From positions 1 to 32,803 of the IMG/VR virus record IMGVR_UViG_3300021371_000001: a stretch of 32,803 bases of DNA; one strand, given 5' to 3'. Below the pieces are notes generated by a model. That model did not search any database. It had not been told where the DNA came from and saw only the letters and a program-made list of their open reading frames with translations. Of this stretch, positions 1 through 32,803 are shown one piece after another. The stretch's first letter is position 1. Every line of letters begins with the position of its first letter. The position numbers were made by a program, and so were the translations under genes. This DNA is from a virus.

Positions 1-127
1 GAACCGACTTAGCGATGCACCTACTGGCAGATATGAAGCAGCATATCAAATGCCAAACAACTCACTTATGATCCACGCCTTAACAGTAAATGGATTTAAC
101 ATTGAGTTTCAAACTTACAGTGATAAT
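1..127. repeat. Terminal direct repeat marking the circular join
   Basis: Bases 1-127 are identical to 32677-32803. A perfect overlap of exactly 127 bases at the contig ends is the usual sign of a circular contig from a de Bruijn assembler run with k=127; that reading is an inference from the length. The overlap lies inside the tail tubular protein A gene, whose frame continues perfectly through it. A true terminal redundancy of the packaged DNA is the alternative, but its position inside a gene and its exact length argue for an assembly overlap. Confidence 0.95.
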
Positions 128-397
128 CTATTCTGTGATGCCGATGCTTCTGATGAAGTAGTGGCAGATTATACATACAGAGTTACCGAAGAGTATTGGC
201 CTTCTTACTTTACAATGGCTGTTCAGTTTCAGTTAGCATCTGTATTTGCAGTATCACTAGCGCGTGATGGTAGTCTTTCTCAGCTTATGGATCAAAAGGG
301 CGCAATGCTTATGGCTAAAGCCAGAGGTCTTGATTCACAATCGCAAACAACACGTAGGCTGGACACATCAAGATTTATCAGTAATAGGCGCAGCTAA
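2..397 (+). CDS. Tail tubular protein A (gp11-like), 3' part; gene continues from 32486 across the circular join
   Basis: The frame is open from base 2 and ends at TAA 395-397. Joined to the 5' part at 32486 it gives a 195-residue protein, almost the same length as T7 gp11 (196 residues). In T7-like phages gp11 forms the dodecameric ring between portal and nozzle. The sequence fits the family: an N-terminal part with an ALILIGAEPI-type helix and a later WPSYFTMAVQ stretch. The ATG at 50 is internal and is not the start. The stop overlaps the next start as TAATG, so the two tail-tube genes are probably translationally coupled. Assigned from length, order and family resemblance. Confidence 0.88.
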   Translation, partial: NRLSDAPTGRYEAAYQMPNNSLMIHALTVNGFNIEFQTYSDNLFCDADASDEVVADYTYRVTEEYWPSYFTMAVQFQLASVFAVSLARDGSLSQLMDQKGAMLMAKARGLDSQSQTTRRLDTSRFISNRRS

Positions 398-3003
398 TGC
401 AGAAGGTACAGGTTCCGATAACTAACTTCCAATTCGGTGAGGTTAGTCCTTCGTTGTCATCCCGAACTGATACTGCTGTTTATACGGCATCTGCTCAGAG
501 AGTAGAGAATATGTTTATTCGCTCCGAGGGTGGGGTTATTAAACGCGCTGGCTTGCAGAATTTATACAAGTACACTGACATAACATACAACTCTGCTAAG
601 ACGCAGCAAGCTAGGTTAATGCCGTTTATCTTTTCAGATGACGAGCAATACATAGTTTCTATGGAGAATGCTAAGGTACGCGTATTTATTATTGACCCGT
701 CTACTGGTGCAGTATCATTAACAGCTACACTTACTGCTGATGTTGATAGCGCAGCGTTACCTTTTTCTGATACTTACTTGCATGAATACACCTTTGCTCA
801 ATTAGGTGATGTACTGTTTGTGTGTCATCCTTTGTTTATGCCAAGGCAGATTGTAAGAACGAGCCTTACTGCATTCCAAGTAGAAACATTTACGTTTGAT
901 ACTCGGTCTGACAAAGAGCAGATTTATCAGCCTTACTATAACTTTCACAATGCGGGTGTATCTTTAACGCCTAGCGGAACAAGTAGTAGTATTACCTTAA
1001 CCATTGGTGAGTTTAGCGCAGAGACAGATGATGATGGTATTTCTGTGTCAGCGGAAGTTGGCAATAATGCTAACTTGGTTCTTGGAGGCGCACTGGCATC
1101 TGGTGGCTCGGTTACGTTTGTGTACGGTAGGCTGGTTACTATCACATCTGGTGGTAATGATAGTGGTATATCATTTACTGTAACTGGCACAAATGTAGAT
1201 GGCGATGCTCAGACTGAAAGTATTACTGGTGCAAATGCTGGTGTTGCTACTGGCACTAAGTTTTTTAAGACTATTACACAGATTGCTGCTGTTGGTGATC
1301 CCGCTGGAACAGTAAAGGCTGGTGTTACTGACAAAGCTGCTGTGCCTTACTTTGATACTACTGGCAGTCAAGCTGGTGGCAATTATGCTGACTCAAAGCA
1401 TGTTGGAGTAACCTTACTTTATCATAAGTCGGAAATACTTATTACTTCTGTGCAGTCTGGGACTCAAGCTACTGGAACTGTGTTGGATAGTTTGTTTGTG
1501 CAGCTTAAAGCTAACGCACTTAGAACTATTGATGGTTCCTCTACAGTAGAAGTAACGCATGTTAATCATGGTATGAGGGTTGGGGATTCTGTCACACTAT
1601 CCGAATGTGCTTCTGTGGGTAATATTTCTACTAGCAATCTTAACGGTGCTAGAGTTATTACAGGCATAACCGATGATAATAGCTATACGTTTACGGCGGG
1701 TGGTTCTGCTAATGCTTCTGTAGATGGTGGTGGTTCTCCCAAGGTAACGTCTGCTGCACCTACTACGGATTGGGCAGAGCAATCATACTCTAGTCTTAGA
1801 GGTTTTCCATCTGCCATTACCTTTCATCAGAATAGACTTTGCTTTGCTGGTACAATAGCGCAACCAGATACTATCTGGATGAGTAAGTCTGCATCCTATT
1901 ATAACTTTGATGTTGGTGATGCTAACGACAGTGACTCAATACACCTGACTGCAAGCATTGGTGAGGTTCAGCAAATTAGGCACTTAGTTTCTAACAGAGA
2001 CTTACAGGTGTTTACTGCATCTTCTGAAATGTATGTACCTTCATTCCAAGATAAACCTATTACGCCTACTAACGCACAGGTTAGAAGACAGACACCATTT
2101 GGTAGCGACTCTATTCGCCCACAGGTTTTGGATGGCGCTACTATCTTTGTGCAAGCTGGTGGTTCTATTGTGCGTGAGTATTTGTTTACAGATTCAGAAG
2201 AAGCCTACACTGCTGTTCCTGTGTCTTCTTTGTCTTCTCATTTGATAGATAATCCTGTAGAAATGAATACCTTTTACGGCGCTGTGGATCGTTCTGAAAG
2301 TTATGTCTTTATTAGAAACGCATCTGGTAAGATGGCTGTGTTTAATTCCAACAGAGCAGAGCAACGTGCTGGCTGGGCTGAGTTTACTAGCCAAGGATTG
2401 TTTCACTCTACAGTTACTATAGATGATCGTGTGTTTGCTAACGTGGCCTTCCCAATGGGAAACGATACAACGAGGTATGTACTCTGTGAACTTAAAGCAG
2501 ATTCTAACATGGATATGTCCAAGACCTATACCGCGACAAGTACGAACAATGGAATCTTCACTGTTTCAGCAGACTTTGAAAACGGTGCTGTTGTTAATGT
2601 TGTTAGCGGTAATAACTATATTGGTGAGTTTACTGTTGCTGGTGGCAATGTTGATGTCAGTGCTGTAGAGGGATTAAACACTGCAGAGATTGGGTATAAG
2701 TTTGACGTTACTCTCAAGACCAATCCTATAGATACCAATACGCAAGCTGGCCCTGTAAGCGGTAAGATTAGAAGTCTTGCTAGTGTAATTGTTGATCTTA
2801 ACTCTACGTTATCAATTAGTGTTAATGGCACTAACTTGGTTATTCGTCAGGTTAATGATGACTTATCTCAGGAACAAACTGCAGTTACAGGACGTAAAGA
2901 ATTTAGATTGATGGGTTATGGCCGGACACCACAAGTAACTATTAGTCAATCAGCGCCGTTACCTCTACAGGTTAATGGCCTAATAGCGGAGTTAGTATTC
3001 TAA
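397..3003 (+). CDS. Tail tubular protein B (gp12-like nozzle protein)
   Basis: An 868-residue protein directly after the gp11-like gene, which is the T7 order; T7 gp12 is 794 residues. In T7 the gp12 hexamer forms the tail nozzle. The N-terminus has the pattern usual for these proteins (an FQFGEVSPSL stretch followed by an RVENMFIRSEGGVIKRAG region). The centre, about residues 170-480, is rich in Gly, Ser, Thr and Val, as expected of beta-rich insertions, and probably explains the extra length. The region around 500-560 (SYYNFDVGDANDSDSI, then a 'dlqvFTASSE' stretch) also resembles the family. Start overlaps the previous stop as TAATG and the end overlaps the next start the same way. Confidence 0.88.
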   Translation: MQKVQVPITNFQFGEVSPSLSSRTDTAVYTASAQRVENMFIRSEGGVIKRAGLQNLYKYTDITYNSAKTQQARLMPFIFSDDEQYIVSMENAKVRVFIIDPSTGAVSLTATLTADVDSAALPFSDTYLHEYTFAQLGDVLFVCHPLFMPRQIVRTSLTAFQVETFTFDTRSDKEQIYQPYYNFHNAGVSLTPSGTSSSITLTIGEFSAETDDDGISVSAEVGNNANLVLGGALASGGSVTFVYGRLVTITSGGNDSGISFTVTGTNVDGDAQTESITGANAGVATGTKFFKTITQIAAVGDPAGTVKAGVTDKAAVPYFDTTGSQAGGNYADSKHVGVTLLYHKSEILITSVQSGTQATGTVLDSLFVQLKANALRTIDGSSTVEVTHVNHGMRVGDSVTLSECASVGNISTSNLNGARVITGITDDNSYTFTAGGSANASVDGGGSPKVTSAAPTTDWAEQSYSSLRGFPSAITFHQNRLCFAGTIAQPDTIWMSKSASYYNFDVGDANDSDSIHLTASIGEVQQIRHLVSNRDLQVFTASSEMYVPSFQDKPITPTNAQVRRQTPFGSDSIRPQVLDGATIFVQAGGSIVREYLFTDSEEAYTAVPVSSLSSHLIDNPVEMNTFYGAVDRSESYVFIRNASGKMAVFNSNRAEQRAGWAEFTSQGLFHSTVTIDDRVFANVAFPMGNDTTRYVLCELKADSNMDMSKTYTATSTNNGIFTVSADFENGAVVNVVSGNNYIGEFTVAGGNVDVSAVEGLNTAEIGYKFDVTLKTNPIDTNTQAGPVSGKIRSLASVIVDLNSTLSISVNGTNLVIRQVNDDLSQEQTAVTGRKEFRLMGYGRTPQVTISQSAPLPLQVNGLIAELVF

Positions 3004-3581
3004 TGGACCCAGTAAGCGCAGCTATTTTAATTGGAACAGGTATTCAAGCTGTAGGTTCTATTAAAGCTGGCAAAGCGCAGAAAGCGCAAGCCGAGCAAGA
3101 AGCTAAACAGTTAGAACGAGAACGAGCATTGACAAGAATCCAAGCTACTCAAAGCATGACTGCTATGGCTCAAGATTATGCTATGGCTACATCAGCTAAT
3201 GACGCATTTTTTGCTGGTGTTCTTGGTCGTGATGTGAGCGATAGAAGCCTACGCGCTTTTAAACAAAGGCAAGAAGAAATCTATAGTACAGATGTTAAAA
3301 GGCTTGCGTCTGATACTAATATGAGAGCTAAGATTCTAACCTTGTCTGCTGCTGCAACAAGGCAATCAGGTAAGAATGCTTTGAGCGCTAGTTACTTTAA
3401 TGCAATGGGACAAGTTACTAGTGGTATTTATCAATACGGTCAGGTTGGTGGTGATGTACCTCAAGACAGTCAAAACAGAAAACTATCTTTGTCTTTTACT
3501 GCTGGTGGCGGTGATACTTCCCCACTTAATAGTGGTACACGGACTAGCTCTGGATACAGAAGATACTTGGCAAGGAGTTAA
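3003..3581 (+). CDS. Internal virion protein, gp14-like
   Basis: 192 residues, against 196 for T7 gp14, and in the same place between the nozzle gene and the large internal virion proteins. Gp14 is ejected with the DNA and forms the outer-membrane part of the ejection conduit. The N-terminus is a short hydrophobic helix (about residues 3-20) followed by a Lys/Glu/Gln-rich helix (about 21-45) that looks like a coiled coil, a pattern shared by gp14-type and other phage ejection proteins. The C-terminus is Gly/Ser/Arg rich. Starts at TAATG with the nozzle gene. Sequence identity to T7 is not obvious, so the call rests on size, order and helix pattern. Confidence 0.72.
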   Translation: MDPVSAAILIGTGIQAVGSIKAGKAQKAQAEQEAKQLERERALTRIQATQSMTAMAQDYAMATSANDAFFAGVLGRDVSDRSLRAFKQRQEEIYSTDVKRLASDTNMRAKILTLSAAATRQSGKNALSASYFNAMGQVTSGIYQYGQVGGDVPQDSQNRKLSLSFTAGGGDTSPLNSGTRTSSGYRRYLARS

Positions 3582-3584
3582 TAA

Positions 3585-6500
3585 ATGGCTGTAGTTCGTC
3601 AAACTCAAAGGGTTTTTAATAAACCAATCGGTGTAACTCGCATGAATACTGGCGAGGCTGAACTGTGGCAGACGGTAAGCAATGCAGCTAGTACCATTAA
3701 CAATATCGCAATGGACTATGAGAAAACTGTTGGAGTAGCTAAAGCTCAAGAAGCTGCGTTAGGCGTAGCAAGAAACGATGTTATCTCTATTGATCCATCT
3801 ACAGGCAAGCCAGTTGCTCTTAGAGTTGCAGAGCAATACGGTTCTATACGCGCTCGTGCATTTACAGATATTATTAACAGAAGATTTGAAGAATCTATAT
3901 CAAATGAAATAACTACTAAGGGCATAGATTTTGCAAACAAGTATCCTAGCTCTGCTGTTTTTAATGAGGAAATGTCTAGGTATATTCAAGACTTAGTTGA
4001 TTCTTCTAATGGAATGTATAGCGAGTTTATACAGGAAACTGGTACTGTTTATATAGCTAAAGCTACAAAGACATTGCAAAGTGCGGAAAGGGCTGCAGCT
4101 AAGTCTGCTGCAAAGAATGCGGCAGAGTATACAAAACAAGTAACAATGAGAAAAGCAATAGAGCTTTCTGCTGCTGGCGGTGATTCTGTAGAAATAGATG
4201 CACAGTTTAAAATTGCACAAACTGCTATTGAAGATGATTATAAACTTGATAGAAACGTCTCTCAATATTTTGCGTCTATGGACCAGCTTAATCTTGCTAG
4301 AGCAAAATCATCTATTGGACATTTGCAAAGTGTTACTGCTGGTTTAACTAAGTCTCAAATCCTTACAATAAGCGCAGCTATAGAAAACCCATTAGCTTTA
4401 GGTTTGCTTGGTGATGAGTTAGCTGAATATAAATCATTGATTACCTCAATTCAAAGCAATGCAAAGTATCAAGACTTAGACAAACTTTCAACTTTGTTTG
4501 ATGGTCAGGTGTTAGATCAAGACTCTATAAACATAGCAGAGTACAATGAAAAAACTCAGGCTTTATTAGATTCACAAAACCCAGGAACGCAATACCATGC
4601 TCATAAACTTCATACTAAAAATGTATCTAATGAGGCAGTTATTAATAAAGACAACATGGGCAAGGCATCAATGCGATTGCCAGCAAGGTTATTAAGCAAA
4701 ACTGTAATTAGTTTTTTAGCTTCTAGTACAACAGATAACGACAAAAAAATTATCACTGCTGTTCTTGGTTCCTTAAGCAGTTTAAATTCTAATACTGAAT
4801 TGCTTAAACAAATACCTAACACATTAATAAGGAAGGATGTTCAATTTATTTTAAACAACTATACTCCTGAACAAATAAATATTTTAGTTGCTGATATAGA
4901 TGGAGTTCTTAATGATGCTGCTAATTTAGATACGTTAACAAAAGCAGAAGAAAAAGCTGCTGAAACTCAACTTAGATTAGCCAAGCAAGAGGCTGATGCT
5001 AGATTTGTTTTGGCAAATCAACCAGCATATCTTGAGATGTATGGCGCACTGTTAGGTGAATTAGATATTGAAACAGATAAAGATAGGGCTATGGTTCTTG
5101 CTCAAGAGCTATATGATCATGTTGCAAATGCAGACCCTAGACTTGTTTCAAACGATCATAGAGTTAAGGCAAGTAACTTATTATCCTCTAAAGCACCTGC
5201 ATTAAAGAGCGCTCAAGCAAAAAAGGATTCTGCTTTAAAAACAAATGAAGCCATTAGGTTTATTACTTCAAGGGTAAATCTTAAACAAGATATTGGGCCA
5301 ACTGCCTTTGATAAGATTGGTGAGCTTAGGGAAATAGTTAGTATGGCTGAGCTTACTGGCCTTCATACTCCTGTTGTTATTAACGGCTGGTATAAAGAAG
5401 TAGATGATCTTGCCATTGCTGTTTTGGAAAGTAATTTAGCAACTATCTTTCAAGAATATGATAGTGAGTTGCAAAGAATTAAATCTGAGTTCAAATTAAA
5501 TGCAGCCAATGGCATTGTTGAGGAACAGTTTTTAATAGACAGTCTTAAGTTTATTAATCAGTTAGAAAAAAACTTTCCTACAGAGTTTAACGCTACTTCA
5601 AGAGAAGAAGCTAAATCTATTTTAATGCAAAATCATTCTACTGCTATTTCTACAGTTGCTATACAAGATTTAACTAGCGGCACTAATAGCAGGGGGCTTA
5701 GTCCAAAGGTTATTGACGAAGCTATAGCTGTAGGAAGATCAGGCATTGATGCTGTTAATTCTAAATATGGGGACACAAACACTGTAGCAAGCAAATTAGC
5801 TCGTACAATAGCAAAGATTTCTGGCACTCCATCATTTGCTAGTAACTTAAACACTATTATTGGTACAATAAAAAACACTAATGACGGACTTTGGCAAACA
5901 TTTACTGAAGAGCAAAATAGAGAGAATGCTGTTGCTAGAGTAGAGAATGGCACTGGAAGTCTAGCAGATGCAGACATTTATGTAGAAGAACGCTTAGACC
6001 CGCTTGTAGATGGACCTGTTGATTATCAAGATCAAAACCTTTGGCAGAATGAATTTGGTCAACTAAGTGCTTACTCACAAGAGTTTATAAAGTTAGCTAA
6101 CCTTGGACACTTACCTAAATCATTTAAGAACTTAATGGTAAGCATGGCAACGGGTGGGGTGTCAGGCAATGAAACTATCCTTAATGTAATCAATGCTCTT
6201 AACAATGCTGACACAAACGGCAAGCCAATTAACATACTAACACAAATGCCTAACTTAACAGATCAAGAGTCTGACGCAGCGGTTCGTCTTTCTTATGCTC
6301 AAGACTTGGCAGAGTTTAGTCAACAAACTGTTTCAGAAGCTCTTGCTACAATTCTTAGCCGTGAATCTGAAATGAAGATGTCTATAAATGATTACAGTAA
6401 AGATGTGCTTGATGCTAAGATTCCTGAATGGGTTGCTGAAACGTGGCCTGATGCAGACTTAAAATCTAGGACTTTACTTAGATTTGCAACTAAGGAAGCG

Positions 6501-7757
6501 TTTATTCAAGGTGCATCTACAGCAGAGGATGTTAAGTCTAGGGTTCAATACTACATTGATAATCATTTTGTAGAAGATCAGGATGTTATTGGCCCTACTG
6601 TAGACGGCAAAGTTTCTGGTGGCAGACAGCTTTTGCGAGATGAAATTACCTTTATGAACGCTAAAATAAATGCAGCACTGGCGCAAAGTTTTAGTCCTGA
6701 AGAGCAAGTTAAGTTTTTAAAAACTGTTGATATGCAGCCCGAAGGTGAATCTATTGGTCCTTTGTTTGGTGCATTATCTGGTGTTCAGCAAACTTTTTAC
6801 AATATACTTTCTGGTGATAAGAGAGTGGATTTAGAATGGAAGTTAAAACCTAATCCTACAAAATATGGTCTTTATGATTTAATGATTTTGACTGAGGCTG
6901 GTACTTATGTGCAACGTACTCATGACGTTGAGCTAGAAGGAAATACTGTAAAAGTTCCTATGTCTTTTGATGTTATTGATTACAGAGGCAAAACTAGTAC
7001 AGCTCATTTGAATGAACTTTACACAACTAGATTGCAAAATGCGTTTAAGGAAAATAACGGAAACTCATTTAGTACATTTGTAAACTCCCGTAATATGTTT
7101 ATTGGTGTTGAGGGCTTTGGACATGATGTATCAGATGATGAAGCTAAAGCTAGGTCTGCTTTACAATTTGTTCGCGATCCTTCGTTGCTTGAAGAAAATG
7201 AAAACAAACAAATTTTCTTTGATCTTGTAGACGAGGGCTACATTGACGAAGCTCATGTTCCCATCTTCTTTGAGGGAGTAACTGGCATACAGTACTTACC
7301 TAGCTTCAAGGCAGAAACTGGCATTCAACCATTTGCTAGAGTAGAAAAAATTACAAGAGAAAATACAACTATTCCTACTGAGATAGCGCCTGACAATCCA
7401 CAACCGCCAGCCACTATATCTATGGTCATGAATAACTTTAAGTTAAACATGAGAAATACAACTGAAGCTGAATGGAAAGGTATGTCCAAGGAGCAACGCA
7501 CCGATGCAGGTTTACCTACAAAGCTACCTATACCGGGCTATTTTATAACAAGCAGGTTTTTTAAACCAACACCTCAGTCATCTAACTGGCGCAAGAGATT
7601 TCATCATGCTCTTAACTTAGGTGATGCAATGTCTTTGTATAGTCGCAGCGAATGGGAAGCTATGGATGAATCAGAACGAATAAGTAAAGGACTTCCTGTC
7701 AATGACATTGATTTAGATACTGCTGGCGGTTACAAAAAATTTAAGAAGAGCAATTAA
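3585..7757 (+). CDS. Large internal virion protein (gp15-like position)
   Basis: 1390 residues, mostly predicted alpha-helical with few Cys, rich in Ala, Asn, Gln and Lys. An AAGGAG site 7 bases upstream supports ATG 3585. It stands where T7 has gp15 (747 residues) but is almost twice as long, so it may combine functions. No lytic transglycosylase motif was recognised. Near the C-terminus two similar segments occur: EAEWKGMSKEQR followed by AGLP, and SEWEAMDESERI followed by KGLP, suggesting a small duplicated module. Expected role, by synteny, is part of the ejected core that carries DNA across the cell envelope. Function is inferred from position only. Confidence 0.65.
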   Translation: MAVVRQTQRVFNKPIGVTRMNTGEAELWQTVSNAASTINNIAMDYEKTVGVAKAQEAALGVARNDVISIDPSTGKPVALRVAEQYGSIRARAFTDIINRRFEESISNEITTKGIDFANKYPSSAVFNEEMSRYIQDLVDSSNGMYSEFIQETGTVYIAKATKTLQSAERAAAKSAAKNAAEYTKQVTMRKAIELSAAGGDSVEIDAQFKIAQTAIEDDYKLDRNVSQYFASMDQLNLARAKSSIGHLQSVTAGLTKSQILTISAAIENPLALGLLGDELAEYKSLITSIQSNAKYQDLDKLSTLFDGQVLDQDSINIAEYNEKTQALLDSQNPGTQYHAHKLHTKNVSNEAVINKDNMGKASMRLPARLLSKTVISFLASSTTDNDKKIITAVLGSLSSLNSNTELLKQIPNTLIRKDVQFILNNYTPEQINILVADIDGVLNDAANLDTLTKAEEKAAETQLRLAKQEADARFVLANQPAYLEMYGALLGELDIETDKDRAMVLAQELYDHVANADPRLVSNDHRVKASNLLSSKAPALKSAQAKKDSALKTNEAIRFITSRVNLKQDIGPTAFDKIGELREIVSMAELTGLHTPVVINGWYKEVDDLAIAVLESNLATIFQEYDSELQRIKSEFKLNAANGIVEEQFLIDSLKFINQLEKNFPTEFNATSREEAKSILMQNHSTAISTVAIQDLTSGTNSRGLSPKVIDEAIAVGRSGIDAVNSKYGDTNTVASKLARTIAKISGTPSFASNLNTIIGTIKNTNDGLWQTFTEEQNRENAVARVENGTGSLADADIYVEERLDPLVDGPVDYQDQNLWQNEFGQLSAYSQEFIKLANLGHLPKSFKNLMVSMATGGVSGNETILNVINALNNADTNGKPINILTQMPNLTDQESDAAVRLSYAQDLAEFSQQTVSEALATILSRESEMKMSINDYSKDVLDAKIPEWVAETWPDADLKSRTLLRFATKEAFIQGASTAEDVKSRVQYYIDNHFVEDQDVIGPTVDGKVSGGRQLLRDEITFMNAKINAALAQSFSPEEQVKFLKTVDMQPEGESIGPLFGALSGVQQTFYNILSGDKRVDLEWKLKPNPTKYGLYDLMILTEAGTYVQRTHDVELEGNTVKVPMSFDVIDYRGKTSTAHLNELYTTRLQNAFKENNGNSFSTFVNSRNMFIGVEGFGHDVSDDEAKARSALQFVRDPSLLEENENKQIFFDLVDEGYIDEAHVPIFFEGVTGIQYLPSFKAETGIQPFARVEKITRENTTIPTEIAPDNPQPPATISMVMNNFKLNMRNTTEAEWKGMSKEQRTDAGLPTKLPIPGYFITSRFFKPTPQSSNWRKRFHHALNLGDAMSLYSRSEWEAMDESERISKGLPVNDIDLDTAGGYKKFKKSN

Positions 7758-7759
7758 AA

Positions 7760-10700
7760 ATGGCTGAGATACTACCACAAAACATATTAAGCTCTCAGCC
7801 TCCAAATAAAATACCGTTAAAGCGCGGTGATCCTACGTTTGGTGAAACATTTATTAGCAACACAGAGCAACTGCTTAGACCTGCGGCAGAGGGCGCTGCT
7901 AAGTTACTCATGCCTAGTGTGTTTGATAACAACACTGAACGCGATCCTACATTTGATTTTAACAATTTCTTAACTGAAAAAAATATTGATATTAAATCTA
8001 ATGACGGTCAGTATCTATCTAATTACTCAGCTAATGCTGTCCAAGCTCAAGAGCATTACTTAAAGTTACTTAATCGTAAGGAAACTCAGAGGGCTATAGA
8101 GCAAGCTGGATTTCTACAGCAAATGCTTGCCGATCCTATCCTTTTTGCAGAGGTATTTACTCCGCTAATCTACATGAAAGGCTTTCGTGCTGCTGCATCT
8201 GGCGGTAAGTTTTTTGCAAACAAGGCGTTGCAGTCTCAGGTTGATAACGCTTTGTTAAAATTTCAAGGCTTGTCTAAAGCTAAACAGGTTGCAGCAATAG
8301 CTGGCGCAGAAGCCCTTGTGTTTGAAGGTGCACGAAATGTAATTGAAGGTTTCAATGCTACTCAGGCCGAAGGTCAAGATGCAATGACTTCTTTAGTTAA
8401 AGAATCTTTAGACACTACCATGGCTATTTCTTTAGCTGGTATATTTGGATTAACGCTTGGTAAGGGTTTTAGTGTTTACTCTGATGCAAAGCAAAAGACT
8501 ACATTAGAAAATTATCAAGCTACTCTTAATGCAGCAAGGGTATTCCAAAAAGACATAGACGCTGTTCCTGCTGGTGCTGGTGATCCAGATTTTATTGGCC
8601 CTGTCATGCCAACAGAAACAAAACCATTTACAAAGGGTCAGCTTGGATCATCTAGTAAAGCAGAAACTGTAACTCTTGCAGATGAAATGCCTGATCTTAA
8701 ATCTACTGATCTTGATTTCATGGGGTCTTGGTTTACTGAGTCTATATTTTACAAGGCATTACCTACATCTGTTAAGTCAGTAATATTATCTGATGCTCCA
8801 ACAATTACTAAGCTAAAGTTCTTAAAGATAATTAACGATTCTGGCGTTGGCTTTAAGTTAAATCAAACGGGTAACTCTATTGGTCGTTCTGTGTTTCAAG
8901 AGTCTGGTGAGCTTTCTGGCAAGTGGGTTGGAGTTTATCGTGAGATTCACAATGTATGGTCAGAAGTAAATCCAAGCGGCGGTGCTACTGTGCTTGATGT
9001 TCCTATACAAAACGCTATTGAAAAAATTAAAAAGATAAGAGGCAAAGAAAACTTAACCTTTGAAGATTTTGGGCAGCACATAGTTAATTTGTATTTAACT
9101 AAAGCGTCTGATGTAAGTCCGCTTGAGGCTAGAGCCTTAGAACAAGTGCGTAAATATTTTGACGAATGGGATCAAAGGCTTAATGATGTAGGTTTGCTTG
9201 GCTTTAACGATGTTCTTGTTAGAAGAAAGTCTGACATAAAAGGCCGATTGACCAGTATGGAGTCTGTTACTCAAGGCATAATTAAAAGCAATAACAATTA
9301 CTTAACAGGTAGATTGTCCAAAGCAGAAGCAGACCTTTCTAAGAAACAAGATTTGTTAGCTAAACTTAATCAAACATTTAAAGATAGAGGCTTAACGGCA
9401 AAGCAAACCGCATTTAAAGCAAGGCTTGAAGAAGAGATACCTATAGCTAAAGCTAGAGTTAATGATTTTAAAAATGCGTTAAATGTATCTAACGTAACTA
9501 AAACTGCAGGGGATGCGGTTAAAGTGTTAGATGATTTAAAGCTAACTGTTAAGGCTAGGGGTGCTATAGAAAACCTTGACACGCACACTGTACTAATGCG
9601 TGAGCGCCTTGATAATGTTAATGCTTACCTTGATGGCACGGCTGTTGAGAAGGGCTTGAGAGAGCCGTTCTTCCCTCGTTACTTTAATCGTAGAGCTATT
9701 GATGCTGACCGCGAGGGCTTTGAGAATATTATTACACAGCATTACATAGAAAATCCTAGCATTTGGTCTTGGGATGACAAGGCAGAACGCTTTGTTGAAA
9801 AGGTTTTAGACGGCAGTGAGCGAATGGCTAGGGGCAGGGCTAAAGAAACTGTTGCTAAGATTATGAATGAAATAGATGATGATGGTCTTGAAGGTGCTTA
9901 CTTTGGCGCAGGTAGATCAAAGCACATGATTCATAGAGCGTTAGATATACCTAATGAAAAAATTAAAAATTATATAGTTACCGATCTTAAGCAGGTTATG
10001 ATTGCGTATCATTCTAAGATTGCACCCAAGTACGCTTTTGCTCGGCAGTTTAGAACTGATAGCGGCAAGCCAGCTACATTAGATGATTTGATTGCAACTA
10101 ACACTAAAGAAATGAAATCTGCAGGTACTTCTGAAAAAACAATAGACATGGTAAACAAAGAGTTTGTTGCTAGTTACGATAGGATTGTAGGTCGCGTTCT
10201 TACTAACCCTGACAGTATACAAGCTAGAACTGCCGATTGGTTACGCACTGCAACACAATGGACTTATCTTGGTGGTGCTGGTGTGGCTGCTGTTGGTGAC
10301 TTTGCTAACGTATTTATGGATCATGAAATGCGTATTATAGCTAAGGGATTAGTTTCTCTGGCTGATGGCAATAGTTTAAAGATGGCTCGTAAAGAGTTAA
10401 ATAAATCTGGCGATGGTATAGAGATTATAGCTGGCACTGCTCACATGCGGCAGATGGAAAACATATCGCAAGATCCATTTGCTAATGGAATGACTGATAA
10501 AATTAACAATGGATTTTATATAGCAAATCTTTTGGCTCCTATTACACTAGCAACTAAACATATGGATGCTTTGTTTAGAGGCCATACTATCATTGAGGCA
10601 TCAATTCGTTTAGCTGGCGGTAACGCTTCTAAGTGGGAACAGGAATTTCTAGCCCGATATAATATCACTCCTGATTTAGCGGCAAGAATTGCTAAAGCTC

Positions 10701-11476
10701 CTGTAGAAACAACTAAGAATAATTTGTATTTGCCTAACACTGACGCATGGCTAGACGAAGGCGCGCTTACTGCATTTCGTTCTGCTTTAAGGTCTGGTGT
10801 TATGAACAGAATTATTATGGGTACTCCTGCTGACAAGCCCCTTATGATGTCTGGCAAAAGCTATGTACCTATGAGCGTTGGTAAACAAGTTGGCATGAAG
10901 GAAAGCAATAGAGTTAAAGGGTATGCTGAAATAGAAAGCCCATTACTTTCTTTGCCTTTTACATTTTACACCTACACAATGGGTGCGTTTAACAAGATCA
11001 CAACTAACTATGCTCAAGGTATGGTGCGTAATAACTTTGCTCATTTAGTGATGGGTATGTTCTTTGGTTATCACATTGTTAAGTTTAGAACACCAAGCTG
11101 GGCATGGGATGAAATGGATGCAGAAGATAAAGCATTAAGAGCTTTTGATTTCTCAGGTCTTGCAGCTTTGTATAGCGATATGTTTTACCGCAGCTTAGAT
11201 ATGGGTATGTCATTTGACTTAGTTAATCCCACACCCTTTGAACCTAAGTTTAAATCTGAGCCTGACGCAGTAGGTGGTGTTGTGTCTATCTTTGGTGCGC
11301 CAGCAGACTATACATACAACTATGTTAAGATGATGCAGGAGTTTGCTAGGGGTAACTACTCTACTGGTTCTGAAATGGCAGTTAGAAACACGCCGTTAAT
11401 ATGGAATATGTTTACTAAAAACATGGCGAGTGATTTGAAAAACTTTGTAGGAGATTCGTTTGATGATGCAGAATAA
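7760..11476 (+). CDS. Large internal virion protein (gp16-like position)
   Basis: 1238 residues, close to T7 gp16 (1318) and in the same position just before the tail fibre. T7 gp16 has an N-terminal transglycosylase and inserts into the host inner membrane; no clear transglycosylase motif is visible here. Residues about 210-235 (a stretch with MAISLAGIFGLTLG) and about 830-850 (WTYLGGAGVAAVGDFANVF) are hydrophobic and could be membrane-active. A Lys-rich coiled-coil-like segment lies around 510-620. It begins two bases after the stop of the previous gene. Its stop TAA at 11474 also begins the recurring late motif. Role inferred from synteny. Confidence 0.65.
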   Translation: MAEILPQNILSSQPPNKIPLKRGDPTFGETFISNTEQLLRPAAEGAAKLLMPSVFDNNTERDPTFDFNNFLTEKNIDIKSNDGQYLSNYSANAVQAQEHYLKLLNRKETQRAIEQAGFLQQMLADPILFAEVFTPLIYMKGFRAAASGGKFFANKALQSQVDNALLKFQGLSKAKQVAAIAGAEALVFEGARNVIEGFNATQAEGQDAMTSLVKESLDTTMAISLAGIFGLTLGKGFSVYSDAKQKTTLENYQATLNAARVFQKDIDAVPAGAGDPDFIGPVMPTETKPFTKGQLGSSSKAETVTLADEMPDLKSTDLDFMGSWFTESIFYKALPTSVKSVILSDAPTITKLKFLKIINDSGVGFKLNQTGNSIGRSVFQESGELSGKWVGVYREIHNVWSEVNPSGGATVLDVPIQNAIEKIKKIRGKENLTFEDFGQHIVNLYLTKASDVSPLEARALEQVRKYFDEWDQRLNDVGLLGFNDVLVRRKSDIKGRLTSMESVTQGIIKSNNNYLTGRLSKAEADLSKKQDLLAKLNQTFKDRGLTAKQTAFKARLEEEIPIAKARVNDFKNALNVSNVTKTAGDAVKVLDDLKLTVKARGAIENLDTHTVLMRERLDNVNAYLDGTAVEKGLREPFFPRYFNRRAIDADREGFENIITQHYIENPSIWSWDDKAERFVEKVLDGSERMARGRAKETVAKIMNEIDDDGLEGAYFGAGRSKHMIHRALDIPNEKIKNYIVTDLKQVMIAYHSKIAPKYAFARQFRTDSGKPATLDDLIATNTKEMKSAGTSEKTIDMVNKEFVASYDRIVGRVLTNPDSIQARTADWLRTATQWTYLGGAGVAAVGDFANVFMDHEMRIIAKGLVSLADGNSLKMARKELNKSGDGIEIIAGTAHMRQMENISQDPFANGMTDKINNGFYIANLLAPITLATKHMDALFRGHTIIEASIRLAGGNASKWEQEFLARYNITPDLAARIAKAPVETTKNNLYLPNTDAWLDEGALTAFRSALRSGVMNRIIMGTPADKPLMMSGKSYVPMSVGKQVGMKESNRVKGYAEIESPLLSLPFTFYTYTMGAFNKITTNYAQGMVRNNFAHLVMGMFFGYHIVKFRTPSWAWDEMDAEDKALRAFDFSGLAALYSDMFYRSLDMGMSFDLVNPTPFEPKFKSEPDAVGGVVSIFGAPADYTYNYVKMMQEFARGNYSTGSEMAVRNTPLIWNMFTKNMASDLKNFVGDSFDDAE

Positions 11477-11500
11477 TTGTGCGTTGCTATGGGTTTTATC
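11474..11500 (+). promoter_or_regulatory. Recurring late motif, copy ahead of the tail fibre gene
   Basis: The motif TTGTGCGTTGCTATGGG, followed by a T-rich stretch, begins right at the stop codon of the preceding gene and lies about 30-55 bases ahead of the tail fibre start. The 15-mer TAATTGTGCGTTGCT recurs exactly at 27856-27870, a 23-nt relative lies at 24107-24129 ahead of the terminase small subunit, and an 11-base core lies at 31217-31227 ahead of the capsid gene. The positions suggest a phage late promoter or an RNA-processing site. No good bacterial -10 is placed correctly downstream. Confidence 0.45.
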
Positions 11501-11530
11501 TACTGTTAGCAGAACCAAAAGGAGTGCAGT

Positions 11531-13816
11531 ATGACTATTAGTTTAGCGCAAAACGCAGCGCGTGTATCTTACTCTGTAAGTGAGGGCGCTACACAAACAT
11601 CGTTTACTGTATCGTTTGAGTTCTTTGATGATGCTGATCTTAATGTGTATGTTGATGGCACTAAGAAAACTCTTACCACGCATTACAGTGTAAGCGGTGG
11701 TAGTGGTTCTACTGGTGCAGTAGCTATATCAGTTACAGGAGCTACTGGCGGCAGCACTGTAGTTATTACTAGAGACATTGCGCTTGCTAGAACAACTGAC
11801 TTTCCTACGTCTGGATCGTTTCAGATTTCTACGCTTAATACTGAGCTAGATCGCTTTACTGCTATTGCCGCTGATCTTAAAGATTCTGTTGATCGTGGAT
11901 TAATTCTTTCTGATTCAGACTCAAGTGTTTCAACAACATTGCCATTATTAGCTAGTCGCAAAGGGACTGTTCTTGGCTTTAACGCAAGCACTGGTGCTGT
12001 TGAAGCAGGTCCATCTATTACTGCCGTCCAATCTTTAGCAGATGTTACTGCATCTATTAATCTTCTTGGCACTTCTGCTGTTATTGAGGATATGGGCTTA
12101 CTTGCTACGTCTGCTGTTATTGAAGACATGGGCTTACTTGGCACTAGTGCTAATGTCACAGCAATGGGATTGCTTGGCAATAGTACAGTAATTACAAATA
12201 TGTCTAACCTTAGCGCTAGTGCTGTAATTGCTGATATGGCTATACTTAGCACTAGTGATGTTGTTGCAGACATGGCTATTCTTGGCACTAGTGATGTTGT
12301 GTCTGATATGAATACATTGGCAACCAGTGACATTGTATCTGATATGAATACATTGGCAACTTCCGCCAATGTAACTGCAATGGGTTTATTAGGAAACTCA
12401 ACTACAGTTACTAACATGGGCTTACTTGGCACTTCAGCAGCGGTTGCTGATATGGCAATACTTGGAACAACGGATGTTGTTTCAGATATGAACACTTTAG
12501 CAACGTCCGACATTGTGTCCGATATGAACACGCTTGCGACATCAGCAAACGTCACAGCTATGTCAAACGTGTCTGGCTCTATATCAAACGTCAATACCGT
12601 TGCTACAAATTTATCTGGTATTACCGCATTTTCTGAGATTTATTCTAGCGGGAGTTCTGACCCTAGCTCCAATCTCAATGCTGGTGATTTATTTTTTAAC
12701 ACGTCAAGTGATACTCTTAAAGTTTATACTGGCAGCGCATGGGAGCAGGGCGTAACTGCTGGCTCTGGTTTCTTGCCGCTATCTGGCGGGACGATAACGG
12801 GCAACTTAGTTGCGGGTGATAACGTCATAGCCAAATTTGGTGACGGCGAAGATCTAAAAATTTATCATAGTTCCTCTAATAATAGCTCGTACATTGCAGA
12901 GTCAGGCACAGGTGATTTAAATATATCTGGCACAGTAATGTCTTTAAAGGCATCTAATAATGATACCTACATACGATGCGTAGAAGATAGTTATGTGCGG
13001 TTGTATCACGACAATGCCACTGTCTTACAAACGCAATCTAATGGCATCAATGTAACAGGCAACGTAGTAGTATCAGGCACAGTAGACGGCGTTGACTTGC
13101 AAACTTTAAACACCGCTGTCAGTGCCAACACTGCCAAAACTACAAATGCCACACACACAGGAGAGGTCACTGGCTCTGGCGCATTAACCATTGCTGACAA
13201 TGTAGTAGATGAAGCTAATCTCAAGGTCAGCAACAGCCCAGTAAACGGCTACATGCTGACCGCACAATCGGGTAACACTGGTGGTCTAACTTGGGCTGCT
13301 GCTGGTGGTGGGGGTATGGAGTTTATAGCCTCATCTGGTGCTATCTCAAATGCAGCAAACGTCAGTTTTACCCAGTTTGATTCTAGTAAATATGATCACT
13401 ATCAATTTTGGTTTCAATACGTTATACCAGAAAGTGATAATACATATTTAAGAGGTGTAGTTAGTTCTGATGGCGGCAGTAGCTACGATGGCGGTGGCTC
13501 CAATTATCATTACGATGGAATTACTGACGCAAATGCCTTTATTGTAGCAAGATTAGTTGGTAATGATACTAATGAAAACGGTATAGCTGGTACATTTTAT
13601 TTGTATGCGCCTCACAATACAGGTTATACATATGCTCAACCCAGTATGATTGTTACTGAATCCAATGGCGATATTCTTGGGCCTGCTTATAATAGGACGC
13701 ATGGTAACGGTCAGGTACATTTAGTTGCGGCAGATGTTGATGCAATTAGGTTTCAATTTTCTAGTGGTAACATAGCCTCAGGCGAAATCACTATGTTTGG
13801 AATAGTAAACTCATAG
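11531..13816 (+). CDS. Tail fibre protein with T7-type N-terminus and repeated shaft
   Basis: 761 residues. Residues 1-150 match the T7 gp17 N-terminal pattern that docks fibres to the tail (SYSVSEGATQTSFTVSFEFF, then a 'TDFPTSGSF' motif and an ELDRFTAIAADLKD helix). Residues 177-344 are fourteen copies of a 12-residue unit, roughly NTLATSxxVxDM. Next comes a beta-rich region with LPLSGGTITGNL and DLKIYHSSSN, common in fibre shafts, and a C-terminal part after a Gly-rich hinge (about residue 600) that is probably the receptor-binding tip. AAAGGAG 7 bases upstream supports the start. It is the only fibre gene seen, so it should set the host range. The 93-residue gene that follows may be its assembly helper. 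Confidence 0.87.
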   Translation: MTISLAQNAARVSYSVSEGATQTSFTVSFEFFDDADLNVYVDGTKKTLTTHYSVSGGSGSTGAVAISVTGATGGSTVVITRDIALARTTDFPTSGSFQISTLNTELDRFTAIAADLKDSVDRGLILSDSDSSVSTTLPLLASRKGTVLGFNASTGAVEAGPSITAVQSLADVTASINLLGTSAVIEDMGLLATSAVIEDMGLLGTSANVTAMGLLGNSTVITNMSNLSASAVIADMAILSTSDVVADMAILGTSDVVSDMNTLATSDIVSDMNTLATSANVTAMGLLGNSTTVTNMGLLGTSAAVADMAILGTTDVVSDMNTLATSDIVSDMNTLATSANVTAMSNVSGSISNVNTVATNLSGITAFSEIYSSGSSDPSSNLNAGDLFFNTSSDTLKVYTGSAWEQGVTAGSGFLPLSGGTITGNLVAGDNVIAKFGDGEDLKIYHSSSNNSSYIAESGTGDLNISGTVMSLKASNNDTYIRCVEDSYVRLYHDNATVLQTQSNGINVTGNVVVSGTVDGVDLQTLNTAVSANTAKTTNATHTGEVTGSGALTIADNVVDEANLKVSNSPVNGYMLTAQSGNTGGLTWAAAGGGGMEFIASSGAISNAANVSFTQFDSSKYDHYQFWFQYVIPESDNTYLRGVVSSDGGSSYDGGGSNYHYDGITDANAFIVARLVGNDTNENGIAGTFYLYAPHNTGYTYAQPSMIVTESNGDILGPAYNRTHGNGQVHLVAADVDAIRFQFSSGNIASGEITMFGIVNS
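12059..12562 (+). repeat. Fourteen 36-bp in-frame tandem repeats in the tail fibre
   Basis: Each unit encodes 12 residues with pattern x-x-L-[AG]-T-S-x-x-[VI]-x-x-M. Units 7-9 and 12-14 are nearly identical at the protein level (AILGTSDVVSDM, NTLATSDIVSDM, NTLATSANVTAM), so a five-unit (180-bp) block seems to have been duplicated on top of the single-unit expansion. Synonymous codons differ between copies, so the array is not brand new. Likely forms a trimeric shaft whose length can change by recombination. Confidence 0.9.
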
Positions 13817-13825
13817 GAGAGACAG

Positions 13826-14107
13826 ATGCCAAGATACCACAACATAGATGGGCAACGAGTACAATTTACAGCAGAAGAAGAAACCGCACGTGATGCGGAA
13901 GAACAAGCATGGGCGGCAGGGGCTAATGACAGGGCCGCTGCTCAAGTTCGTAAAGAGCGTGACGCTAAACTAGCTGCTACCGATTGGATGGCTAACAGTG
14001 ATGTTACGATGTCAGACGCATGGCGAACTTATCGTGCTGCATTACGTGACATACCTACACAAGCTGGCTTTCCAAACTCTGTTACTTGGCCAAGTGAGCC
14101 TAGCTAA
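13826..14107 (+). CDS. Tail fibre assembly / tail assembly chaperone-like protein
   Basis: 93 residues. The second half shows the pattern usual for the Phage_tail_APC family: an R-x-x-R-D-A-K-L-A-A-TDWM segment, then TYRAALRDIPTQ and a GFP..VTWP ending. Such proteins are found immediately downstream of fibre or tail genes in many phages. GGAGAGAC ahead of ATG 13826 supplies the ribosome site. The stop overlaps the next start by one base (TAATG). In a podovirus a tape-measure chaperone role makes no sense, so helping the fibre fold or attach is more likely; that last point is inference. Confidence 0.75.
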   Translation: MPRYHNIDGQRVQFTAEEETARDAEEQAWAAGANDRAAAQVRKERDAKLAATDWMANSDVTMSDAWRTYRAALRDIPTQAGFPNSVTWPSEPS

Positions 14108-14286
14108 TGCCAGATATAAATGATCGTGTTTCCGCGTTAGAAAAGGATGTAGTTGCTTTGCAGACAGAAGTAAGAATCCAATTCAAGGAAGTCTTTACTC
14201 GGATCAAGCGACTTGAAACTGTGCTTATAGCCACGTCTGGTGCAACTATCATTATGCTTTTAACTATTCTAAGCAGGATGGGGTAA
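14107..14286 (+). CDS. Small coiled-coil plus single-membrane-segment protein (XhlA-like)
   Basis: 59 residues. It starts in the TAATG overlap with the previous gene. Residues about 3-40 form a heptad-like charged helix (DRVSALEKDVVALQTEV), and residues about 41-57 are a C-terminal hydrophobic segment (TVLIATSGATIIMLLT). This is the architecture of XhlA/hemolysin-type small phage proteins that act with holins. It heads the lysis cassette, which fits. No enzyme motif is present. Membrane location and a lysis-associated role are inferred from the pattern and neighbours. Confidence 0.72.
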   Translation: MPDINDRVSALEKDVVALQTEVRIQFKEVFTRIKRLETVLIATSGATIIMLLTILSRMG

Positions 14287-14290
14287 GCAT

Positions 14291-14503
14291 GTGGTACATG
14301 TTTTTGTTCTTGTTCTTTATCTCGGCATGGGAGCAGAGCGCGTCCCTATAAAGTCTGAACTTTATTTTAGGCGAGTAGATATTTGTAACTGGTATGCTCA
14401 AGAGTTAGTTCGTCGCTTTGGCTACCCACAATCTAATGACTATGGCACTGCTTACTGTATTCCTCAGAAGGTAAATCCAAATGAGGTAACAGTTTATGAT
14501 TGA
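14291..14503 (+). CDS. Small probably exported protein of the lysis cassette
   Basis: 70 residues, starting at GTG 14291 four bases after the previous stop. The first 14 residues are hydrophobic (VHVFVLVLYLGMG), like a signal or anchor segment, then a polar part with two Cys (about residues 31 and 55) and several Tyr. No known domain is recognised. The overlap of 8 bases with the next gene and the lysis setting suggest an envelope-directed protein, perhaps a small spanin-like or lysis-control factor; this is weak. The ATG two bases upstream (14289) opens a frame that stops after 20 codons, so GTG is preferred. Confidence 0.6.
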   Translation: MVHVFVLVLYLGMGAERVPIKSELYFRRVDICNWYAQELVRRFGYPQSNDYGTAYCIPQKVNPNEVTVYD

Positions 14504-14972
14504 TCCTGTTACTGCTTTTGCTGCTGCCAATGTTGCATTTAAAAGTATTAAGACTCTTGTTGGTGCTGGTCGTGAGCTAGAAGACGTAAGCAAACAGCTC
14601 GGTTCTTGGTACTCTGCTGTTGCTGACATATCTAAAGCTGAATCTCAACGTAAGAAACCTACTCTTTTAGAGAAACATTCTCATAGCGGTGACATTGAAC
14701 AGGAAGCAATGGACATTGTTATCCGCAAAAAGACTCTGCTTGAACGCGAGAAAGAGATTAAGTTTATGCTTAACATGCGCTTCGGCCCATCAACATATGA
14801 CGATATGTTGCAAATGCGTAGACAAATTCGTAAGGAAAGAGAAGAAACTGTGTATGCTGCGATGGAAGCTAAGAGGCAAATAGCTAATAATGCTGCTATA
14901 GCTGCTTTGTCTTTAGGTATAATTGGTTTGCTTGGTGGTGGAATTTATTTAATTGTGTTGGCTACTAAATGA
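14496..14972 (+). CDS. Lysis-cassette protein with C-terminal membrane segment
   Basis: 158 residues. N-terminal Ala-rich helix, a long central charged helix (about 60-130, many Glu/Lys/Arg) and a C-terminal membrane segment at about 133-155 (ALSLGIIGLLGGGIYLIVLA). The start overlaps the previous stop by 8 bases and GAGGT sits 8 bases upstream. Not recognised by name. The membrane-anchored coiled coil next to holins and endolysin would suit an i-spanin-like or holin-partner role, but neither a lipobox partner nor other direct proof was seen. Confidence 0.65.
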   Translation: MIDPVTAFAAANVAFKSIKTLVGAGRELEDVSKQLGSWYSAVADISKAESQRKKPTLLEKHSHSGDIEQEAMDIVIRKKTLLEREKEIKFMLNMRFGPSTYDDMLQMRRQIRKEREETVYAAMEAKRQIANNAAIAALSLGIIGLLGGGIYLIVLATK

Positions 14973-15226
14973 TTTTTCTTGTTGCTTATTTTTATGCTGG
15001 TTTGGTTAATCCTGAGTTTGTTATTTGCCAGTTAGCTAAACGCACTAAGATACAAGGCGAAATGGTTTGCATTTACAAAGGGCCAAATAATACGATAGGG
15101 TATCACTACCCAAGTTTTAGTTTTAAAGAGTGTCCGAGACAGTTTCAGTGTCGTTATTCTCCTAATGTAAAGCGGCGTCCAACTGTCAAAGAGATAATGG
15201 AAGGCTTGCAAGGAGGCTTTGAATGA
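14969..15226 (+). CDS. Small exported Cys-containing protein, unknown
   Basis: 85 residues, starting in an ATGA overlap with the previous stop. Residues 1-13 are hydrophobic (IFLVAYFYAGLV) and suggest export; the rest has four Cys (about 20, 33, 53, 59), which could form disulphides in the periplasm. The layout resembles the 70-residue protein at 14291 (short hydrophobic start, Cys, Tyr-rich body). The two bracket the 158-residue membrane protein. No family recognised. Ends with an AAGGAGG ribosome site for the next gene. Confidence 0.6.
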   Translation: MIFLVAYFYAGLVNPEFVICQLAKRTKIQGEMVCIYKGPNNTIGYHYPSFSFKECPRQFQCRYSPNVKRRPTVKEIMEGLQGGFE

Positions 15227-15423
15227 CAATAGTTTTTTCTAAGATACTAGAGTACAAACTTCTACCTCGTTTTATGATGTTTGTAATGACTGTAGTTTAT
15301 GTGCGCTGCATTGAGTGGGCCTTATCTATGCCTGACATATCAACGCAACAGGCTTCATTAATTTCTGTAGTTACAGGTGCCATGACAGGAGCATTTGCTG
15401 TCTGGTTGTCACACGAAAAATGA
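15223..15423 (+). CDS. Small two-membrane-segment protein, holin-like
   Basis: 66 residues. Two hydrophobic segments, about 14-32 (LPRFMMFVMTVVYVRCIEW) and about 43-62 (ASLISVVTGAMTGAFAVWL), with a short polar loop between. The C-terminal ISVVTGAMTGAFAVW pattern is common in small holin-like proteins of marine phages (from memory). Start overlaps the previous stop as ATGA with AAGGAGG 6 bases upstream. It directly precedes a second holin-type gene, so it may be a holin partner or antiholin. Confidence 0.72.
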   Translation: MTIVFSKILEYKLLPRFMMFVMTVVYVRCIEWALSMPDISTQQASLISVVTGAMTGAFAVWLSHEK

Positions 15424-15764
15424 TAGGCGGTATTGTTACTGCGATCAGTGGTCTTGCTAGTAGTTACATAGACGGTAAGACAGCAGTACAAAAAGCTAAC
15501 GCTGAGATAGCATTGAAGAAGGCTACCTCTGAAACTGATTGGGAACAGTCAGCTATAGAGGCCAGTAAGGATTCGTGGAAGGACGAGCTATGGACAGTAG
15601 TGTTTGTAGCTATTCTTTTGATGAACTTCATTCCTTCTATGCAGGACGTAATGGCACAAGGCTTTGCTAATCTTGAGACTACACCGCTGTGGGTACAGTG
15701 GGGTATGTATGCAAGTATAGCCGCCAGCTTTGGCATTAGAACAATGAGAGGATTTAAAAAGTAA
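15420..15764 (+). CDS. Holin, 3TM GTA-holin-like
   Basis: 114 residues. A short hydrophobic N-terminus (IGGIVTAISGLASSYI), a charged helical middle (KANAEIALKKATSETDWEQ), the typical DSWKDELWTVVF motif entering a membrane segment (about 60-78), and a last segment near 93-108. This order is characteristic of the GTA_holin_3TM family. It permeabilises the inner membrane to release or activate the endolysin. ATGA overlap at the start and a TAATG overlap with the endolysin gene show a tightly coupled holin-endolysin pair. Confidence 0.85.
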   Translation: MIGGIVTAISGLASSYIDGKTAVQKANAEIALKKATSETDWEQSAIEASKDSWKDELWTVVFVAILLMNFIPSMQDVMAQGFANLETTPLWVQWGMYASIAASFGIRTMRGFKK

Positions 15765-16216
15765 TGGGTTATGTATTAGGCAAGCGCAGCTTGCAGAAGT
15801 TAGGCACTGTAGATGACAGGCTTCAACGCATTGTTTACTATGCTATTACTGTAACTAAACAAGACTTCTCTGTAATCTGTGGCATCCGTACCAAGGCTGA
15901 ACAGCGTAAGTTGGTTGCCTCTGGTGCATCGCAGACCATGAAGAGTAAACACTTGGATGGTTTGGCTGTTGATCTTATGGCCTACAATGGCGGCGGCAGA
16001 TGGGAGCTTAATCTATACGACGAGATAGCTGACGCTATGGCAGAGGGTGCTGGCTATGAAAAGGTTCCGTTAAGGTGGGGCGCAGCTTGGCATATCAATG
16101 ACATTGGTGGCTGCGATCTTACTGCCGAGGGTGCGATGAATGCTTATATAGATTTACGCAGATCGCAAGGTCGCAGACCATTTATAGATGCACCGCATTT
16201 TGAATTGATGGTATAA
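15764..16216 (+). CDS. Endolysin, M15-type peptidase (L-alanyl-D-glutamate / D-Ala peptidase)
   Basis: 150 residues. Zinc-binding residues of the VanY/M15 fold are visible: His63 and Asp70 in SKHLDGLAVDL, and His145 in the C-terminal PHFEL motif. The N-terminal VICGIRTKAEQ segment is also typical. The enzyme cuts peptide stems of peptidoglycan; the subclass cannot be set by eye. There is no signal peptide, so it should need the holin encoded just upstream. It is the last gene of the rightward arm, and its TAA runs into the A-tract of the leftward terminator. Confidence 0.92.
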   Translation: MGYVLGKRSLQKLGTVDDRLQRIVYYAITVTKQDFSVICGIRTKAEQRKLVASGASQTMKSKHLDGLAVDLMAYNGGGRWELNLYDEIADAMAEGAGYEKVPLRWGAAWHINDIGGCDLTAEGAMNAYIDLRRSQGRRPFIDAPHFELMV

Positions 16217-16254
16217 AAAAAGGGCGATGATGCAATGGAGAAACATCACCGCCC
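16215..16254 (-). terminator. Rho-independent terminator of the leftward arm
   Basis: On the minus strand an 11-bp stem (16244-16254 with 16222-16232, one A/C mismatch) with an 11-base loop is followed by seven T (bases 16215-16221 read as A on +). It lies about 90 bases beyond the stop of the last leftward gene. Stem arms on + read GGGCGATGATG and CATCACCGCCC. Confidence 0.82.
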
Positions 16255-16293
16255 AAGGGAGGAAGATCATAAGACTAGGGAGAAACTACAATC

Positions 16294-16330
16294 TTATGCG
16301 GGTGACTACGATATACCGCATAATTTTATA
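16294..16330 (+). terminator. Possible weak terminator of the rightward (late) arm
   Basis: A perfect 8-bp stem TTATGCGG / CCGCATAA (16294-16301 with 16316-16323) is followed by TTTTATA. The stem is short and the T-run poor, but it is placed 80 bases after the endolysin gene and faces the minus-strand terminator, so it would separate the converging arms. Confidence 0.5.
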
Positions 16331-16343
16331 CAACTCAATAGAC

Positions 16344-16721
16344 TTATATGTGCTTCCACCAATCGTCTGCTATCTCTGGTTCTACTGGCTCTTTGTAGTC
16401 AGCCGGTTCTAGCTTGTAAGCATAGAGTCCGTTGCCTTCGTATCGTCTTGATACAGTACGAAAGCCAAACTTCTTCTTGCGTAAGTCTCGCAATGCAGCG
16501 CTTGCACTTGCCTCTGGTGCGCCCGTTGCATTGCTCAACTCAGATAGCGTAACCCAATCATTTTCCTCCATGTATTGTTTTACTTTTTGTAACTGTGGCA
16601 TGAGCCTGTTGAAGTCACGCTCATGCACATAGTCATCTCCATCAAAGTGTGGTTCATCAGGATCAAATTCGTGTCTTACAGCAGGTTGTGATTCTATTCT
16701 TTCCCAATCTGTATTAGTCAT
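16344..16721 (-). CDS. Small winged-helix-like protein, last gene of the leftward arm
   Basis: The start at 16721 gives 125 residues and is backed by an AGGATAGGAG site; a longer start at 16769 (141 residues) forms a TAATG overlap with the SSB-like gene but lacks a good ribosome site. The middle region WVTLSELSNATGAPEASASAALRDLRKK, read in two parts, looks like a helix-turn-helix within a winged helix, followed by a wing with FGFRTVSRRY. The N-terminus is acidic. Proteins of this kind occur at the end of recombination modules in marine phages (from memory). Probable DNA-binding protein; target unknown. Confidence 0.72.
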   Translation of the reverse strand: MTNTDWERIESQPAVRHEFDPDEPHFDGDDYVHERDFNRLMPQLQKVKQYMEENDWVTLSELSNATGAPEASASAALRDLRKKKFGFRTVSRRYEGNGLYAYKLEPADYKEPVEPEIADDWWKHI

Positions 16722-16768
16722 TTCTCCTATCCTTTTAAACAAAGGTCTTTCAATTTTATCACCAGACA

Positions 16769-17158
16769 TTAGAACGGAGGTATCTCGTCGTCAAAGTCTA
16801 TCTCAGGCACCTTGGCCTTATCAAGACTCTGAGTCTGTTGCTGTTGGCTTTCTGAGAGGGCGAGAGACATATAGTTGCCACCATCCTTAGACTTCTTCCA
16901 ACCTGCTAGTTTTAATTTGGTATTATCTACTGGCCCTGAGTAGTCAGGCGCTTTCTCATTGCTCTTCTTATCGTTCTCAAACATAACGCCTAGCTTTTGA
17001 TACACCTCAATGATCTTCATGCCAGCTTTTGTCTGATCTGCTACAAGTACGATCTTACTATCGTGACCCTGATTGTTGAGCTTGCCTTGTAGTATCATGC
17101 GCTGCGTATCAAATGGTTTGAATGCTGCACCTGAGTTAGTGTTGTCGTACTCTGCCAT
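16769..17158 (-). CDS. Single-stranded-DNA-binding-like protein with SSB-type acidic tail
   Basis: 129 residues. It ends in DFDDEIPPF, very like the C-terminal tip by which SSB proteins recruit replication and repair partners. The core segment GPVDNTKLKLAGWKKSKDGG followed by NYMSLALSE resembles DUF736/OB-type small phage proteins. AGGAG lies 8 bases ahead of ATG 17158. Gene order (nuclease, annealing protein, then this one) matches phage recombination cassettes in which an SSB works with the annealase. The OB fold is an inference; the tail is directly visible. Confidence 0.72.
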   Translation of the reverse strand: MAEYDNTNSGAAFKPFDTQRMILQGKLNNQGHDSKIVLVADQTKAGMKIIEVYQKLGVMFENDKKSNEKAPDYSGPVDNTKLKLAGWKKSKDGGNYMSLALSESQQQQTQSLDKAKVPEIDFDDEIPPF

Positions 17159-17175
17159 GCTTTTGGCTCCTGTAT

Positions 17176-17628
17176 TTACCAGCTATTGCCAGCGGTTTTG
17201 CTGCCGCTATCTGCGGCGTACTTGTTGCCGTCCATCTTCCCAAGGAAAACGTCAGCGTTAAACCCTAAGTGTGATAGGGCTTTGGTTAGGCCGTCAGTGA
17301 CAGCCATCTTCGGTGCATCCTCGGCAAGTCTGCCCTTGGCTGCATCAAAGAACTTACGGCACCCAGTAAAGGGGCCAAAGGCATTGACCAACTCACCGTG
17401 CCATACCTGTACGTCTGCAACTACAGCCTTGTCACCGTTGGATAGATCAATAAATCTAGTCTGGTTGATCCAGCCCCACCCTTTACCAATGGGGCCAAAC
17501 TCTGCAGTAGCGCAGCGTATCTGATACATAGGATCAATAGCTGTAAATGATCGTGCGCCAAAGCTCACTTGCTTTAGGAATTTAGGGTCTGATTGCTCAA
17601 CCCTATTCCATATGTCTAGGTTATCCAT
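17176..17628 (-). CDS. Single-strand annealing recombinase, Sak/Rad52-like (DUF1071 type)
   Basis: 150 residues from ATG 17628, chosen because GGAG lies 6 bases upstream and the start overlaps the previous stop by 8 bases (ATGGATAA). Motifs known from this family are visible: N-terminal SDPKFLKQVSFGARSF, then FGPIGKGWGW, and the C-terminal KMAVTDGLTKALSHLGFNAD followed by VFLGKMDGNKY. Such annealases pair complementary strands exposed by the phage exonuclease, here encoded two genes upstream, and work with the SSB-like protein encoded next. Longer frame to 17673 lacks ribosome-site support. Confidence 0.82.
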   Translation of the reverse strand: MDNLDIWNRVEQSDPKFLKQVSFGARSFTAIDPMYQIRCATAEFGPIGKGWGWINQTRFIDLSNGDKAVVADVQVWHGELVNAFGPFTGCRKFFDAAKGRLAEDAPKMAVTDGLTKALSHLGFNADVFLGKMDGNKYAADSGSKTAGNSW

Positions 17629-17905
17629 CTGCTTCTCCATTACGCAGTGTGTTGATACCAATATTGTAGACACACTCTTTGTAGAATGCTTCTACTTCGT
17701 CCATATTTTTTATGTCACGAAGGCGCTCAGCTACATACCGTAGATTAACAGCGCCTTCATGTCTTTGATTAAGTTCTTTTTGTGCTTGATCTTTTGCTTT
17801 TGCTTTGCGTACAGCAATGCTATCTTTGTAAGTGCCTTTAACTTGCATAGCTCTAAGCTCTTGATCTTTTTTACTTGGACGTCCGTGTTTTCTTTTCTCA
17901 ACCAT
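17621..17905 (-). CDS. Small basic protein with AT-hook-like start, between exonuclease and annealase
   Basis: 94 residues from ATG 17905; AGGAG is 7 bases upstream of this Met, while the Met two codons earlier sits right against the site. N-terminus VEKRKHGRPSKKDQ contains a GRP flanked by basic residues, like an AT-hook. The rest is helical and charged (ADERLRD-type region). It overlaps the exonuclease gene by 8 bases and the annealase by 8. Not recognised. Its place inside the recombination unit suggests DNA binding in recombination or control of it. Confidence 0.68.
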   Translation of the reverse strand: MVEKRKHGRPSKKDQELRAMQVKGTYKDSIAVRKAKAKDQAQKELNQRHEGAVNLRYVAERLRDIKNMDEVEAFYKECVYNIGINTLRNGEADG

Positions 17906-18701
17906 GTGCATTCTCCTTGCGTGTTGATATTCTAAGTGACCCGCGCTTGTCTCTGCGTATAGTTAACAAGTCGCAGTACACCTCCCGTTCGTTATCTCCC
18001 ACCATTTGTTTGAGACTTTTCTTTGCTGACTCAAACGATTTGGCATAGGCTTCGTTGCCAATGTAATCGTGAGCTATAGATGTAAAGTGATTGTCGCTAT
18101 TGGCATCACGCTTAATCATATCATCTACAGGTATGCTATCTATCTTCATAGTTGCTGGCTGATCGTAGCCAAGTGGCTCTGTATCTGTATCTACATGATG
18201 CCAGAATTGTTTGATCGCAGTCATCATAAGGTTAAAGTATGACTCGCTCCATGCAATATGCGAACACTCCCACTTGTTGTTGCCAAAAAAAGCAGAGAGG
18301 AAGCATCCGTCTTTGCCAGACAGCTTCATGTAACACTGCAACTGTGGCATGTAGTATTCAATCAACGCATCCATAGTGTTGTATGAATTGGTATGCTTGC
18401 ACTCAACGATAGAGCCACGGCACATGCCATCAATCGTACCCTTCATAGGTACGCCATCAACATTGCGCTCATATTCATACTGATGGTTGTGAACTAGGTA
18501 ATCATTCATGTCACGCTTGGGCATGTTTTCCTCAAACCACTGCATGTTAAATGACTCAGTGTAACTACCCATGCGTACCGCAAGGTTGTCGTTAAGATCA
18601 GGGCTAGGTATCTTGCCCGTCTTGATCTGCCATAGATCGTACCAATCTCCCTGCATAATTTTTACACAGTCAGATCCACCTATAAATCCTGTACGTTTCA
18701 T
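17898..18701 (-). CDS. YqaJ/lambda-Exo-type recombination exonuclease
   Basis: 267 residues from ATG 18701 (GGAG 6 bases upstream). The family signature is clear: FIGGSD near the N-terminus (residues 6-11), then the PD-(D/E)XK active site with Asp91 in GTIDG and Glu100-x-Lys102 in IVECKHT. The helix with YMPQLQCYMKLSG is also typical of YqaJ nucleases. The enzyme chews dsDNA ends 5'-3' to make ssDNA for the annealase. Overlaps the next gene by 8 bases. With the annealase and SSB-like protein it forms a lambda Red-like set. Confidence 0.88.
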   Translation of the reverse strand: MKRTGFIGGSDCVKIMQGDWYDLWQIKTGKIPSPDLNDNLAVRMGSYTESFNMQWFEENMPKRDMNDYLVHNHQYEYERNVDGVPMKGTIDGMCRGSIVECKHTNSYNTMDALIEYYMPQLQCYMKLSGKDGCFLSAFFGNNKWECSHIAWSESYFNLMMTAIKQFWHHVDTDTEPLGYDQPATMKIDSIPVDDMIKRDANSDNHFTSIAHDYIGNEAYAKSFESAKKSLKQMVGDNEREVYCDLLTIRRDKRGSLRISTRKENAHG

Positions 18702-18724
18702 AACATTCTCCATTGTTATCAATG

Positions 18725-18820
18725 CTATTTGTACTGCATATGTGCAGCAACATCAACAGCTATTTTAAATAATTCCTCAAGCACTAGCACCAACTCGCTG
18801 CGCCATTGGGATATACTCAT
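18725..18820 (-). CDS. Possible small helical peptide between replication and exonuclease genes
   Basis: A 31-residue reading from ATG 18820 (frame open back to 18967) fills a 75-base gap in an otherwise packed operon. The sequence SQWRSELVLVLEELFKIA is strongly amphipathic. It overlaps the end of the 228-residue gene by 44 bases. No good Shine-Dalgarno site is present, so this may be a chance frame. Confidence 0.3.
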   Translation of the reverse strand: MSISQWRSELVLVLEELFKIAVDVAAHMQYK

Positions 18821-19463
18821 GTCTTGCTTTCTGCCACCGTCCCTTTCTATCTGCATTTCTATCAGGTGATTCAGTCTCTCCACTCGCTTCTCTAATATGC
18901 CAATCCTGTTTAAACGTGTTGTGCTTAGAGGTAAGCTCTTCAATCGTTGCATTGGCGGTCTTGTCACCTTGTTCCTCCTTTAGTCTAGTCTCGTAGGTAA
19001 ACCTGTATTCATCCAGTTCATCGTCTGTAACTGTAGTTGTATGAACCAAGCCATGCGATAGCCGACCATATAGATAATCAACTGGCACATAATCTTTGGC
19101 TTTGACTCTTTTTTCTATGGCAGTAAATGGATTAAAGTCCCACTCGCTTTTATTTTCTGTAGCTACAGCACGATTAGTCTCGTCAGCAGCAGACTTGGCA
19201 GCAGTGACAAACACTTTGACAGACGGCCAGTTACGCGCTCCATGGATGGCGCGTACCTGTCTGTCTGTTCTCTCTAAAAACAAATCAATCAAGCCATCGT
19301 TGACATGATTGGGCATGATGCCATTGACGTCTTGCACAATGAACTTCATCTCTTGCAATAGAGTTTCGTTGGTCATGCCTTGCGGTGGTGTGTACCGCTT
19401 GAGTGTAGCTTGCAACCACTTGCCTATGGCTTGTGTTCTATAGTTATAATCAAGTTGTGCCAT
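18777..19463 (-). CDS. Unknown protein in replication module
   Basis: 228 residues from ATG 19463, chosen for GGAGG 9 bases upstream; the open frame extends further but those upstream codons lie inside the previous gene. Overlaps that gene by 14 bases. Predominantly helical, with a conserved-looking RQVRAIHGARNWPSVKVF segment near residues 75-95 and a basic C-terminus (RKGRWQKARHEYIP). Its partner upstream has a replication-type domain, so this may be a replication initiator or helicase-loader-like protein, but no Walker or zinc motif is seen. Function unknown. Confidence 0.7.
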   Translation of the reverse strand: MAQLDYNYRTQAIGKWLQATLKRYTPPQGMTNETLLQEMKFIVQDVNGIMPNHVNDGLIDLFLERTDRQVRAIHGARNWPSVKVFVTAAKSAADETNRAVATENKSEWDFNPFTAIEKRVKAKDYVPVDYLYGRLSHGLVHTTTVTDDELDEYRFTYETRLKEEQGDKTANATIEELTSKHNTFKQDWHIREASGETESPDRNADRKGRWQKARHEYIPMAQRVGASA

Positions 19464-19794
19464 TGCGTTTATCCTCCAAGCTAAACACATTATCATCCCA
19501 CTGTGCATTGAGTATGTCATCAAGACGTGAGTTATTGTTGCTATCAAAGTGTGATAGATCATCTTCCCATCGCTCTGCGTTGAGCCATGTAGCAGGGTGA
19601 GGAATGAAGCGTATCTCTGTGTTGACACTAACTAACTGAAACTTTTGTGCAGCTTCTATAATTACTTCTGCACTTTCTATTTCACACGCTAATGTAAATG
19701 CTGCACGCGCTACGCCCTTACCTATTCGTCTTGGGTATGACTGCCAAAATAATTTAAACTCTTCTGAGTCTGGAACCCTTGGCTTTCTTGCCAT
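19450..19794 (-). CDS. Phage replication protein C-terminal-domain-like (DnaT/replisome-organiser type)
   Basis: 114 residues; AAGGAG 6 bases upstream of ATG 19794. The pattern F-x-x-FWQSYPRRIGKGVARAAF, followed by IRFIPHPATWLNAERWEDD, is a widespread domain at the C-terminus of phage replication-initiation proteins, usually fused to an N-terminal helix-turn-helix. Here it stands alone, so a separate DNA-binding partner would be needed; the neighbouring small HTH proteins are candidates. Its ribosome site lies inside a 27-base repeat shared with the end of the previous gene. Confidence 0.75.
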   Translation of the reverse strand: MARKPRVPDSEEFKLFWQSYPRRIGKGVARAAFTLACEIESAEVIIEAAQKFQLVSVNTEIRFIPHPATWLNAERWEDDLSHFDSNNNSRLDDILNAQWDDNVFSLEDKRNGTT

Positions 19795-19795
19795 G

Positions 19796-20155
19796 TTATT
19801 CTCCTTCTATAATTTTCTCAAACTTTGATAGCAACAATTCTCCTTGTATAATTTTCTCAAACTCTTCGCCTGACATGATAACTAAGGTCTGAGGTTTACC
19901 CGTTCTTCGTTTATAAAAGGCTATGTCTCTGCCTTCTAAGACAGTGAATGGACTAGGGAAGTTAGACTTATCTCTGTATTTAACTTCACCTACCAACCAT
20001 CTTTGTCCGTCCAGTGTGAGGTGAATGTCTCCGCTCCATTCTCCACCGAGCGCTCCGCTAAGGGGGACTCGCTTGCACTCAACGCCGATTGACTTGAGCC
20101 ATTCAACGAACCATTTTTCATGGTAAGTCCCTTTGTTTTTATTTTTGTTTGCCAT
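19796..20155 (-). CDS. Holliday-junction-resolvase-like PD-(D/E)XK nuclease
   Basis: 119 residues. The active-site pattern of Hjc-type resolvases is visible: Glu13 in GTYHEKWF, Asp43 in GEWSGDIHL and Glu57-x-Lys59 in LVGEVKYRD, with the basic CKRVPLSGALGG loop between. GAGGAGG lies 5 bases upstream of ATG 20155, a strong site. Likely role: resolving branched DNA before packaging or during recombination. The C-terminus is duplicated (FEKIIQGE at 99-106 and FEKIIEGE at 112-119) by a 39-bp tandem duplication. The gene begins inside the previous gene in another frame. Confidence 0.82.
   Translation of the reverse strand: MANKNKNKGTYHEKWFVEWLKSIGVECKRVPLSGALGGEWSGDIHLTLDGQRWLVGEVKYRDKSNFPSPFTVLEGRDIAFYKRRTGKPQTLVIMSGEEFEKIIQGELLLSKFEKIIEGE
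19798..19863. repeat. 39-bp-period tandem duplication at the end of the resolvase gene
   Basis: 19798-19824 and 19837-19863 match over 27 bases with one mismatch. The period of 39 bases keeps frame and repeats the last residues of the nuclease. Each copy contains the AAGGAGA ribosome-site sequence (minus strand), of which only the 3' one serves the next gene. Confidence 0.85.
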
Positions 20156-20295
20156 CTATCCTCCTCATAGCAAGGCATGCACAGAAACCAATGCGTCTTA
20201 GGATACTTTCCCGACAGTATAGCTACATAATACCTACACTCTTGATCGCAATGATCGCAGTAAGCTGACTTACCTTTGTTTAATTTGTAACTCAC
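19990..20295 (-). CDS. Small zinc-binding protein overlapping the resolvase gene
   Basis: 101 residues from a GTG at 20295 (no ATG is available upstream of the motif). Cys13-x-x-Cys16 and Cys39-x-x-Cys42 form a convincing zinc ribbon in the first 46 residues. The last 55 residues lie over the resolvase gene in another frame, are Ser-rich and look like the shadow part. It overlaps the XRE gene by 26 bases. The zinc module is probably real; the long tail is either tolerated overlap or evidence for a frameshift that joins the module to the nuclease. Function unknown. Confidence 0.6.
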   Translation of the reverse strand: MSYKLNKGKSAYCDHCDQECRYYVAILSGKYPKTHWFLCMPCYEEDRWQTKIKTKGLTMKNGSLNGSSQSALSASESPLAERSVENGAETFTSHWTDKDGW

Positions 20296-20473
20296 AGTCT
20301 AACGCATCAATCCAGCATGATAACATAAAGCCGCTAGGTATACGCTTCTGTGTCTCCCACTTTTGCACTAACCCGTCTGAACATCCTATCTTAAAGTCCA
20401 AATCATTTTGAGATAGCTTTAAGTCTTTTCGCCTACTAATAAGTTCACCTATTATGTAGTCGTAAGGTTTCAT
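20270..20473 (-). CDS. XRE-family (Cro/CI-like) DNA-binding protein
   Basis: 67 residues. GELISRRKDLKLSQNDLDFK followed by IGCSDGLVQKWETQKRIPSG is a typical XRE helix-turn-helix (about residues 9-48): the LSQNDL turn and a recognition helix ending in W-E. It starts in an ATGA overlap with the previous gene. In phages such proteins are repressors or Cro-like regulators. Without an integrase its link to lysogeny is uncertain; control of early genes is more likely. Confidence 0.82.
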   Translation of the reverse strand: MKPYDYIIGELISRRKDLKLSQNDLDFKIGCSDGLVQKWETQKRIPSGFMLSCWIDALDCELQIKQR

Positions 20474-20691
20474 TTTGGTGGGGTAAGTTTACGTTTGTCG
20501 TAATTAGGATGAGCGCCCATTAATAACTCTAGCATTCTCCATACTTTCTTAGCTGTACTGTACCTTAACTCTGAACCATTGAGAGTTCTGTAGTATGTAG
20601 AGGTAGGTACACCAGCTTTGATGAAGGCTTTAGCCAATGGTACATTAGCTTCCGCAGCTTTCTTAATTAGCATATCATAATAACTATCCAT
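20470..20691 (-). CDS. Small helix-turn-helix protein
   Basis: 73 residues. AFIKAGVPTSTYYRTLNG followed by a STAKKVWRMLELLM helix looks like a helix-turn-helix with the turn at AGVPTSTYYR. No strong ribosome site is visible at ATG 20691. It is directly followed, with a 4-base ATGA overlap, by the XRE gene, so the two are coexpressed and may act as a pair of regulators. Confidence 0.72.
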   Translation of the reverse strand: MDSYYDMLIKKAAEANVPLAKAFIKAGVPTSTYYRTLNGSELRYSTAKKVWRMLELLMGAHPNYDKRKLTPPK

Positions 20692-20708
20692 GCTATCTAG
20701 TACTGCGA

Positions 20709-21008
20709 CTATGCAAACTTGGTCAAGTGCTCCTTGATTAATTGTTTTGCTTTTTCTGTCAAAGAATACTGCATCACTCTGCCTGTACTGGAATGAAATA
20801 CTAAACCTTCGCGGTTAAAATAAGTGGGGTGCATTCGCTGTAGCTTATCCACTGCTGACTGTCTGCTTGTCTTTGATACTTCCGCAAGAGCTTTAGTCGT
20901 TATCATTTGCTTGCGTACTTCAAGTATCTTTGCAGCTAACAGTAACTTCATGCGGTGATTCGTAATTGTATTTTCCATTCCGTATCTTTCGTAGGAACCT
21001 AACGCCAT
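20709..21008 (-). CDS. Winged-helix-like small regulator
   Basis: Up to 99 residues; ATG 21008, 20979 and 20952 are all possible and none has a strong ribosome site. The body has a winged-helix pattern: ITTKALAEVSKTSRQSAVDK as HTH and a wing with GLVFHSSTGRVMQYSLTEK. It overlaps the upstream gene by 30-90 bases depending on the start. Probably a transcriptional regulator; target not known. Confidence 0.7.
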   Translation of the reverse strand: MALGSYERYGMENTITNHRMKLLLAAKILEVRKQMITTKALAEVSKTSRQSAVDKLQRMHPTYFNREGLVFHSSTGRVMQYSLTEKAKQLIKEHLTKFA

Positions 21009-21192
21009 GATCTATAGCGTATCTTCTAAGGGTTGCTTGTTTAGTATTTAAGATATGAGCCGCTACATCCACAGTGTAATGATTACACAATGATTGCAGC
21101 AACTCTATCTTCTCTCGCTTGTGCCTTGCTTTAATCTCAGGCCAAGTTTCAAGATAATCAGCCATCGCCGCCGCACTCTTGGCAGGTTTCAT
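20920..21192 (-). CDS. Small probable DNA-binding protein
   Basis: 90 residues from ATG 21192. YTVDVAAHILNTKQATLRRY is a plausible helix-turn-helix (about residues 39-58), with basic flanks (KARHKREKIELL and RFLRKIRNGKYN). The gene begins inside the end of the zinc-ribbon gene (35-base overlap) and runs into the next regulator. Third of four adjacent small regulator-like proteins. Family not recognised. Confidence 0.65.
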   Translation of the reverse strand: MKPAKSAAAMADYLETWPEIKARHKREKIELLQSLCNHYTVDVAAHILNTKQATLRRYAIDHGVRFLRKIRNGKYNYESPHEVTVSCKDT

Positions 21193-21337
21193 AACGTGTC
21201 TTTATGTACCCACCATTGACATAATCAATAACAGGTACATCCTTTTCCGTTACGCCCCTGCCATAGCAAGTACCGCAATAGCTAGGCTTAGGTAATTTTG
21301 CGTATGCAGTTACCCAATCATCAGTAGGGTATGTCAT
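21158..21337 (-). CDS. 59-residue zinc-ribbon (DnaJ-type knuckle) protein
   Basis: A small gene of 59 residues from ATG 21337, with GGAG 7 bases upstream, ending at 21158. It has two half-knuckles of DnaJ type: Cys21-G-T-Cys24-Y-G-R-G and, at the C-terminus, Cys52-Q-E-Cys55-G-G-D-G. The span between them has DVPVIDYVNGGYIKTRY. It fills the only gap in this part of the operon and overlaps the gene before by 17 and after by 35 bases. Such small zinc proteins are common in phage early regions; the function is unknown but binding to nucleic acid or a partner protein is likely. Confidence 0.78.
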   Translation of the reverse strand: MTYPTDDWVTAYAKLPKPSYCGTCYGRGVTEKDVPVIDYVNGGYIKTRYETCQECGGDG

Positions 21338-21539
21338 CGTCTATCTCCACTAAAGGCTGCTGATCTTCCCAAGCCTTGGTTGCACGTTGAATGAATTTAT
21401 CTCTGTTAAAACGAGGATTGGCTTGTTCCAACTCGTCAGCAAAGACATGAAGGTGAGACGGCCAGCTAACTGACCGCCCCAACATATCAGCTACAAACTC
21501 AAGCTGCTGTTTGTGTAGTATCATCGTCATCATCCGCAT
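21321..21539 (-). CDS. Small protein with SSB-like acidic C-terminal tip
   Basis: 72 residues (start could be the later ATG at 21524). The C-terminus VEIDDDIPY closely resembles the DDDIPF tip of bacterial SSB, and a similar tip ends the SSB-like protein at 16769. The body (HKQQLEFVADMLGRSVSWP and DKFIQRATKAWEDQ) is helical and too short for an OB fold. It may mimic SSB to bind SSB-interacting host proteins; this is inference from the last nine residues. Overlaps the previous gene by up to 41 bases. Confidence 0.65.
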   Translation of the reverse strand: MRMMTMILHKQQLEFVADMLGRSVSWPSHLHVFADELEQANPRFNRDKFIQRATKAWEDQQPLVEIDDDIPY

Positions 21540-21735
21540 AGTGATGTGTAACTAAGCCATCAACAATAGGCACTAAATCTGCATGACCTTTGCCATACAA
21601 ACCAATAGTATGCTGAGTCTCTTTGCCTTCATAATCTACAGTAGTAATCTCAAGATCACGACTGCCAAAGTTATTGAATAGCTTGGTAACTTTAAGCTCA
21701 ACCTTAGTTACATTGTGAATACTTAGTGAATACAT
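21499..21735 (-). CDS. Small unknown protein with acidic His/Asp-rich end
   Basis: 78 residues from ATG 21735, chosen over upstream codons because AAGGAGA lies 6 bases ahead. Probably beta-rich at the start (YSLSIHNVTKVELKVTKLF), ending in HHYADDDDDTTQT, an acidic stretch that could bind metal or mimic DNA. The gene follows the DUF932 gene by 11 bases. No family recognised. Confidence 0.68.
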   Translation of the reverse strand: MYSLSIHNVTKVELKVTKLFNNFGSRDLEITTVDYEGKETQHTIGLYGKGHADLVPIVDGLVTHHYADDDDDTTQTAA

Positions 21736-21746
21736 GCGCTTTCTCC

Positions 21747-22583
21747 TTACGCTAGTTCTAACCATGACTTGTGTTTCATGGCCTTGATGATGGCTGCTTC
21801 ACGAATACGTCTCGCATTCTCTGGCGACTTGGCTTCGTCCGTGTGTGTAGCCCATGATGTTAGACAGTTATACAAAGCCCACTTGGTATTACCTAACTGC
21901 GCTCGCTCATTATCAAAGCCACCCAGTAGATTCTGTAACTGCCTGTCATTAAACTTAGCATGACTTGCCTTGTGTTGTACGTTACATACAGTCTTTTTAA
22001 AGAATGACTCTGCTTGTTCGGTAGTGACAGGTGTACTTCTGTATGCTTCCCATACTCCCTTGCTATTAAGGAACATTTCAAGACCATCAGCTATCTTATG
22101 AGCCGAACTATCTACGCTTACGTTAGTCGTATGCTTGGCCCATGTCTTGGACACGGTTTCGGCTGTAGTGCAGCCATTGAGACACCACAAACGAAAGCCT
22201 TCTGCTGATTGTTGGAAGGCCCAGCTACCATCATAGCTATTGTATGCTTGAACACGGTACTGAATGTAATCATTTACCTCAGCGTCCTCTAACATAATGT
22301 CGTTGAACAATACCTCAAGCCGCATCTTAGCGCCGTTGTCTGCAACGTGTGTCTTAACGCTGTAGTCTGAGCTAATGTCAGCCTGTTTGATTGAGTCCAT
22401 GATTGAATTGACCGCATCACTGTGCGTGATTGGTTTATACTTAGACTTGTGAGTGCCAAGCGATTCACCTGTGTCAGTGCGTATTAAGTTACGCATCTTA
22501 GGTATCTCATTGCCGCGCATGTCTAAGCATGGCTCCATGTCAATCGCAAAGTCCCAGTCTGTAGTGTTCATAGTATCTAACAT
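21747..22583 (-). CDS. DUF932 family phage/plasmid-like protein
   Basis: 278 residues from ATG 22583 (GGAG 6 bases upstream). Family features visible: the N-terminal LIRTDTGESLGTHKSKYKPI segment (phage proteins 'remember' a G-x-V/H-x-x-x-Y pattern here), a middle part with a CLNGCT motif and the KHTTNVS stretch. DUF932 proteins are common on plasmids and phages with unknown function, often near replication or recombination genes. It heads the long leftward block; a possible promoter lies upstream. Function not established. Confidence 0.8.
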   Translation of the reverse strand: MLDTMNTTDWDFAIDMEPCLDMRGNEIPKMRNLIRTDTGESLGTHKSKYKPITHSDAVNSIMDSIKQADISSDYSVKTHVADNGAKMRLEVLFNDIMLEDAEVNDYIQYRVQAYNSYDGSWAFQQSAEGFRLWCLNGCTTAETVSKTWAKHTTNVSVDSSAHKIADGLEMFLNSKGVWEAYRSTPVTTEQAESFFKKTVCNVQHKASHAKFNDRQLQNLLGGFDNERAQLGNTKWALYNCLTSWATHTDEAKSPENARRIREAAIIKAMKHKSWLELA

Positions 22584-22744
22584 TTCAATCTCCATTGATT
22601 GCATTTAAAATTAAAATGACCCGCTATCACAACAGATCATCACATCACACACACACACCCCCTCTCCCCTCACTCTCAGAGAAGGGCCTCACCGCAAGCG
22701 CAGGGTGTGATGTTGTGCGCCTACTGTCCTATCGTAACGCTGTA
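22584..22744. other. Intergenic stretch with CA/GT and pyrimidine tract
   Basis: No gene is supported. Bases about 22643-22680 hold a (CA)n run followed by C-rich pyrimidines; on the minus strand this is a GA/G-rich tract followed by GT repeats, upstream of the DUF932 promoter region. A similar G-rich purine tract lies on the + strand at 24179-24203. Confidence 0.5.
22600..22645 (-). promoter_or_regulatory. Possible promoter ahead of the DUF932 gene
   Basis: On the minus strand TTGTGA, a 17-base spacer and TTTAAA occur just upstream of the ribosome site. The match to sigma-70 is only moderate. The AT-rich stretch before the first gene of the block makes the place plausible. Confidence 0.35.
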
Positions 22745-22822
22745 TTACCAGAGAAGGATAAACAACGTTACTACTATGATGGCGATACCACCTAGCCAAT
22801 CGTCCCATTTCGGATATCTCAT
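22745..22822 (-). CDS. 25-residue single-span membrane peptide
   Basis: A short gene with AAGGAG eight bases ahead of ATG 22822. The peptide has an N-terminal polar, Trp-rich part (RYPKWDDWLGG) and then a purely hydrophobic segment (IAIIVVTLFILLW) to the end. Trp residues at both membrane edges are typical for a real transmembrane helix. It is alone between two hairpins and the DUF932 gene. Function unknown; small phage membrane peptides often affect host membrane proteins or block superinfection, but nothing here shows that. Confidence 0.62.
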   Translation of the reverse strand: MRYPKWDDWLGGIAIIVVTLFILLW

Positions 22823-22842
22823 TGTCCTATCTCCTTGCCAGA

Positions 22843-22862
22843 TTCGCCGCGCCAGCGGCGAA
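22843..22862. terminator. Strong hairpin with A/T flank
   Basis: Perfect 8-bp stem TTCGCCGC-GCCA-GCGGCGAA. On + it is followed by AAAATTTT, on minus by no T-run. It may work with the neighbouring hairpin to end leftward transcription, or protect an RNA end. Confidence 0.45.
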
Positions 22863-22895
22863 AAAATTTTGGGGCCACCGATTAAGGCAGCCCCA
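22861..22895 (-). terminator. Terminator-like hairpin after the 186-residue gene
   Basis: On the minus strand a 10-bp stem with two wobble pairs (TGGGGCTGCC / GGTGGCCCCA, loop TTAATC) spans 22895-22870 and is followed by AAAA then six T. It lies 24 bases after the stop of the 186-residue gene. The membrane peptide gene downstream would then depend on read-through. Confidence 0.6.
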
Positions 22896-22918
22896 TAGGG
22901 TTTTGTTATGTGGTACTG

Positions 22919-23479
22919 TTATGCTGCTGCTTGCTCCCATGTGGACAGGTTCTTTTTAGCTGTCTTGTCATCCGCTGTTTTGTCGGGGTCATCGTCATGC
23001 GTTTCTTGCAGATCAAATGCCTTGAACTCTTTGCCAGTGTTGGCGTGGTGCACATCGGCAAGCGCATTAAATAGCTGTTGCGCTAACAATAGCTCACTGT
23101 GTAGCTGGTCGCATTTGGTTTCAACGCGCTGCTTATCGCCGTCATACTTATCACGCTCAAACATCTTGATAAGTTGGATATTGTGCCGCAACTCTGCCTT
23201 GATACCAATAAACTTTTTAACGCGCTCGCCGTTTACTTTGGTGTAATAGCTGGTGGATTTGCTATTAATCCGACGGTTAAGGCTATTCAGCAAGCCAGTA
23301 ACAACGGCGTACTGACCAGCGCTGTGCGTGTTCCAAGTCTTCTGTTCTCTGCCATATGTAATCGGATCATAGAAATAAGATGACAAGCTAGCTGCCAGAT
23401 TTAACGGCGATACTTCGGTTGCGTTTGCTGCATCAATCGCATCGGCTACATTCTGCGGAATATTCGTAGATTTAGACAT
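22919..23479 (-). CDS. Unknown early protein, first gene left of the noncoding RNA
   Basis: 186 residues from ATG 23479, chosen for GGAG 6 bases upstream; the upstream frame extension to 23527 would cover the promoter. The N-terminus (SKSTNIPQNVADAIDAANAT) is helical; the middle is basic (NRRINSKSTSYYTKVNGERV), and the C-terminus is very acidic (DDDPDKTADDKTAKK). It has its own promoter-like signals (TTGGTT-17-TGTAAT) and a terminator-like hairpin, so it seems to be a separate one-gene unit transcribed early. No family is recognised. Confidence 0.72.
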   Translation of the reverse strand: MSKSTNIPQNVADAIDAANATEVSPLNLAASLSSYFYDPITYGREQKTWNTHSAGQYAVVTGLLNSLNRRINSKSTSYYTKVNGERVKKFIGIKAELRHNIQLIKMFERDKYDGDKQRVETKCDQLHSELLLAQQLFNALADVHHANTGKEFKAFDLQETHDDDPDKTADDKTAKKNLSTWEQAAA

Positions 23480-23498
23480 AGTTCTCTCCATATATAAT
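23470..23498 (+). promoter_or_regulatory. Promoter candidate for the structured RNA
   Basis: TTTAGA (23471-23476), a 16-base spacer and a perfect TATAAT (23493-23498) on the + strand. Transcription would start near 23505, about 45 bases before the first stem of the structured region. It overlaps the divergent promoter and the start of the leftward gene. Confidence 0.55.
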
Positions 23499-23527
23499 AT
23501 TACATTTGATCCAACCAACTGAACCAA
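23499..23527 (-). promoter_or_regulatory. Promoter candidate for the leftward 186-residue gene
   Basis: On the minus strand TTGGTT (23527-23522), a 17-base spacer and TGTAAT (23504-23499; five of six matches to the -10 consensus). The leader before ATG 23479 would be about 13-15 bases and carries GGAG. Confidence 0.55.
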
Positions 23528-24080
23528 ACCAGATTTGTTCCGGCCAATTTTCGGCGGGAACAGGGACCAAGCTCACTTATGGCTCAACCCACTTGGGCGG
23601 CCTCCTTAGGCCGTGTATGTCTAGTACCAATTTGAAGCAAGTTGAGCCGCGTCTGCGGTCAACCTTGCCATCGCGATGGAATCTTAGATTGGGGTCGGCC
23701 TGCTTCTTCAAGCAGGCAGGCGTCAATGTAAGACCGGAAATTGGTACTAGATATACATTGAGCCATCAGTTAGTGCCGTGTCCCCCGCCGACAATTTGTC
23801 GTAACAAATATGCATATATTTATATATTTAATATTCTTTAGCGGTAAGGTCAACGGAATCTCGCAAGATTCCTTGAAAGAGATTGCCCGCGCAAGGCGCG
23901 GTTAACAGCAATCACACTATCTAAAAAGATCAATATGTACGGGCCATAGCCCGTTCAATAGCCCCGCAGGGTTTTGACTACCGTAAGGAATAGCCCTTGT
24001 ACTCACCCTTTAGGGTGGACACTTCTTCAGTGTCCATTCATGAGTGGAAGGTTAACAGCTCCACCTTAAGAAGAGTAAAC
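23505..24080 (+). ncRNA. Large highly structured noncoding RNA candidate
   Basis: No credible protein is encoded here. The sequence folds by eye into two multibranched domains. Domain 1 (about 23551-23791): nested long-range helices 23551-23558/23784-23791 (TCGGCGGG/CCCGCCGA), 23579-23587/23758-23766 and a 20-bp helix 23614-23633/23738-23757, with hairpins at 23598-23613, 23637-23668, 23668-23679 and 23682-23733. Domain 2 (about 23845-24068): closing helix TAAGGT/ACCTTA, hairpins at 23855-23872, 23881-23913 and 23939-23954, and a three-way junction at 24001-24045. G23619-U23752 and U23972-G23993 pair only in a + strand RNA. Known large phage RNAs (GOLLD, ROOL) have this size and ornate style; membership is not shown. 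It may instead be a very long structured leader of the terminase operon. Confidence 0.7.
23797..23835 (+). promoter_or_regulatory. AT-rich linker between the two RNA domains; possible internal promoter
   Basis: TTGTCG, 17 bases and TTTATA give a fair sigma-70 spacing, and the stretch includes TATGCATA and ATATATTTATATAT. A hairpin ATTTGT-CGTA-ACAAAT (23794-23809) overlaps it. It may be a flexible RNA linker or a promoter for domain 2 alone. Confidence 0.3.
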
Positions 24081-24106
24081 GCAATATCCGTCAATAGCAG
24101 AATGAC

Positions 24107-24129
24107 TGTGCATTGGTATGGGTTTATGC
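24107..24129 (+). promoter_or_regulatory. Recurring late motif, copy ahead of the terminase genes
   Basis: TGTGCATTGGTATGGG followed by TTTATGC is nearly the same as the copy at 11479 (TGTGCGTTGCTATGGG followed by TTTTATC). It lies about 95 bases ahead of the terminase small subunit gene, the start of the late arm. Candidate late promoter. Confidence 0.45.
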
Positions 24130-24210
24130 AACATAGGATAGGATAGGATTGACAGACCTGATGCAGCGCTGCTAACCGTGGGGGGGAGAGGGTGAGGGGG
24201 GGCAATAGCA
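24130..24210. other. Repeat- and G-rich stretch ahead of terS; possible packaging site
   Basis: Holds three tandem TAGGA units (24134-24148), a consensus -35-like TTGACA (24149-24154) without a good -10, the palindrome GCAGCGCTGC (24163-24172) and a G-tract of two GGGGGGG runs with G-pairs between (24179-24203), able to form a G-quadruplex. Iterated short repeats next to terS are usual for packaging-initiation sites, so this is a cos/pac candidate; unproven. Confidence 0.4.
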
Positions 24211-24220
24211 GGATATAGAT

Positions 24221-24592
24221 ATGTTAGAACAACGTAAACTAACCAAGAAACAAACGTGTCTGGTGGATACGCTCGTAGCGACAGGATGCACATTGCGCGA
24301 AGCTGCTACAGAAGCAGGATACGCCGAAGGTGAATCTGGAAGAGTAACAGCAAGCAAAACGATACGCTTACCGCATGTGCAGTCTTACATGATGCAACGG
24401 GTCAACGAACAGCTTGGTATGAATGCTACTGTGGCTGCAGCACGTGTTATGAACTTGGCTACGGGAGCTAGATCAGAGTACGTTCAGCTTGAGGCTAGTA
24501 AAGACATATTAGATCGCGCTGGATTTAAGCCGATAGATCGCAGCCAAGTGCAAGTTGCTGGGGACATTCGTGTTAGCATTGACCTGAGTTAG
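24221..24592 (+). CDS. Terminase small subunit
   Basis: 123 residues. Near the N-terminus KLTKKQTCLVDTLVATGCTL followed by REAATEAGYAEGESGRVTAS is the helix-turn-helix typical of phage terminase small subunits (Terminase_2-like), and the C-terminus VAGDIRVSIDLS also fits. It recognises the packaging site and loads DNA to the large subunit. AGGA lies 7 bases ahead of ATG 24221. First gene of the late arm, just after the structured RNA. The large subunit follows 1.7 kb later with a block of small basic genes between them, an unusual separation. Confidence 0.85.
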   Translation: MLEQRKLTKKQTCLVDTLVATGCTLREAATEAGYAEGESGRVTASKTIRLPHVQSYMMQRVNEQLGMNATVAAARVMNLATGARSEYVQLEASKDILDRAGFKPIDRSQVQVAGDIRVSIDLS

Positions 24593-24718
24593 GTGGGGTG
24601 GGGTCAAAAACGGGCGACACTTATTAGCTAGAGATCACTCACTCACATTATTCTTAAAAAAAGTACCTTTGCAAAAATATTATTTTGCTCTAGGGGTTTT
24701 GTTGAACAGGAGATTAAT

Positions 24719-25072
24719 ATGAGTGAAGTTACTAAACAGCACACTAAGTTAAAGAATGAGCTTCGGGCTATTCAGCGTGACTTTAGCAATTGGTTAGATA
24801 AGACTAAAAACAAGACTGGCCCTGAGTTGAGGGGGCAAGCTGATTTTTATCAAAGGCAAACGGAGAATGCAGCTAAGAAGCTAGATGCGTTTGAGAAGAA
24901 GAACAAGTTAGCTTCTTACTCTTCTGAAAAGCCTAAGAGTCTTATTAAGAAGGGTGATAGGGGTCGTGCTGCTGGAAGTATTCGCGGTGGTGGTCGTGTT
25001 GCTGGTATTGGTTCTGCGCTAGGTCGCACACCTAAGTCTTTGTTAAAGAGCAAGTTGATGCCCAAGACGTGA
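24719..25072 (+). CDS. Small basic protein between terminase subunits
   Basis: 117 residues; AGGAG 6 bases ahead of ATG 24719. Helical first half with many Lys and Gln (TKQHTKLKNELRAIQRD), then a basic Gly/Arg-rich tail (GDRGRAAGSIRGGGRVAG) ending in LLKSKLMPK. Not recognised. The basic tail suggests nucleic-acid binding, perhaps during packaging or within the capsid. Confidence 0.68.
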   Translation: MSEVTKQHTKLKNELRAIQRDFSNWLDKTKNKTGPELRGQADFYQRQTENAAKKLDAFEKKNKLASYSSEKPKSLIKKGDRGRAAGSIRGGGRVAGIGSALGRTPKSLLKSKLMPKT

Positions 25073-25084
25073 TAGGAGATTGAT

Positions 25085-25369
25085 ATGGTTGACATGGCTA
25101 AAGAGGCTAAGAAGTCTGCAGGTAAGCACCGCGCTGTTACTAACGCTGCGATGTTGAGGGCTATTTCTAAGTTTATTAGGAAGGATTCTGATGGCGGTGT
25201 TTTTGCTGCCAAGGATATTGGCAAGTATAAGAAGGGCGATGCTTTACCTTTGGTGTCTGTTAAGGGTGCTGATTTAATTTCCACTAGCCCCAAGGTTAAT
25301 CTTTCTTGGCAGAAGAAGAATGCCAAGACAGTAACTTCTTTGTTTAACGCGGTTAGAAAGAGTCAGTGA
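25085..25369 (+). CDS. Small Lys-rich protein between terminase subunits
   Basis: 94 residues; TAGGAG 6 bases ahead of ATG 25085. Lys-rich N-terminus (AKEAKKSAGKHRAVTNAAML) and a compact-looking remainder. No family recognised. It keeps the spacing of about 12 bases seen after the previous gene. Likely to bind DNA or RNA, judged only from charge. Confidence 0.65.
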   Translation: MVDMAKEAKKSAGKHRAVTNAAMLRAISKFIRKDSDGGVFAAKDIGKYKKGDALPLVSVKGADLISTSPKVNLSWQKKNAKTVTSLFNAVRKSQ

Positions 25370-25405
25370 GGGCTGGCGTATTAGCATCGGTATTAAGGAT
25401 TCATT

Positions 25406-25690
25406 ATGGCAACACCAGCGTGGACACGGAAGGAAGGCAAGAACCCGAAGGGGGGCTTAAACGCCAAGGGCCGAGCGGGGACGGGCATGAAAGCTCCGGT
25501 AAAAAGCGGAGACAACCCAAGAAGAGCCAGCTTCCTAGCACGGATGGGAAACATGAGAGGCCCCGAAAGGGACGAAAAAGGAAAGCCGACTCGTCTTCTT
25601 CTCAGCCTAAAGGTATGGGGCGCATCGTCAAAAGCTGACGCAAGAGCGAAGGCTAGAGCAATTAGTAAAAGGAATAAAGCAAATGCCTAG
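25406..25690 (+). CDS. Conserved basic protein, DUF6321-like
   Basis: 94 residues from ATG 25406 (AAGGA upstream). The stretch TPAWTRKEGKNPKGGLNAKG, then PVKSGDNPRRASFLARMGNM, RLLLSLKVWGASSKADARAK, is recalled as a conserved small protein of marine phages (DUF6321-type). It is rich in Lys, Arg and Gly. Function unknown. A competing reading frame at 25366-25638 is its shadow. Overlaps the next gene by 8 bases. Confidence 0.78.
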   Translation: MATPAWTRKEGKNPKGGLNAKGRAGTGMKAPVKSGDNPRRASFLARMGNMRGPERDEKGKPTRLLLSLKVWGASSKADARAKARAISKRNKANA

Positions 25691-25760
25691 TGGTAAAGGA
25701 ACTTACGGAACTAAGGTTGGGCGTCCTCCTAAGAAGCCTAAAGGCGGAAAGAAAAAGTAA
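25683..25760 (+). CDS. 25-residue Lys/Pro/Gly peptide
   Basis: The peptide is almost only Lys, Gly, Pro and Arg (GTYGTKVGRPPKKPKGGKKK), with an AT-hook-like GRPPKK core. AAGGAA is 8 bases ahead of ATG 25683; it overlaps the gene before by 8 bases and the next start in TAATG. Similar minimal basic proteins are recalled beside terminase genes of marine phages. Probable minor-groove DNA binding by the GRP core; role unknown. Confidence 0.7.
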   Translation: MPSGKGTYGTKVGRPPKKPKGGKKK

Positions 25761-25927
25761 TGGCGGTTAATGCTGCTGGTAATTACACTAAGCCCACAAT
25801 GCGGAAGTCTTTATTCAAGCGCATTAAGGCTGCAAATGTACAAGGTACTGCCGCTGGCAAGTGGTCGGCGCGTAAGGCTCAGTTATTAGCGAAGCGTTAT
25901 AAAGCTGCGGGTGGCGGTTACAAATGA
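25760..25927 (+). CDS. 55-residue conserved basic protein
   Basis: Starts in a TAATG overlap. NAAGNYTKPTMRKSLFKRIK and the C-terminal GKWSARKAQLLAKRYKAAGG are recalled as a common marine-phage protein motif (W-SARKAQ-x-LA-x-x-Y-K-x-x-GGGY). Its stop overlaps the next start by 4 bases (ATGA). Basic and probably helical. Function unknown. Confidence 0.72.
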   Translation: MAVNAAGNYTKPTMRKSLFKRIKAANVQGTAAGKWSARKAQLLAKRYKAAGGGYK

Positions 25928-26160
25928 AGAAGCCTCAGAGATCATTATTAAACTGGGGTAAGCAGAAGTGGCGCACCAAGTCGGGCAAGCGATCTAGTGA
26001 CACTGGTGAACGGTACTTACCTAGTAAAGCTATTGCTGCTCTTAGTGATTCTGAATATGCAGCTACAACCGCAGCTAAACGAAAGGGCAAGGCTAAGGGT
26101 AAGCAGTTTGTGGCTCAACCGAAAGCTATTGCTAAAAAAGTAAGGCAGTATCGTACATGA
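25924..26160 (+). CDS. 78-residue conserved basic protein (possibly DUF5872-like)
   Basis: WGKQKWRTKSGKRSSDTGER, then YLPSKAIAALSDSEYAATTA and KRKGKAKGKQFVAQPKAIA. This order is recalled from a widespread small phage protein family, also seen fused to other proteins. It resembles a small tRNA/RNA-independent basic module; no catalytic residues are obvious. Linked to both neighbours by ATGA overlaps. Function unknown. Confidence 0.75.
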   Translation: MKKPQRSLLNWGKQKWRTKSGKRSSDTGERYLPSKAIAALSDSEYAATTAAKRKGKAKGKQFVAQPKAIAKKVRQYRT

Positions 26161-26342
26161 GTTTTATATCTACCCTTTCCCTAGCAGAGCTAGAAGTACT
26201 TAGGCAGATAGTTAGAAAGGTTCATCTAACGTATGTGCCGCTGGACTTTGCTACTGACAGGGAATGCGATAAGATGATTGATGGCATGGCCCCTGAGACT
26301 GTTGATAGAATGTTGAGGTTTGGCAGACAGTACTGTGGTTGA
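26157..26342 (+). CDS. Small helical protein ahead of the terminase large subunit
   Basis: 61 residues; ATGA overlap at the start. Helical, acidic in contrast to its neighbours (FATDRECDKMIDGMAPETVD). Its last codons overlap the start of terL (GTGGTTGA), so it may couple translation to the ATPase. No family recognised. Confidence 0.68.
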   Translation: MSFISTLSLAELEVLRQIVRKVHLTYVPLDFATDRECDKMIDGMAPETVDRMLRFGRQYCG

Positions 26343-27858
26343 TTTTAAATACAAACCAGACGGAGAAACGCTTAAGGCGTTTATGAAAGACAATACATTC
26401 TTTCGTGGTATTCGCGGTCCTGTAGGTTCTGGCAAATCTGTTGGTTGCTGCATTGAGGTATTCCGCAGGGCGCTTGGTCAGGAAAAGAATAGCAAGGGTA
26501 TACGCAGAAGCCGATGGGCAATCATTCGTAATACCAACCCGCAGCTTAGAACCACTACTATTAAGACTTGGCTTGATTGGTTTCCCGAAGCTGATTGGGG
26601 TAAGTTTACTTGGTCGGTTCCGTACACTCATCACATTAAAAAGGGTGACATTGATCTTGAGGTTTTGTTCTTAGCTCTTGATAGGCCCGAAGACGTTAAG
26701 AAGTTATTGTCATTAGAGCTTACTGGCATTTGGGTTAATGAAGCTAGGGAAATACCCAAGTCTATTATGGATGCGTGTACTATGCGCGTTGGTCGCTTTC
26801 CTTCTATGCGTGAGGGAGGGCCGTCTTGGACAGGAGTTATTGCTGATACCAATGCACCAGAGGAAGATCACTGGTGGCCGATCATGTCTGGTGAGGTTCC
26901 GATTCCAGATCACATACCGCGAGAGCAAGCCAAGATGCTGGTTAAGCCTGACAACTGGTCATTCTTTACGCAACCCGCTGGTATGATTGAAGTTAAGAAC
27001 GACGAGAACGAAGTGGATGCCTACAAGCCTAGTAAGAGCGCAGAAAATACCAAGAACATGATGGGGTCTTATTATCCTAATCTTATTCAAGGTAAGACTA
27101 AAAGCTGGATAGATGTTTATGTTATGAATCGCTTGGGTTCTATACAGGACGGTAAGCCAATCTATCCTATGTTTGTTACTGACACACACGTTGCTAAAGA
27201 GGAAATCCCTGTTGCTGCTGGTTATCCTTTGTATATTGGTTTGGATTTTGGTCTAACCCCTGCGGCTACTATGGGTCAAAAGGTTAGAGGTAGATGGTTA
27301 GTACAGGATGAAGTCGTTGCGTTTGACATGGGTATTGTTAGGTTTGCGGAAGTTCTACGTGAGCAGATTGCTACTAGATTTTCTCAGTGTTCTGAGGTTA
27401 TTATTTATGGTGATCCTGCGGGTGACTTTCGGGCGCAGACCGACGAATCTACCCCGTTTCACATACTTAGAGGTGCTGGCCTTAGAGCATTCCCCGCCCC
27501 GTCTAATTCCGTGGATTTGCGCCTTGAGTCGGTATCTTCGCAGCTTAACAAAATGACAGAAGGCAAACCCGCTTTTCTAGTAGATCGCCGTTGTTCTCAG
27601 CTTATCAAAGGCTTTGAGGGTGGATACCAGTATCGCCGCATGGAAGTATCTGGCGAGAGATACGCAGATAAGCCTGACAAGAATATGTTTAGCCACATTC
27701 ATGATGCGCTGCAGTATATGCTGTTGGGCGCTGGCGAAGGTCGGGCCTTGATGAATAATCAAAAAGCAGCTAGGCCATCTGTTGCTAAGAGGGACTTTGA
27801 TGTATTTGCCAAGCGTAGTAGTCCCAAGCGTAGACAGGGACTATGGGCGCGTATGTAA
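26335..27858 (+). CDS. Terminase large subunit
   Basis: 507 residues from GTG 26335, which overlaps the previous stop as GTGGTTGA; TTG 26320 would add five residues. No ATG is available before the conserved KPDGETLKAFM start. Walker A is GPVGSGKS (about 28-35), Walker B is in LTGIWVNEARE (about 130), and the RNase-H-like nuclease has Asp in GLDFGLTP, Asp in YGDPAGDF and Asp in the SHIHDALQY segment. It is the packaging ATPase and cuts genome ends. Weak or non-ATG start may keep its level low. Its stop begins a copy of the recurring late motif. Confidence 0.95.
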   Translation: MVDFKYKPDGETLKAFMKDNTFFRGIRGPVGSGKSVGCCIEVFRRALGQEKNSKGIRRSRWAIIRNTNPQLRTTTIKTWLDWFPEADWGKFTWSVPYTHHIKKGDIDLEVLFLALDRPEDVKKLLSLELTGIWVNEAREIPKSIMDACTMRVGRFPSMREGGPSWTGVIADTNAPEEDHWWPIMSGEVPIPDHIPREQAKMLVKPDNWSFFTQPAGMIEVKNDENEVDAYKPSKSAENTKNMMGSYYPNLIQGKTKSWIDVYVMNRLGSIQDGKPIYPMFVTDTHVAKEEIPVAAGYPLYIGLDFGLTPAATMGQKVRGRWLVQDEVVAFDMGIVRFAEVLREQIATRFSQCSEVIIYGDPAGDFRAQTDESTPFHILRGAGLRAFPAPSNSVDLRLESVSSQLNKMTEGKPAFLVDRRCSQLIKGFEGGYQYRRMEVSGERYADKPDKNMFSHIHDALQYMLLGAGEGRALMNNQKAARPSVAKRDFDVFAKRSSPKRRQGLWARM

Positions 27859-27882
27859 TTGTGCGTTGCTGATTGTTCTGTG
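27856..27882 (+). promoter_or_regulatory. Recurring late motif, copy between terL and the portal block
   Basis: TAATTGTGCGTTGCT, identical over 15 bases to 11474-11488, again starting exactly at the stop codon of the gene before and lying about 50 bases ahead of a start with AAAGGAG. Candidate late promoter or processing site. Confidence 0.45.
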
Positions 27883-27916
27883 TTGTGCTTATCGCTAACC
27901 AACAAAGGAGATTGCT

Positions 27917-28240
27917 ATGTGCAAATTCATAAGTAGGCCACTTAAAAAGCTAGAGCAGGTTCAAAATAAATTACTTAAGCCTATTGGTATTAACAGTAAT
28001 ATTTTTGGCGGGAAGCTGGGAAAAGGCGGTGCGCCTATGGTGGATGAAGGGCCAAGTGATATTGAGTCTTTGGCTACTCAAGCTAACGAAGAGCTATCAG
28101 AAGAAAAGCGCAAGGCTACAGAAGATACTATACAGCAAACTACAGCTAAAAGATTTAGAAGCGGATCGCGTGGTCGCCGTTCTTTGCTGCGATCTAAGTC
28201 TGGTGGTGGCGCTGGATTTTATAACAGGTTTCAATTATGA
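27917..28240 (+). CDS. Unknown protein between terL and portal
   Basis: 107 residues; AAAGGAG 7 bases ahead of ATG 27917. Basic N-terminus (FISRPLKKLEQVQNKLLKP), an acidic middle (DEGPSDIESLATQANEEL) and a basic tail (KRFRSGSRGRRSLLRSKSGG). Proteins of this type between terL and portal are recalled from marine podoviruses. ATGA overlap with the portal gene. It could be a minor head or connector factor; unproven. Confidence 0.7.
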   Translation: MCKFISRPLKKLEQVQNKLLKPIGINSNIFGGKLGKGGAPMVDEGPSDIESLATQANEELSEEKRKATEDTIQQTTAKRFRSGSRGRRSLLRSKSGGGAGFYNRFQL

Positions 28241-29793
28241 TAGATGATCCAATAGCTAAAGGTTACTACGAGCATTACGCTAAGGCAAAAGCCAAACGTG
28301 AAAACTTTATACCTTTGTTTGAAGAGTGCTATGAGTATTCCCTTCCCCAGCGTGAGTCATTTTATTATGAAAGCATAGGGCAAAGACGCGACGATAAAAT
28401 CTTTGACGAGACTGCTGTTGTTGGTGTGCAAGAGTTTGCATCCCGATTGCAGTCAGGCATTGTTCCTAACTTTGCGCGTTGGGCTGATCTAACTGCTGGC
28501 TCCGAGGTTCCTAAAGAACAGCGTGATGCTGTTAATAATGACCTTGATGAAGTTACTGACTATGTATTTGAGGTATTGCAAAACTCTAACTTTAGCCAAG
28601 AAGTGCATGAATCCTTTATGGATTTAGCTGTAGGCACTGGCATTCTTGTTGCAGAAGAAGGCGATGCAATTAATCCAATACGTTTCTCTGCTATTCCTTT
28701 GCCTCATGTTGTTTTGGATACTGGCCCCGATGATCGGATAGATCACATCTACCGTGAGCGTAAGGGCATTAGATACAACCAGTTGCAGGTTTTATATCCT
28801 GACGCTGAAATGAATGAGCAGATACAAAACCGCATGGGTAACGGCGGTAAGGATACAACAACTGTACTTGAGTTGGTTTGCCGTGATTACTCACAGAAAA
28901 ACCAAGAAGTGTATATGAGTTACGCTTACTGCATGACTACCGAAAGCGTGATTTATAAACGTGAGCTTAAAGGCAATGGCGCTAATCCGTTTATTTGTTT
29001 CCGTTGGTCTAAGTGTGCTGGCGAAGTTTATGGTCGTGGTCCTCTTATCAATGCACTGTCTGCTATTAAGACAACCAACCTAACGATTGAGTTAATCCTA
29101 GAAAATGCACAGATGGCTATATCTGGCGTGTATCAAATGGATGATGATGGCGTCATTAATCCTGATACTATATCCTTAGTACCGGGGTCTATTATACCAA
29201 AGGCTATTGGTTCCAATGGGTTACAGCCCGTTGCTGCAGCAGGAGACTTTAGTGTATCTCAGCTTATACTTTCTGATATGCGCTTAAACATCAAACGTGC
29301 GCTGTATAATGACATGCTAGGTAATCCAGATAAAACTCCTGCGTCTGCTACTGAGGTTGCGGAACGTATGGCTGATTTATCTAGGCGTATGGGTTCTGCG
29401 TTTGGCAGATTGCAAGCAGAGCTAGTGCAGCCAGTATTGCAGCGCGTTATCTACATTCTTAAAAAGCAGGGCCGCATTGAGATACCAAATGTTAATGGTC
29501 GTGAGATTAAAGTTAGGTCTATATCTCCATTAGCGCAAGCACAGGCTAACGCAGATATATCATCTGTTGGTCGGTTTCTTGAGATGGTTCTTGGCACCTT
29601 TGGGCCAGAGGTTCTTAACCTACTAATCAATTCAGAAGAAACGGCGGCACATCTTGCTAAGAAGTTTGGTGTGCCTGACGGGTTGATTCGTGATCCAGAA
29701 GAACGTAAGCAGATAGTTGCAATGGCGCAGCAAATGCAAATGCAACAACAACAGCAAATGCAAGAGCAACCGCCACAGGAACAACTGCAATAG
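28237..29793 (+). CDS. Portal (head-tail connector) protein, gp8-like
   Basis: 518 residues, near the usual 510-550 of T7-type portals (T7 gp8 is 536). Characteristic segments include an EYSLPQRESFY stretch near residue 36, FASRLQSGIVPNFARW near 65-80, and an EVYGRGPLINALSAIKTTN stretch near 265. The C-terminus is Gln-rich (residues about 497-518). The dodecamer sits at one capsid vertex and takes DNA from the terminase. The gene starts in an ATGA overlap. The poly-Gln end is typical for this family and can vary in length. Confidence 0.92.
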   Translation: MIDDPIAKGYYEHYAKAKAKRENFIPLFEECYEYSLPQRESFYYESIGQRRDDKIFDETAVVGVQEFASRLQSGIVPNFARWADLTAGSEVPKEQRDAVNNDLDEVTDYVFEVLQNSNFSQEVHESFMDLAVGTGILVAEEGDAINPIRFSAIPLPHVVLDTGPDDRIDHIYRERKGIRYNQLQVLYPDAEMNEQIQNRMGNGGKDTTTVLELVCRDYSQKNQEVYMSYAYCMTTESVIYKRELKGNGANPFICFRWSKCAGEVYGRGPLINALSAIKTTNLTIELILENAQMAISGVYQMDDDGVINPDTISLVPGSIIPKAIGSNGLQPVAAAGDFSVSQLILSDMRLNIKRALYNDMLGNPDKTPASATEVAERMADLSRRMGSAFGRLQAELVQPVLQRVIYILKKQGRIEIPNVNGREIKVRSISPLAQAQANADISSVGRFLEMVLGTFGPEVLNLLINSEETAAHLAKKFGVPDGLIRDPEERKQIVAMAQQMQMQQQQQMQEQPPQEQLQ

Positions 29794-29803
29794 GAGATAA
29801 AAG

Positions 29804-30064
29804 TTGGCGAAAGCAAACATCGGTATTGATGGAATACAACGTGCAGCTAATCAAGACAAAATCATAAGCACTACGGTTGCTCATTTGTTTGAAACAGAAA
29901 TGGGTAAGGCAGTTATGGAATACCTTAAATCTATAACTATTAATCGTGTGCATGGGCCAAACATAACTACAGAAGAATTGCGTCATCACGAAGGGCAGCG
30001 ATATATAGTTGGTCTGTTACAAGCTAGAGTGCAGCATGGTCATAAGGTAAAGCAAGATGTCTGA
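29804..30064 (+). CDS. Small Bbp19-like virion-region protein
   Basis: 86 residues starting at TTG 29804, supported by AGGAG 8 bases upstream and no better start. The pattern F-x-T-E-x-G-K-A-x-M-x-Y-L followed by EELRHHEGQRYIVGLLQA resembles the Bbp19 family, small proteins located next to the portal in many podoviruses. Role unknown. Overlaps the scaffold gene by 8 bases. Confidence 0.68.
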   Translation: MAKANIGIDGIQRAANQDKIISTTVAHLFETEMGKAVMEYLKSITINRVHGPNITTEELRHHEGQRYIVGLLQARVQHGHKVKQDV

Positions 30065-30776
30065 GTCATTATTAAATGAATCGCCTCAACCCGCAGAAGC
30101 AACTGCAGAAGTTACGCAAACGCCGACCGATAGACCGGATTGGTTGCCTGAGAAATTTAACTCGCCAGAGGATTTGGGCAAGGCGTACAATGAATTATCT
30201 TCTAAGCTGGGCGCAAAGGAAGAAGACCTAAAGGCTTCATGGCAAGAAGAAATGCAACGAGAGGCTTACGCTGATCGTCCTGCTACTAAGGGTGATTACC
30301 TTCTGCCAGAAAGTATTGATCCCGAAACTGCAGTAGATAGTCCTCTGCTTGATTGGTGGTCAGAACATTCTTTTGAAAGTGGCCTTGGTCAAGAAGAGTT
30401 CCAAAAAGGCATTGAGTTATTTGCCGAAGCAATGAATGCAGGGCAACCTGACTTGGAGGCAGAAACTCAACTGTTAGGTGATTCTGCAACTGATCGCATT
30501 GAGGCAGCTAGTTTGTTTGCCAATCAATTCTTTCCAGAAGAAAGTCTAGATGCAATAGAGCGTATGTGTGAAACGGCTGGCGGTATTGTTGCCTTAGAAC
30601 ACATTATGGAAAAGATGAAAGGGCCATCATTTGCAGGTGACTCAGCTATGTCTAGCCAGATTACCGAGGATTCTTTACGCAGTATGCAGAATGATGAACG
30701 CTATTGGAATCCGCAAAAGCGTGACAATGCTTATGTTAGTCAAGTAGATCAGGCGTATCGCAAACTATATGGCTGA
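30057..30776 (+). CDS. Scaffolding (capsid assembly) protein, gp9-like
   Basis: 239 residues, acidic, directly between portal-block and capsid genes. The RPDWLPEKFNSPEDLGKAYN motif and the K-x-G-D-Y-L-L-P segment are typical for podoviral scaffold proteins; the C-terminus (DNAYVSQVDQAYRKLYG) is helical and basic, as needed to bind the capsid. It shapes the prohead and leaves before packaging is complete. Overlaps both neighbours by 8 bases. Confidence 0.87.
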   Translation: MSESLLNESPQPAEATAEVTQTPTDRPDWLPEKFNSPEDLGKAYNELSSKLGAKEEDLKASWQEEMQREAYADRPATKGDYLLPESIDPETAVDSPLLDWWSEHSFESGLGQEEFQKGIELFAEAMNAGQPDLEAETQLLGDSATDRIEAASLFANQFFPEESLDAIERMCETAGGIVALEHIMEKMKGPSFAGDSAMSSQITEDSLRSMQNDERYWNPQKRDNAYVSQVDQAYRKLYG

Positions 30777-31281
30777 TCCTATTCTACAGCGTAGGGGCTT
30801 TCAATTAGTCCCTATGCAGAAGTCTCATGTTATGAAGTTCTACCATGACATAGCTCCGTATAGTGCGGCAGAGTATGAAGACGTTGATCTATTCTATGCC
30901 TTAGATAAAATGCAAGAAGAACAAGAGTGCATGGTATTAGAAAATCAAGACGGTATATCCGTACAGCTTATTTGTCTGCAAGCTACTGGCAACCAACAAG
31001 TCTGCATGTGGTCTTTGTTTACTAAACAAATGGATACAGATTGGCGCAGCGTTATTAGAGTATCTCCTGACATTCTTAGGTACGTTCATCAAACTTACTA
31101 CGAGATAAATCTAAACATATCAGCAGAAAGCGAAGGCTCTCTTAACTGGGCGGCATGGCTTGGATTTACACCCACTGGGTATATAGATGATGAAGATGGT
31201 ACAACCTTAGTGCATTTTGTGCGTTGCAATCCTGACAGAAAGAATGTTTACGCTCTAGCGTCACGGCCCGTAATGCACTGA
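30769..31281 (+). CDS. gp13-like GNAT-fold protein (DUF2833 type)
   Basis: 170 residues. The layout resembles a GNAT acetyltransferase-fold protein: QRRGFQLVPMQKSHVMKFY start, a central VCMWSLFTKQMDTDW strand-loop, and SLNWAAWLGFTPTGY near the end. T7 gp13 belongs to this group and is needed for infective virions. Here it stands just before the capsid gene and not before gp14 as in T7. The 11-base core of the recurring late motif lies in its last part. Catalysis is not certain. Confidence 0.72.
   Translation: MADPILQRRGFQLVPMQKSHVMKFYHDIAPYSAAEYEDVDLFYALDKMQEEQECMVLENQDGISVQLICLQATGNQQVCMWSLFTKQMDTDWRSVIRVSPDILRYVHQTYYEINLNISAESEGSLNWAAWLGFTPTGYIDDEDGTTLVHFVRCNPDRKNVYALASRPVMH
31217..31227 (+). 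promoter_or_regulatory. Recurring late motif core ahead of the capsid gene
   Basis: TTGTGCGTTGC lies inside the end of the gp13-like gene, 135 bases ahead of the capsid start. It repeats the core found at 11477 and 27859. Being inside a coding region it could be chance, but placing a promoter here would fit high capsid expression. Confidence 0.35.
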
Positions 31282-31361
31282 GTAGCCCATTAGGATACCT
31301 ACGTTGAGGATGCAGAAGGATACCCAGAGAACAAATGCAACCTTAATAAAGGACTCTTGAA

Positions 31362-32174
31362 ATGGCTAATACAATTGATACAGCCTTCATCAAGCAGTTT
31401 GAATCCGATGTGCACCTAGCATATCAACGCATGGGTTCTAAGCTGCGGAACACTGTTCGTACTGCAAACGCTACTGCGTCTGTTGTTCGTTTTCAAAAGA
31501 TTGGTGCTGGCGTTGCCACTACTAAATCACGCAATGGTAATGTCACTCCTATGGAACTGGCGCACACAACCGTTGAAGCAACCATGAGCGACTTCTACGC
31601 TCCTGAGTATATTGACAAGCTGGACGAGTTGAAGACTAACATCAACGAACGTCAAGCTGTTGCTCAATCTGCTGCTGCTGCTCTTGGTCGTAAGACTGAC
31701 GAGCTTATCTATACAGCTATGGATGCTGGCGCTAGTAGTACTCAAATCCATGATACAAGTTCGGCTATTGAAATTGCTGACATTCTATCATTGTTTGAAA
31801 CTATGGGCGTTGCTGATGTGCCAGAAGACGGGCAGCGTTATTTAGCGATGCACCCTAAAGGGTACGCTGATCTCTTTGCAATTACTCAGTTTGCATCATC
31901 CGACTTTGTTGGAGAGCAGAATCTGCCGTTTGCTGGTGGTATGACCATGAAGGAATTTATGGGCTTTAAAGTATTCTCTACCTCTGCTGTTACAGCAGGT
32001 AAGAATATGGCTTATCATACATCGGCAGTTGGTCTTGGTATTAACGCAGAAGTTGCTACCGAGGTTAATTATGTTGCTGAGAAAGCATCTCACCTTGCAA
32101 ACTCCATGATGTCTATGGGCGCAGTCGCTATTGACGCCAACGGCATTTATGAAGTTCTTGACAACAACTCTTAA
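31362..32174 (+). CDS. Major capsid protein (gp10-like, HK97 fold expected)
   Basis: 270 residues. Position after scaffold, plus family-like segments: MANTIDTAFIKQFESDVHLA, TPMELAHTTVEATMSDFYAP, then ERQAVAQSAAAALGRKTDEL and the C-terminal NSMMSMGAVAIDANG. It is shorter than T7 gp10A (345 residues). AAAGGA lies 8 bases ahead of ATG 31362. An 80-base gap upstream, rare in this packed arm, may hold expression signals; it contains two AGGATACC copies. Confidence 0.9.
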   Translation: MANTIDTAFIKQFESDVHLAYQRMGSKLRNTVRTANATASVVRFQKIGAGVATTKSRNGNVTPMELAHTTVEATMSDFYAPEYIDKLDELKTNINERQAVAQSAAAALGRKTDELIYTAMDAGASSTQIHDTSSAIEIADILSLFETMGVADVPEDGQRYLAMHPKGYADLFAITQFASSDFVGEQNLPFAGGMTMKEFMGFKVFSTSAVTAGKNMAYHTSAVGLGINAEVATEVNYVAEKASHLANSMMSMGAVAIDANGIYEVLDNNS

Positions 32175-32188
32175 GAAAGGACTTCATC

Positions 32189-32452
32189 ATGGCTTATGAC
32201 GCAGCAGGACTACATCGCATCGGGGGCGCTAGTGGCGCTGCCCTTTGGATGTATCGCACCGCAGACGCGATTGCGACTGTCAACACAGCAGGTTACTTTA
32301 ATACTGCAGCAGCAATGCTAAATGTTCGTGATCTGATTATTGTGCAGGATACAAATGTACCGACTACTAATTTTGTAACTGTACTTTCTAACACTGGTTC
32401 AGTGGTGGATGTGTCTGATGGCACAGCCGTTGTTGAAACAGACGGCGATTAA
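32189..32452 (+). CDS. Small protein after the capsid gene, possible head decoration protein
   Basis: 87 residues; AAAGGA upstream of ATG 32189. Beta-rich pattern (ALWMYRTADAIATVNTAGYF, then RDLIIVQDTN and VVDVSDGTAVVETD). Proteins like this follow the capsid gene in many marine phages (from memory) and may decorate or stabilise the head. The gene ends directly at a strong hairpin, so it may be the last in the high-expression capsid segment. Confidence 0.72.
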   Translation: MAYDAAGLHRIGGASGAALWMYRTADAIATVNTAGYFNTAAAMLNVRDLIIVQDTNVPTTNFVTVLSNTGSVVDVSDGTAVVETDGD

Positions 32453-32488
32453 GGAGAGGGGGCTTCGGCCCCCTAACCACTCAGTATG
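32451..32488 (+). promoter_or_regulatory. Shine-Dalgarno, UUCG hairpin and start codon of the tail-tube gene
   Basis: AAGGAG (32451-32456) is followed at once by a perfect 7-bp hairpin AGGGGGC-TTCG-GCCCCCT (32457-32474), then 11 bases and ATG 32486. No other ribosome site is present. When folded, the hairpin removes 18 bases and brings the site near the start. T4 genes 38 and 25 are known cases of such an arrangement. The hairpin stands where T7 has its capsid-region terminator, but has no T-run. Confidence 0.65.
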
Positions 32489-32803
32489 GCAAGCACAGCA
32501 TCCGATAGCCCAATTGACATTTGTAGCCGCGCACTAATTCTTATTGGTGCCGAGCCTATTACGTCATTTGATGATGGAAACAATGAAGCACTGGTTGCTT
32601 CTAATATGTATGAGGATGTAGCCCAATCAGCTTTAGTTAATACACGGTGGCGCTTTGCAACGGATCAACTTGTATTGAACCGACTTAGCGATGCACCTAC
32701 TGGCAGATATGAAGCAGCATATCAAATGCCAAACAACTCACTTATGATCCACGCCTTAACAGTAAATGGATTTAACATTGAGTTTCAAACTTACAGTGAT
32801 AAT
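32486..32803 (+). CDS. Tail tubular protein A (gp11-like), 5' part; continues at base 2
   Basis: Starts at ATG 32486 with ASTASDSPIDICSRALILIG and GAEPITSFDDG, the typical start of podoviral gp11/adaptor proteins. It is cut by the end of the linear window; bases 32677-32803 are the same as 1-127, so the gene goes on in the same frame to 397, giving 195 residues. Translation start appears to depend on the hairpin-spaced ribosome site upstream. Confidence 0.88.
   Translation, partial: MASTASDSPIDICSRALILIGAEPITSFDDGNNEALVASNMYEDVAQSALVNTRWRFATDQLVLNRLSDAPTGRYEAAYQMPNNSLMIHALTVNGFNIEFQTYSDN

Follow-up and report, generated by a model that had tools for sequence, protein, structure and literature searches.

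A folded noncoding region upstream of the terminase genes of a 32.8-kb phage shares a structural module with plasmid Frpo regions

The Frpo sites of conjugative plasmids, which are single-stranded-DNA (ssDNA) promoter and primer sites, fold as ssDNA and drive early gene expression in recipient cells (PMC9849209, PMC7690428, PMC11541004), and in the F plasmid both Frpo1 and Frpo2 are required if genes on the incoming ssDNA are to be expressed early (PMC9849209). In the passages of these three papers on which we draw, such sites are described for conjugative elements only, plasmids among them, and the three-way-junction module reported below is not described. A second point of comparison is given by the complementary-strand origins of the Microviridae (ssi, G4-type), which are structured noncoding stretches of the virion strand, and a third by GOLLD, ROOL and other giant phage RNAs. 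The DNA analysed here (the window, the whole stretch of 32,803 nt) contains a large structured noncoding region beside its terminase genes, which an earlier note had taken for a noncoding RNA of the GOLLD/ROOL kind. Our results show instead that the best-conserved piece of this region matches a structural module found beside plasmid Frpo sites, and on balance we favour the reading that the region corresponds, in a phage, to the Frpo/ssi folded-DNA regions of plasmids, which would serve the (-) early operon, prime replication, or both.

The region and its genome setting

The window looks like a complete phage genome; direct repeats of 127 bp at its ends leave a unique length of 32,676, and its large terminase subunit (TerL) is 65% identical to that of Pelagibacter phage EXVC031P Hodr. 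A noncoding gap of about 740 bases separates a (-) early operon from a divergent (+) late operon. The first gene of the early operon (22919–23479, - strand) falls in no family; the same operon also encodes a DUF932 protein (21747–22604, - strand; TIGR03299-like; Pfam PF06067, E 2.5e-17; YgeB of F, E 3.6e-53), a YqaJ/RecE-type exonuclease, and an SSB-like protein with the acidic C-terminus DDEIPPF (16769–17158, - strand; PHROG 18154, single-strand DNA-binding protein, E 3.6e-7). The late operon opens on the + strand with the gene for the terminase small subunit, terS (24221–24592; PHROG 2538, E 5.6e-13), and terL lies at 26320–27858 on the same strand (PHROG 2, E 4.3e-20). Among the subset of window genes scanned, no DNA polymerase, primase or helicase was recognised. 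Just upstream of terS the + strand has a G-rich tract, GGGGGGGAGAGGGTGAGGGGGGG (24180–24202), and similar tracts, each followed by terS, are seen in four podovirus relatives (L036, L060, L072 and L022).

Between the two operons, the 576 nt at 23505–24080 (+ strand) fold far better than expected by chance. As a + strand RNA they reach -230.7 kcal/mol (z -10.45, equalled by none of 100 shuffles), against z -8.16 for the opposite strand; folded as ssDNA, the + and - strands give z -12.7 and -9.9, so that relative to shuffles the region folds better as DNA than as RNA. The earlier note was therefore right that some 575 bases here are noncoding and elaborately folded and that the + strand is the structured one, and the three hairpins it quoted are present, starting at 23855 (7 bp), 23698 (8 bp) and 24016 (8 bp). 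The 111-aa TTG-start frame at 23506–23841 matches no protein family, and it sits over the part that is replaced in near-identical phages; we rejected a protein-coding reading of it. At the gathering score no Rfam covariance model, GOLLD and ROOL included, matches the window or 13 related loci, and below that score permissive thresholds give chance-level matches only. Searches of cultured phages returned no similarity to the whole region and, with module queries, one or two Microviridae records and nothing else, and we found no literature on an RNA at this position in phages.

The region is a mosaic of interchangeable hairpin modules. Domain 1 (about 23530–23812, + strand) is a long branched arm adjoining the (-) gene start and built on the inverted repeats 23530–23558/23784–23812, 23572–23587/23758–23773 and 23614–23633/23738–23757; it occupies the place of the promoter stem-loop in plasmid Frpo regions and has no sequence similarity to Frpo2 or the promoter stem-loop of F. 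At its apex is a cluster of hairpins (23634–23736, + strand) for which L003, a phage about 97% identical to the window over most of its length, has a hairpin of roughly 30 nt. An AT-rich spacer (23813–23845, no strand), conserved in L003, leads to domain 2 (about 23846–24063), whose hairpins at 23846–23990 (+ strand) are wholly different in L003 and are swapped between phages. One of them, the UUAACA-bulge hairpin GATTGC-CC...GG-TTAACA-GCAATC (23881–23913, + strand), recurs in L060 with different pairs. The remainder of domain 2 is a class-A mobile module, TAGCCC...GGTTAACAGCTCCA (23991–24063, + strand), which has sharp ends across unrelated contigs with unrelated flanks.

A further phage, L168, combines a domain 1 of the window type with a domain 2 of the L003 type, and in other relatives identified by TerL the same place is filled by structured regions of quite different sequence. 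The two multibranched domains of the earlier note are thus both present, but they assort independently among phages and the 576 nt do not form a single conserved structure. Given this modularity, and since different modules are found in a phage 97% identical to the window, the idea of a lineage-conserved giant RNA fails; GOLLD, ROOL and their like share with the region its size, multibranched style and noncoding phage location, but the window's region has no Rfam match and is modular and mobile, and its module lies antisense to genes in plasmids.

A three-way-junction module in phages and plasmids

Within the class-A module lies a three-way-junction core (23997–24050, + strand), which comprises an ACUCA/UGAGU stem, a CCC/GGG hairpin, an RAGAC..GGCUY hairpin and a UUCA linker. 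The arrangement ACTCACCC..GGG..(hairpin)..TTCATGAGT is common to the window and to two further loci (L031 and L060), and scanning IMG/VR for this pattern yielded 68 contigs, the majority of which have the fold; nine loci among these first 68 matches, having neither the fold nor a fitting context, were judged to be chance. The core is described by a covariance model, R1, built only from viral sequences, which scores the window at 56 bits (E 9e-14; E-values of R1 are rough, its calibration having been short) and detects variants that the pattern misses, ACCCA/TGGGT of L003 for instance. In all, the module was located in more than 60 viral contigs; those from IMG/VR are metagenomic, and several near-identical ones were collapsed by sequence only.

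Covariation, which the earlier note had named as a check on its fold, bears out the structure of the module. In an alignment of 37 sequences 97% of cells are paired, changes on both sides of a pair number 106 as against 33 in shuffles, and the covariation score is 0.389, compared with 0.124 for shuffled alignments and at most 0.108 for slid structures. Since the search pattern itself fixed some core letters of this alignment, their invariance is no evidence, and it is the covariation in the other pairs that counts. Addition of plasmid and Microviridae sequences raises the double-sided cells to 124, with 39 in shuffles, a count that leans towards the model because the alignment was fitted to R1. 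Selection on the structure of the module is supported by these data.

The distribution of the module is broad but patchy. It is carried by 7 of the 22 TerL relatives examined (those with terS and upstream sequence present, the window counted), by several other phage types and by a few bacterial genomes or bins; in Hodr, the nearest cultured relative, the part searched has no R1 match. Two Microviridae have it on the virion-sense strand, L215 in the intergenic space that separates the scaffolding gene from the replication-initiator gene, and L123, whose genes include those for a Phage_F capsid and a G2P-like Rep, in canonical form upstream of rep; they resemble the complementary-strand origins in this respect, but the origin of phage G4 itself gives no significant R1 match. 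In another of the Microviridae (L202, MG945641) class-B outer arms, GCGTCAGGGATA...AGCCCGCCCGGACGCCC, enclose an inner part of another kind and lie on the strand opposite to that of the annotated genes. The Rhodobacteraceae genome of Rubrimonas cliftonensis (L157, L153) holds three canonical modules, of which two share a contig and are separated by 6 kb; an ORF of this contig resembles DUF736 by eye. In a second phage group (L094, L099, L104, L110, L112) large ORFs of 1144–1249 aa lie downstream of the module; those tested (L094 and L112) have no PHROG match, and that of L094 matches no Pfam family.

A search of plasmids with a consensus of GC-rich phage copies gave 502 records; the ones examined include leading regions that adjoin ssb, psiB and antirestriction genes, and there R1 confirms the module. 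Between 48 and 68 kb of the F plasmid there are exactly two R1 matches, 58111–58161 and 63499–63549, both on the (-) strand and lying upstream of ssb and of ygeA/ygeB; these places are named Frpo2 and Frpo1 respectively in PMC9849209, the gene names having been matched by means of the annotation and of the position described in that paper. R100 likewise has matches at exactly two sites in its first 50 kb (1–50 kb), and E-values on the two plasmids range from about 1e-7 to 3e-6. In F the two Frpo regions share a 559-nt block that is 89% identical, and the module lies inside it, at the promoter-distal end. Masai and Arai reportedly delimited a functional Frpo of 328 nt; the module is placed here relative to the 559-nt block instead. 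Relatives of the copy in a Klebsiella IncF plasmid occur in 4,193 of 72,556 plasmids, a figure based on similarity to that single copy together with about 50 nt of flanking sequence.

The window module has the location that is characteristic of Frpo sites, upstream of leading or early genes and on their template strand: in F it stands about 482–485 nt upstream of ssb, and in the window 518 nt upstream of the start of the (-) gene at 23479 (about 480–520 nt from the first gene in the two systems). A DUF932 gene follows in both, as ygeB after Frpo1 of F and in the (-) operon of the window. Frpo regions are also multi-hairpin DNA, as is the window's region, but beyond the three-way-junction module the window cannot be aligned with the Frpo regions of F and R100. 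In two Frpo-like regions of ColIb-P9 the promoter stem-loop is kept, as is a hairpin block of 68 bp, and a different hairpin stands where F has the module (L219, 27836–27952 and 34869–34985); this hairpin may represent a second module family. The module is consequently not essential to every Frpo, and its exchange between F and ColIb-P9 is of the same kind as that between the window and L003.

DNA or RNA, service or self-propagation

Several of these properties would also suit a structured RNA, if the + strand were transcribed and its modules acted as trans-acting small RNAs (decoys for a host protein or a defence protein, for example) or as leader of the late operon. The covariation is strong and strand-specific and includes G-U pairs (43 GU cells as against 15 AC cells), the + strand folds better than the - strand, and in the relatives with terS the module lies 94–284 nt upstream of that gene and on its strand. 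However, the copies in F and R100 lie antisense to the gene that follows, and in several relatives a promoter-like sequence containing TTGACA comes 3' of the module, which would leave the module outside the late transcript. Several siphophage-size genomes of 43–50 kb, whose genes were called with a home-made caller, hold 4 to 11 copies each, at gene ends and on both strands, frequently in inverted pairs that enclose a gene and point outward, and some copies are translated in frame as protein termini; an orientation not tied to transcription argues for recognition as DNA. Within this set (L174–L191, G006–G019), the genes enclosed by outward inverted pairs include DNA-methyltransferase-like ones (G010 22645–23622, G011 15948–16718).

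The loops of the GC-rich copies also speak against RNA. In 79 such elements C(GNA)G triloops close 54 of 157 hairpins, where shuffles lead one to expect about 2 and E. coli rRNA has none in 54, while C(GNRA)G occurs once and C(TTCG)G never. GNA and GNNA loops closed by C-G form extraordinarily stable mini-hairpins in DNA (PMC4686876), whereas the loops of RNA are dominated by GNRA and UNCG (PMC5815330). The AT-richer hairpins of the window itself have no GNA loop signature. Taking both sides together, we regard an RNA as an unlikely explanation, if one that still deserves some weight.

Rickettsia palindromic elements, REP/RAYT elements and integron attC sites may be comparable as dispersed folded palindromes at gene ends, and reading through in frame, seen in some phage copies of the module, would be a further likeness. 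One could picture a selfish family of hairpins that moves between replicons as folded ssDNA and does the carrier no service, the site upstream of terS being one landing place. Several observations favour this: the window and L111, an otherwise unrelated contig of 8.8 kb, have in common a single element of 143 nt, 86% identical (23922–24063 in the window, class-A module included), and no protein similarity; modules are swapped among near-identical phages; inverted pairs flank genes in several genomes; and in G009 one gene has an element directly against each end, with none beside the homologous genes of five further contigs. Against this, copies in the same genome mostly differ from one another and yet retain the covariation of their pairs, a sign of selection for function and a contrast to the recent identical copies of mobile palindromes, and the module recurs upstream of terS and of Frpo-controlled genes. 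Its phage carriers have neither a common recombinase nor any gene shared by all, and a Y1 transposase is found in none of 17 phage records and in one bacterial genome only. A purely selfish family thus appears improbable to us. A packaging or replication-origin site (pac/cos or ori), read as DNA by the terminase or a phage initiator, would explain why the region adjoins terS, where the early operon gives way to the late one, but is very hard to reconcile with a module that occurs in plasmids and Microviridae lacking a terminase and in only a minority of the close relatives.

A proposed folded-DNA switch

The simplest explanation for the agreement in template strand, distance and DUF932 gene would be a region of the Frpo/ssi type: the window's region shares a module with Frpo and probably works like it, and by analogy we assign it to the (-) early operon as an element acting in the form of folded DNA. 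The + strand, once single-stranded or extruded, would fold into the multi-hairpin structure, and host RNA polymerase, possibly with other single-strand-initiation proteins, would take the folded strand as template. Transcription would then run leftward into the early operon, with its unknown-family gene, DUF932 gene, recombination genes and SSB-like gene, and/or the transcripts might supply primers for replication of a phage in which polymerase, primase and helicase went unrecognised.

We do not file the region as a proven Frpo, for four reasons: the genome is of the dsDNA type, promoter boxes could not be located, there is no similarity outside the module, and presence is patchy. The window is by its terminase genes a dsDNA-type phage and not a plasmid T-strand on entry, so a single-stranded stage must be assumed. 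It has no recognisable promoter stem-loop, and a consensus scan of the - strand for contiguous -35 and -10 boxes gave no sigma-70-like site. The Frpo-like regions of ColIb-P9 without the module, its presence in so few of the TerL relatives, the related arms of MG945641 on the strand opposite the genes and the missing GNA signature in the window's hairpins also weigh against a Frpo-like reading.

More tentatively still, and with rather less confidence than we place in the reading of this one locus, we propose that a folded-DNA module family with a conserved three-way junction is common to conjugative plasmids and to phages of both the ssDNA and the dsDNA kind as a signal read by the host on single-stranded or extruded DNA, and that promoters or primer sites in single-stranded form would hence launch early transcription or replication in some tailed dsDNA phages. 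Whatever its function in each carrier, the R1 covariance model is a tool for locating such sites across mobile elements. Frpo sites are a known route for the expression of plasmid genes before the DNA becomes double-stranded, and if dsDNA phages carry a switch of the same type, they may expose single-stranded DNA early in infection and share an entry programme with plasmids.
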